Positions 1-64,000 of a DNA stretch of 64,000 nt are shown here, in pieces. The notes beneath the pieces were generated by a model. The model was not told where the DNA came from and made no database searches. It saw only the letters and a program-made list of their open reading frames with translations. Numbering within the stretch: the first letter of the stretch is position 1; every line of letters starts with the position of its first letter. Source of the stretch: Spirogloea muscicola (Eukaryota; Streptophyta; Zygnematophyceae; Spirogloeales; Spirogloeaceae). A program made the position numbers and the translations under genes. The stretch spans positions 315,695-379,694 of the forward strand of contig WELB01000074.1 in the NCBI GenBank assembly GCA_009602725.1. The letters run 5' to 3'.

Positions 1-359
1 CCCCCCCCACCACTTCCTCCTTTCTTTTTCCATGTTTGATATACCGCCACCCACCACCCTTTTCTCTCTCGCTCTCTCTCTCTCTCTCGCTCTCGTTTCT
101 CCTCGCTCGGCATCTTGTGCTCTCGCGCCCTTCTTTCTAACAATCAGTCCCAGCAGCACACTTGATTAACCTTTCCCCTGCTGCAATCCTCTTTCTGGAC
201 GCACTCTTGTGGCCTCAACAGCTACTAGCTGTAACAATAGCAGCCACTCCACCCTACAGCACCTCTGGGAAAATTGCACTCCAAGGAAGATGTAAGACAG
301 CGCCACTGCCACTCACTGACGACCCATCCATTGTCCCCGTCTTCAACTGCCGACCCCAG
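1..359. repeat. Pyrimidine-rich intron with CT microsatellite
   Basis: Bases 60-110 are a CT-dominated simple repeat, followed by a pyrimidine-rich tract. The stretch ends in CCCCAG directly before the neprosin exon at 360, so it is best read as the 3' part of that gene's last intron. I see no match here to the preceding neprosin exon (the one ending in FIYWT), so that exon lies left of the window. Confidence 0.6.
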
Positions 360-896
360 ACTGACGCGTACCGCACCACGGGATGCTACAACCTGGAGTG
401 CCCGGGCTTCGTGCAGACCAACGCCGACCTTCTCCTGGGCGCGCCCATCACGCCAGTATCAGTGTCTGGTGGCGCACAGTCGGAGCTCGCCATTTCCATC
501 ACACGTGATGCTCGCACGCTGGATTGGTGGCTGTCAGTGCAAGGCACGGCAGTTGGTTACTGGCCCGCGGAGCTCTTCACGCGGCTCAGTGACGCGCACC
601 GTGGTGCAGGCCTCGTACAGTGGGGTGGCGAGGTTGTCAATTCTGCGCCTGACGGGCGGCACACACGCACCACCATGGGCTCTGGTGCACACGCAGCCGG
701 CGGCTTCGGCCGTGCAGCATTCGGACGCTCCCTGCTGCTTGCTGATGTCCGTCGGCGATGGCGGCCACCCCCTCTTGACACGTACGCCAGCGCCGCCGGG
801 TGCTACAGCGTGGCCACTGGGGCTGCTGCTGCCACCAGCAATTGGGGCTCCTCCTTCTTCTTTGGCGGGCCCGGCCTGAGCAGCACTTGCCATTGA
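360..896 (+). CDS. Neprosin-family glutamic peptidase, last exon (5' part outside window)
   Basis: This is the C-terminal 178 residues of a neprosin-domain (DUF239) protein, a secreted glutamic endopeptidase family. It starts TDAYRTTGCYNLECPGF right after a CAG acceptor, at the same splice position as the paralogues at 53.0 and 59.0 kb. It then shows FVQTN, VGYWP, ELFTRL, QWGGEV (whose Glu corresponds to one of the two family catalytic glutamates), GRHTRT and a final FFFGGPG...C before TGA. Compared with the other two genes, the stretch after the first third is divergent: GHWWLQYQGQW is replaced by LDWWLSVQGTA and several aromatic residues are lost. The upstream half, with signal peptide, activation peptide and the HEYA glutamate, is off the left edge, so activity cannot be judged. 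It lies over 50 kb from the tandem pair and on the other strand. Confidence 0.85.
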   Translation, partial: TDAYRTTGCYNLECPGFVQTNADLLLGAPITPVSVSGGAQSELAISITRDARTLDWWLSVQGTAVGYWPAELFTRLSDAHRGAGLVQWGGEVVNSAPDGRHTRTTMGSGAHAAGGFGRAAFGRSLLLADVRRRWRPPPLDTYASAAGCYSVATGAAAATSNWGSSFFFGGPGLSSTCH

Positions 897-1992
897 GGCG
901 GCGAGCATTACTTGGGAGCCAAGATAAAAAGCGGCCTTGCCGCTCCATCACCACCACAGTCATCGAACACCGCTAGCGCTCTGGATTGCCAGCATGACGG
1001 GTGGGTTTAAGGTCTGTGCCATCCTGGAGTCAGCGCCAAGAGCTCTTACGTCACGTTGTGGACAGCACACCGGCTTTCCACCATGCTGACAAATCAAGCT
1101 GCTCCAAACAACCGCACCGGCTCGCCCTCTGCGCGTCCTCATGTGTGCTCTGCCAGGACGTGTAGCTGGGAGGGTGCGTTCTGCAGCCAGCTCATCAGAG
1201 CACTGCACACCATGACAGCGGCCGCCTCCACGAGCAAGCTCTCTCCATGCGGCCAGCACACCTGCCCAGATTGCTGCAGCTCAAGAGCCCGCCGCAGCTT
1301 GCGCAGCAATGAGCATGTCCACCACCATGCAAGCCCCCGTTTTATCAGGTGGACATGCCCGTTCTCCTTAAATAAGCTAGAGAGAGCGCTCTCGCCCTTC
1401 TCTCATCAAATACTCAGAGCAACCATAGAGCACCAGAGAGGGAGCCCGCAAGTCTATCAGCTGCGGGGCACGGCTCCGTGCTGTTCATGTGAACGTTGCA
1501 CATTAGCCAACGCCACCTCTGCTGTAGGCCTCATGGTTTGGCTGCATAGAGCCACCTCCCCTTGTCTGAGCAGCCCTCGAGCCAGGCCAGTAGTGCAGCG
1601 TCAATGTCCAAGCGCTACAATCCTCTAGCGGACTGCACAGCCCCTCTTCCGCCATGCTCCACCAGAGCCTACATGAGTCAGCTTGCAGCACTCGCAATGC
1701 CACTGAAAGAAAGAGACGATCTTCATGATTTGAGGAGTACAAGAAGCAATCTTTGTCACACCCGCCCTGATGCTACAGTGATATCAATTGGACGTGCGCC
1801 GTGGGTCTGCAAGCTTGAAATGTGTAAATATATAACTGGTCACACTCATTTGTCCAGCCCCTGTGTCGTAAGGGGACTGCAGCAGAGACGGGACGCTACA
1901 TTGTGAGGCACCTCACAGGTACACTCACTGTAAAAGGAGGCAGCACAAGGAGGAACACAAGACAGTGCGCATGTGTGGTGCGCATAGACCTG
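897..1992. other. Intergenic, no gene recognised
   Basis: This stretch separates the neprosin exon from the convergent 3' end of PEPC. Open frames here are short, use no recognisable domain and lack good splice context. I see no LINE tail. It probably holds the two 3' untranslated regions. Confidence 0.5.
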
Positions 1993-4900
1993 CTAGCCCG
2001 TGTTCTGCATGCCCGCTGCAATGCCCTTCATTGTAATGATGAGTGAGTCCTCCAGGCCTGGCGTATATTCGGTCATCATGTTGAGGTTGATGACGTCCGC
2101 GTGCTTGCTGGTCTTCTTGGGCGTGCCATTAGCTGAGCTCGGGGAGGCGGGCACCGCCGTGCCCGCGTCCTTGCTTAAGTCAATTGCTCGCATCTTTTTT
2201 AACATGTATGCCTGCTGCACGTTGAGGGGTGTAATGTACGGCTCCCGCACTGCCAAGCGCTGCTTAAGCGATTGGTATGTGTCCAGAATGGTCGTGTGCC
2301 CAGCAATCTGTGGAGCGCGTTGGTATGGGCAGAAACAATCAGGTACTAAGTACAAACAAATGAAGCCCGCAGCTGAGACTTAACAATACATCCTGAAATC
2401 GTGCCGCATGCTTATACAAGCCACACACAGGCAGATGCTGCACTGCCTGATCAGGTCATAAGGCCTCAAGCCAAAGCAGCTAGCAGAGGAGAGACAAGAC
2501 TGCAATGCAAGCCGGACTATATGGTAGCTCAGACATCTGAGACCTGCTTGTCCACGACGTTGCATTGCACAATGTCGCGCAACGTCACGAATTGTTGCAG
2601 CAAACACTGCACTTTGTGCATTTATGCACTCACCTGGAGGATGTAGGCTTGTGTCTCTGCATACTTCTTCTGCAGCTCCTTGCCAAACGAACGTAGTTCG
2701 TCCTTGACCAAGAGCCTATCGTACATCTCTGCAATCCGAGGGTCTCCCTTGGCAAAGACCATCTCGATCAGATCAATTGTGACTCGGAAGAAGGGCCACC
2801 TTGCATACATCTCCTGAAGAATGTCCATATTCTCTGGATCTTCCTCCAGGGCAGTCTGTCAGAAGGCAGATTTGCAAAAGAGTGAGAAGCCTGCGAAGTA
2901 CGTGCCTGCACGTACCTGGAAAGACGAGGTCAGCTTTGAATTTGAGCTGACTGCTGTATGTCAAATGTTGATAGCACGTAAGGTAAGGGCATCAAGAATG
3001 TGTGTTGGCAATATTCCCAGAGTTAGAATCTCTGCAGCCTTCACGTTTAGATGGACATGCAAGCCGGATTTCGGCAGTGAAAGCCAGCACGTGTCTGAGA
3101 GAATCCACACTACCAAAATCTACAATGCTGAGAAGGAATATTACTGACCTTGATGGCGCCACCAATGCCTAGCCAAACAGGCAAATGGAATCTCGTCTGT
3201 GTCCATGCAAAAATCCAGGGAATTGCTCGAAGCGACTCGACGCCTCCGCCTGGCTTGCGCTTTGACGGCCTGCTGCCGATGTTCAGGCGGCCATACTCCT
3301 GCTCTGGTGTTGCCTGCTCATCAAATTCATGTCATGAGAGATATCCTTAGGTAGAACAAACCTGGGATCCATGTAGTGTCACATTGCCTATGATTAGAAG
3401 CAAGGTGACAGACTTTGATTTACCCCTCCATGTGCCAAGGACAGTCTGCAACTCTGTCGTACTCAAGGAATTGTGTAGCTATTAGGCTAAACTGTCCACG
3501 TGACGTGCCATCACCTGCAGTGACAGTCAGGCAACTCACAGAGCGGAAATACTCGACAAACCGAGGATCCTTGAATACAATAGAACGGTACTCCTTTGTG
3601 GCCTCCACACACATCTTGTCCATCAGCGTTCTCCACTTAGGATGTGGCGAGGCCGGAGGGTGCATGCCGTGCTCGAGTGTCGCAGCTGTGAAGCGCTGAA
3701 GGGTCCTGAAGCAGAGGTTCTGCTCACCAAAGGAGTGCTCAATAACCTCTCCTTGGACCGTCACCCTCAGGGCACCATTGACTGCAAAAGGAGAGGTGAG
3801 GTCTACTGAGCCCCGTTGGCACGTGGCGTCTCATGAGCAGCGGTCTACAGCACACGGAGGCCAAGGTGCCATGCAATTGCTGCAAGACATGCAGAGCATG
3901 GGTGGTATGTGAATGCGACCGTGGAGAACCAGTGTCACTGTCACCTGTCTCTGGAGGTTGAGACAGGATAGCAAGGTGAGTGGGCCCCCCGCCTCTCCCG
4001 ACCGTCCCTCCCCGGCCATGGAACATGGTGAGCTTGACGTCATGCTTCTTGGCAATCTTCACAAGGTCTTCCTGGGCCTTGAACATGGCCCAAGCAGCTG
4101 ACAGCCTGCCAGCATCCTTGCCAGAGTCTGAGTAGCCAATCATCACCTGCACGCTTGGCAAACTGGCAAAGTCATGCAGCAGCCAGTGGGCAAGAAGAGC
4201 TGCTGGCACAGAAGTATCTGTATATGCCACTATCCACTTGTACTGGATCACCTTCAGCTTGACCCTAGCACAAAAGACCCAGGAAGTGGCAGTGTCACAC
4301 ATATGTAGCTTGCAAGAGCCAATGCAATAGCTCACCTCCTGCTTGCCCTTGATGTGATCTTTGTACCAGGGAATGCTGAAGAGCTTGTCGATCGACTGGG
4401 GGGCATTCTCAAGGTCTGCAAGCTTCTCAAACAATGGGACAACTCTCATGGGAGTCTTCACACCACAGGCCCTTTGCAAGAGCTCCACGGCCAGCACATC
4501 AGATGTGCTGGTTGCCATGGAGATGACATATGCTGCAAATGAGTCGGATGGTAAGTCTGCCACAACCTGCACAACGTGCCACCCAAAAGCCAAAGATGAT
4601 GCTGAAGCTCAAATCAGATGCAATTGCCTACTCTGCATAAGACTGGGCTGGTGAAGTTGCTGGACACAAATGGCTAGCACAATGAGGAAGAACCATGAGT
4701 CACTTATGTCCAATAATATATCACTCAATCAGGAGCAAAACACAAGGTAGAGCTGACGTTCATAAGATTTTGTTGGTTGGCATACTTTGATGGTGTTAAG
4801 AACATCACGAATGTCCTCATTAGTTGGAAGATCGGCCCCAAAGAGGGGGCGCTTGCTGGTAAGTTCCGAGACCAGCCAGCTGATCCTCTCGTCTTCAGAT

Positions 4901-7900
4901 TTGTCTTTGTAAGATCCAAGCCCCAGGTGCTTTGTGATTGCATCCACAACTTCTGTGTGGCGATCTGATTCTTGCCGGATGTCCAGTTTTACTAAAGCCA
5001 GGCCGAAGCAGGACACCTAAGCACACAAGCAAAACTTGCTCACTACAGCCGGATTGAGCTGGCTTCCAGACCAACTACTTCTCTAGAGATTGTTGAGGAG
5101 CCTGGATCTTCTAGATAGTCAAAGAAGCTGCTAGAAAGCAACTTCATATCAACCAATACAAGCTGCTGAAGCAATGATCTGATGCGAGCAGGTTTTTACT
5201 AACACACACGAACAAACTTCGCATTTCTTGGGAGTGATTTGAGCGACAGTGCATGCTCATTGACCAGCCTACCTGGCGCATATAGTCAAGAAGTGTGCCA
5301 TCGGCAATTGCCTGGTCACCAGTTGAGCACAGAGACCTATAGCACATCTCCAATGGCTCCAACAGCTGCACATGAGAGGAATGGACAAGGTTCATATCAA
5401 GCCTGCAGTTCAGGTGAGGTATTTGGCTGGCTGAATTCTTGCAGCATTGCCAAGCATGTGCAGGCTGATTACCTGCTCCACAGACGTGAAGGTCTCAGTT
5501 ACAGGAACCAGAGACTTGTTCTCCTGCAGAAGATGCTGAGCTCGTTCCCTGGTGTTCCACAATTTATCTCTGATGTGGCCCAGAATCACACGATATGGTT
5601 CTGACGACGGGATGGCCTTCCAGAATTCTGTGACACAGATTTGATGCTGGTTAATACTGTGGGCTGGCATGCAAGTACGACTAGAAGCAAAGATACCAAG
5701 CAAAGAGGAACGTTAGATGTCTGAGCTTCACAGCCTGAGTTCTTGAGCTCTGCACTTGGATATCGACATGGTACCAATGTAATGCTTGACCTCCTTCTTT
5801 TGGCCAGCCAACTCCTCAACCCTAGCTCGGAGCTCATCGCTACATCGCCACATGGACAGCTGTGTTGGAGCAAGAGTTGACATCAGCAACTTCAGTAACC
5901 CGCGAAATCTGCCTTCGCAACAGGTCAACTACAATCCAGTACCTTCACCCATGCGGTTCTTTGCAACCAGTAGCAACACAGAGGCTACATGCATAGCTGT
6001 GGTTGATGCCTGGTGCACATGTAGCTGTTACACTCGATGTCAGTATTTGTGATAAGACAGAGGAGAAATCACAAGTCAATCAGCACATTGCTGTCAGTTG
6101 TGCACACCTCAAACATCAGATCCTCAATCTGGTTGAGGAAAAGGTTGGCTGACATCAGCCTAGAGAGCAGACATACATCTCGTGTAACTTCCGGTGTGAC
6201 ACGAGGGTTGCCTGTATGGGAATTTATCTGATCAGCCCCCAACTTAAACATCTTCTTTGTCAGGTCTTAAGGGCTGCAAGTTCATCATACGCAGTATGCT
6301 ACTGCATGCACAGTGACCATATTTTGCCAAACTCTTCATTGCGGCCTCAGTCATCATCTGTTCAACGTCTGTTGCCCATTCTGCCGGCCTGGAGCATGCC
6401 GTCTCAATCACAAGTGACAATTCTTGTTGTAAGTTTTTCTAGAGTTCTACATTGTTGCTACCTGTATCTTGTCTACAAGCATACTACAAAGCCTGAGACT
6501 GCTGCATGCCAATATAAGACACCAAAGTTATGTGGGTAGATGTGAAACTACTTACCATCACGATCACCACCCATCCACGATGTAAATTGAATGACCGGAG
6601 CATTATAAGGGAGACGCTCGTTGATGCCAATGTGCTTGAGCGCAGTGTCAATACGCCGGAGAAATACGGGCAAGCCCTTCCAGATGGTCTCGTGGAAGTA
6701 GCTCATGCCTGCACGCATCTCATCCTGAGGAGTGGGCTGAGCCCTTCGAATCTCATCTGTCCTCCACGCAGCTTGTATCTGCAGCCAAGAGAACCTTGAA
6801 TGAGCAGGTCATAACCCTGTGGAATGAGGTCTGACAAATGATGCATCTATAAAAGCAGGGGGTACAGCTTGAACATACACATCCTGGCAGCAATTGGGCA
6901 TACATGTCTCACTAGAGTCATGAGGCTTTCTGGTCAATCACCTCTCGTTTCAAGGCTTCCAAGAGTTCTGTACGCTTGTCAGCGCTCACACTGCCATCAT
7001 GTAGTTCAGTGAGGATTCCTCGTATACTGCACACATTGGCTTAACTCGGTCAGTTACTTTTGCTAAGGGTCACACACCAAGTAGCCTCCACGACAAGCTT
7101 AAGCATTGCTTCCAAGTCAATTGTCCCATTCAGCTGACAGTGAGCTAGACTTCAGAGCAGAGTCTGCCCTGTGTAGTACAAGTAGGTGCAGACATGGAGC
7201 TGAAAAACTGATCAGAAGAAGTATCTATTGCACACTGCAACGGCTACTGCAACAGCTTTGACCTTGCCCAATGAGCAACACCACAGCAGCATTGTCTCCT
7301 CTGCATGCACAGGCACAAATTTGGACAAACATGTCCATGCAACATGGATGCCACTATGTATTCTGTTGCCATATCTGCCAGAAGGCTGGGGACAACCTAC
7401 CGAGCGTGCTTCTGCAGCAAGGAGCGCCTCACAGACTGTGTTGGATGAGCAGTGAACACCAGGTCAACTGTCTGACTCTTGATAGCTTCGAAGATGTCAT
7501 GCTTGGTCTTGCCAAAGCTTTTGAGTTTCATAAATGTCTCCGTGATATTGGACTCCGTTATGGCGCTGGCCTCATCAAACATTTCCCCTGTCTTCACTGT
7601 TGGGTCGAATACACAAATTGTTCGAGTTGAGCGGCACGGTAGGTGTGCTACTGATAGCCCTAAACGTCTCCCTTGAGTCAGTCATCTGCAAGGTAAAAGG
7701 CTCTGAATGCACAGTCGGGATAGCAGCCACATGAAGTCATACCTGTGGCCCGTTTACGATGAGCCATCTGAACCTCCTCTGCCAAGTTGCCCAGGTTGAG
7801 CATATGGGAGAATGCACTGGCAAGTACTATGGAATCTTCTGGCTCCATCTGATCAAACATCTCCTCCAGCTTCTGGAGGCCTTCTGGGCTGCCAGTTGTG

Positions 7901-8564
7901 TTGTAATCTGTGGATAAGGAGTAACATTGCTCCACCTGTAATGAGAGAGGTGAATCGGTACAATGCAAGTGATATCAGAAAACCTTGTGATACACTTTCA
8001 GCACTCACCTGCAGAAACACTGATTTGAGCACACCTCAGACCTACTATTGACATGAAAAAGGCTCCAGAGACTGCGAGCTGAAAGCACCAATGCTGTCAA
8101 GGCTGTTGTCATCAGACATCGCTGGAGAAAGCTACCGCTTGGATCTCGAGATCTTCTACGTACGTGCTTCCTTCCCAAAGCTAGCTCGTGGCCCTCTTGG
8201 GGCACGCAGATTGTGCCTCTGCAATGAGCAATTTGTGGAAATCCATGGAGAAGGTGAGAGCCTTGCGATCCATCACCTTCTGCGCCACCTCGGGGCCGTT
8301 GCTCTCGCGCAGCACCTCCAGGAAGTCCTCCATGAGCAGGGCCTCGTCCTCGATGAGGATGTCGTCATCGGCGACGCGCGAGACGCAGCTCTGCAGGGCG
8401 CGCAGCATGGGCGAGGCGTGGGGGCGGCCCTTGGCGGCGCCGTCGCCGCCGTCGCCGTCGCCGTCGGCGGCCTCCGCGACGCCCGGGAGCGTCTTGTCAA
8501 GGCCGCTGCCCTTGAGGGCATCCCGCACTGCGTTCTTGACGGGAGTCGCCATGTGCTGCAACAT
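1993..8564 (-). CDS. PPC: Phosphoenolpyruvate carboxylase, plant-type (16 exons)
   Basis: It carboxylates PEP with bicarbonate to oxaloacetate in the cytosol, an anaplerotic step. Exons (minus): 8564-8277, 7935-7743, 7596-7401, 7026-6942, 6778-6556, 6211-6108, 5859-5775, 5627-5473, 5365-5273, 5016-4786, 4566-4336, 4146-3945, 3781-3540, 3313-3149, 2855-2634, 2307-1993. All junctions are GT-AG and phases agree, giving 1009 aa (family about 970). Visible motifs are the catalytic histidine motif [57 protein letters not shown] and the C-terminal QNTG of plant-type enzymes. The Arg in [11 protein letters not shown] matches the inhibitor-sensitive C3-type state. The N-terminus is long, acidic and Gly-rich and lacks the SIDAQLR-type phosphorylation site. 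A second in-frame ATG lies at 8552. Confidence 0.96.
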
Positions 8565-8884
8565 GGTGCGGCTGCCCCGCTAGACGGGCCGGAGTGGAGG
8601 TTCTGACGGCAAGGCCCGTCCAGCGCCGCGCGTCGCGGCGGTCCACGGCCTCGCCGCCTCGCGCCGAGGCCGCCGCCGCAGCCTCCGCCTCGGAACGCGA
8701 GCAGGATCTGCTCCAGCAGGAAGCTCCGCGCTTCTTCCTCAAGAAAGTGTGACTGAAGACCACGGGGCTCCCCGTGACGCCGATATCGTCGTCGAACACC
8801 CCAGACGCGAAATACCGGCCTGGGAGGTTTTAGCCTAGAAAAGAAAGCCTTGCATTCTCACAGTCATAGCCTTACATTGAAGAA
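8565..8884. other. PEPC upstream region
   Basis: A GC-rich 5' flank, transcribed leftwards into PEPC, runs to about 8820 and then changes abruptly to AT-richer repeat DNA. No TATA box or clear regulatory motif stands out. It ends where retrotransposon tails begin. Confidence 0.35.
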
Positions 8885-8899
8885 ACAGCTTCGTCCAGT

Positions 8900-9176
8900 G
8901 TAATGCAATGGCTCTGGGTGGCCAGCCCAAAGAAGCAAGCGCGGCCAGATTAACTGGTGGCTGGGAGAGGCCAGCCCAAAGGGATGTTTAAGGGGAGAAG
9001 GGCTCGCCCATTTAGGATAGGGGCTGGAAAAAGCCAGCCCAGAAAAGAATGAACAATGTTTAAGGTCTCGCATTGACAGAGCTATATCTTGCCGGGCTTG
9101 CTTCTTGTATCGCATTCCCTTGTCAATTCCTTTTGGGCTGGCCCACCAGTCAATCTGGCCGCGCTTTCTTCTTCCC
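8900..9176. mobile_element. LINE 3'-end fragments, types B and A (minus) and a decayed B (plus)
   Basis: About 8933-8986 (minus) is a type B tail: hairpin GGGCTGG/CCAGCC followed by CCAGTTAATCTGG and CCGCGCTTGC. About 8996-9058 (minus) is a type A tail ending in GGGCGAGCCC. About 9117-9176 (plus) is a B tail that has lost one hairpin arm. None carries coding sequence. They look like strongly 5'-truncated LINE copies lying side by side. Confidence 0.7.
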
Positions 9177-9434
9177 TTCTTTATTGTCGGGTGTGGTCTG
9201 CTGGGAAGACCAGATTGTCTCGCTCCTCCCACCGGCCGGAAAGCCATGATTGATCGGGCAGCCACGTGCCGTCCGATGGCCCGCGATCGAATCGATCTCG
9301 CGCATCGCCACCGTCCTTCTACAGTCAAAAGCGGCCAATCGTCACGCACTCTTCAAGACGAAGAGCGGAAAGAAATAACAGCCGCTTCCAATCTTAAGGC
9401 AATACAATACGGCAATAGCAAAGTGAGGGGGCCA

Positions 9435-9945
9435 GCCCAAAAGAGAGAAGTGCGCGCACATAGAGAAGAGGGGCTGGCAAAGCCAGTCCAAAAAAGAAAG
9501 GACAATGTTTAAAGCCAAAGAAAGAGGAGCCGAAAAAAGGACTACACCACAAAACACTGCAGAACACATAGGCGATGCAGAGGGAAGCTCAGTACCCACG
9601 AGTGAGCAACATCGGGTCTGAGTAGCTCGCCGCAGGGAAAGAGGCACTCCGCCGAGATCCAGAGGGGGCGGCCATAGCACGGCCTGCTCGCGTGTGGACG
9701 GCGTGGGCAAGGGAGCGCTGAAGCGATACGGCCAGGCGCATGCGGAAGACTTGTGCGAGCGAACCGGCGGCGTTGAAGCCCTAAAACGGCCGGGAAGCGT
9801 GCTAGGAGCGTGCCCAGCCAATGTGCGTCAAGAAGAAAGGGCTCGCCCACTGAGGATAGATAGTGGCACTCCCAATGGGGGCAAGGGCTGTGAAAAGCCA
9901 GCCCGAAAAAAATGACAAAGGTTCGATGGGGGCCAAATGACGGAG
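9435..9945 (-). mobile_element. Type C LINE 3' end with C-terminal coding remnant, plus abutting A/D tails
   Basis: Reading leftwards, about 9790-9591 encodes a LINE C-terminal segment: SLAQVFRMRLAVSLQR, an Ala-rich stretch and a final MLLTRGY before a stop. A 3' untranslated region follows, and then the type C hairpin at about 9448-9508 (GGGCTGG...CCAGCCC, then a GGGCGCGC-like end). Between 9838 and 9945 a type A end runs directly into a type D tail. Only the last 70 or so residues of the protein remain. Confidence 0.75.
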
Positions 9946-10084
9946 GGGCCTAAAAAGCGCTAAGTAGCTACGAAGGGGCCTGAAGATGCTATGTTAGAAC
10001 TGGGGAGGATGGACCACTCAGTAGTTACGAGTGAGGAGCCTCAAATCCGACAAACTAGCTGCCGGAAAAATATCGAGAGAAGGG

Positions 10085-10935
10085 CTCGCCCATTGAGGAC
10101 AGGGGCTGGGAAAAGCCAGCCCAAAAAAGAATGAACAAAGGACGAGAAGGGGCCAGGGGAAGCACTAAGAACAACAAGCACAAAAAGAAACGAAGCAGCT
10201 ACGAAGCAGAAAGTCAGTACCCCCTGCTAAGCAGCCTCAAGTCAGAGAGACTGGGTTCCTGGAAGCGGGTCCCCTCGCCAGAGCCAGAGGCGGCAGCGAG
10301 GGGCTCTGCCTGCACGCAGGTGCAGCGCGTGGGCCATAGACCTCTGCAGCGAGACGGCCAAGCGCATGCGGTACACCTGCGCTAGCGACCCGGCTGCATG
10401 GGAGTCCACCGGCTCCCCATGGAAGCTGCGGACAAAACTACCCCCCTGCCGAAAGCCTGAGGCCGCAGCGAGAGCACGGCCAGCACGCAGATGCAAGGCG
10501 TGGGCCATGGACCGCTGAAGGGAGACTGACAATCGCATGCGGTATACCTGGGCCCACGAGCCAGCGGCTATGCAGTCAGCCGGCACAGCGCCTGTGGGAC
10601 ACAGCTGGACAGGGGCTGGAAAAGCCAGCCCAAAACAGAAGGAACAAAGTACGACAAGTGGGCCAGGGGAAGCGCTAAGAAGAACAAGAAACAAAGCAGC
10701 TACGTATTACTTAGTAACCCCTGCTAAGCAGTCTCAGGTCAGAGAAGCTAGGCTCCTGGAAGTGGGTCCCCTGGGTCGGGGGAGACCAGGGGCCAGGGGA
10801 AGCGCTGAGAAAAACAAGCACAAGAAGAAACTTAGCAGCTACGAAGCACTCAGTAACCCCTGCTAAGCAGCCGCAGGTCAGAGAAACTTGGCTCCTAGAA
10901 GCGGGTCCCCTGGCCTGAGCCAGAGGCAGACTTGC
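10085..10935 (-). mobile_element. Head-to-tail array of three type A LINE 3' ends
   Basis: Three type A 3' ends follow one another on the minus strand, with tails near 10089-10150, 10603-10665 and 10790-10830. The first keeps an open C-terminal segment (about 10560-10222) in which the SLAQVYRMRL...SLQRSMAHALHLRAGRA unit occurs twice in succession. The second and third keep only the region around the stop codon and the 3' untranslated region. Each carries a GGCCAGGGGAAGCGCT-like block before the hairpin, typical of type A. Confidence 0.75.
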
Positions 10936-11235
10936 TCAAATGCGACAATCACGACGGACTGGGTGCCGGAAAATAATACCCCTGACGATAGCCAGACGCT
11001 GCAGCGAGAGAAGGCTTGAAGAAGATGTGGCTTTGACAGGAGGGAAAGGCTTCGGAAGGGCTTGGAAACGGAGGACATTGTGGGGGAAAGCTCGAGGGGG
11101 CGGGTGTCATCTCCTTGTCCGCTACTGTATCATGAAGACCCTCTGTATGCACCTCTGGCTGGTCTTCGCAGCCGCTCTTCCAACATCAGCAGCCAGCACT
11201 CTCTCGCCTTGCCCTGCTCCATGCTCCTCGTACTA

Positions 11236-11800
11236 TGTTCATTTTTTTTTGGGCTGGCTTTTTCCAGCCCCTATCCTCAATGGGCGAGCCCTTCTCCAAT
11301 TCAAGGCTCCTCACTTGTAGTGATCAAGTGCTTCCTCCTGTCCCAATTCTGAGCTAGCGCTTATGGCCCCTTCGTACTTTGGCCCCTTACGACCTCGTCA
11401 ATATTTTTCGGGCTGGCTTATCACAGCCCTTGCCTCCATTGGGACGGCCACTTTCTTTTCTTTCGCGCTGTCTCGCAGGGGAGGTGAGCAGGCCGACTTT
11501 AATGACGCTGGTTCGCTGGCTCAAGTCTTTCCCATGCGTCTGTTCATATCACTCCAGCGGTCCATGGCCCGCACCTTGCATCTACGTGCTGGCCGTGCTC
11601 TAGCTGCAGCCTCTGGCTTTCGTCAGGGGGATTGCTTTCGGCTGCCAGTCTTTCTAAGTTGCGGCACCTCCCTAGAGGTTACTAAGTGATTATCCTACCT
11701 GATTCGAGAAAGCCCTTTTTGGCCCCTTCGGACCTTGTCAATAATTTTCGGGCTGGCTCTTCACAGCCCTTGCACCCTTGGAGAGAGCCACTTTCATTCA
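11236..11800 (+). mobile_element. Type A tail, type D tail, LINE C-terminal remnant and second D tail
   Basis: About 11236-11297 is a type A tail (GGGCTGG-CTTTTT-CCAGCCC, then GGGCGAGCCC). About 11396-11455 is a type D tail (CGGGCTGGC...CAGCCC, then a GAGCCACTT-like end). Immediately after it, 11480-11690 encodes the LINE C-terminal segment (DAGSLAQVFPMRLF...RAGRALAAASGFRQGD). A second D tail lies at about 11735-11797. All are in plus orientation. Confidence 0.72.
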
Positions 11801-12029
11801 CAACTGGTGTTGGCTTGGCGATTTACAGCCATCGCCCTTCCTGACGTTGAAAGAGCGGCTGTAAAAGTCAGCCAGGTACATACAGAGGGTGTTCATAAGT
11901 TCATCAGCGGAGCCACAGGCAAATAGACAGGGCGCTCTTAGCACCCCCGTGTCAAGAGTAGGAAGTCGGATGAGCTAAGGGAAGGAAGAGCAAGCCCGCT
12001 CCACAAGCCAGAGGCTGCTGCAAGGGCGC

Positions 12030-12092
12030 GACCGGCTCGCCCATATAGAAGAGGGGCTGGCAAAGCCAGCCCAACAAGAATGGACAATGGTT
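12030..12092 (-). mobile_element. Type C-like LINE tail
   Basis: An isolated 3' end with a perfect eight-base stem and AAA loop (GGGCTGGC-AAA-GCCAGCCC), followed on its sense strand by a CTCTTC end. There is no coding part. Confidence 0.65.
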
Positions 12093-12429
12093 GAAGGGAG
12101 GTCGCCCGACGGGATCGGGGAAAGCAGGAAGAGGCGCGCCTTTGTTGGATGAGGGTGAGGGGCCTGGATTAGACCCCGGTTTCGATGAGGAATGAATAAA
12201 TTTGCCTGCTGCCTGTGGGTACAAAGATCGCCCTGTTTGCCTAGCCTGTGACGTCCCTTATACGATGATGAAACCCCTTTGTTTTCACGAGCTGAATTGT
12301 CAATAATGTCCCCAATCAGCGGACTCCTCTCGCTCGAGCGATCACACCCCTCCTCCGACATGCCGGGGCCTCCCTCCCCTCGCCCCCCCTCCTCACCCCG
12401 GGAACTCTGCCGCCTCCGTCTTTTAGCGC

Positions 12430-12590
12430 TTCCCCTGGCCCCCTTCTCGTACTTTGTTCATTCTTTTTTGGGCTGGCTTTTCCAGCCCCTGTCCTCAATG
12501 GGCCTTGTCCATTCTTTTGGGCTAGCCTCTCCCAGCCACCAGTTAATCTGGCCGCGCTTGCTCCTAATGGGCGAGCCCTTCCTTTCCCTC
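12430..12590 (+). mobile_element. Type A tail with a nested type B tail and 7-bp target duplication
   Basis: A type A tail is interrupted inside its terminal AATGGGCGAGCCC by a 62-base type B tail at 12504-12565. AATGGGC is present on both sides (12497-12503 and 12566-12572), and after the second copy the type A sequence continues with GAGCCC. This is direct evidence that the short B end was inserted as a unit. Confidence 0.85.
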
Positions 12591-13302
12591 CCTCTTCCGA
12601 TGCAGGCTCCACCTTCCCCTCCTCGCAGCACAGGGCCGCGCCAGCTGGCCCAATTTCTCTCCCCCTCCACCTCTCCGGCAGGCTGGCCCCCCTCCCACAC
12701 CCCCCCCCGGTCGCCTGCCTCCCCACATCCCTCCTCTCCGATCACCTTCCTCTCTCCCCATTGCTTGCCCGCCGCCCCGCTTCACGCTCCTCTAACCCCT
12801 CTCTTCCGATCAGCGCCGGCCCAGCGACCGAAGCCACCCCCTCCCCTTGCNACCCCGCGCTGAACCCCCCTCCATCTCTGCTGCTCTCTGTCCTGGTGCA
12901 GAATGCTTATAGCGACCTGCAAACAGCAAGCTCTCTATTCCGGCTGCAGCCCACACACTACTCAGCCGGCCCGGAGGCAGGCTGAACTGTCGCGCCGCCG
13001 ACAGGCTCGCTGCATCTGCTAGACAGGTGTTTCTTGCACGGCCTCTGCAAGCTGCAGCAGTGCAGAGGAGCGATTGCAGGCCAAGGCAGCTGCAATGAAG
13101 GTGAAGGCTGCTGCTATGCTGCCATGCGTGCTCGCGCCGCAGCTTGCATCTTGCACAGCATCCACGTTGCCGTTGTGCGCTGCTGCAAAGTTGGGGTCCT
13201 TGCCGCGGGCCTCAATTGCCACAAATCTCCACCAATGTATCTTGCGGCGGCTGCTGAACACCTGCCCGCCACGTTCTGCAGGCCTGCAGCCCGCCTGCAG
13301 CC
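12591..13302. other. CT-rich stretch then Cys/Ala-codon-rich sequence, no gene recognised
   Basis: 12590-12890 is strongly pyrimidine-rich with one N at 12851. 12890-13300 has overlapping open frames on both strands caused by GC-rich composition. Nothing matches a family I know. Confidence 0.4.
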
Positions 13303-13791
13303 TTGGGCCAACTCGCAGGGTCGGTGCCGCAAGCCATGAGTCGCAGCTACCTTCATGCGTGCATGCGCATTGTAATCACGGAACCCTGCAGCAGCCCACC
13401 GCGGTGTCTAAGCTCAAAGCCTCTCCCAAGCAGCACCGGCGAGCTTGGGGACGGCGGCGGCAGCGCGGCATCATGCACTGCCTGCTGCTCCACAGTCGAC
13501 ATGGCGGCCAGCTGTGTATGTCTCGCCGGCGGCCAGCTGTCAGCAGGGCCTCCTCCCGAGCTCGGCAAGAGCAGCGTCGCAGCGCTTTCTGGCCCCTGCA
13601 GCTCCCTGTTGGTAGGGATGGCAGCAGCAGCGGCCAGCTACCAGCTCACTAATGGCGAGCTGGCGACAACAGCCAGCAATGCCGGATCCTCACCAATCCC
13701 TGCAAATGGCAGCGGCAACAATGCTAGCGGCAGTGAACACGTTCAGGTGAGCTGCCAGCTGCCAAGCAGTGTTACTGGTAGTACAGGCTAG
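13303..13791 (+). CDS. Open frame of unknown function (doubtful)
   Basis: 162 codons rich in Ser, Ala, Gly and Cys with no domain I recognise. A good donor (CAG|GTGAGC) follows EHV at about 13746, so if real it could be an internal exon. Both strands are open here and composition is biased, so it may be only a chance frame. No supporting neighbour on either side. Confidence 0.2.
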   Translation: MGQLAGSVPQAMSRSYLHACMRIVITEPCSSPPRCLSSKPLPSSTGELGDGGGSAASCTACCSTVDMAASCVCLAGGQLSAGPPPELGKSSVAALSGPCSSLLVGMAAAAASYQLTNGELATTASNAGSSPIPANGSGNNASGSEHVQVSCQLPSSVTGSTG

Positions 13792-13898
13792 CCAAGTAAT
13801 CTCTGGCATGCCATACAAGTGTGTCTCCTAACGTACTATTGTACGTTGAATGAAACACTTGTCATAGTCAATGATATTACGTGGAAACTGAGGATGTC

Positions 13899-14166
13899 CT
13901 TGCTCCTATTCGATGACACTTTTCCGTCTTCATTTCTTGGAGTGATGCCCTGTGAGGTTCTAGATGAGTAAGAGTCCCCAAGCAGAGATACAGCACAGCA
14001 CAAGAACTTTAACAAGGGACGAGAGAGACACGTTGCTCCTACTCGATGACACTTTCCCGTCTTCGTTTCTTGGAGTGATACTCAGTGAGGTTCTAGATGA
14101 ATGAGAGTCCCCAAGCAGAGATACAGCACATCACAAGAACGTTAACAAGAGAGTAGAGAGACACGT
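13899..14166. repeat. Tandem duplication of a unit of about 135 bp
   Basis: Two adjacent copies begin TTGCTCCTA(T/C)TCGATGACAC and end GAGAGACACGT (about 13899-14034 and 14034-14166). They differ at roughly a dozen positions. The second copy overlaps the 3' end of the minus-strand open frame at 14093-14524. Confidence 0.85.
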
Positions 14167-14524
14167 ACAAGAGAAACTGATATATTGGGTTTCTCTTGGC
14201 TCCCTGAGGTGACAGGAGTTGCGGAAGCAAGGTTGGGTCGCTGGCGACAGCAGCGGTGCAGGCGACGGTGTGGACGCTCGAATCTGCCAAGCTCAGACTG
14301 GGGCAGACAGCAGCTGCAGTATGGAGATACATCTTCCGCACGAGTATGAAATCCCGGGCTGCGTTCGCTCCAGTGGCAAAGCAGCCTTGGCGCTGGATCT
14401 TGTCGAGGCAGCGGAGCATGAGCTGGGTTTCAAGTGGTGGGGGCCGGCGCCACGCAGCCCGTGGCTGCCGTTCCTCCTGCGGCATAGGGTCGTCGACGGA
14501 TGCAGCTGCGCCGGTGGTGGCCAT
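14093..14524 (-). CDS. Hypothetical protein, 143 aa (doubtful)
   Basis: An open frame from ATG, with an Ala/Pro-rich first 35 residues, a mixed middle part (LMLRCLDKIQRQGCFATG) and a hydrophobic C-terminal stretch (YQFLLYVSLYSLVNVLVMC) that could be one membrane segment. I do not recognise the family. Its last codons lie inside the tandem repeat at 13899-14166, which argues for either a recent gene boundary change or a chance frame. Confidence 0.25.
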   Translation of the reverse strand: MATTGAAASVDDPMPQEERQPRAAWRRPPPLETQLMLRCLDKIQRQGCFATGANAARDFILVRKMYLHTAAAVCPSLSLADSSVHTVACTAAVASDPTLLPQLLSPQGAKRNPIYQFLLYVSLYSLVNVLVMCCISAWGLSFI

Positions 14525-15379
14525 GACCCTCGCCCGTGCTCCTCTCGGGCTCCGCAGCGGCGGCTCAGCAGTAATGGCAAACGGACGGCCATACTTCCTG
14601 GAGCGTCGTCACCGGTGTGGACCCCGTGGGCGGGTGTGCCCGGCATCCACCGTGATGTCATCATACCCGCTTCACTAATGGTGGCGGCAGACATTCCGCA
14701 CTGCTGATTGCAGGTGCCCGAATCGCATCTACAGCAAGTGATCACCTGCTCTGTGTCTGGTTGTGTCGTTGCAGCCACTCTGCTACAATTGCCGCTGAGA
14801 TGCATTGAGGCGAATTCGGCCGATTGTTTGTAAAATTATAGGCAGCACAGTAGCACTCTATATCTTGACATTGTTGATTGTGCAACGGCACAAGCTCATG
14901 CATGTTGCCGCCTGCCATTGGAGGACTACAGAAACAATTTCAGATTGCAATTGTCAATGAAGGTCCTCCTCATCACGTTCCTCTGCATCGGCATGGCAGT
15001 TAGGCAGCTCAGTGCCCCAATAACCAGATCGAGAAGCCTTGTCATTGTCGGAGCATAAACAGTAGATCAAATTGAAACTCCTCAGGTCTTTATGAAGGAT
15101 TCAGTGTATCATCAAGCACCCGAGCACAGGCCAGCCAGCGGCAGCGCTCTGCTTGGCATCGGAGCTTGTTGGAGCGGCTGAATCCGTCCTTCAGCTCCAC
15201 TTAGTCAGTGCTGGTGCTAATGCAGTGCAGCCCGTGGCTAATACTCCTGCTGCTCCTTAAATGAAAGCACCGGCGCAAGCCGCCGCCCATGCGGACATCA
15301 CCGCCTCAGCAAGCGGAGTGCCTGGCAGCGCGGCGGCGCTGCAGTTCCTTTCAAAAGCCGGTGCTTGTGCCGCTTGGTG
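14525..15379. other. No gene or repeat recognised
   Basis: Open frames on both strands reflect GC content only. I see no LINE tail, RNA gene or splice-supported coding series here. Confidence 0.4.
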
Positions 15380-15985
15380 GAGGTAAGGCGCGCGGTACAC
15401 ATAACATGAAAGGGAGGCCAAATCAAGCCAATACACTTTTCAGGCAAAGCTAGTGCAAAGAACGGGGCTACAAAAGGCGAAGCCAGAAGGGGGCTGAGGT
15501 AACAGTGCGAAAGCCGGCTGAACGGGTCCTTCAGTACCCACGAGTGAGCACACACACTGATTTGACAGGCTAAGTTGGGGAGCCGGAGCACCGCCACACT
15601 CCAACCAGGGCTCTCTGCTTCAAAGGCTGGGCATGCAGCCGCGGACGCCGCTTGTGGCAGAGAGGCCAAGTATGCTAACCATCCGAAGGGGGAACGAGCC
15701 CGTTGCACTGGCCATCCATGTGCACGGGGCTTGCAGGTCTCAGTGGCTAGACCTCTTGACCCCACTTGCGCCGCGCTGTGTTCTGCAGGCGGGGCGAGCA
15801 GGCCGACTTAAATGCCGCTGGCTCGCTAGACAGGTGTTTTGCTTGCGCGTGTCCATATACCTCCAGCAGTCCATGGCCTAGACTAGCACCTGCATGCTGC
15901 TCGTGCTATAGCTGCAGTCTCTGGCTTTTGTCAAGGGTAATGCTTTCCAGCGGCTAGTCTTTCTGACTTGCGAATACAAATTGGA
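15380..15985. mobile_element. LINE 3' untranslated tail (minus) and decayed C-terminal remnant (plus)
   Basis: About 15380-15560 (minus) matches the 3' untranslated region of the LINE at 49.27-49.44 kb: the GGCGCGCGG block, the CATGAAAGGGAGGCCAA block, the AAGCCAATACAC block and the final TACCCACGAG. About 15790-15985 (plus) is a remnant of the C-terminal segment (GCCGCTGGCTCGCT... for AAGSL), with its frame broken. The two lie in opposite directions. Confidence 0.65.
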
Positions 15986-16254
15986 GGTCACTAAGAAAGT
16001 ATCCTTTGTGGTACTTGCTTAGTTGTGTGGTTCAGCACTCTTCGGCCTCTTCGGACCTTGTCGATTTTTTTCGACCTGAATATTCACATCCCTCGTGCCC
16101 TCTTTTCTTCTATGTATGAGCTCACTCTTTCTTTCATTCCAGACCTTGTAGGTTCTTTTTTGCCTCTCTCTCTGTTTTTGGCTGGCCCCCATTGTAAGAG
16201 CCACGTCTCTCACACCTCAACTCGTAGCTACTGAGTGGTCATCCTCCACCCGTT

Positions 16255-16475
16255 CTGCGATAGCGCTTTAGGCCCCTCCGTCATTTGGCCCTTTCGAACC
16301 TTTGTCAATTCTTTTCGGGCTGGCTTTTCACAGCCCTTGCCCGCATTGGGAGAGCCACTTCTTCTTCTTTTAGGCTCCTTCGTCGTTTGGCCCATTCGAA
16401 CCATTTTGTCGAACCTTTTCGGGCTGGCTTTTCACGGCCCTTGCCCCGATTGGGAGAGGCACTTTCTTATCGGTG
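16255..16475 (+). mobile_element. Two consecutive type D LINE tails
   Basis: Near-identical D ends at about 16270-16365 and 16373-16470. Each has a GGCCC(T/A)TTCGAACC block, then TTTTCGGGCTGGCTTTTCAC, then CAGCCCTTGCCC and a GGGAGAG(C/G)CACTTC end. They lie head to tail, so one probably inserted at the end of the other. Confidence 0.75.
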
Positions 16476-16664
16476 GCAGCGACGACGGCGAGCCGTCCCG
16501 CTAGTATGGCGTCGCGGTGACGCGCCGTCGTCAGCGTCAGTAATAGTCCCTGGTTAGCCGGGCGCTTGACCGTGGCTTCCCGGACGGGAGTGCTGCTTGC
16601 GCGCTGCACCTGCGTGCCGGCAGAGCCCTCGCTGCTGCCTCTGGCTCTGGCCAGGGAAAGAAAA

Positions 16665-16899
16665 GCGCGCCCATAGAAAAGAGGGGCAGGCCAAGCCAGC
16701 CCAAAAAAGAATGGACAATGTCCAAAGCCAAAGCAAGAGGAGCCGGAGAAAGGACTACACTACAACATACTGCAGAACACAGAAACGATGCAGAGGAAAG
16801 CTCAGTACCCACGAGTGAGCAACATCAGGTCTGAGTAGCTCGCTGCAGGGAAAGAGGCGCTCCGCCGAGACCCAGAGGCGGCGGCCATAGCACGGCCTG
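16665..16899 (-). mobile_element. Type C LINE 3' end running into the assembly gap
   Basis: Reading leftwards from the gap: C-terminal coding up to the MLLTRGY stop near 16811, the type C 3' untranslated region, and the hairpin at about 16665-16720. It is nearly identical to the copies at 9.45-9.7 and 50.46-50.64 kb. Such high identity probably caused the gap. Confidence 0.75.
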
Positions 16900-17168
16900 N
16901 NNNNNNNNNNNNNNNNNNNNNNNNNNNNNNNNNNNNNNNNNNNNNNNNNNNNNNNNNNNNNNNNNNNNNNNNNNNNNNNNNNNNNNNNNNNNNNNNNNNN
17001 NNNNNNNNNNNNNNNNNNNNNNNNNNNNNNNNNNNNNNNNNNNNNNNNNNNNNNNNNNNNNNNNNNNNNNNNNNNNNNNNNNNNNNNNNNNNNNNNNNNN
17101 NNNNNNNNNNNNNNNNNNNNNNNNNNNNNNNNNNNNNNNNNNNNNNNNNNNNNNNNNNNNNNNNNNNN
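16900..17168. other. Assembly gap (Ns)
   Basis: 269 undetermined bases between two LINE fragments on the minus strand. The two flanks could belong to one element. Confidence 0.99.
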
Positions 17169-17345
17169 CATATCCCAGACTCGCTATGTTCTCGAGTAGG
17201 GTATGGAAGCGAGGACCCAAGCAGCCGAAAGTGTCGATTGCGGCCGGGAGGAGGTGGTCACTGCGGGGGTAGTCTGAGTAGTGTCGGAGCTTTTTCTGCT
17301 CAGCACCTCCCACTGCGTGGCCAGCAATGTGTGTGGAAGCGGAAA
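17169..17345 (-). mobile_element. LINE endonuclease-like domain remnant
   Basis: The minus strand encodes KKLRHYSDYPRSDHLLPAAI followed by DTFG, matching the end of the restriction-like domain of the LINE at 47.25 kb (ERHYQDHPRGDHLCPCAMDI). It lies about 105 bases from the ribokinase start codon, in the opposite direction, so it forms part of that gene's upstream region. Confidence 0.7.
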
Positions 17346-17450
17346 TGTGAGTGGGAGGGGAGCGTGGGGGCAGATCTCCCCCTGCTCCACGCTGGCCCGC
17401 CCACCCCACCTCGCGCGGTCGCTCACCTCGCCTGCGCCGCCGCCGCCGCC

Positions 17451-19605
17451 ATGGCGCCTTCGGAGCTGGGGCTGCGGCCGCTTGTCGTAGTGGGGTCGGT
17501 GAACTCGGACGAGCGCTTGGAGGTGGCGCGGCTCCCGGCGCCCGGCGAGACGGTGGCCGCCGCCGCCGGCGCCACGCTGCCCGGCGGCAAGGGCGCCAAC
17601 CAGGCCGCCGCGGCCGCGCTCCTCGGCTGCCCCACCTTCCTCGTCGGCAAGGTGGGCCCTCCGCCACCTTCTGCCGCCTTGTCTCCCGACTCCTACGTCC
17701 TAAACCTCAAGCCCTCAACCGAAACCCTAAATCGGAAACCCCTAATACTAGAACCCTTAAATATTAGACTCTAAAATTTTATTCAAACTTTAAATCGTAA
17801 ATCCAAAACATGGAACCCCTGCCTGGCGAGGTACAACAAAGTGGGGTCACGGCAACGCCCTGTATTGCACCCATTGTTTCCAATGCTCCCTCCTGAAGTT
17901 AAGCCCAAATGCCAGATGTCCGTGCATGATGCCATTTGATGGCTTCCTTTGGCAACGTAATTGCCGGCAGGTGGGCAAGGACTCGTTCGGCGCCTACCTT
18001 CTGGAGGCGCTGGAGGCCCGCGGCGTAAGCACCGACCACGTGGCTGTCGCGCCGGGTTGCCCGACTGGCCACGCCGTTGTGATGCTGCAGCCGGGCGGCC
18101 AGAACTCCATCATTATTGTGGGCGAGGCCAACCACCACTGGCCGCCTTCTACGTACAGCGGCGGTGTGCTGGGTGAAGCTGTTCATGGCCTCCTGGCCGG
18201 CTCGGCTGCCGTGCTGCTGCAGCGCGAGGTGCCGGAGCACGTGAACCTGGAGGCTGCCAAGGTGAGGTGGGTCACTCTAACTCCGCTACCTCTGCCCCTT
18301 GGCTTCCACTTCTCAGTTGCCTGTCTTGATGTTCGCTCCTCCTCCCTCCTCCCCACATCCCCCCCCCCTCTCTCTCTCCCCCCCTCCCACTTTCCTTATC
18401 TCTGCGAGCTCTTCCCAACTTCATCTTTTCTTCTCCTCTGTCCCTCCCTCCATCACATCCCTTCCCTACCTCCATATAGTCTCCATTCCAATTTCCCTCC
18501 TCCACTTCTCCCCCTCCTTCTTTCCATCAGTTCATTCAACCTCTCGGTCACACTCTTCCTCCTCTCTTTTCACTTTCCAGCACCCTCCCCCTCCCCCCTT
18601 TCTGGGACTCACGCCTTTGTCTTGATGAATCTCCCACCCTGAGTAGCCATCACTGGTGGCTATGCCTGTCGTCCTTGGCAGGTGGCGAGTACTGCGGGCG
18701 TGCCGGTGGTGCTGGACGCAGGCGGGGAGGACGCGCCGCTAGCGCAAGAGCTCCTGGGCTACCTGGAGGTTCTGAGCCCCAACGAAACGGAGCTGGCGCG
18801 ACTGACTGGCCTGCCCACTGCGTCCGAAGCAAACGTCCTCCAAGCAGCAATCACACTGCAGGAGAAGGTAGGGAGCCCAACCCAGCAGCCAGCACCCGTT
18901 TCCCTGGTGCAACGAGCATGACTTCTTAACGAAAGATGCAATATCCACTTTTGAAGGGATATCATAAGATTTTCAAGCTTCTAAGTGCAATATCCACTTT
19001 TGAAGGGATATCATAAGAATTTCAAGCTTCTAATCCAGACCTCATACCTATGTACGTCTCCAAAGTCCCAATACATATCTGTCAGCCTGATCTGACTTGC
19101 CTCAGTCCTCTCTGAGCCCTGGACTGTGCTTCGCCATTCTGGGGTTGCCACTGCAGGGCGTGCAACAGGTCCTTGTGAAACTTGGTGAACGGGGCGCACT
19201 CCTCGTCAAGCAGCCCGGCGGCGATGCACCGCCAATCTACCAGGAGGTGCTCGCAGCGCCAGACGCCATTGTTGACACCACTGGGGCTGGCGACGCCTTC
19301 ACGGCCGCATATGCAGTCGCGCTTGCTGAGGGTCAAGCTGCTTCTGATGCACTCCGATTCGCAGGTGCACATACAGCTGTTATTCTAAGCCCACACCAGA
19401 ATTACAGCCTGCATTCCCTGACTGCTGGAACAGCAGTTAACTTACAAAAGCTGACGTGGACCACTAATGAAGGGACGTGCCGTGGGTGGCAGCGGCAACA
19501 GCAGCACTGTGCGTGCAGGCCAAGGGTGCAATGCCGAGCATGCCCACGCGTGAGGCAGTTGACGCACTCCTGTCATCATCAGAGGCACCAGCGACAACTT
19601 CCTAG
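17451..19605 (+). CDS. RBSK: Ribokinase (5 exons, 332 aa)
   Basis: It phosphorylates D-ribose to ribose-5-phosphate with ATP (PfkB family). Exons are 17451-17651, 17971-18261, 18682-18867, 19157-19364 and 19493-19605, all GT-AG with matching phases. Motifs are GSVNSDE near the N-terminus, the PfkB signature LPGGKGANQAAAAALLG, NEXELAR-like NETELARLTG, and DTTGAGDAFTAAYAVALAEG carrying the catalytic Asp and anion hole near residue 275. The start has a GC-rich context and no upstream in-frame extension that looks like a transit peptide, unlike land-plant plastid RBSK, so cytosolic placement is possible. Intron 1 holds telomere-like sequence and intron 3 a tandem 49-base repeat. The gene converges on arogenate dehydrogenase. 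Confidence 0.95.
17690..17770. repeat. Degenerate CCCTAAA (telomere-like) tract in ribokinase intron 1
   Basis: Contains CCTAAACCTC, AAACCCTAAATCGG, AAACCCCTAA and ACCCTTAAAT in succession, which reads as a decayed array of the plant-type telomere heptamer. It lies about 40 bases after the donor of exon 1. Confidence 0.6.
18937..19034. repeat. Two tandem copies of a 49-bp unit in ribokinase intron 3
   Basis: The unit begins TGCAATATCCACTTTTGAAG and ends TTCAAGCTTCTAA. The copies (18937-18985 and 18986-19034) are almost identical, so the duplication is recent. Confidence 0.9.
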
Positions 19606-20038
19606 CCCAGTCCTGGTATTCATCTTTGCAATCTCGCGTGAAAGCCATTGTTTTGTCATCGATGTTTTATGTGATAGCGAGCAATGACATTGTTGCTATG
19701 CTGAAAGCTGACCTCCCTCCGCCGCATGTATGGAGCTTGTGGACCTCAAGCTGCTTAGGAGACCTGACCACTAAGTTGGCAATTTCTCAATTGCACTTTG
19801 TATTGAATGCTGATGGCAAGGTGCAACGGCATTATACATGCTGGTCCAACCTCCCCGCTTGGTCTTGGTCCCAGGTGGAGCAACGCTTCATGCACGCAGA
19901 TGTACTTGCAACAGCGAGCACTCCTTTGTTACTTGGACAGGCAAGACAGCCGCAGAAGAGCCATGCTTTTCTTGGCGCAAGCCAAGGCTGCTTGGAAGAG
20001 GTTGGAGCAGCGCCTCAGCTTAGCAATGGCCCCAAATC
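19606..20038. other. Convergent 3' intergenic region
   Basis: About 430 bases between the stop codons of ribokinase and arogenate dehydrogenase. No repeat or other gene is visible; it should hold both 3' untranslated regions. Confidence 0.5.
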
Positions 20039-22821
20039 TCACTGATGGGCGACTTGCCCACTCGTTGGCAGCGGGGTCACCATGCCATTTGCCCCTGTAG
20101 AATCCAAGACATCCAGAGGTGACTGTTCTTGGTGCTTAGATGGGACGATGGCATGCCCATTGCCACCACCTTTGCTCCTAGTGTCACCTATGCTGCTATC
20201 AGCGCTGGTGGCGCTGCTCCCAGATAGACCCTCTGCAGCATCTGTTGCTGCCGTCACAGCGGGTGCCACTTCCGCCATTGCTGGTGGCACCTCACTATCG
20301 GCCGTGCCGACGAGCTGCGCTCGCAGAATGTCATGAAGCTGGTCGAAGAGCTGCTTCTTCACTGCGTCAAACGCGCGCTCCAGCTTCTCAAGCTGCCAGC
20401 AATGAATGGGGGCAATGGAGCAGCATTAAGGTTGCTGACAAAGCCATGGCTGTGACTGGAAGCTGAGCAATGCAAAGGTGGACTTAGCTGTGCACAGCAT
20501 ATGCGGTGGCACACCTCCTCGGTGGCATTGACATTGTACATGAAGAGGCCGTAGTAGAGGTCGAAGCTGTCGCCGTTTGTATTCTCGACCTGTTCAGTGT
20601 AGATGGTCGGAAATTGCAAGCCAGAGTCCACACTCCGCCAGAGACTCGCACCTTTTTTAGCAGGCAAGCAAACTAATACCCTTCGAAGATTTCAAGTTAA
20701 GAAGATTTCAAACTGAGATCATAGCACCCTACAATCCAAGCTAAGCATAGACGCGATGCATCCTTGAAGTGGGACTCTATTCCTACCAGCTGCAAAAGCG
20801 TCTCGTAGCCTCGTGTATTGATGGGTGTCGACTCCAGCACAAGCCGCCCAAGGACCCTGGCAGAGATGGTCACAGGCGCAGCCTCAAGATAATGCATGGA
20901 GAGTTGCACAGCAGTGGCATCTTGAGTAAGAGCCTCTACTGAGAGGTGGTCATAAAGCTGGGGTGTGATGATCAGATGAGTGAAAGGCTGTTGTGCATTC
21001 ACTGTGAATTGTGGCCAGCTGGCAAGTTAGCGCCGCAGGCATGGCAACCTGCCGACTGTGTGCGTGATGAATTGCGTGCCAGCTGCATAACGGTCGTGCT
21101 CCTCGCAGGACATCTCGACCATGCGGCAACCCTGCGGTCGCAGCACCCACGGGGCCCCCCTTCTCAGGCCACCTGCGGCGAAAGTGGTGGCAGGAGGGAG
21201 GCCCGTCGAGGAGGGGGACAAGACAGCGCCCAGTCAAAACGAGTGAGCAGGACAGACCAGCAAGGCCGTCGGTGAAGCTCTCTGGATCGGGTGCTCGCTC
21301 ACCTCATTCTCGAAGATCTTGAGGATCTTGGCGCAGCGCTCCTCGCGCTGGCCCGACCCAACACGGACCTGCCACGGGGAGTCGTCGTACGAGTGTCAGA
21401 GCTCAGGACGATCAGACAAGACGAGAGCAAGGAGGGCGTCGGTCAAAATGACAAGCTCCAGTGCCGCCTGCAGGTGAACAGAGTGCAGGAGGAGAGGAAG
21501 CTGGCGAGATGGCCAATGCAGTGTACGGAACCTTATCAAAGACGAAAGGCAGGTCTTTCCAGCTGCTCTTGCCGCTCTCGGGGCCAAACATGGGGTGCGT
21601 GCAGAGCAGATCAAAGTCCTGCGGTAGCACCTGAATGCAAATAAACCACTTGAGGAAAATTTAATTGGAGATGAGTCAGAGGTTATGAAGTTACAGGCAA
21701 TATCAAAGCAGACTTGACATCTGCAGGTCTTAATGACAGGCTAAGGCCAGGTGGTGAGCGGACCTGCAGGAAGAGCGTTCGCGGGAACTCCTTCACAGAC
21801 AACACATCCACGAAGAGCGTGGATCGCTTGAGGCGCTGCACAGGCAGCGATCGCAGGACACGGTCGGTTGACAGGATGGATGTGCACATGATCACCACCT
21901 CGGGGTGCTCCTCGCAGAAGTCGTCCGGGTCGCTGCACAGCCGCCGCAGCCGCACCGCATGGTCTCAAGGAGTGTCAGTCGAGCGCGCTTCTCTGCACCA
22001 GTCTTTCACCTTGATTTCTTTTCACTGTGTACTTACGACTTGGAACTCCCACAACTGCAGCAGCCGCGAAGGCTATTAGAATACCACAAGATCATGCAGG
22101 CTTCTGAGGAGGACTGAGCTCTTGAGGATGATCAAGGGTCAGAAACAGGAGTTTCGAGTTGCAGCCCAGCCACAGAACTGGCCGCCTCCGTCAACAGCTA
22201 GCGTGGGCAGCCGACTGTTGAACGACGACGTCGCAGAGTCGCCGGTGCAACTAGAAGACGTGGTGAAGACCAAGCGACAAAGCCTGCACCGGGCTCTAAA
22301 CCCCTCCCTAAACCCCAGCCACATAAGGACTTGTATTGAGCTTGGGAACAACAGACCATCCTATGCGGTGAGCTGCGGGTGCCAGTGGAGACTGTGAGCT
22401 CCAGAACGTGGAATACGTCGGTCTCGGCAGCAGATATGAGCCTCCGGAAGCCAGATTTGCATGAACCTCACACATGGGGCTTTTGCCTCTGGCTCTAGTC
22501 TAAGATATGAGGGTCAGGCTCCGGCTACCGTGCAATGCATCACCCGGCGCGGCCGTAAGCTCCATGAGCGCTAAGTAAGGGCAGGAAGCTCGAGTTGAGG
22601 GATGCGGGGCTCGAGCCCGGGCGAGCATGCACGGACCTGAAGAAGCGGACGCCCATCTCCTTGGCGACCCTGCGGTGGTCGGAGCGGGAGAAGGCGAGCA
22701 CGGCGTGGCCCTGCCGCACGATGCGCCGCGCCAGGAACTGCCCGAAGTTGCCGAAGCCGACGACGCCGACCTTGAGCTTGGCGCGCTTCTCCAGGGCCTG
22801 CTCCTGCGCGCCGGCCGGCAT
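20039..22821 (-). CDS. TYRA: Arogenate dehydrogenase, plant TyrA type (8 exons, 366 aa)
   Basis: It oxidatively decarboxylates arogenate to tyrosine with NADP, the last step of tyrosine synthesis in plastids. Exons (minus): 22821-22637, 21932-21764, 21630-21532, 21368-21303, 21131-21049, 20856-20787, 20589-20515, 20392-20039, phases consistent. The Rossmann motif VGFGNFGQFLARR is followed by CTSILS, RSTLFVDVLSVKEFPR, CTHPMFGPESGKSSW, the active-site stretch MSCEEHDRYAAGTQFITHTV, ESTPINTRGYETLLQL and DSFDLYYGLFMYN. The last exon adds about 90 Ala/Ser/Gly-rich residues after the usual end. An in-frame stop lies shortly before the ATG, and no transit peptide is seen; a separate 5' exon could supply one. 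It is divergent from the helicase gene. Confidence 0.93.
22306..22322. repeat. Short CCCTAAAC-like tract in arogenate dehydrogenase intron 1
   Basis: TCTAAACCCCTCCCTAAACC is read on the plus strand inside the first intron. It resembles the ribokinase intron tract but is only two units long. Confidence 0.35.
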
Positions 22822-23049
22822 GATGGCAGCCGGTCAGCGGCCGGCGGCAGCACTGCTGCGGCGGTGGCGGTGGCCTAGGCTGCCATTTGGCGCCGCCCGG
22901 GACGTCGTTGCGGCTGGCAGCCATGGCGGCCACGGGCTCGCGGGGAGGGGCCGTAGCCAAATCTGGGTAAGGACCTGGATGGACTCATAGTCGAACGGCT
23001 GCGCTGCGTCCAGGGCCAAGATGCGGCCGGCGGCCCGCCTCTCGCCTCT

Positions 23050-23093
<44 letters not shown>

Positions 23094-23816
23094 GGAGTCC
23101 TCTGTAAGGCCAGGGTCGTAGNCAGCGGCGGCGGCGGCGGCGGTGGCCGCCATGGCCGCGCCGCCGACGGCGCCGCGCTCTGCGGCGGCGAAGGTGGCGT
23201 GCAGCGCGGGGTCTGGCCGACGGAATGGCCGGCCATGGCGTCCTCACCACCGGCCCGTCCGATTCGCGTCCCGTCCGCTTCGTCCTGAACGACACAGATT
23301 GGACGTCTCGTCCCGTCCCATTGCTGACCAAGCGTTAGTTTGGCGCCGGCGTGGCCCGCTTCCCCGCCGCTCGCTGGCCGCGGGGCCCAAGAATCAGTGA
23401 TGTCACGGATCGCCCTTGGCGGAATGGGCGGCACTGGCCAGCGAGAGGCAAAGCTGTTCCCACTTGCTCCTTGCAGTCGGCGCCTGGGCCCGGCGTGGCC
23501 GGCTCCTGCGCCGCTCGCCGGGCCCGCGCGGCTGCCAAATCTGCTGGGCCTCGGAACGACCGCTGCCGCGCACCTTGGATTATGTCACAGCCGATCTGCG
23601 TTACCCTGTATCCTTCCTCCCCCCCGGGGACTAAGCCCGAGATTCATAAGCTGTCCTTTTTCGTCTCTTCCACAAGGAAAAGCTAGTTTCTGCGCGCCCG
23701 GCCTGCAGGCGCCGGCGAGGCTCTGCCTCTGCGCCCGCCATTGTTGCGACGGCGGCGGCGCCCGAGCTCAGGACTGGCCGCTCGACGTCGCCGCTGCGCG
23801 CTCTCGGCGCCGCATA
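22822..23816. promoter_or_regulatory. Divergent promoter region with (CCG)n tract
   Basis: About 1 kb separates the start codons of arogenate dehydrogenase (-) and the SMUBP2-like helicase (+). 23052-23098 is an almost pure CCG trinucleotide repeat, and an N is at 23122 in a second GCG-rich run. The region is very GC-rich and lacks a TATA box. A 5' exon of either gene could be hidden here. No LINE tail is present. Confidence 0.4.
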
Positions 23817-26800
23817 ATGGCGCGTCTGCGGGCCTGCAGCCCGGGGGCCGGCTTCTGCGGAACACCGCTCGGGGCCCTCTCCTTGCGTCGGCCGAAGCAG
23901 GTGCGCTGCGCCAATACCTCCGCACTCGTCGTCGCGGTGGAGGATATCCAACGGCTCGTCGTGGAAGGCTACCAGTTAGAGGCACTTTCGTCTGCTTTGG
24001 TATCTCTTAACCAGCTCGCGGACGAACCCATGCAGACTGTTCTTGAGGGATGACTCTGGGCCTTGCTCTGGCACTCACTCTTTACTGATGGATAATAGTG
24101 ATTGGCGTTAGCTGCCTCATCTTGCTATCTGTGTGCCTGATCCACGGACTTCTTACACTGATCACGAATGCAGGGCTTGGAGAAGGCCTGCCAGAAGAGG
24201 GACGTCCTCGGGGGCTGCCTTCGGGCGTCCACTGTGGCTGCCCTCACGAAGCCGCCGAGGTCGGCTGTCAGCACCGACGCCCTGCTCAAACAAACCTCAA
24301 GTACAACCGCTCCCCTTTCGCTCCACTTTGATAGTCACGGAGCGAGCCTGTCCTCCTTATAACATTGCATATTCCTCTGGGACGTCTGGCAGTTTCTGTT
24401 CATCATAGGTTCTGCTTGGTCGTCGCACATTGTCATCTCAATGCCAGGCTCTCTGGGTTGCGCGTACGCTGGGACGATAGGGCCATCTTGCAACATTGAT
24501 GATCTAGGCTGCTGCAATCAGCAAGAGCTTCAGCCTGCAGCAACTCTTTGGGTTGCAGGTGGAGCTAACGTGAGTGGACAACGACAGAGCCATTCCAGGT
24601 CGCCTGAGCCAAGAAGACCAAGGAGCAAGCTGGGACTGCGTGCGGAAGAAGATACCTCTTCCGCAGAAGATGACGACAGCCTGTCAGCTGACGATATCCT
24701 GGGTGTGCTGAACTTTGAGCATGGGAACTGCATCACGGAGAAGCATATCCTCGGCAGCCAGCCAACGGATGCTGCAAGCATGGAGCCAGAACACACCCGC
24801 AGAAGGACCAGGCAGAAGAGCGTAGCCTTTCAGGAGGACGCGGTGGAAGGTCACCAAGCAGGTGCGACTGATTTGGAGTGCCCAGAGGACAGGTCATTGG
24901 AGGTTGCAGGCACTAATGTGGGTGGAGAGTCTGTCACTGAGACAGGCAACCGTGGAGATCCATTGGGAAGGAAGGCGTTGGGAAAGGCGGCAGTGAAGTG
25001 GCTGTCTCAGGTGACTGATTTGCCTGAGGACACACGACAGAGTCAAAGGCATGTCGACGAATTGAAGCAGCTCGAGCCACTTGTGTTGTAGCCTTGGCGC
25101 CTTACACCCTGTGCCGTATGCTACACATGAAGCTCAGTGTTGATGATGAAGATAGCAAGCAATGTTGCCATGGCAGGGTTTGGGAGCTTTTGCAGCTGAG
25201 TTGATTGCAGCTGAGCTACGAGGGCTGAGGCTTGTGGAGGTTCATGGCAGCAGTGCACAGCTGATGGCGGCAGTCCAGAGCTCCTTGGCTAAGCAGCCAA
25301 TGCCACCTGGAGCCGAGGACAAGTGCCAGGTAGCAGCGGCGCACTTTCCCACAGTCTGGGATCATCTGCAGCGGGAGGTTCAATGGGCTCTGCAGGCTCT
25401 TGAGGCCAAAGGCCACTTAAGCACCTGGAAAGGCACGCAGGCCTGGAGACTTGTGAAGGGTCTTGGAAAGAGCGGTATGTACCATGGATATAGGCAAGTG
25501 TGTGGCTGCCAAATGTTGTCCTCGTCATGATTGGGCTGCTTGGATCAGGAACGTCTGTATCTCAGGCAATGTGCTGGAGATGTATGGTCAGCTGGTCCAT
25601 CTCGCAGTCATGCTATTACGTACTCCAGTATGCAAGTGACTTCATGCTCCAATGCACATGCAGATGAGCACAAACTTGCCACGAAAGGTGGTAAAGCCCT
25701 GGAGCCTGGGAATGTATTTCTACCGACTGAGAGAATTTATGAGATCCATGTGAGTGCACTTAGTCTCCACCAGCATGAGTTAGATACATCACGTTTCAGA
25801 GTGAAACTATATCTGCTAGAAAGTCAGCTGCCCAGCAGATCCTGGGACCAGCTTGAGCACAAGACCATTTAGCCACTGCTAACTGAAGGCAATTTTTGCA
25901 ACTCTTCCCACGAGGCTCAGCCTCCCACAATGATGCATGTTAATTTGACATGTGTGTACAGGCTTCATTGAAGGCATTTGTAGATCGGGCCCTGAGGTTA
26001 CTGAAGCTGGAGAGAGATGCAGAGCTTCTTGTCACCCAGAATTTGATCGGCGACTTTAAGCCCAAGAGCTCTGAGTCTGGGTCAGAGTCTGAGAGAGATC
26101 AGCCGGAAGAGCACATGAGCGAGCAGAGGGGAGAAGCCACTAGCAATTCCGCCACTGCTGACCATATCGACACACTTCGCCATTTGAAGCTTGTCAAGTC
26201 AGCAACAGGTATACAGTAGGAGCCTCATGCACATGCCTTTGCAGCAAATGCCCCCCATTCATCTCCATGAAAGCAGAAGCATAAATCTTGAGGACATGAG
26301 GTTGCAGGTTACGGGCAGTGGCTTGGCACCTCATTAATGCTCGAGAAAGCGGTTGCAGGTCTGGGTGGCATGCATCTGGTCACCCTTCGTGATCAGAGAG
26401 GGCAGCAATTGCCGCCCCACAGCTTTACACCTGGCGACATGGTGTGCATTCGAGGGGAAGGGGGCAAGACCGGCAAGGGAGCGTCTTTGTGCACAAAGGG
26501 CACAGTTTACAGCTTGGAGGACGACGGAGCTGGCCTGGCAGTTGCAGTGAATGTCAGATACGGTGATGCTGCACTCTCGAAGCTGTTTGGCAAGGACTTG
26601 AGGATGGACCGCATTAGTGCGCTGGCTGATGCTACGACCTACGACGTATGTACTTTGTCCCCAGCTTGCGGGCACCTGGGTTTCCAGTGCTTGTAGTGTT
26701 CTTATGTTTTCCAAGAGGATGCACGTTGTCAAGACTGCAAATGATTCTGGTCATACTGAGGTATACTTGATTCTGGTCATAGTTGGTTCTGATGACCGAG

Positions 26801-29348
26801 TGTATTTTGCCACAGCGAAATTGTGATGCACTTGAGACGCTGGAGAAGATGAATTTGAACAAGAAGGCCCCTGCCGCATCAATTGTAGCCACACTTTTTG
26901 GTGATGGGCCAGAGCTCAGCTGGCAGCCAGTCCAGGGTATGAATCAAAGCATTCTGAAGGAAGACGAGGATCAAGGACCAAGGCCTGTGGGCAGTGAGGG
27001 CCTGCGTTTGGATGAGTCGCAGGAACAATCCGTGTCGATGGCATTAGACAAGCACATGCCGTGTGTCCTTATCCAGGGTCCGCCAGGCACAGGCAAGACG
27101 ACAGTTGTTACAGAGGTTATCTGCAAGGCTGTAGTTAGAGGCGAGCGCGTCTTGGTGACAGCTCCAACCAACGCGGCCGTTGACAACCTCGTTGAGAAAC
27201 TCAGCGGGGCAGGCCTTAGCATTGTCAGAGTTGGGAACCCTGCAAGGGTGTCGCCCACTGTTGCAAGTCATTCTTTAAGCCACCAGGTCAGTGAGCAGCA
27301 GCAAAGCCGCTTGCAGCAGAAGCTCTCATCCCCTGCCATGGCTGGTAGTCTCAGCTGCATAAGCCCAGCCTGCATGTTTTCAGATTGCCAAGCTATAGCC
27401 TTAATCAATATTCGGTGAAGTCCACCTTCCAGCAGATGCTGCTTACGGCCGGGTTTTCTTGACTTGGCAGGTGGATGTTGCCATGTCAAGCTTCCGTAGG
27501 GAGGCAGCGAGGAGGAGAGCAGACCTCCGGCAGGATATTCGCTTGTGCAATGGTCAGGGTGAGGACGCCTTGGAGGCAGGGCTGCGCCAGATGCTCAAGC
27601 AGCTCGGTCGGGCGCTGCGTGTACGCGAGAAGGAGACGATACTGGACATATTATCCTCAGCGCAAGTCATCCTGTGCACCAACACGGGTGCTGGCGACCC
27701 CCTTGTGCAAAAGCTACCAGCCTTTGACCTTGTGATTATTGACGAAGCTGGACAAGCCACTGAGCCGAGCTGCTGGATCCCCATCCTCCAGGTATAGTTT
27801 CAACTTTGAAGGGCCTGGTGGATTCATGACCTTGCATGCACACGATGATGACTGATGACTCACAAACAATTTCTGAATGAAACGTCCACATGTCAGGCTA
27901 GCACGGGCATTGAGGTGGAAGCTTACACCTAGCACTATCCCTACCTCAGCTGTGCATTTCATGTTACTTGCGTGCTGCAAACCAGGGCCGGAGACTGGTG
28001 CTGGCTGGGGACCCTTGTCAGCTGGCGCCAACTGTGCTGTCCAGGGAGGCCGCTATGGGTGGCCTGAGTATCTCCCTTATGGAGCGAGCAATGAGCCTGC
28101 ACAATGGCAGATTGCTTGTCCTGCTGGACACCCAATATCGCATGAATTCTGCAATTGCTAACTGGTGCTCAAGTGAGCTCTACAATGGCCGCCTCAAATC
28201 TGCCCCAGCTGTGGCAGACCGCCTTCTCTGTGATTCATCAGGCGTCCGCGTGAGTGCCTCTAGCAGCCCGCTTTCGCATTGCAATCAAGGTGCACTTCTT
28301 GGCATCCCAGATTGCTCCAGCAGCAATCACTTCGTCGCTTCATGGCAACTCCGCCATGCTTCTCTGCTCTACAGGCAACCAGGGACACAACAAGGTCGAT
28401 GCTTGTGTTGGACACCCGGCTTCCCAGAGGCGGCCTGCTTCCTGGCTGCGAGGAGGCCACTGATCCATCAGGGACAGGCTCGCTGTACAACGACGGCGAG
28501 GCAGAGGCCGTCCTCCAGCACATTGACTCCCTCCTTAGTGCAGGTAGACCAATCAGCCAGTCTCCAAGTTGAGTCTTCTTATTGACTCGTTTCGCTGGCG
28601 CCATGGCTTCTTAGGAATGCTCTTTTCGAATCGGCTGTGCTCTTGCTGCTCACACATGACAGCATTGCTTAGCTCACCCTGTTTTCTTCGTGGTGTGAAC
28701 AGGCGTTCCGCCCACATCCATCGCCGTGCAATCGCCATACCTTGCCCAAGTGCAGCTCATTCGGGATCAACTGGAGGGCAGGCCTGGGGCAGCAGGTGTG
28801 GAAGTGGCGAGTGTAGACGCATTTCAAGGCCGGGAATCTGATGCTGTCATCATCTCAATGGTGGGTAGCTTGGCAATGTCTTGCTGGATCACATCATTGC
28901 TTGTCAAGTCAGCAGTTTGTCTTCTCTGCGACCCCTGACCCTGCAGAAACAAGGTGAGGCAGGGACAATGGCAGGAGAAAGTTCTGAAAGGTGGGCTGCC
29001 TTCTGGCCCTCGCAGGTACGATCAAATGCTGCTGGCACAGTGGGCTTCTTGGGTGACCGCCGGCGGATGAACGTGGCTGTCACCCGTGCAAAGGCGCATA
29101 TTGCCATCGTCTGTGATACAGCAACTGTTGGGAAGAACCCATTCGTCAGGCGGCTGTTGCAGCACATCCGGGAGGCTGGAGAGCTGCGGACGATGGCAAG
29201 GTCAGGGCTGCCACAGAGGGCCACTGACAGAGGCAGCATAGATCACGAGCTTGCAACCCAGAACGACCAGGGCCTGTCACACCGACGAGGTAAGGGGCTG
29301 CAGCTGACTGTGCCAACTGGGAAGGTTCTTCTCACCGCTGCAGGATGA
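23817..29348 (+). CDS. SMUBP2-like superfamily 1 DNA/RNA helicase, probably chloroplast (about 13 exons)
   Basis: A UPF1-like SF1 helicase resembling Arabidopsis AT5G35970 along its whole length. Exons from the second on: 24174-24300, 24559-25010, 25177-25474, 25664-25749, 25962-26208, 26308-26645, 26816-27286, 27471-27791, 27986-28249, 28375-28543, 28703-28860, 29016-29348, all phase-consistent. Exon 1 starts at ATG 23817; its donor may be at 23999 (GTATCT), giving about 1148 aa. The N-terminus is Arg/Ala/Ser-rich with few acidic residues, as in transit peptides. Helicase motifs: GPPGTGKTT (I), APTNAAVDN (Ia), DEAGQA (II), GDPCQLAP (III), LDTQYRM (IV), VDAFQGRE (V), NVAVTRAK (VI). The non-helicase part has GDPLGRKALGKAAVKWLSQ and the SMUBP2 barrel region (LFGKDLRMDRI). 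The extra stretch at 24559-24950 is acidic and likely disordered. Confidence 0.93.
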
Positions 29349-30695
29349 TCAAGTAGCTGGGGAGCATGTCTTGCTTCTGCCACATGTCAATATGCATTCT
29401 CTCAAGGTGCTGTGTGCTTCATAACACACTGCTGCCTTATCTTAGATTGCTGTAAGTCTACTATTTTTAGCTATTCAGTAGACAGCGTAGGCTGTCTCCA
29501 TAGGACATTGTGTCGTCTCTGGGGCGCTTGATTGGCCAGGCCGAAGACACTGGACGGGAATTTATGACTAGCAGCAATAGACTTAATGGAGGACTTCTCA
29601 ACATCGATCAATAGGCTGAAAGCCTATCGACTGGCTGTTCGTCCCTCTTTTGCTAAGCATTGTGCCCACTTTTACTGGGGTGCCGCTTTCTAGCTGACTA
29701 AGGCTCCTTGCCAGCATCTTGCCATTTCATGTTGCCGAGCCTCTGCAAGGGGCGCTATCTGTAGTATTGATCATGAACAGTCACAAGTCTCTTGGAGTCG
29801 GTCTCTGGCATAGCTGTGTGGTTTTGGCGCCATTCGAGCCCTTTGGACCTTGTTCATTCTTTCTGGGCTGCTTATCACAGCACCCGCCCCCTTTGGAAAC
29901 GAGCTCACTTCTTTGCTCCAAAAGCCCTTGCGGCTCTTGTCACTTCTTTGCTGCCTAAGAAGCTTATATTGCCCAATATCTAGTTCCGCCTCAGTGGTCA
30001 TGCACTACCCTTTGCCGAACTACAAGCTTGTGATTGGCCCGGGCTACTCTTTCCTGCCTTGTGCAATAAGTTCAGAAAACCCATCAACCATGTTGTGCCA
30101 AGCAGATCGCGCCCTATATCATACTTGCCACTCCAAGCATAACACTATCAGCAGGTTGCTCAAAACACCTTTGCCCTAAGTAGTTATGCTCTGCCCTTAG
30201 ATGTAATCTGTTGCAACGATGTCCATACTGAACCTGATACTGATGCCGTAGAGGCTTGCCTTGCAAAGATTTCAGCTGAGCACAAGGCCAGCTCAGCATG
30301 ATCAAAAAGCGCTTGAAAGTAAGGTCCTGCTTGGAGACAAATTGAAACATCAGCACACCCCGCTCCTTGAGCAGTATCTGAGAGCGTCTGCCCACACAAC
30401 TTTTTGGGTCTTGCCATGAGTCAAATTACTGGAGAGCAGACCTTGGTCGTGTCCTGCTGTCCGAAGACCTCCAAATGGCAACTCATTGATGACCATGTCC
30501 ATCTTTTGTATTGGTGACCTTGTGAGGACGTCGCGGTAAGTCCACATCATTGGACAGAGTATTTTGTCGCCGTGCAAAGGTGTTCTGTAAGCATAGGCGG
30601 TACAATTCAGGATGGCTACATCAATTGGTTGCAATTTGGTTGGACATGACTTAGCTCAACCGGCCGGCAGGCCAAGCACAGAGTGTGAGACGCGC
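29349..30695. other. Convergent intergenic region with one decayed type D-like LINE tail
   Basis: Lies between the stop codons of the helicase and UTP20. About 29838-29925 (plus) reads like a worn D tail: TTTGGACCTTGTTCATTCTT, then GGGCTGCTTATCACAGC and GAGCTCACTTC. The remainder (29930-30695) shows nothing I can assign. Confidence 0.55.
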
Positions 30696-33600
30696 CTAGT
30701 ACGCAAAGTAAAGCTTCTTGGAGCTCGTTCCATCATCGACGCCGGCAGCGAGCACGCCACGTTTCTGCTTGTGCTCAGCCACCTTCCGCTTTTTCTGGGC
30801 CTGTCGCTTTACTGCAAGCGTGCCGCGCTGTCGCGCTGCACGCTCGGGGTCCACCAGCACTGCAACTGCTGCCGCTGCCCTCCGCGTCTCCCGCCTGGCC
30901 ATCACGCCCTGCCGTACCTTGGCGTATGTCTCCACAAAAGCAGGCACGCCCACCACCTCCCGCACGTGCTCCAGTGCCTCCGCAGCGAGCACCTTTAGGT
31001 CCTCTGCAATGTTTGCAGCAGCAGGTCAGTGGCGTGAGGCTAAAAGTGGACCTAACATGGCAATGTGCTTCTACCAGAAGATGACAAAGACATGACCGAC
31101 AAACAAGTTGCACATGTGTCCATGAACAACGAGGGAACAGTACATTTTGATGGGTTCTGCAATGGCAATGTGGAGCACTCACCGGGGACCTGCTTTGAGG
31201 CAGCACCTTCAGCAATGCGGTAGAGTGGGTCGAGCGCCTGGTGCAGGTACGGAGCCGTGCCTTGGGGCTCCAGCTGCACAAGCATTGCAGCCAGCCACCG
31301 TATCGCGGCTGCCGCCTGCAGCACCAGCAGATGCAGCACCGCGAGAGTGAGCCTTAAGCAGCACTACCCATAGTCACTTGAAACTTGCACTCCAAATTTG
31401 GTGAGGGAATGTTACAGCTGATAAAATGCATAAACACACCGTCTCTCCAGAAGCTTGGGCTTACCGGCACAGGTTGCAAGCGCAGTGCAATCCGGGACAT
31501 CCGCTGGAAGACGGCCATCAGCGCATGACAAGCTGTCGCACGAGCAGAGCCACCTGCACTTCCTGCACTTGCACTACCTGACGTCTCTACTGCAACCTCT
31601 GTCTGGCAAACTGCGCTCAGGGCCTCATCTCCCAGAGAGTCCTCGACCTTGCTGCCATCTACCACGTGCTCCGCCACAGTGCTTTCCACCTCCGTCAGCA
31701 GGGCTTGCCTCTGCCGTCTCCTCGATTGCAGCATTGCCAGACCCCTGATGGCCAGCTCCAGCGACCTGCCCTCCTCACAGCCCACGTATACTGGCAGTCC
31801 ACTGCCAGTGTCGGAGATGCCGCAGGCCTGAAGGAGTGGCAGCGCGCCGGCGACAAAGAGGAGATTCTTGGATACCTGCTCAGCCAGGCTCTCATCGACA
31901 ACGTCGGCGGCGTCGAGCTGGCAACACGACGCGCCGGCGAGCATCAGCAGCTGCGCCGGGTGGAGAGCGTCCCCAGGCGCCGCAGCTTTGAGGTCTGCTG
32001 CTGTCGGGCTACTGCCATGAGCGGCCAAGCGCAAGCCGACCAGCCGGGCGGCGGCCTTGCGCACCCACAGGTGCGTGAAGAGCAGGAGCTCGTCGGACAG
32101 CGACCACAGATCCTGGCAGCCGTGCAGATAGCCACCAAGTATAGTATCAGATACCTCAACTATGACTAGGAGAACGATAAGAGCCACAACAAGAGCATCA
32201 GTTTAGCATGCCTGACCCCAATCCCTCACCCTTCTTGGCACTCCCACTTGAGAGCTCCAACACCAGAGTTACAGTAGGCTTTATGGTTTTCCAATCTTGC
32301 AAGTTATGTGCTTGCTCTTGGCAGCCTTTCTACTGCCTCGAACAATTAGTGCTCTGGCTTGTGCTGAGCATCATACAAGTCTAGCGTCAACATTGCTTTG
32401 TCCGTTGGCCAAAAGCATGAACCCTAAAAACTCGTATTCTCCTACAAAGCAAGCAGTGCACAACACATTGTACATTTCACGGAGCAACACTTGGACATGT
32501 GTCAATGGCTGCACCTTTGTGCCGGGGTGCAGGACAAGCTGCGGCAGCATGCTGAGCAGCTTCTCCGTGGCCGCCAGGCAGAAGTACGCCTCCTGCCAGC
32601 GCAGCGCCCTGGCTCCAACCTGGCCACCCTCAGAGGTGCCGCCCTCGACCCCAGCCGCCGGTGGCGGCCGTGCCGCTTCATGGGGGTCCAGGGCGAGCGC
32701 CAGCCTGAGGATCCTGGTACAGGCCTCCAGCCACTCCTCAGCGTGCTTCTCAAACTGGGCACCCATCACTTCGACCGCATACCCAATGATCTGGCCAAGA
32801 AGTTGCAGTTGAAGCACGAGTTACAGTAAGGTATCGGCTGGTTTGCATGGAAACATCTTCTTACCAGACAACAAGCAGGCTAGTCATTACTGACCTCTAA
32901 ATCTCGAGCTTTCGTGAGCTGTCAACTAAGCAGGAGAAGGCAGGCACAACATTGATGGGAGAGCTGACACGAAAGTGACATTCTTAGCAGTCTTAGACAT
33001 GAATATTTACCTGAGCAGCAGGCCGCCAAAGGCGTGCATCGTCGCCCCGCAGCCACGTGAACGCGAAGGCAAGTAACTTTGGCCCCATGTGTGGCCCCAC
33101 GCGAGCCAGCAGCGCTTTCACGACTACACCCACCATTGCACGGACGCGTGGGTCTGTGTCCACGACCAGCCGGGCCGCGAGTGGCACGAACAGGCCTTCA
33201 GCCTGCTCCTCTACCACAGAGGCGGGGAACTTGAGGATTATTGCATGCAGCATCTCCATGGCCGCTTCCCTCCCGCTGGCATGCTCAAAGCTGCGCACTC
33301 TTCAAGAAGTGCCATTAGACTCATCATCCAAGTCTCAAGCAGATGTTGGATTGTTCACTGTAGCTCAGGCTTTTCAAATCTACAGTCGAAGTCATGTGAG
33401 TCGTATTGATTTTAGTCATCATGACAAGTGATAAAAAGGTAGACTACTTCTCATCCAGTCTACCTAACATGGTACTTTGCTGCAACACCATGCTTAATTG
33501 AGAGAACATGTGTTAAGCATACCTGAGATTGGACACGACAAAATCAATGTGCTGTTGTAGCCTCTTGGGCCCCAGAGGATAATCGAGCAGGAACTTCAGC

Positions 33601-36600
33601 AGCGCCTGTGCGCACAGCTGGCACACCGCCGGCGTGTAGCTGCGAACCATCAGCTCTGCCACGCTGTGCATGAGGTCGTAGATCTCGGGTACAACCAGCC
33701 CCCGCGAGAGCACGGCCTGCAGGAGCGAGAAGGCGGTGCTGCGCGTCGCCCCTGCCTCCAGGTCCGCGAACACGCCCGCTTGCAGCAGCAGGAGCAGCTG
33801 CTCATTGGAGATCTGCAGCAATACGCTTAAGCTTTGAGCCTAGTGTCACATACAATTCGGCTCTGACTCCTGGCTCAATGACAAGATCGACCTCCATCTC
33901 AGATTACTCTCAAACTTACTGCTCTTTATTGCCTTCGAGAAGGTGGTATCAAGGCCTGCAGGTAGCATACGTCTAACCCATGGACCTGTACGAGTGCATG
34001 TTGCATCGCCCTTAGATACCAACCAGAGGTCTCTCTGTTACATATGGGACGGAGTGCTGAGGTGGCACAAGTGAGTGGCACCTGGATGGTGCTGCAGTGC
34101 TGGAGCAGGGTTGACAGCAGCTTCAGGCATGCCTGTACGACCTCGCCGCCAGACCTCACTGACCGACCTCCCACAATCTCAAACGCCTTGCCCAAGATCT
34201 CCTGCCCGAACTGACCGATGGCTGGCAGCGGCAGCCTCACGAGGATGCACAGACTCTGCTCACAACAGCCACCTGACATCAGTAAACCTTCTCTGGGAAT
34301 GAAAATTGTAAAATTAGCTTGCAGTGTCAATAATTTAGCCGGCCCACCTTGATGGCTTGAGCCAGCACGCTGTCGTACTTGTTGACCAGGCAGCGACACA
34401 GCAGGGCGACAATGGGGTCCAGCATCGCCAGCAGCTGCAGGTCCTTGCCGTCCAGCCGCCACCTCTTGAGGCCGGCATGCAGTAGCTGCAACGCGAAGTC
34501 CAAGCTGAGGTACGCGTTTGGGTCCGCCACTATTGAAGCTCGAGGCAGCGAGGCTGCCACCGTGACGTCCTTCGCAGCAGGGGCCTTAGCCGATGGCGTT
34601 GCCACTGTGGTGAGACCTTCTTGCACAAGGGAGTATACAAACACCAGCAGGGCGTTTGGAGTGCAGGTGGCATTGGCCTGCACGCCTATCGCTATCTGAC
34701 GCAGCATCTCCTTGAGCTTGGCCTTGGTGCCCGGCTTGGCTGACGAGCGCGCAGCACTAGCCCGCACTGGGCCCAAGAGCCGATTGCCGCTCTTCTGGAA
34801 GTCCACAGCTTGACTGAGCAGACTGCACGAGAGCAACATTTCTGAAGTCAACACAGAGTAGCAGATGGAAAGGCCAGCTCATTAAGCTGCTGATGACTTG
34901 TCAAGCAACCTGCTTGACGTTGAAGACAGATCGTCATTGGTTGCATGCCAATTAGGGGCTGCAGACTCTGCCAATCCATCATCCCTCATATGTCATGCTA
35001 CACATGTAGAAAGTTATTGATTGCTAAATTATCTCTTTGGCAACAGAGGGTACAGAGATGCTCAGAACTTCAAAATGGTGTGTTAATCTGGATGTGTTCC
35101 CTCGACCAAAGTAGATATGGGTGGTAAGGGAATGGATTTCTTGAATGTGTATGTCTGCTCATTGGTTTGTCTGAGGCGTCCAACTCACCGAAGGCTGTCA
35201 AAAGAGCGCATGTGGCGTGTCTCCTTCATCTTGGATGCAATTGCCTCCACCTCCCGCTCCTCAGCGACCTCACCCATCACATCATTCTCAATGATACTGA
35301 GCAGCTTGTTCAGGCTTGTATCATCAATCTCACCAGGCCTTAGAACTGGGGCCATCTTGTAAAGAATCGCATGTACAGTGTAACCAAGGATGTGCATCAT
35401 GTAGCCGCGATCAAGCGTGCCCGCCAGGACCTCCAGAGTGTACTGCAGATAGCAACCGCCAAGTTCGGTCGCCACAGCTGCGAGCGTTGCCCTCGCGACG
35501 TCCCGCACGCCCTGGCCGCGGCTCCGGAGCAGGTTTGCAAGGCCCTGCAGGACCGCCGGCAGCTCCACCGCAACCGTGGACGAAGGCATGAGCCGGAGGC
35601 ACTTCACCACCGCTAGTGCAACGGCGCTGTTGGCTATGTCCATATCCGACACCATGTACTTGCGCAGCTCCGGAAGGACCTTCTCTAGTAGCACCCGTCG
35701 GATAGGGGCCGGCACCTCCCTCCTCCCCCTCTCCTCACTTTTGTCCTCGTTCGAGCTGCTCTGTAGCCCATTCGCGCATACAACCTGTGACTGTGGGACT
35801 ATTGCTGGCTCCTCCATCACTTCTCCGGTTCCCATGCGTTCGTCAGCCTCAAGCTTGACATAGAAGTGGAAGTTGTCAAGGATGGCGCATAGCAGTCGCA
35901 CTAGCACCTTCTGATGCTGCGCTTTGGTCACCAGGAGCCGTATGCAGCGCATGAGTAGCCCATAGTAGGGCTCCCACGGGAGGAGGGAGGACAGATGTGC
36001 TAGGCTCTGAAGTGCAGCCTCAACAAGATTCCCCTCCTTGTCTCCGCGAGCCTCATAGAGGCAGTGCTGAAAGAGCGGCAAAAAAATGCGCAGCAGGGCT
36101 CCCTGCCCAATAACAAGCTCACTGATCAGTACAGACCCCAATGACAAATTCTCTTTTGACAAGTGTGAGCACATGAGTAGATACATATAGCTGCCACCTG
36201 ACATTTCAGTCAGTAATTCTCCCCAGCGCAAGGCTGTGAGTGTGTAGGAAATGACATGCAAGAGTACTTGTATGCAAGCTTGTGATGCCTCTTACCTGTG
36301 AGAAGGCCACAGACTGCGTGATTTGTCTGAACCTTGCCATTGCCCTGATTCGGCGGTGTACCTGTAATGAAGTCCACCGAACAATATGAGCATAGGAAAA
36401 ATGTGGCTGGCCAGCTTAGTCAGAACTTTAAACACAGCATTACACCTGACGGGCAATAAATACACCTGACGGGCAATGTAACTTCTACACTAATTAAGAC
36501 CTGAATGTGAGTGACGTTGTGGAAGAAGTCAGTCTCTACATCCTCATTGAGCAGCGGTGCCAGCTCAAGCAGCAAGGGGGCTGAAGGGGACAGCACCACC

Positions 36601-39600
36601 ATCTCCCTCAATAGGAGCACCCACTCCTGTCACGATTTCACACCAAAGACTTTGTTTGTCAGTACGCAGCAATGCACTCTAGATGTCCCAACGCAAATTG
36701 GTAAGCAGGAAAAAAGCATGCGATCATTGTTGTAGAATGTCAACAAAGTAGCCATACCACTCCCTTACTTTCTCCTGACCTGCTTCAGTTCATCAATGCT
36801 GTTCTTGCGGTAGAAAACCCACAAGATGTAAGGCAATGATGCACGGTGCTGCGAACTCACCCTGCGTGTTGTTGAAATATCTGATGACCCAATGAATGTC
36901 CGGACATGGGGGAGTAGCAGTGATGTCACTAGTGTCCTCGGACTACCGCCTGTACAAATCTTGGTGTATCCACACCCCTTGTCTTTCTCCTCAACACACA
37001 CATCTAATGATGCATCAAGTGCATCCATGACCATGGAGCCCTCATCTGGTTCTCCAATGGGAGCTTGTGCATCCACAGGCAAAGCGGCAGCGAAGCGCAG
37101 AAAGACTTGCAGAGCACTGGAAGCGCTGTGGCGGACGGACATGTCTGCCTCGCCCATGTCATGTACGGCCACCGACAGCAAGAGCATTGCCTGTGGCCTG
37201 GTGAGCTTCGAAAGAAATGCGGCGTCGACGCGACCATAAGCTCCCAGCCTTCTCTCATAGTCGTACTCTCCAATGGCGTCTGATGACATGGACCTTAGAT
37301 CGAGGAGCAGGCCAGCCTGCAGTAGATACACCAGGAAAATGTTATCTCTTATTGACTGCACTTTGTGCACGACATACTTGGCAGAGTCTGTGAAGCTGGA
37401 TCATCAGAGCACCAGGAACCTCCTAACCATGTAGATGTTGGTGCCATTACTTTGCTCAGCGCTTGAGACTAGGGTGTCAAGCATCAATTGGTGCATCAAT
37501 TGGTGCAGAAGGCGTGATGCCGAGGCAACTTGCCAGAGGCGTGAGTGAGAGGTCCACAAGCGAGAACGCCTGGACAACATTGCAGAGTGCAAGCTGCTCC
37601 TCGCGATTGGACATGGAAACAAAAAGTGGCCCCAAAACAGTCAGAGCATGTGCCACGCAGGAGGCTGAGAGGAGATGGGCGAGCTTTTCCACAACGTTCA
37701 GTACTTCCACGCAAGCTCCTGTGAAGGGGCAGGAGCAGAATATCAGGAGCAGACAACTCTCCAATGCAAATTGTGGAATTACAGAGCCATGTAGTAAGGT
37801 CTGGTTTTGCCAGCTGACATCTGCTGCGGAACCCTGATGCTAATCTATGCACCAGAACGGAGGAGGGGTGCATTACTAGGCCATATGCCATACTTAATAT
37901 TGTGTTGCCACATACTATCAATAGATACTCAGGGAAAGCTTCTAGTACGGAAGAAAAGGGAGCAGATCCCAAGCGCAACCACAATCACAAGTGTATGAGG
38001 CCCAATAGCACCAATCAAAGAGATGCCCAACAAACAGTCCTTCTGGCACCTGCACTCACCTTGATCCACCCGCTTCCGCGCCCTCAGAAAAGGCAATAGC
38101 ACATCCACCAGGCTTGAAGAATCCTCCTGAGTGACGACGTGCCCGCTCAGGCGCACCAGCAATTTCATCTCCCGGTGAACAGATGCCAAGCCCCTGCTAC
38201 CGTTGCTCAAGTAAAACCGGCTCATGTTAGTGAAAATCTCCCACAAGGAACTTAGCAAGGATGATGAACAACTTGTAAGCAACTGCAATCAGGGACTTGT
38301 GAAAGTGCGAGTCAGCCTCAGAGATGCCACATTGAATGACAAAGTGCAACACCAGCGAGGGTTACAGACAGATACATGTGGCTCTCACCGCCCAGAGGAG
38401 GGCCTTGACACAGAGAGTGCTTACCTCTGCTGCTGCCGCCGATGGGTTAGCAGATCCTTCAAGCAGGCTAGGATGGTCGGGAGATGAGAAAGGAGCACAG
38501 CCCTCCCAGGGCCGCCAGTGTCCAGCATATTCTCCGCGACTTCCAGGACCAGGTCAGTCACGGCGTCGCTAGCCATGGGACTGGCGAGTGTGCCCAGGAG
38601 CGCCGGGAGGAGGTCCCTGTCCCTCCCCAGAAGAGGTGCGAGGGTGGAGGACGCGGCCATCGCTGTAAATATGCTCAGGAGCGCCCTGGGAGGGCCGACG
38701 CCGCTGCCCGTTGCAGCCAGCTTGGCAATGGAGCTCTTGATGCATCCGAAGAAGACGTCCCAGTGCCGGTCTGTGTAGTCAAGCTCTGGGAACTTGGCGA
38801 GGAAGACCCCGAAGGCTCGCAGTGACAAGGTCCGCAGCTCCCTCAGTCGCTCCCTCCCCACCAATTTGCCGCTGCATCTACTGACATGGGCCTCCTCAAC
38901 CTCATCACTGAGATCATCATCCATCTCAACCTGCCCTTGCACGCCCTCTGCTCCTCTTGCAGCGTCGGACACCGATGATGGTGCCAGCGAGGGTATATGA
39001 TACGTCTCTGAGCAACCCTCCAAGCACCGGAGAGTGACGGCGACCAGAGCATGGAGGTATGGCCGCAGCACATCGCCACTGAATTTGTCTGCGAGCTCTG
39101 TCGCAAGGTGGAGAAACCCGACCAGCCGCTTGACTGGGACCGCCGCCAGAGCCGCCGCGTCAATTAGTTCCAGAAAATTGGGCCGCACACCCGCAGCCAG
39201 CTCGCCTTCCCAGGAAATGTCACTATCTGCTTTCGTCCCTTTGGGTGTGAGAACAAAAGCGGAACTGAGTGGCCGGAGAATGCGATCAAAAATCGGCAAA
39301 ATATCCAATGAGTCCAGGTTCGCCAGAAAAGCTAGCACTGTGCTCCTATTCACACCTGCTGACTGTGATTGGCAGCAAACACAGTGCGAGGGCAAAAAGA
39401 CACCTTGTGATATGAGCTCTACCAGCAGGCACTGTCAAGTTGGAGACTGCCAGGCTTGAAGCAGGATAAGTGCTGCTGAAAATTCTATCACAAGCAAGCC
39501 CTTTCTTCAAAGCATGGTAAAGGACCCCAGCTGCAACTTTGAGCCAATCCCAGCATCACAGTGAAGACTTACTTTGCCAGCCGTCTTGCTGCTGCGATTG

Positions 39601-42600
39601 ATAAGCTTCGGGAATAAGATTTGGATGACAACTTCGACCAGCGCCCTCCTGTGCTTGTCTGGGACACTAGCCCCCTCTCTATCAATTCTCCAAGTCACCA
39701 GCTCCTCCTTCAATGATTTGATCGAGATCAGGTTCCTCAGATGCTCCACGTAAGGCACAATATAATCATCCCTCCAAAGTACAAGGCACTCAAGCGCCAG
39801 CTGCTGCACAACCAGGTTGCCATCTGGAAGGTGCCTGTACAGGCAGAGACAGAGGCGCACAACAGCTCCATTAGGACTGCCACGCAGACTCCTTTGGAGC
39901 AGCAACACATATAGTCAAGGAGGGCACTTTATGATCACCTGCTTAACAGCAAACCCTTGACCTGAGGGCCGCAGAAGAAAGCGCGAGCATTTTTCATATT
40001 GCGTAAGAGCGTCAGCCACTCTTTGAGTGGCTCTCTCCAAGCCTTCACTCCTCCAGACTGCGGGCCCAGGCTGGGTGGCTGGGCACCCTTTTGCAGCCTG
40101 CATCAAGTATGTCACTAGCAATTGACGCTAATATACACTACGAGGTACAATTGCACGCAAAAGCTAGAAATCAGCAAGCCACCGGCTGCAAGTTGTGATA
40201 CTTTATGTGCATGCATATTGAGTATCAGAGCAGAAGAGATGCAGTCAGTCCGTCACAAAGAGTAAGAGATAAAGAAAGCCAACAAGCAGTCAACTCACCA
40301 TTCGCTAGATCCACTATCATCGCCATTGTATGCCAGAAACAGGGGAATCAAGGTGCGGGACCGGTTCTCTGCAAGTGAAGGAACATTCTGCAACGTCTTG
40401 AGAAGGAGACCAAGGGTGGTTCCTGGGTCTGTTGGTAAAGTATGCTGCGTACAAGTGTTATGGAAGCGCTTCCACACATCTGCAAGTGCAGCAGCACTAT
40501 TTAGTCTTTATAACTGGCAATGGTGTGAGCTGCAAGATACAATGCTTCTCTTTACAAGCAAATGTTGGTACAACAGGACGACCTTCAACAATCTGCACAT
40601 GGAAAGGTATGAAGCTGAGCTAAGAGTGTGAGTATGATGAACAAAGGGCATCTGGACAGAGTGACGGAACGATTTCATCAGTATATGGAAAAAGTGTGCT
40701 GACACTACCGCACTACTTTCAGAAATTACAGAAAGGGCATTTGAGGCCATGCTTGAAAAATAGCAACTCTGCCAGAAAACCCACCGACTGGTGCTGCCTC
40801 ATCATCTGTACTTCCCCTCACATGTCCTGCCTCTCTCTCCTCGAGCCACTGCAAGAACCTGTCTTGCACAGCTTGCAGGTGCTGAATGACTATGGGCCAA
40901 GCTTTCTCTGTGTGCGACCTGAGTAGACCTGATTGCAGTAAGCCAGTAGCCAGCATGTCAGCCTGGCCATCAGCATCGGATACAAAAGCAGGGAAAGTGT
41001 TTACTGTACGATAATAGCACAAGAAGTATAAGTTGACCTTGTGATGAAACAAACACGCTTCCTTCTGATGACAGAGACTAGCATCATACCTGAAAGGCAG
41101 TCAATGGCTGCCTCCCAGAGAACAGCAAACGGAATGTGGAGGACCCCAATCATAGAAGATGCCAGGATGGCCACATGCTCTGGGCGGGCCGCTGTGTTGC
41201 AAGCTTGCTTTTCAAGGTGAGAGATCAGCGTGCAGCTCTGCCTGGCAGAGTCAAGCTGAAGCTGCGCCTCCTCAATAGCAAGGAGTCTCTGTACAATCTG
41301 GGGAGGAATAAACGCTGGTCCTCATCAGCTACTGAATGCTGGTGTGCAAACTTGTCCAGCAGATGTGCAAGCTCCTCCAACTACCCATGCTTGTGTGTGC
41401 GGACCTCGTACCAAAAACAATTTTATGCAAGCAAGGTCTCCGTACATTTGGGGCGTTGATCACCCATCAGGGCTCTGCATACGAAATAAGGACGTTGATG
41501 CAGAGAGGGTGTGTGATATAAAGCTGCAACATATGGCTGACATGATTACTATTGACAGAAGGGTCTACAGTCAAGGGCAATAAATCCAGGTCTCAAGTGT
41601 TCGCTTGACATACTGTTGGCTCTTCTTGAAGAGTTGGACTTTGCGGACTGTGTGTCGATGCTGCAGACCTTGCACTCTCCTGTAAGCGCAACACCTTCAA
41701 AGAGGCTACTCTCAACTCCCTATCTGGCGAGGCAAGATTCGAGTGCAGGGTTTGCATCACGCCAACATTATCCAGAACCTCCAACATATGCACTTGGCTC
41801 TGTGGAGAATTCAATCTCAGCATCCTGCAACTCCAACATATTGACATCAGCTGTCTCTGCACAAGTGCCAACAAGCTATGTGCAATCTCTGGCTGCAGAC
41901 TTGCTTACTTCAGAAATGACAGCAACGAAGAAGATCAGTCAATACCATGGAAAGCAAGCAATGTGCAGAGGCTCAACTGTCAAGGACAGCCCTTACAACA
42001 GCTTGGCTTCCTGACCGATTGCATGCAGAAAAGGCATCTGATTGCCACCTCATGACTGAGAAGGTCAAGTGGTTGCTGACCATGTGCCGTGGGAGTCAAG
42101 AAATGCAGCGACAGCAAGGAGCACCGCGGCAGAGCCTTGATGGCGCTTGGCCAGCTTCAAATACCACGGGAGCAAGGCCTGCAGTTCCTCCAATGATGCG
42201 TAGGTTTGCAACTTGGAGTGCGCGTTGGCAGCCACCCCAAGCAGGCACTGCCACAGCCCCTGGCCACTGCTGCCGGTCTCGCCTGGAAGACCTTCCCAGG
42301 CTCTTAGGTCCGCGTGCTTCTCATCCTCAGCCATCCGCTTCTCCAGCCCAGCAATGAGCTGGGCACACAGCTCTCTGCCCTCTCGCTCGTCTTGTGTGGC
42401 GTATGGCAAGATCTGCAGTGCAGTCCATATTATAGCAGGCTCTTGCGCGAGCCATGGTTGTCCATCTTCTGCCACGTTGTTGGCAACCGTGTCTGCACCA
42501 TTGTCTGTCAATGATGTGGCCGATGCTCTTAGTAGGCCAGTGACAAAGGCTGCCAGCCTCAAGCCCTGGGCTTCTTCATGACGCAACAGGAGGGCTGGCT

Positions 42601-45600
42601 TGGCTGGCAGTGGCTCCAACTTGAGGCACACATCCAATAGGAGTGGCAGCAATTCGGTCGGGTGCGTCAACATGTAGCGATCTAGGTAACTGCACATGGC
42701 CAACATCAAAACATCGGCTTACAAAAAGGCTGCGCACTTGACTACAAGGTAGATCCTTTCAGCTTGCTGATCTTATTTTACCTTGCCTTAGAGCATGTGA
42801 TTTGTTTGCGGGCAACATTTGCACAACATGAACAAACTTGCTGCTATATTTAGAGGGAAAGCTAATGCAGCCCGCAAGTTTACCTAAGTAAGGGTGAAGA
42901 GAATAGTTGCACAATAGTAGCATCTGCTTGAAGGAAACTCCCTAGAAATGGTATCATTCTGCAGAAGTAGATATTGGAGTGAATGAGCACACACATGGCA
43001 GAGAAAATCAGAAGCAAAACAATTACTACCCTGGCAAGATGCAGATCGGAAGACAGCTTTCCATAGAGCAAAAGAGCAGAGGAGCAAATACAAATCATCA
43101 TTGTATAAGACTGTGGCTTACATGGAGCAATCAGGAATAGTGAAGGCCATGGACCAGCTCGGAGCAGCTTTGACTATAGCCGCAGGTCCAATGCTGGCGC
43201 CAGCCACTTGAGTGTGGTTGTTAATCAAGGCTAATAGCAGCCTCAATGACTGCATGGAAAAGTGAGAGGCAAATTCTCTTGGCTTCCTAAGTGGCGCCAG
43301 TGGGCCTGCGTTGATCGAAACATCAGCTTGTAGAGTGTCTTTGGAAAGAGAGAGGATCAGAGGCCGCATGAGGGTCTCTGCCAACTGGAACAGTGGGCCG
43401 TAATCTGCAACAATAGAATAATAATTATATCTTAGCAACAAAGTCAAAGGCAAGGTCTCGCAGCTTGCAAGCCAGCGGGTTTTTGTTTCACACACGAACG
43501 ACTGCCGGAAAGTCATCACAAGTATGCTGAGGACAGCCTGATCGAGGGGAGGTGCACAAGTTTCTGCCACTTTCATAAAGACAAAACTGTCAATGACATA
43601 CACCATAATCTTTCCTTCTTGACTTACGTCAGTAGAAGCTCAGGTGGACTTTTACCATCAACACGGCTTCCTCTGTGGTGCTCCAACGCCCGGTTCAGCA
43701 CAAAGAGCACCCTTGCGGCATGCTTTGACCAGCTGGTCGTCTCTGCGGCTTGCTCAGGTGCCCCACTCCCAGCACGATCGCCACTTCCGACAATGGGCTC
43801 GTGCTCTGCACTGGACGGCAGGGACCCGCGGAGCTCATCCAGCAAGGCCTGCCAGATGGGTGGTGACATCTTGCGGTGCACATGCTGGCAGAGGAGGTCC
43901 AAGGTCTCAGCGACCACAAGAGCTGCAACATCTGCCCCGGATTTAAAGAAGCGGCATCAAAAGGAGCATTTGCTGGCTTGGTCATAGACAAACTTGAATT
44001 TGCTGAATGAGGATCTCAAGCACTAGCATTAATAGTACCACAGCTAAAAGACAATCTGGTCAAGTTCCAAAATGACATCGGAGCTACTGTCATAAATCTC
44101 CCAGCTATTAGCTGACCTTTGACTGAGGTCCTTAAGATATATGGAAAGTTGTCCTCTGTAATGGCTGCTTTTTTTTACCTTGGCTCTTGCTGCCTTCCCT
44201 CGACAGCGTGGACTTGTCTAAGAGCAGGTGCAGGAGAGGGCCGGATCTGGAATGCAGGCCGTGGGATGGCCCTTGCAGGGTGTGCGCGAGAATGGCAGCG
44301 CATCCTGAGATCTTGTGCTGGGACGAACTGACTTCTGCTTCACGCAGCAGCCTTCGAACACCTTGCGCCACCAATTTGTCTTGTGAGGCGTTTAGAGACT
44401 TCAGTGCACCTCCACAAGTGTCCTCCACAAAGGTGAAGGGTGCACAGTTACAGTCAAGGATGCAGCAAGAGGTCCTAATTCAGATGCTCCTACGAGCACA
44501 ATCTGAATGCCTGATAGAGCACAGCAAGGTTTTCACTAGCAACAGCGAGCTGACACTTGGAGAAATAGGAGGCCAACCTCGTATGAGTTGTTTCAAGGGC
44601 GCTTGCCGCAAGAGATAGGCAATTGCCTCAGCTACAAAAAGTCTGATGTGCTTCTCCTTGTGGAATCTTAGCCGATTTGTGCACCTGGAAGCACTCAAAT
44701 CTGATGCTCAGAAAGATGATGAAAGTTGAAAATTGAGCTCATTAATTTGTTCCGTCTTGCAAGGTGGTACAAGCATGATACTGCAATAGGGAAGCTTGTA
44801 GGATGAGAAGCTGACCTCAGAACCAGCACAAGGTCCTGGGCGAGGAAGCTGACAAGGTACTTGAAAGTGTACGAGACGCACGTGAAGACCTGCACAACAA
44901 GGAGAGGGCAACCTGAGGTCAAAAGAGGATCGTATTGCAAAGTCGAAAAAGACATGCGAGAGATTCTGCACATGCAGCACAACAAACATCCAACTTGGCA
45001 CATTGAGTTATGTTTCGAAGAGGAGTCACCAGACCTGCTCGAGCAGGTCAGGGTCATGGTCTGCTCCAGAAAGGAGAAGGGCAGTGAGTGCCCCAAGAAC
45101 ACTAGGCAGGAACCTGCAGTTGCTTGCAAGAAAGACTCAGGCCTTTTTGCAGTCTGCACAGTTCACAGACTTGCAGATTATATGGGACACACTATCTTTT
45201 TGCCTGATGCAAGTGTAATTGCCGGGCAAATCTTATCTAATGCCACTACTCAAGACTGCTGGCTTAGTATATGCTTGCTTTGCATATATCTGACAACCTT
45301 GAACCGTGCCAGGGAAAGCTTACTTACGGGAGGAAGTCCTCTCGCAAGTCCCTAGCCAGTATTGCTGTTAGGCTGGACACAGTGAAGAGAAGGTCTGTCA
45401 GGCTCTCGCCTTGAACAGGACAAGTGCATGAATCCTCATCTTGTGGCCTCCAAAGTTTGACACATTCTACTAATTGCACATTTAGCACTCTGGAGAGCTT
45501 AGCCTGACATGCAGTCAGCTTCTATTGGGCGCGAACACAGACGATTATGCATAAGGGCCAGTCTGCTGTGCATTCATAGGAAGGAAGGCTGAGAAGGGCT

Positions 45601-47080
45601 CCAGGCAAGCTTCTGAGAGCTCAGGGTAGCTTGGAAGACATTGGAGGCCGCAAACATTGGTGATAATGAAGGGCATCGACAACGTGGCATGCATCCTGCC
45701 TGTGAGGAGGATCAACATCTGACCTCAATATCGGGTCGAGGGAGAGGGCAGCATCCAGGCGCATGCGTGAGAGGAGGGCCGACACGATGGCATCTCGGTG
45801 ATGCAGGAGCTGCGGCATCGTTTGCACAAGCGGCAGCAGCTCCTGGTAGAGAGTGTTGAAGTCGGCGGCGCTGTTGAGCTCCTAAAGCACCACACCACAG
45901 CAACAGTCAGCAGACATACTTGGTCATACATGACAGACTGCTGATGGACCCTGCTCATTGGGCAGGCAGCTGCGATGCTAGCCTTCGTCAGCAGCAGTGG
46001 AATGCCGACAGCTGGCTGAGCTAGGGCCAGCTTGCACAGAGAGACCACGTCATGGCAGTAAAGTGGTGCCAGCTTGTCCTCCTTGCTTGCCCTTGCATGG
46101 CAGCGCGGATGAAGCTGCAGGAACCTGCTGCCAGTTAAACCCTCCCTGTCACCATCTTGTGCTAGCCAACTAACTCATTTGCAATCTCTTCCACCACTTG
46201 ATTGAATAAGCTTGAGAACAGTAAGCTCCAAGATCTGATACCATATCAACTTCATTTGTGGATCAGCTGCAAGAAGCATCTGTTGGTAATGGTAAACAGG
46301 CTGAATCCAAGCATAGCGCTGTAACCTCGTCCTATTGCTATTCCAACACAAGTTCGCTGCCAAATTAACAGCATACGCTCTTGTATATAGAACGAACACA
46401 TAGCGCCTGTCTATTGAAGCCCAGCAGCTTTTGGAAGGATATCGACAGTCGCCGACCCGCGCAGGACTTTGGACGAGAAACCCCTTTCAGCTTTGCAGTG
46501 CCAGCCGACCAGCATGCTAGCAGAAGCTCAAGGGTTTACGATTTGGGGTTCACGGTTCGAATTAGGCTTTAGAGAGTCCATTTGACGGGTTGCCACTCGG
46601 CCTTCTGCCTACTGCTAGCACGCCTGAGTAACGGCCCCATCTTGGTGCTGGGCGGGAAGCGGATGGTCTGCGCACCCGCCATCGCAGAAGCGACTCGTGG
46701 AAGAAGGAGGTGCTGGTGCCGGCAGGCGCGGCCGGCGTCGGCGCGAGGCTGCGAAAGACCTCGATGTCCACCGCCTCGAGGCGGCGCGCGAAGCTCCGGA
46801 ACTGCGCCGTGGCGCCCGATTTGGCGGGCCGGTGGCGGCGGCGACATCAGAAGCAGGCTTCGTAGAGCTAAGCGGCTATACTCCACTAAGTAGTGGCAGG
46901 CTGTGAAGCTAGCCGCGTCATACAAAGGGAAATTCGAGTGCAACAAGGGGGTGTGCAGGCGATGGTGCCAGCAATGGTGCAGCCGGCAGTGCGGCGAGGG
47001 AGCGCTCCACGCACCACAAAGCGCTTGCGGCCGGAGCCCGGGTTGAGGCTACGCGTGTAGCGCGGCGCTTGGCGCGCCAT
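30696..47080 (-). CDS. UTP20: UTP20 / DRIM, U3 snoRNP small-subunit processome HEAT-repeat scaffold
   Basis: A very large nucleolar scaffold needed for pre-18S rRNA processing. The first exons are 47080-47015 (SLNPGSGRKRFV), 46801-46676 (FRSFARRLEAVDIEVF, then FFHESLLRWR) and 45881-45724 (ELNSAADFNTLYQELLPLV, then LSLDPILR), which join in frame as in plant homologues. Later blocks include about 44686-44579 (FHKEKHIRLFVAEAIAYLL), 42.07-42.7, 38.42-39.4, 36.77-37.36, 35.19-36.26 (PSSTVAVELPAVLQGLANLL, DRGYMMHILGYTVHAIL), 34.33-34.85, 33.53-33.81, 33.01-33.3 (FEHASGREAAMEMLH) and 31.47-32.15. The C-terminal exon 31003-30696 is basic (KRQAQKKRKVAEHKQK), like the nucleolar tail of UTP20. HEAT-like helices run throughout. 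I did not fix every one of the 25 or more exons. Total length should approach the usual 2600-2800 aa. An alternative ATG lies at 47158. Confidence 0.93.
46528..46575. repeat. Telomere-like tract in UTP20 intron 2
   Basis: GGGTTTACGATTTGGGGTTC and the following AATTAGGCTTTAG resemble degenerate TTTAGGG units. Weak on its own, but a third case in an early intron. Confidence 0.35.
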
Positions 47081-47250
47081 CGGCGGCGGCAGCGGCGGCG
47101 GCGGCGATGGCGGCGCCGGCTCGCGGCTTTGACGGCGGCGGCGCTGGCGGGAGGGCACCGGAGTACTGTCCTACTCTGGCGGGGTTTTAGTAATGTCACT
47201 CAAGATTTAGTAACGGTACTCAACTGTATAGCCCTCCTTTCAGCAGCCGC

Positions 47251-49440
47251 AATGCCTTTAACAGTGTTGACAGAGGTGTCATCGCCGAGGAGCTGCGCAC
47301 GCATTTTCCCTCCCTCATCCCTTCCTTCCGGTGTTCCTACGGAGCACCCTCCCGACTGCTCTGGGGAGCGGGCACGTCACAGGTGGTCTTGCAATTACAG
47401 CACAGGCACCCAAAGAGCAACCCGGCTTTGGGCGGGTTCCTCTTTGCACTGGCACACCTACATGCGCTGCGTAGTACGGCGAAGGCCCACCCTGCCGTGC
47501 GAATCCCAAGCTACGCCGACGACACCACCCTGGTGGGACCCCCAACTGAAGTCACCAGCGCTTACAGCACGTTGGAGCGCGAGCTTCACAGCCTCGGCCT
47601 CAGCTTTCGGCCCCAGAAGTGTTCAGCCTGGTCTCCAGCCAGTGTTCTTCGTACTTCCCCTGGCCCCTTCTCGTCCTTTGTACATTCTTTTCTGGGCTGG
47701 CTTTTGCCAGCCCCTATCCTCGATGGGCGAGCCCTTCTCTTCTCTTCTCCAGCCGGCATCCCTCCCTCCAGCAAGCTGCCGGCCGGGTGCCAGACCCCAC
47801 CACTCGGCATGGTGGTGCTTGGAGCCCCGTTGGGGGCTGCTGCGCATGTGGAGCAAGTTGTGGAGTCCACCCTTGAGAACCATCTCCGGACCCTCCCGGC
47901 CCTCCCCTCCCTACAGGACGCTCAGCTTGCGGTGGCCATCCTCACCCGGTGTGTGGCCCAGCGTCCCACTTACCTGTTGCGGCCCGTGCCCCCCACCACT
48001 GCACTAAATGCCATCTACTCTATCGTGGACTCCAGACTCCAACAGGCTCTTCATGGCCTGGTGGACCATCCCGACCTATCCGCCACGCCGGCGGCCATCC
48101 TACAGTGTACCCTACCCACCAGTAAAGGCGGCCTTGGGTGCCGTCCATTGGCTCGCCTGTCCCAAGCAGCTCACCTGGGTTGCTGGGCCCAAGTGGCCTC
48201 CACCATCTCCAGTCGCTTCATCCTGAGGGGCCAGGCTGTTTTAGCACCCGCCATAGCGGGTGTTGCAGCAGGGAACCTGCCCTTCCAGCTTTCTTTAACC
48301 GCAGCACTATGTGACCTCTTGCGCTGCTTACCAACGCTTGCAGAGGGTCATGCAGATTTTGCGGCATGGGCACGCTGTTCTGACAGGAAAGCGCAGGGCC
48401 TTTACTCTCACGCCGCGGACGTGCAGGCCGCCTCTGAATTGCAGGGACTGCTCAAGGACGATGGACGTGGCCTCACCCGGCTCCTCTCCATCAGCTCCCC
48501 AGGCGCGTCGGAGTTGTTAAATGCTCTGCCGATATACGAGTCCCTTTGGCTCTCAGACAACCTGTTTCGTACCGCGCTCCATCACCACCTCGGCCTCCCC
48601 CCCCCTTGCTTGGCTGGCATCCGCCAGTGCGAGTGTGGCCACATTGCCGATGACAAGCTCGCCCTAGCTGCGCACATGCTGAGGTGTGCTGAGGGGGGTG
48701 AGCGCATTGCCTCCCACGACATACTCAGGGATACAATGTTTGGAATCTTGCGAGAGGCGGGGTATCATCCAGCGATGGAGGTGTCCGGCATCATGCCAAT
48801 CTCCTTCAGGCGCGGCAAGCCATACGTGCGGCGTCTGGACGTGGTCGCCACCCCCTGGGGCGGTGGGCCTCATCTGCTCCTGGACATGGTACTGATCGAC
48901 GCATACAAGGCTGGCGCACCCACGTCAACCGTGCCTGGCTGGGCCACGTCCAGCGCGGAGCGCAAGAAGGAGCGGCACTACCAGGACCATCCCCGAGGGG
49001 ACCATCTTTGCCCGTGTGCCATGGATATCTACGGCGGCTACGGCGTGAAATGGTCCTCCCTGATCCAGCATCTGGCCCGGCTGGTTGATGCGCGTCGTAA
49101 AAGCGCGTCGTGGGGGCAGCTTGGGCCACTCCAGCATTCCACAGGCCTTAATTGCATATTATAGAATGCGGCTCTCGCTTTGTTTGCTGCACTCACAAGC
49201 TTTGGCTCTTCATCAACGTGCAGGGCGCGCTCTAAGTCAGGCCTCCGGCTTTCGTGTCCGATTTGTTTGTGCTCTCCCGTGGGTACTAATGTCACCTTAG
49301 GAACCTTAGTTTAGGTCTCTGTATTATGTAGCCTTGTTTAGTAGTAGCCTTGCACTCGCCTCTGCTTGCACTGTGTATTGGCTTGAATTGGCCTCCCTTT
49401 TCATTTCATGCGCCCCGCGCGCCTTTCCCTTTCAGCTTAG
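47251..49440 (+). mobile_element. 5'-truncated LINE with reverse transcriptase, Cys/His knuckle and RLE-like domain
   Basis: One open frame runs from NAFNSVDR (47251; palm motif A region) to a stop at 49162-49164. It contains the catalytic YADDTTLV (near 47510), GLSFRPQKCSAW, a nested tail (47641-47745), a thumb region, then CECGHIADDKLALAAHMLRC (C-X1-C-X12-H-X3-C) and a C-terminal part with RRLDVV, LLLDMVLIDA, KERHYQDHP and AMDIYGGYG. The knuckle plus Asp...Asp...Lys layout resembles the restriction-like endonuclease end of R2-type LINEs; this assignment is inference. Motif B is worn (HRHPKSNPALGGFLFAL). A 3' untranslated region follows to about 49440 (TTGGCCTCCCTTTTCATTTC). The element begins about 170 bases upstream of the UTP20 start, facing away. 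Everything before motif A is missing. Confidence 0.85.
47641..47745 (+). mobile_element. 105-bp type A LINE tail nested in frame in the reverse transcriptase
   Basis: TCTCCAGCC occurs directly before (47632-47640) and after (47746-47754) the insert, a 9-bp target duplication. The insert starts AGTGTTCTTCGTACTTCCCC, contains the perfect hairpin GGGCTGGC-TTTT-GCCAGCCC and ends CTTCTCTTCTCT. Insert plus one duplication is 114 bases, so the host frame is kept and the insert reads through as 35 codons. Its sequence matches the 3' part of the type A end at 55.89-55.99 kb, so it is a 5'-truncated copy. Confidence 0.9.
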
Positions 49441-49544
49441 CAGCAGGTGATGTACATTAGTCACTGTGCTTGCATTTTTACTTGGCCGCACAGGCCCTCC
49501 AACACTTAAACACACTCAGTTCCTATCGAGAAAAAAATTGGCTC

Positions 49545-49790
49545 TTCCCCTGGCCCCCTTCTCCTACTTTGATCCTACTTTTTTGGGCTGGCTTTTCCAG
49601 CCCCTATCCTCAACTACTGAGTGGTCCATCCTCTCCCGTTCTGCCATAGCCTCTTCAGGCCCCGCAGTCGCTGCTTAGCTCGTAGTTTGGCCCCTTCGAA
49701 CCTTGTCAATTCTTTTCGGGCTGGCTTCTCACAGCCCTTGCCCCCATTGGGAGAGCCACTTCTTCTTCAATGGGCGAGCCCTTTCTTCAA
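49545..49790 (+). mobile_element. Type A tail, type D tail and a short A end
   Basis: About 49545-49612 is a type A tail (TTTTTTGGGCTGGCTTTTCC, then AGCCCCTATCCTCAA) that stops before its GGGCGAGCCC end. About 49690-49765 is a type D tail, and 49769-49786 is a GGGCGAGCCC end on its own. Confidence 0.65.
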
Positions 49791-50214
49791 CGGACTCCTT
49801 GGATTCCAAGAGCGCTACACGCTCGGCGGAGGATGCGGGCTACGCCGTCCGCCAAGCGGCCGACGCAAAGGATCGCAAGTACTCGGATCACCCGGTAGGC
49901 GACGAGTTTGTCCCACTCGCCGTCGACGTATACGGCGCCTTTGGCGCCAAATGGCTTGACCTACTTCATTGCCTTGCGCGGCGGGCAGCGGCCCGCCGCC
50001 ACGGGCAGCAGGGCGAGCAGCCTGGCTTCCATGTCGCCGGGTCCCTCGCCCAAGTTTTCCGGATGCGCCTGGCCGTCTCTTTGCAGCGGTCCCTTGCTTT
50101 TGCGGTCGACTTCCGCGCAGGCCGCGCTCTGGCGGCGGCCTCCGGCTTCCGTCAGGGCGACGTCTTTCCGCCTGCTAGCTATTCAGATTTGCATCTACTG
50201 ACGAGAAGTTACTG
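49790..50214 (+). mobile_element. LINE C-terminal coding fragment
   Basis: An open frame covering the end of the RLE-like domain (KDRKYSDHPVGDEFVPLAVD, then VYGAFGAKWLDLL) and the C-terminal segment GSLAQVFRMRLAVSLQRSL...RAGRALAAASGFRQGD, ending HLLTRSY and a stop. Comparison with the copies at 17.2 and 47.25 kb fixes the conserved residues of the domain. It runs directly into a type B tail. Confidence 0.8.
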
Positions 50215-50410
50215 AGAGTTGGCTTACTGCTGTCTCAGTCCTTAGCACTCCGACTCCTTCAGACCTTGTCCATTCTTTTGGGCTGGCCTCTCCCAGCCAC
50301 CAGTTAATCTGGCCGCGCTTGCTTCTTTCTTCAAAAAGAGGTTAAGAAGGGGGCAAGAGCAAGCGCGGCCAGAGCTGTGAACAGCCAGCCCGAATAGAAG
50401 TGACAAGATC
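50215..50410. mobile_element. Type B 3' end (plus) followed by a type D end (minus) carrying B sequence
   Basis: About 50215-50335 is the untranslated end of the preceding LINE: CCTTGTCCATTCTTTTGGGC, hairpin CCAGCC, CCAGTTAATCTGG, CCGCGCTTGCTTCTTTC. About 50346-50405 (minus) is a D tail in which AGCAAGCGCGGCCAG (a B end) lies after GGGGGCAAG. Confidence 0.7.
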
Positions 50411-50454
50411 CGAAGGGGCTAAAAAGACAAAGCCAGCCCTAAAAGAGAACGAAG

Positions 50455-50640
50455 AAGTGCGCGCCCATGGAGAAGAGGGGCTGGCAAAGCCAGCCCAAAA
50501 AAGAATGGACAATGTCCAAAGTCAAAGAAAGCAGAGCCGGAAAAGGACTACACTATTAAACACTGCAGAACACAGAGACGATGCAGAGGGAAGCTCAGTA
50601 CCCACGAGTGAGCAACATCAGGTCTGAGTAGAAGAAGAAG
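50455..50640 (-). mobile_element. Type C LINE 3' end
   Basis: From the MLLTRGY stop (near 50600) the type C 3' untranslated region runs to the hairpin GGGCTGGC-AAA-GCCAGCCC and the GCGCGCCC end at about 50460. Near identical to the copies at 9.45 and 16.67 kb. Confidence 0.78.
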
Positions 50641-50862
50641 TGGCTCTCCCAATGGGGGCAAGAAGCAAGCGCGGCCAGAATAACTGGTGGCAAGGGCTGT
50701 GAGAAAGAAGAAGGCGCGCGGGGCGCATGAAATGAAAAGGGAGGCCAATTCAAGCCAATACACAGTTCAAGCAGAGGCGAGTGCAAACTAAACAAGGCTA
50801 CATAATATAGAGACCTAAACTAAGGTGCCTAAGGTGACATTAGTACCCACGAGAAAGAGAGA
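50630..50862 (-). mobile_element. Type D end with inserted B end, then LINE 3' untranslated tail
   Basis: The D end (GAAGTGGCTCTCCCAATGGG) is interrupted by a 26-base B end at 50663-50688, flanked by GGCAAG on both sides (50657-50662 and 50689-50694). From about 50705 to 50862 the sequence is the reverse complement of the 3' untranslated region of the LINE at 49.3-49.44 kb (GCGCGCGGGGCGCATGAAAT and on). Confidence 0.75.
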
Positions 50863-51200
50863 AGGGCTCGCCCATTGAGCATAGGGGCTGGAAAAAGCCA
50901 GCCCAGAAAAGAATCAACAAAGGACGAGAAGCCAGCCCGAAAAGAATTGACAAGGTTACTGAGTAGCTCGCTGCAGGGAAAGAGGCACTCCGCCGAGACC
51001 CAGAGGCGGCGGCCATAGCACGGCCTGCTCGCGTGTCGACTGCGCGCCTATAGAAAAGAGGGGCTGGCAAAGCCAGCCCAAGAAAGAATGGACAACGTCC
51101 AAAGCCAAAGAAAGAGGAGCCGGAAAAAGAGAGAAGGACTCGCCCATTGAGGATAGGGGCTGGAAAAAGCCAGCCCAAAAACGAATGAACTAAGGACGAG
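50862..51200 (-). mobile_element. Type A, D, C and A LINE ends in succession
   Basis: Type A at about 50866-50925, a D piece at 50930-50956, a type C-like coding remnant and hairpin at 50965-51110, and another type A at 51125-51200. All are minus strand. The C-terminal coding part near 51030-50960 stops short of the usual LLTRGY, cut by the D end. Confidence 0.65.
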
Positions 51201-51359
51201 AAGGGGCCAGGGGAAGCCGGAAAAAGGACTACACCACAAAACATTAACGCTAAAAAGCGCTTTCCACAAACTTTCCCGGTAGGATAATCACTTAGTAACC
51301 TCTAGTGAGGAGCCGCAAATCAGAAAGACAAGCAGGCGGACAGCAATCAAAAAATGGCG

Positions 51360-51720
51360 CGCCCTTAGAGAAGAGAGAGAGAGAGAGAGAGAAGTGCGCG
51401 CCCATAGAGAAGAGGGGCTGGCAAAGCCAGCCTAAAATGAATGGACAACATCCAAAAGCCAAGAAAGGTGCCAAAAAGAAAAACTATACAAGTAGATACG
51501 AGACGATGCAGATGGAAGCTCAGTACCCGCGAGTGAGCAACATCAAGTCTGAGTACGTCGCTGCAGGGAAAGGAGCACTCCGACCAGACCCGGCAAGCAA
51601 TCCCCCTGAGAAAAGCCAGAGGCTGCAGCTAGAGCACGGCCAGCACTCAAATGCAAACCGTGGGCCATGAACCGCTGGAGTCATATAAACGTACGTATGC
51701 GGTACGCCTTTCAGGCAGAC
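51360..51720 (-). mobile_element. Type C LINE 3' end with (TC)n tail
   Basis: Coding remnant (AHGLHLSAGRALAAASG-like) near 51665-51540, stop, 3' untranslated region, hairpin GGGCTGGC-AAA-GCCAGCC at about 51415, and a terminal simple run that is (AG)n on plus at 51374-51392, i.e. (CT)n at the element's 3' end. A second GCGCGCCC end adjoins at 51357-51366. Confidence 0.7.
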
Positions 51721-51889
51721 ATGGGAACTTTGTTGACAAGGACCTCCTCCGTCGTCCACTTTTTTAAGCCTCTTCTCTTTTCTGGGAGCTGGCCTGAGAG
51801 CTCTCACAGCTCCTCTCCAGGGGTTACTAAGTGACCATCCTTTGTGGTGCTTACTAGAAAGAAGAACTTGCTCTTCCAAATCTTCACCC

Positions 51890-52620
51890 TTCCGATGAAA
51901 TGCAATGGCTGTGAGAGGCCAGCCCAGAAGAAGCCCAAAGGAATAAGCGAAAAGCGCTAAAGCACCCAGCAACTTAAGTGGCCACTAGGTGCTCAATAAG
52001 CCCTGTTGAGAGAAGTGGCTCTCCGGGGTTACTAAGCTCCCATCCGCTGTAGTCTTGTGCATAGCTGTGTGCCTTAGCGCGTTTCGGCTCTTTGAACCTT
52101 GTCCATTCTTTCTGGGCTGGCGTTCACAGCCACTGCCTTAAATTGGCAGAGTTGTTGCTCTCCCAAAGGGAGCGAGAACAAGGTCTGAAAAGAGAAGTGA
52201 GCTCTTCCAAAGGGGGCGGGTCTGAAAGAGCTGGAAGGCAAGTTGCTTACTTGTGTGTTCTAGCACTCTCCTTTGGCCATCGCCCAGCTATCGCCATCTA
52301 CTGGAAGAGTCTGTCTTCTTTTCTTAATACGAGCTACTTTCCGGCTCGTTTGGATCTTATCCTTTCTTTCCTTGGCCCACGCCTTGCATGTGCGTGCTGG
52401 CCATGCTCTAGCTGCAGCCTTTGCACGAATACGCAATATTTCTTTGGGTTTTGGGTCAAGGGGATTGTTTTCCAGCGGCTAGTCTTTCTGACTTACGGCT
52501 CCTCGCCCCATTCAGCAAACGTGCTTCTTCTCTATCAGCCTACAACGTCTTGAAGAGCTGGTTCCCCATCTTGGCCTACACCTCAGCATCTTGCGGCTGT
52601 TGACAAGGGGTTATATGTAG
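51890..52620. mobile_element. Worn LINE tails and C-terminal remnant
   Basis: 51896-51945 holds a tail with TGCAATGGCTGTGAGAGGCC, related to one at 8900-8930. 52085-52170 (plus) is a decayed D-like tail. 52370-52510 (plus) holds the C-terminal segment (HALHVRAGHALAAA) in decayed form. These are the oldest-looking pieces of the cluster. Confidence 0.5.
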
Positions 52621-52989
52621 TAGTTGGGCCCTTCTTGCTTTCCCTCCTCTTCCTTTCTTTCCAACCACTTTAAACTTCTTTTCCACTTTCCCTTCGCTAG
52701 TTTTCGGGCTGGTCTCTTTAACACATAGACTCCCCAACTAACTAATAGTCATGACGCGAGTGATCCGTCATTCTCATGCTCAGTCCTATCAATGACCATC
52801 ACCTCCATGTCAAGGTGTCACTAATCAAGTAATGGGGGCCCTCACAAGGAGGGGCAAAGAATACAAAATTGAGAAGTCGGCTCGTTTGATTCTGAATGTG
52901 CTTATCTATGTCCTGGTGGTTATGTGTGCCAGACCAGGAACAACTTTGATGCAACAGTTTCGCTCCCTACAAGCAGCAGTCTGTGTTGC

Positions 52990-55109
52990 CTAGGGGCAGA
53001 TGGAGCTATAGCCAATGCCGCCGAAGTAGAAGTAAGCCTCCCAACCTCCAGGATTGGCTCCGACCCAGATGCTGTAGCAGTTGCTGTTGCTGGTGTAGGA
53101 AGAGATGGCGTAGTCGAGGTTGTAAAGGGTGTTGTACTGGTTCACAAATTGGATATTACGGATGTAGGCAGCGTAGGACCAGCCCTTGGCCGCGTACCAG
53201 CCGCTGCCCATGTACGTGCGAGTGTGCCTCCCATAGGGCTCGATGTTCACGATCTCGCCTCCCCACTGGACCACCTCGGCGTGGCTGTTGAGGCGGGTGA
53301 ATATCCACCACGGCCAGTAACCCACCCACTGACCCTGGTACTGGAGCCACCAGTGGCCAGAGCCGGGGTCCTTGAAGACCAGGAGCGTGAACTCCCACTG
53401 CGTGCTCCCGTACCAGGAGACGGGAGTCACCCTGCCGCCGAGGTAGACATTGCCGTTTGTCTGCACGAAGCCGCTGCAGTCCAGATTGTAGCAGCCGGTG
53501 CTCTTGTATGCATCCCTCTGCGACCAGGGAGACGAGCGCCAGCGGTGAGTCCAGCTGTTGATGAGGTGAAGGATACCATGGCAAGGCTGACCATCTTACG
53601 GCAAGGCTGCTAGCGGACAAAGGACAGCACTCACCGTCCAGTAAATGAAGAGCCTGGACTGCCAGTCGCCGTACTTGTTGGGGTACAGCTGCCAACCCGC
53701 CTCGATCGTGTTCAGGTCGCCGTTGCCGTAGGACCCGGCCACCAGCCACAGCTGGGAGAGGCTGAACTCGCTTGCAAACTCCACATAGGGGTTCCAGACA
53801 TTGAACGTCGCCTTGGTGCCATATATGAGCCCGCTGTTCCCTCTGTATTCACCAATGGCATACTGCAGAATGCGACAAAGCATACCGTCAGCTGCAGGCA
53901 TGTGATAGAGAGGCACTTGGCAGCAAGATCTGCAAGCTGTGCCACGATGTATGCCAGTCTCAACATAGGCCACCTAACCCTCAGAGGAATCCTTGTCTGA
54001 CTAGGACACGGTTGAGCAATTGCGACTGACCTCGTGACCCGCATATGACGGCTTCTGGATGGCGTTGTAGTTGAGCCTCGTGGTGTTGCTGCCAGCTTTC
54101 ATCATGCCTGCAGTGAGGGTCTCGTTCCCAGGCGTACCAGTGCTATTCTTTTCCTTGTGATGGCCTTTGTTCGGGTGATGGCCACCGCCATGAGCCTTGG
54201 GGTGCTTCTTGAAAAAGTCTGGCAATGAGCCAGCCCTAGCGACTTCGTCGTCTGCAACAAGGGAAGGCTTTATCAATGCGACTGCAGGACTTTATTTTTA
54301 TGTGTCGTGCACATCGAGGTTGTGGAGAGCTACAGCCGCAGCTGAGAGTAAGGTATGTGAGATTCGCTTTGCAGATCGCACCAGCCTTGCCAGGAAACGT
54401 GGTGGAAGAAGAGGAGAGGACTTACGAGTGACGCGGCGGACGGGGATGGTGCCCTCTGGGCAGCTGCCCCAGGTCTGCTTGACTGGGACGTGCGAGCTGT
54501 TGACCTTGCCATCATCGGAGGCCTTGAGGGAAGGGGGTTTCATCTGCGAGAAGCCAGCAGCCGAATATCATTCAGTCGCATGCTGATAGAAGCGACCATG
54601 CGTTTTTCTATTAGGCGTGCTGCTGCAGTCTGCAGCGAGGCTGGACTACGGCCTGGCAGAAGGTGTGTCGGACAGCAAAGTACCTGAATCTTGTGGTCCT
54701 TGAACTTGGCATCCTGCATGGTGTGCTGGTCCGCAATCTTGACGCAGTCGACGACATCCCCATCTTCCGTGTGGATGGTCTTCTGAGCAGGCCTCTGGTG
54801 GCGGGCGACGTACTTGGCAATGCGCGCCTGGTGGTCCACATCTGGTGAATGAACGAATGTGCAGCTTGTCAACAGGCATCCCCAGATTGCGCAGTGCAGA
54901 CGTCTCCACTATTGTTGAGATGGATTGGATGGAAGAGTTGAGCGTGAGGAGTAAGGTGTAGAAGTGGTACCTGCGGAAGGCGGAGGGCTGCTGAGCAGGC
55001 GCCTGCCCTGCTGCGGCTGGCCCGCGGCGCTGAGGCCGGCGAAGAGGAGCTGGGCGAGGAGGAGGAGGCAGGCGAGGCCGAGCGGGCGGCGGCCCCGAGC
55101 GGGAGCCAT
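52990..55109 (-). CDS. Neprosin-family glutamic peptidase, copy 1 (6 exons, 463 aa)
   Basis: A secreted glutamic endopeptidase of the neprosin (DUF239) family. Exons (minus): 55109-54971, 54841-54684, 54543-54426, 54251-54031, 53862-53635, 53517-52990; all GT-AG and in phase. Residues 1-30 form a signal peptide (RRPLGLACLLLLAQLLFAGL). Exons 2-3 carry the activation-peptide domain (HTEDGDVVDCVKIADQH, KDHKIQMKPPS). Exon 4 has a His/Lys/Gly-rich linker (HPKAHGGGHHPNKGHHKEKN). The catalytic domain starts with GHEYAIGEY (first catalytic Glu) and includes NTIEAGWQLYPNKYGD, RLFIYWT, TGCYNLDCSGFVQTN and QWGGEIVN (second Glu), ending in Cys-Pro. It is a tandem duplicate of the gene at 59033, with identical exon lengths. 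Likely substrates are Pro-rich wall or external proteins, by family analogy. Confidence 0.95.
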
Positions 55110-55759
55110 GCCGGGGGCGAGTGGGCGGCTAGCCGGCTCCAAGAGGCCGCTTTGGTGCGCAGTGGGGGGTCTGAGGCCGATGGTCTGAGTCAGGAGGCAC
55201 GCTGGGTGGGCGGTGGGGCGGGAGTGGCCAGCAGGCGGGCAAGCGGGGTGCGCGGGAAGGCCGGGGTGGGGAGCCGGGGTGGGCCTGGCAGTGGTCGTCG
55301 GGCTTGGGGCTCTGTCCGGCGCAGTGCCGAGCCTGCCTCTTATAGTGGGGGCATTCGGGTGGGGGGCCCACCGGCTGGCGCCGTTGCGGGGCGCGTTGGC
55401 GCAGGTCAACACACCGGGTGCTGCGGGCACCTCCGAGTGGCTGCCCGCGCGGCAAACCCGACAGCAGCCTGCGAAAACTTCTGGGTGCTGCCCGGTCAAG
55501 CAGGGCAGCTGCTTACGGGAGGTGTTCTACGGCCTCCACGTGGCGCGCTGCCGTCGAGCCGCTGACCACCCTCCCCCCGCAGCCGCCGACGACCCGCTTC
55601 CAGCGCCGCAGGATCCTGCAGCCGGGACCTTCCTGGGAACGCCACGTGGCCTTCGCTGGCGCCTGCAGCGAGCGTCAACAGCCCCCGTGCTCGAGAGGGC
55701 CTTCTCGCTCGCCACGTGGCGCTCAATCGGGTTATCGGCGGGCCTGGTGGACGAGAGAG

Positions 55760-55760
<1 letters not shown>
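55110..55760. promoter_or_regulatory. Neprosin copy 1 upstream region with three CACGTGGC boxes
   Basis: Perfect G-box cores CACGTG followed by GC occur at 55537, 55643 and 55713, which is 430-610 bases upstream of the start codon. CACGTGGC matches the plant G-box/ABRE class bound by bZIP and bHLH factors. The block 55450-55760 is homologous to 61.97-62.28 kb upstream of copy 2. The nearer part (55110-55450) is GC-rich with no clear motif. Confidence 0.55.
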
Positions 55761-56449
<689 letters not shown>

Positions 56450-56450
<1 letters not shown>

Positions 56451-56670
56451 ACCAGCCTAGAAAAACGGGAAGTAACAAATTCAGAGGGGCCAGTAAAGGG
56501 ACAGCCACTTCAGTAATTGTCCGTGACAGCTACTCAAGTGGCCACTGGGTGCTCAACACCCCCTGTTGAACAGCCGCAGGCCAGAGAACTAGTCTCCTAG
56601 CGGGTCCCCTGTCTACAGCCAGAGGTTGCAGCCAAAGTGCGACCGGCACCATTGACTCCTCTCTAGACTT
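56450..56670 (-). mobile_element. LINE 3' end shared by both neprosin units
   Basis: GGGGCCAGT, AGACAGCTACTCAAGTGGCC-like, CAGCCGCAGG and GCGACCGGCAC blocks are shared in order with 62.28-62.49 kb. It is therefore older than the neprosin duplication. The coding remnant reads leftwards. Confidence 0.6.
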
Positions 56671-57740
56671 ATGACGATATGCCCGGCCGGACCTTGGTCA
56701 TCATACACACTTCGCGAATGTGATTAAAATCTGTGTGGAAGTACATCGGAATGGGCTAAGAAATTACAGATTACTCAGCCTGTCCTGCTTGGATCTTTAA
56801 AGTGCTGTCTTCCGTGATTGTGCTCCTCAAAGCCTTACCGGTTGACAAGATGCCTTAGTGCACTAGTCAGCAGGCGCACCTATACAGTTTGAGAACCATC
56901 ACAACACAAATGACAAGCGGAGTGATCTTGATTTCAACAGTCTCTGGTGGGTCATGATTTGCAGTGCTTTTCAACGCCCCTGAACTTGTGACAAACTGTA
57001 TTCGTGCAGTGTTTAACAAGTAGGCATACCTACATTCCCTGAAGTCTATTCACCACCAGCAGACTTGACACAATTCAACAATTCTCTACTTAGGGTCTTG
57101 ACATGTGCTCAAGTGCCAATTTCATTACTCGCTTTTCAGATTGTAATAGAAGAGAGCTTCTTTGTTTTGCTCCTTTTGTAGTGGGAATTATTTGGATGGG
57201 AATTTATCCTGAGATCTTTCTTGAATGCATGCATACTTCAGTGAGTAACTTAACTGCTCATGGAAAGTTTTAGTGTCGAGGAATCGAGGAATCGAGCAAT
57301 CGAGCAATCGAGCCCTCGAGCACTCGAAGGCTCGAGTCCAGCCTCGACAACGAATCTTGTTTATCGCGCCTCTTGTTGATAACCCATCTCGTTGATAAAG
57401 GTAAAGAAAACTGAAAGTCTATCTATGCCCATTGACGCTCGATGTGCTCTACTTATCCAATCAACAAGCTTGCTGGTAAGGTCATGAACAAATTTAACCT
57501 GAAAACAACAATGCCGGGCGACGGCTGTAGCAGCTATGGAAATGCCGAGGGAGAGACTAAGCAGGACTCAAGGTCAGGTCTTGACCTCTACCTATGTGAA
57601 GGTTTTGTATCACCAGCACAGGCACGGCTCCTCCAACGGTAGCACGTCTCCTAGGCCTTGGTGTTCCAAGACCACGAAGCCTTTGGCAGAGATAGGGGAG
57701 GGGATGGACGCCGTCATCCCTGTTGCGTGCTGTCATGATA
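56671..57740. other. Intergenic, AT-richer, with a TCGAG repeat; no gene recognised
   Basis: No coding series or LINE tail is visible. The only structure is the eight-base repeat at 57277-57340, listed separately. Confidence 0.4.
57277..57340. repeat. Eight-base TCGAG-centred tandem repeat
   Basis: Units TCGAGGAA, TCGAGGAA, TCGAGCAA, TCGAGCAA, TCGAGCCC and TCGAGCAC follow in register, then a last CTCGAAGGCTCGAG. Later units create CTCGAG palindromes. Confidence 0.85.
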
Positions 57741-57749
57741 AGTACTCAT

Positions 57750-58348
57750 CAAAGGGCTGAAACTTCGCGCGGCAGTCCCAGTTAATTTTCTTTCACCTCC
57801 AGTGAAAGGAAGCTTTGGCTGCACTGAAAACGTAAGGTGGGTGCGAGCAGCCGGCCTTTGGACAACCTCGCAGTCTTAGCGGCACACGCATTTATATTAG
57901 ACTACGCCCGCGCTAATATCGACAACGTCAGCTGGAGCCCTCACACTCAGCATCTAGTGTACGACAAAAGCAGGCAAGGACTCACGAATGTCGCCGCTGG
58001 CTAGAGGCATGTTCGCACTTCAAAAAGCATTAAGGAGGTCACACGGCTGCTTGGGCGAAGACACTCAGAGGGTATCGCACACTCCCAATTGTTCCTCGTC
58101 CTGGACGGCAAATCAAAGGATGAGATTCCTCAAAATGGGGCGGCGGCTGTGAAGTTCCAACCCGAACCAATTCAATGGTCCGGAAGCGTGCAAGCACGTA
58201 TATTGTGGGCCATCCTCGCCAAGAAGCACAGGATCCGAGGGGCATCTTCGCCAAGGACAGGACTGCGGTTCCGGCGGGCAGCCGAGCTCACGAGTTGCAA
58301 ACGGCAACATAGACAACCGGCACCTAGACCCTTCTGCACGTCTGTTCA
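57750..58348 (+). repeat. Intergenic module, inverted relative to 62475-63020
   Basis: Shares CAGCTGGAGCCCTCACAC, CAGCATCTAGTGTACGACA, GCAGGCAAGGACTCA, TCAAAGGATGAGATTCCTC and CTCACGAGTTGCAAAC with the reverse complement of 62.48-63.02 kb, in the same order. It probably has no coding role: frames are broken in one copy or the other. Confidence 0.85.
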
Positions 58349-58354
58349 GACGTG
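58337..58354. repeat. 18-bp perfect palindrome at the module boundary
   Basis: CACGTCTG-TT-CAGACGTG. It sits exactly where the inverted module ends and the direct repeat with 63.23 kb begins. Confidence 0.9.
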
Positions 58355-59032
58355 TAGACCTGTTGGTGACTTACATACACCACACTTTATCTTGCATTGG
58401 ATTGTGTACCATGTGCAAAATTATCAACGTTGACCAGGATGAAGCGTACCAAGCAAGTAAGCAGTGCCTCTAATTTTGATTCCTCGAAAGCCGGCTTCGA
58501 TGTAATTGCATTGCTGCCTTCAAATCTTTCCTTGTAGATTGTCAATGCGCTTGTAGAATGTCAATGCGCTGGTACTGATACTGAAATACTTATGTGACTC
58601 TCTTTGCAGATCTGTAACTTCGACAAAGCAACAACGCAAGCTCTGCATAGCAGTGTCTTTCATAAGTAGAGGAACTTGTTTAAAACACTTGTCTGTGCTT
58701 ATGGGTTTTGCAACATATTGTGAATGCTTGAGTTACTAGAGAATCAATGAATGGTGCTGCAAAATATGCGTCAATCTGTAGCTCACATCATCTTGACCAA
58801 CATTTGTATGACATGACAATATCAACAATCAAATAAGAGGTATTAGTGAGAAAGAATTTCAAAATTTAATTGTCCTTGAAACGAAGGACCTCAATACAAA
58901 CAAAATGGGCATGTCGTGTTATCGACACTCCTCAGGTCTGCCTCTTATCTATCCGGGTGTCAACCAATGCAACGGGCAGAACAGCTTCTAAGTAGCACTA
59001 ATTATGTTGTACAAGCAGCAGTCTTATGTTGC
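58346..59032. repeat. Neprosin 3' flank, repeated directly at 63.23-63.87 kb
   Basis: Shared blocks in the same orientation include CAGACGTGTAGACC, CAGTGCCTCTA, GACTTCGATGT-like, GAATCAATGAATGGTG-like and ACAAGCAGCAGTCT. This is the downstream flank of a neprosin copy. The matching part next to copy 1 (52.95 kb) is only about 20 bases. Confidence 0.8.
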
Positions 59033-61154
59033 TTAGGGGCAGATGGAGCTATAGCCAATGCCGCCAAAGTAGAAGTAAGCCTCCCAGCCTCCTGGATTGG
59101 CTCCGACCCAGATGCTGTAGCAGTTGCTGTTGCTGGTGTATGAAGAGATGGCATAGTCGAGGTTGTAGAGGGTGTTGTACTGGTTCACGAACTGGATGTT
59201 ACGGATGTAGGCAGCGTAAGACCAGCCCTTGGCCGCGTACCAGCCGCTGCCCATGTACGTGCGGGTGTGCCTTCCATAGGGCTCGATGTTCACGATCTCG
59301 CCTCCCCACTGGACCACCTCGGCGTGGCTGTTGAGGCGGGTGAATATCCACCACGGCCAGTAGCCCACCCACTGACCCTGGTACTGGAGCCACCAGTGGC
59401 CAGAGCCGGGGTCCTTGAAGACCAGAAGGGTGAACTCCCACTGCGTGCTCCCGTACCAGGAGACGGGAGTCACCCTGCCTCCGAGGTAGACATTGCCGTT
59501 CGTCTGCACGAAGCCGCTGCAGTCCAGGTTGTAGCAGCCGGTGCTCTTGTATGCATCCCTCTGCGACCAGGGAGACGAGAGCCGGCAGTGAGTCCAGCTG
59601 TTGATGAGGTAAAGAATGTCAAGGTAAGACTGACCATCTTACAGCGAGGCTGCTAGCGGACAAAGGACAGCACTCACCGTCCAGTAAATGAAGAGCCTGG
59701 ACTGCCAGTCGCCGTACTTGTTGGGGTACAGCTGCCAACCCGCCTCGATCGTGTTCAGGTCGCCGTTGCCGTAGGACCCGGCCACCAGCCACAGCTGGGA
59801 GAGGCTGAACTCGCTTGCAAACTCCACATAGGGGTTCCAGACATTGAACGTCGCCTTGGTGCCATATATGAGCCCGCTGTTCCCTCTGTATTCACCAATG
59901 GCGTACTGCAGAATGCGACAAAGCATACGGTCAGCTGCAGGCACGTGATAGACAGGCACTTGGGCAGCAAGATCTGCAAGCTGTGCCACGATGTATGCCA
60001 GTCTCAACATAGGCTACCTCACCCTCAGAGGAGTCCTTGTCAGACTAGGACACGGTTGAGCAACTGCGACTGACCTCGTGACCCGCATATGAAGGCTTCT
60101 GGATGGCATTGTAGTTGAGCCTCGTGGTGTTGCTGCCAGCTTTCATCATGCCTGCAGTGAGGGTCTCATTCCCAGGCGTACCAGTGCTATTCTTTTCCTT
60201 GTGATGGCCTTTGTTCGGGTGATGGCCACCGCCATGAGCCTTGGGGTGCTTCTTGAAAAAGTCTGGCAATGAGCCAGCCCTAGCGACTTCGTCATCTGCA
60301 ACAAGGGAAGGCTATATCAATGCGACTGCAGGACTTTATAAATGTCGTACACATCGAGGTTGTGGAGAGCTACAGCCGCAACTATGGATATGTGAGATTC
60401 GCTTTGCAGACCGCACGAGCCTTGCCAGGAAACGAGGTGGAGAAAGAGGAGAGGACTTACGAGTGACGCGGCGGACGGGGATGGTGCCCTCTGGGCAGCT
60501 GCCCCAGGTCTGCTTGACTGGGACATGCGAGCTGTTGACCTTGCCATCATCAGAGGCCTTGAGGGAAGGGGGCTTCATCTGCGAGAAGCCAGCAGCCGAA
60601 GATCTTTCAGTCGCATGCTGATGAAGGGCAGGCTTGCGCTCTTCTGTAAGGCTTGCTGACGCTTTCTGCGGCGAAGCTGGACTACGGCCTCGCAGAATAT
60701 ATGTGTGTTGGACAGTAAAGTACCTGGATCTTGTGATCCTTGAATTTGGCATCCTGCATGGTGTGCTGGTCCGCAACCTTGACGCAGTCGACGACATCGC
60801 CATCTTCCGTGTGGATGGTCTTTTGAGCAGGCCTCTGGTGGCGGGCAACGTACTTGGCAATGCGCGCCTGGTGATCTGCATCTGGTAAATGAATGAATGT
60901 GCAGCTTGTCAATAAGCCTCCCCAGAATGCGCAGTGGAGACGTGTCCATCAGTATGTAGATGAATTGGATGGAAGAGTGGAGTGCAAGGAGTAAGCGAAG
61001 GGGCCAATGTGGTACCTCCGGAAGGCGGAGGGCTGCTGAGCAGGCGCCTGCCCTGCTGCGGCTGGCCCGCGGCGCTGAGGCCGGCGAAGAGGAGCTGGGC
61101 GAGGAGGAGGAGGCAAGCGAGGCCGAGCGGGCGGCGACCCCGCGCGGGAGCCAT
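59033..61154 (-). CDS. Neprosin-family glutamic peptidase, copy 2 (6 exons, 463 aa)
   Basis: A tandem duplicate of the gene at 52990-55109. Exons (minus): 61154-61016, 60881-60724, 60578-60461, 60295-60075, 59905-59678, 59560-59033; each has exactly the same length as in copy 1. The last 158 residues (from VQTNGN on) are identical to copy 1 although about 17 bases differ, all silent. Small changes occur elsewhere: GG/GA before the first splice, V for I in DCVKVADQH, and A for V in DADHQAR. Signal peptide, activation domain, HEYA and QWGGEI glutamates and all cysteines are kept, so both copies should be active. Upstream are six CACGTG boxes. The stop codon is TAA here and TAG in copy 1. Confidence 0.95.
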
Positions 61155-62284
61155 GCCGGGGGCGAGACGACGGCTCGTCAGCTCCTGAGGCCGCTCCGGT
61201 GGGCAGTGGGCGGTATAAGGCCAGCGGCAGGCTGCGAGCTCAAGGAGGCGCGCTGAGCGGGTGGTAGGGAGGGAAAGGCCAGCAGGAGGGCAGGTGGGGG
61301 GTGCGCCGGGAGGCCGGGGTGGGGGAGGGGAGGGGAGTCCTGGCAGGTGGTCGCCGGGCTTGGGGCTGGGGGGGCTTGGGGCCGAGTGACGAGCCCCCTG
61401 CCTCTTGTAGTGGGGGGCGGCCTAGGGGCGGTGGGAGAGCCACCTCTCTTAGGGGCGGTGACCGGACGGCAGCGGCGCGTCGCCACAGAGCGCGGGTCAA
61501 CGACGGGGGCAGCTCGAAGAAGTTGCCCCATTCTGTCAACCCTCTTGGGGGCTGCCCTTTCCACAGCATCGCCCCGTCTTGGGGAAATGGCCCACAATTT
61601 CCGTCCCCCGGGCTTGTCATTCAAGCGCTGCCCGGCAGCATTTGGGGCAGCCATCGGTGAGGTGCAACTGCAGTGCACCACGTGGCATCCCCTGGCAGGG
61701 CCGTTGACCTCCTTTGCGCTGACCCCCATCCAGCCGCCGGTGGCAGTGGCTGCCGACAAGCTTGTCACGTGCGTTGCGCACAGCTTCCGCGGCAGCGTGC
61801 CGCGCCCAGCGCGTAACACCCCCCCCGGGTCTAAGCTGCACCCTCGCTCCACCACGTGGCGCGCAGAGAGCACCCTCCCCAATGGGGGAAGCTTGGGGCC
61901 GCAGGGCGCCCGCCATTCTCGTACTTTGTTCGTTCTTTTCTGGGCTGGCCTTTCCAGTCCCGTCGGCGCTGCGATCTGAAACTTGCTGGGGGCTGCCCGG
62001 TCAGCCCGGGCAGTCGCTGTTAGTCAAGATGTGCTCTACGTCCTCCACGTGGCGCGCCTTCGTCGAGCCGCTGACCCCTTCCCCCGCGCAGCCGTCCGAT
62101 GACCCGCTTCCGGTGCCGCAGAACAACTGCAGCGGGGAAGCTTCCGAAATCGGCACGTGGCTCTCGCTGGCGCCTGCGATGAGCGTCAACGGCCACCAAT
62201 TTCAAGAGCGCTCCCCCGGCACGCCACGTGGCAATTTGTCAGGCTCTCGGCGGTGCCCGCTGGAAGAGAGGAAGACTCCCCAGT
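61155..62284. promoter_or_regulatory. Neprosin copy 2 upstream region with six CACGTG boxes
   Basis: CACGTG occurs at 61679, 61768, 61853, 62046, 62154 and 62225, five of them as CACGTGG. They lie 0.5-1.1 kb upstream of the start codon. The last three correspond to the three boxes of copy 1; the first three lie in sequence not seen upstream of copy 1. A cut type A LINE tail (GTTCTTTTCTGGGCTGG) sits at 61917-61970, between the two groups. Confidence 0.55.
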
Positions 62285-62495
62285 AGAGGGCGATATTGCT
62301 GTGACTGGGCCAGCCAAGAAAAAAGAAATGGGAAAATGCTTCGGAGGGGCCAGTTAAGCGCCGAACGAGACAGCTACTCAAGTGGCCAGTGGGTGCAGCC
62401 GCAGGTCAGACAGCTAGTCACCGGGTAGCCGGCCCCTGTCTATAGCCAAAGGCTGCAGCCAAAGCGCGACCGGCACGCAGAAGGGTCTCAGTGCC
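62285..62495 (-). mobile_element. LINE 3' end shared by both neprosin units, second copy
   Basis: Homologous to 56450-56670: GGGCCAGT, ACAGCTACTCAAGTGGCCA, CAGCCGCAGGTCAGA, CCCCTGTCTATAGCCA and GCGACCGGCAC in the same order. Confidence 0.6.
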
Positions 62496-63020
62496 GTGGG
62501 TTATGTTGTAGTTTGCAACTCGTGAGCTGGGCCGCCAGCCGCAAGCGCAGTCCTGTCCTTGGCGAGGATTTTCCACAAAATTCGTGCTTGCGCGCTTTCG
62601 GACATTGGCTCGATTTTGGGTTGGAAGTTCACATCGCCCCCCTTTAGAGGAATCTCATCCTTTGATCTTGGGGTCCAAGACGAGAGACAATGGAGAGTGA
62701 GCAGTACCATCTGGGTGTCCTCGCTCACGCAGCCATGTGACTTCCTTAATGCTTGACCTGCGAACATGCTTGTAGCCAGCACCAGCTTTCTGAGTCCTTG
62801 CCTGCTTGTGTCGTACACTAGATGCTGAGGTGTGAGGGCTCCAGCTGACCGAGTCTGACATTAGCGCGGACGTATTCTAACGTTTGTCCAAAAGCCGGCT
62901 GCTCGCACTACCGTACGTCCTCAGTGCAGCCGACACTTCTTCCCATACAGGTGGAAACAAACTGACTGGGGCTGCCGAGTGAACTCAGATTGAACAGGTT
63001 CGCCTGCTACTACATATCTA
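62475..63020 (-). repeat. Inverted copy of the 57.75-58.35 kb module
   Basis: The reverse complement of this stretch aligns to 57750-58348 over about 550 bases, from the AGAAGGGTCT end (62485) to GGGGCTGCCGAGTGAACTCAG (63000). Its flanks on both sides are in direct orientation with the first unit, so only this module is flipped. Confidence 0.85.
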
Positions 63021-63224
63021 GCCTTATGGCATCTTGTCAATCTGTAAGAATTTGAGGAGCACGACCAAGGAAGAAAGCACTGTAGGTGTCCAAGCAGGCG
63101 AAGCTGAGTAGTCTGTAATATCGTAATTCACTCCAATGTACTTCGACAAGGATTTCACTACATACAATCGTGATAGGAGTATCAAGACCAAGGTCTGGCC
63201 GTGCAGATGGTCATAGAGGAGGAG

Positions 63225-63874
63225 TCAATCTTCTTTCAGACGTGTAGACCTTATGGTGTCTTTTATACACCACGCTCTGTTGTGCGCGTTTTGTGTACTA
63301 TGTGTACAGCAATCAATGGTGACTAAGATGAACCAGATGAAGCTGTTAGCAGTGCCTCTAGTTGTTGTCTTCTTGACAGCCGACTTCGATGTGATTGTGT
63401 TGCTGCTTTTCTTTGTCAATCCGCTGGTACTTATACGGAAATTTCTATTTAGCCTGTCTTTGCAGTTCTATGAGCTTTTACTAGAGCAACAACTCAGGTT
63501 CTGCAACTAGCCCTTTTGGCTTCTTGACATACTTGCTACCACCGTTGTCTCTTTCACTGGGTTTTACAATGTACTGTGATTGTTTGAGTGACTAGGAGAT
63601 CGATGAATGGTGTCGCAAATAGTGCATCAATCTGTGGCTCACATTATGACTACATTTATACGACAAGACAACACCAAAATATGGAAAAAAAGATTCGTTA
63701 TGAGCAGAGGTTGAAAGAATGACTCAGTCCTTCAAGAGAAGGAGCTCAAAGAATACAAAATCGGGAGATCGTGTCATCTGACACTCCTCGAGGTAATCTA
63801 TCCTGGTCTTGACCAGTGCAAGAGCCAGAGCTTCTAAGAGGCAGCAGATATGGTTTACAAGCAGCAGTCTATGC
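63225..63874. repeat. Third-unit neprosin 3' flank
   Basis: A direct repeat of 58346-59032. 63021-63224, to its left, has no match I can find elsewhere in the window. Confidence 0.75.
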
Positions 63875-63960
63875 TCATACGCAGATGGAGCTATAGCCGA
63901 CGCCGCCGAAGTAGAAGTAAGCCTCCCAGCCTCCAGGATTGGCTCCAACCCAGATGCTGT
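63875..63960 (-). pseudogene. Neprosin copy 3, only the 3' end of the last exon
   Basis: The minus strand ends YFYFGGVGYSSIC plus Val and TGA, aligned to the last 28 or so codons of copies 1 and 2 (final residue Pro there). Homology stops abruptly at about 63960. Beyond it the sequence is not neprosin, so the copy cannot make the enzyme unless the join is an assembly error. Confidence 0.8.
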
Positions 63961-63964
63961 GGCT

Positions 63965-64000
63965 GTGGCATCCCCTGGCAGGGCCGTTGACCTCCTTTGC
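63965..64000 (+). repeat. Copy of 61682-61717 fused to the neprosin 3' fragment
   Basis: 36 bases (starting GTGGCATCCCCTGGCAGGGC) are identical to the G-box promoter region upstream of neprosin copy 2. The junction falls in a GGC/TGT-rich stretch. Confidence 0.85.

Follow-up and report, generated by a model that had tools for sequence, protein, structure and literature searches.

How a LINE protein chooses its own RNA has been shown experimentally for few elements. The stretch of Spirogloea muscicola DNA analyzed here (64,000 nucleotides of contig C74, hereafter the window) raises this question in a direct form, since LINE tails of at least four types share a 3′ hairpin, and a sequence-only reading of the window had proposed that this hairpin is what the reverse transcriptase (RT) recognizes. 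Such recognition, which that reading took to be established for some LINEs, is in print for zebrafish stringent-type LINEs, whose proteins bind their own 3′ stem-loop, the stem being general and the loop specific (available part of PMC4176376). From green-algal genomes, Dualen/RandI and Zepp-like L1 are known LINEs (available part of PMC8226300), and our literature search, with subscription journals and Repbase outside its coverage, found no account in green algae of elements such as those described below.

Abundance and types of the 3′ tail

The motif TTGTNNNTTCTTTT (≤1 mismatch) has 26 matches in the 64-kb window, compared with a mean of 0.86 and a maximum of 3 in 100 shuffles. Across the genome searched (153 Mb, 471 contigs), the motif together with GGGCTG occurs in 8,209 exact copies (4,043 + 4,166), and the reversed pattern in 0. 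The gene content of the window includes UTP20 and pfkB domains, as found by domain search, and together with the flanking genes points to a green alga.

Average-linkage clustering of 284 tails yields 111 clusters, with large clusters A (73 tails), C (39), D (27) and B (27, as 24 + 3) that match the four types read from the window, a cluster F of 4 tails, and numerous small clusters and singletons beyond these. The details of stem and 3′ end need correcting. A stem ending in CAGCCC had been attributed to all types, whereas B tails have CAGCCA (27/27); each type had been assigned different last bases, whereas the 3′ ends overlap and subfamilies of both A and C also end in GGGCGAGCAC. The hexamer that follows the family end consists entirely of C/T in 112/143 A, 24/37 C, 43/55 D and 15/44 B copies, and likewise in 49/52 E, 6/12 F and 11/22 G copies, compared with 198/7,542 background hexamers. 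Families A–D have in common, as stringent-type LINEs do, a conserved 3′ tail without poly(A), in which a shared pairing is putative. We find that the tail observation is real and, with the corrections given, largely holds.

Nested elements at positions 47251–50340

The largest element in this interval is a 5′-truncated copy of LINE family E (47250–49423, plus strand; delimited by tblastn, translation and the E tail end), which holds the end of the RT domain, the C-terminal RLE-like part, the 3′ UTR and the tail GCGCCCCGCGCGCC. Its RVT_1 match is weak (E 0.0023), its coding end reads SDLFVLSRGY, and its stop codon (49287–49289) lies in a frame that differs from that of the upstream part. The coding end is of the same kind as in the hairpin families, and the copy is without a GGGCTG hairpin of its own. 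Comparison with the uninterrupted E copy in locus L019 reveals a 5′-truncated A-family tail of 105 nt (47641–47745, plus strand) inserted in frame in the E reading frame. This tail carries the A-type hairpin GGGCTGGC TTTT GCCAGCCC (47694–47713, plus strand) and is flanked by the target duplication TCTCCAGCC (47632–47640 and 47746–47754).

Downstream, all on the plus strand, the left part of a second A-family tail (49538–49613, repeat family D2; hairpin 49585–49603) and its right part, AATGGGCGAGCCCTTTCTTC (49769–49788), are split by a 5′-truncated D-family copy made up of 3′ UTR and tail (49614–49768, repeat family D6; hairpin 49718–49737). The following element, a 5′-truncated B-family copy (49789–50334), comprises an RLE-like coding end (stop 50213–50215), 3′ UTR, tail and pyrimidine run, with the B-type hairpin GGGCTGG CCTCTC CCAGCCA at 50280–50299 and the B end CCGCGCTTGC at 50313–50322. 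The nearest C-family tail lies just beyond the interval, on the minus strand (50459–50511, repeat family D1). Each tail had been said to follow its own coding end; within the interval this is true of the B tail alone, one A tail lying inside the E frame and the other being split by a D copy of almost only 3′ UTR and tail. Elsewhere in the window, an A tail (12451–12574, plus strand) is interrupted by a B tail, with AATGGG visible by eye on either side of the B insert.

Proteins of the LINE families

Two B elements, L069 and L070, each contain a single frame of 1,521 and 1,517 codons, respectively, from stop to stop. Frame lengths in this genome need care, as open-frame listings reach 15,922 codons and the 1,512-codon open frame of L071 (C47:439400-446000) is mostly a run of N. 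A first look at coding ends returned 8,252 E, 19,187 B, 16,598 D, 15,124 G and 19,920 C candidates, which overlap and are not copy numbers.

In a Pfam scan, RVT_1 matches the two full B frames (E 1.2e-14 and 2.3e-10) and an E fragment (E 1.2e-12), and the closest solved proteins are R2 (E 0.0012 and 0.00062, aligned over the RT only); RVT_1 matches with R2 as the best solved match identify these proteins as non-LTR reverse transcriptases. The C-terminal part of L069 and L070, read by eye in an alignment, shows CxC...H...C and the RLE-like pattern RR-x-D ... DVV ... K...Y, an order that resembles the RLE motif. Neither a Pfam model nor a solved RLE matched this part; because no Pfam model recognizes it, the label "RLE" rests on motif and architecture. 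The RLE-like domain of the sequence-only reading is thus visible as a putative C-terminal motif order, without a Pfam or solved-RLE match. Zinc-finger-like motifs at the N-terminus and, following the RT, a CCHC-like one are visible by eye in L069 and partly in L070, and a Zn_SUZ12 match in a B frame is sub-threshold (E 0.029).

No Pfam family of apurinic-type endonucleases was found in the two full B frames at E values up to 0.1. This sets the two frames apart from L1, which carries the apurinic type, and from Dualen, which combines the two types of endonuclease; an identity of these B elements with Dualen was consequently rejected. Similarly to the R2 group, the B elements combine one long frame and an RT with candidate zinc-finger-like motifs and a C-terminal CxC..H..C plus a candidate RLE-like motif; unlike R2, several families of A–D have a short hairpin tail in common. 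The best explanation is that A–D belong to a single clade of R2-like LINEs of the RLE type.

Insertion pattern

Among 356 tail ends surveyed, 197 have a candidate uninterrupted copy, and 97 of these have both flanks resolved. Exact target duplications of 4–15 nt, with differing targets, are present at 24 of the 97 resolved sites, and no clean 4–15 nt duplication at the other 73. The lengths of 5′ truncation vary widely among copies. Short duplications together with varied 5′ truncation fit a target-primed reverse transcription that is not tied to one target site. The insertions of R2 go to one 28S rDNA site, whereas the copies analyzed here are dispersed, with varied targets and 4–15 nt duplications (for R2, available part of PMC4640811); as the 24 duplication-bearing sites differ, and many lie inside other copies, the elements are not R2 proper. 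RLE LINEs are mostly target-specific, the main exception being HERO, whose many non-specific families resemble those described here in a comparison by description only (available part of PMC4640811). A pile-up of 5′ truncations at the hairpin foot was dropped as a candidate, consisting of 7 A copies at 55–64 nt versus 1 per adjacent bin and not extending to all families.

Numerous copies are short and hold little beyond the tail, as might be expected if tail-only copies were non-autonomous elements (SINEs) and not truncated LINEs. However, copy lengths vary widely, LINE-like coding remnants lie upstream of F tails, and a search of 10 loci, which addressed tRNA-type heads only, found no tRNA gene. 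These F remnants and the search of the 10 loci give no evidence of non-autonomous partners, and we regard SINEs as a very improbable source of the tail-only copies, which we take to be truncated LINEs.

Tail type and protein lineage

The relation between tails and coding ends was analyzed in 360,987 bases (88 loci plus the window), a non-random sample whose loci were picked with the motif, with coding queries of E, D and G and with an A tail, and which yielded calls for 204 coding ends and 496 tails. Pairs were formed where a tail lies ≤260 nt from a coding end with no intervening coding end, and identical duplicates were removed. Types agree in 126 of the resulting 140 pairs (A 37, B 16, C 23, D 14, E 15, G 21); the remaining 14 are mismatched, some of them being nested copies. 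A 30-row protein tree unites the tail-called rows within A, within B and within C, and places A–D in one group with 100/100 (D being represented by one row). This group is also recovered with 100/100 in a DNA tree built from 49 of the 74 rows (8 rows had no tail call; short ones were left out, and E and G were cut down to 6 each). The DNA tree, which includes one long row and long branches joining G to the others, requires 9 tail-label changes compared with a shuffled mean of 32.0, with 0/200 shuffles as low. Tail types are thus tied to LINE lineages, both by the 126/140 matching pairs and by the low number of label changes, a link on which the sequence-only reading had made its proposal depend.

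Lineages E and G have related coding ends (SDLFVLTRGY and SDLYVLTRGY) and tails without TTGT...GGGCTG. Because A–D form one clade, and E and G share the coding end without the hairpin, a single inherited tail is the best reading of the four, in preference to four independent cases; a single origin of the tail in the A–D ancestor, or one loss towards E and G, is the simplest reading. We note that the E, G1 and G2 tails (e.g., in L011 and L064) hold short GGCC-type inverted repeats of their own, such as GGCC ATTT GGCC in G1, and are perhaps a different tail class. TTTAGGG telomere-like repeats lie beside or upstream of LINE tails in L064 (about 1230–1270) and L072.

Conservation and folding of the hairpin

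Among 34 diverse tails that were aligned, the inner stem hardly varies: 87.0% of its cells are paired and only 2 are changed on both sides. The outermost pair is G-C in 13/33 tails and broken by a one-sided change in 20/33; a one-base shift in the 3′ arm of the C-type tails L051 and L048 and a gapped arm in L068 lower these pair counts. RNAalifold predicts zero pairs from this alignment. Compensatory stem changes, by which the sequence-only reading had proposed to check the hairpin, were accordingly not found in the 34 tails. Folds of single tails are not clearly below those of shuffles (z −1.13 for A, −1.48 for B, −1.19 for C, +0.24 for D and −0.57 for F), so that energy alone is no proof of a fold. 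With simple folding, the hairpin is favored in the A, C and D consensus tails (inner-stem pair probability 0.95–1.0) and not in those of B (0.29–0.35) or F (0.09).

Median identities between families, drawn from 11 B, 9 D, 5 A and 2 C copies, are 80–100% in the arms, 62–86% in the loops, 75–81% in the TTGT arm and 40–81% after the hairpin, compared with 46–54% in the UTRs and 56–67% in the coding ends. The stem is therefore kept while the loop varies, as had been read from the window, and it is this conservation of both arms around a changing loop that argues for a putative structure. The same block could also be conserved because it is read as primary sequence, by the protein or by a 3′-end processing factor, with the hairpin incidental: the arms are nearly invariant and do not covary, the U-rich arm is conserved as well, and B and F retain the sequence though the fold is not favored in them. 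Yet two complementary arms are both kept around the changing loop, and several of the arm changes are wobbles that preserve pairing, and we consider reading of the primary sequence unlikely. The reading that we prefer, recognition of a paired stem, has a counterpart in ZfL2-1, ZfL2-2 and UnaL2, which like A–D have a 3′ stem-loop with a general stem and a family-variable loop; unlike A–D, these are L2-clade elements with the endonuclease before the RT, and recognition in stringent LINEs is experimental, whereas for A–D we infer it from sequence (available part of PMC4176376).

Two further helices were considered. A small upstream helix (GGAC...GTCC, GAAC...GTTC) is paired in 66.1% of cells, and 4/5 of its pairs show two-sided changes, in 8 cells; covariation is not claimed for it, as the whole-structure score was matched by 38/500 shuffles. 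An outer helix, which encloses the hairpin when the TTGTNNATT arm pairs with the 3′ end, has pair probabilities of 0.81–0.97 in the first A consensus and is partial in C (0.35–0.65, 8/9 bases) and D (0.58–0.67, 7/9); the second A consensus forms a different outer helix, and B and F none. A preference for the cognate arm is seen in D only (−6.7 kcal/mol versus −4.8 with the A 3′ arm and −3.7 with the A 5′ arm), the outer arms of D and A differing by one compensated difference, and the B 5′ arm would pair more stably with the A 3′ arm (−12.9) than with the 3′ arm of B (−2.7). This preference of the B arm speaks against a general outer helix, and we treat the helix of C, D and one A consensus as no more than a lead.

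A multiplied tail swap and the closing base

In L032 and L047, a B coding end is joined to a C-type tail through an identical, unusual junction (B′). Genome-wide, this junction occurs 116 times (62 + 54; ≤2 mismatches) and its reversed control 0 times; 10 of the 116 form a single tandem array with 882-base units, to which L047 belongs. Among the 100 junctions listed, at least 6 of 150 B coding-end matches (85–89% identity) lie within 60 nt of a B′ junction. Two further B′ copies have coding ends 81–91% identical to those of three other B copies, again with a C-type tail, and in the DNA tree the B′ rows pair with 100/99 inside the B group (89/86). These results show that B′, which is new here, is a multiplied subfamily with a B-lineage coding end and a C-type tail. 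The LINE-derived tandem array beside L047 (C353:50086-58051) holds its ten B′ junctions at an exact 882-base spacing.

Directly after CAGCC, the base that faces the first stem G is C in 74/76 A, 45/50 D and 40/44 C-type tails not recognized as B′, and A in 27/27 B, 16/21 F and 3/3 B′ tails, and likewise in L090. In exact C tails genome-wide, this closing base is C in 343 and A in 5. A B′ signature whose search pattern itself contains A at the closing base retrieves 206 tails (≤2 mismatches), and among the 100 matches listed, 69 are exact; the other 31 carry a single mismatch, which in no case falls at the closing base. The B′ tail therefore looks like a C tail, its few differences including the very base that sets B apart. 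We note that this closing-base pattern of B′ is one evolutionary event and that the donor C-type tail may already have had the A.

The DNA tree also contains three rows with a C-type tail after an A-lineage coding end, next to the two after B-lineage ends. Such rows, the 14 mismatched pairs and the 116 B′ junctions are what one would expect if tails were freely exchanged modules, any protein of the clade using any tail and the lineage link reflecting linkage and recent descent. Against this, most coding-end/tail pairs match, the one A-to-C junction tested occurs a single time in the genome, with no multiplied copies, and the B′ tail carries the B state at the closing base; free exchange thus appears improbable to us. 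A recognition code, in which the stem would mark the clade and the closing base the protein lineage, with a C that can pair with G in A, C and D and an unpaired A in B and mostly in F, could account for a chimera with closing base A, as in B tails, at about a hundred places. We put this code forward tentatively and hold it to be rather doubtful; if true, RLE-type LINE proteins would read a specific base at the hairpin foot, and the genome would hold a natural mutant series to prove the code.

Proposed mechanism

We consider it probable that a shared, inherited tail is bound by the element's own protein and primes target-primed reverse transcription in families of one R2-like RLE clade. The tail inherited from the common ancestor would comprise a U-rich arm (UUGUNNAUUCUUUU), the GGGCUG/CAGCC stem-loop, a GAGC-like end and a short pyrimidine run. 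The element's own protein would bind this tail, the bound protein would bring the 3′ end of the RNA to the nicked target DNA, and target-primed reverse transcription would start at the tail and lead to 5′-truncated copies with short target duplications. The hairpin would be the binding site, with its pairing rather than its base sequence being read, and the B′ protein would itself have moved the C-type tail.

Recognition of the hairpin by the element's protein appears, on this analysis, to be the likeliest mechanism. The lineage link and the conserved arms speak for the original proposal that the reverse transcriptase recognizes the hairpin, and the absence of compensatory changes speaks against it. 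With a single inherited tail and no covariation, the arms are yet conserved above the coding ends (80–100% versus 56–67%), which we count in favor of the mechanism. We count against it that E and G do without the hairpin, that the B and F consensus folds do not favor it, that fold energies are near those of shuffles, and that we infer target priming from the insertions alone.

One genome here combines four abundant hairpin families, two hairpin-less relatives, copies in the thousands and a natural, multiplied tail swap, and among these contrasts it is above all the tail swap that goes beyond the routine. The contrasts separate stem, loop, closing base and 3′ end, making the rule testable with few protein/RNA pairs. 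This has a bearing on R2-like proteins as gene-insertion tools, which begin copying at the 3′ end of the template.

Further observations in the window

On the minus strand at 51131–51291, a C-type 3′ UTR (GTGGTGTAGTCCTTTTTCCGGCT) apparently runs, by eye, into an A-type tail, an arrangement converse to that of the A-to-C chimeras. The segments 52984–55140 and 59027–61185, about 6.04 kb apart, contain blocks that are 89–97% identical and represent a local duplication, to which a third piece at 63872–63969 is related.
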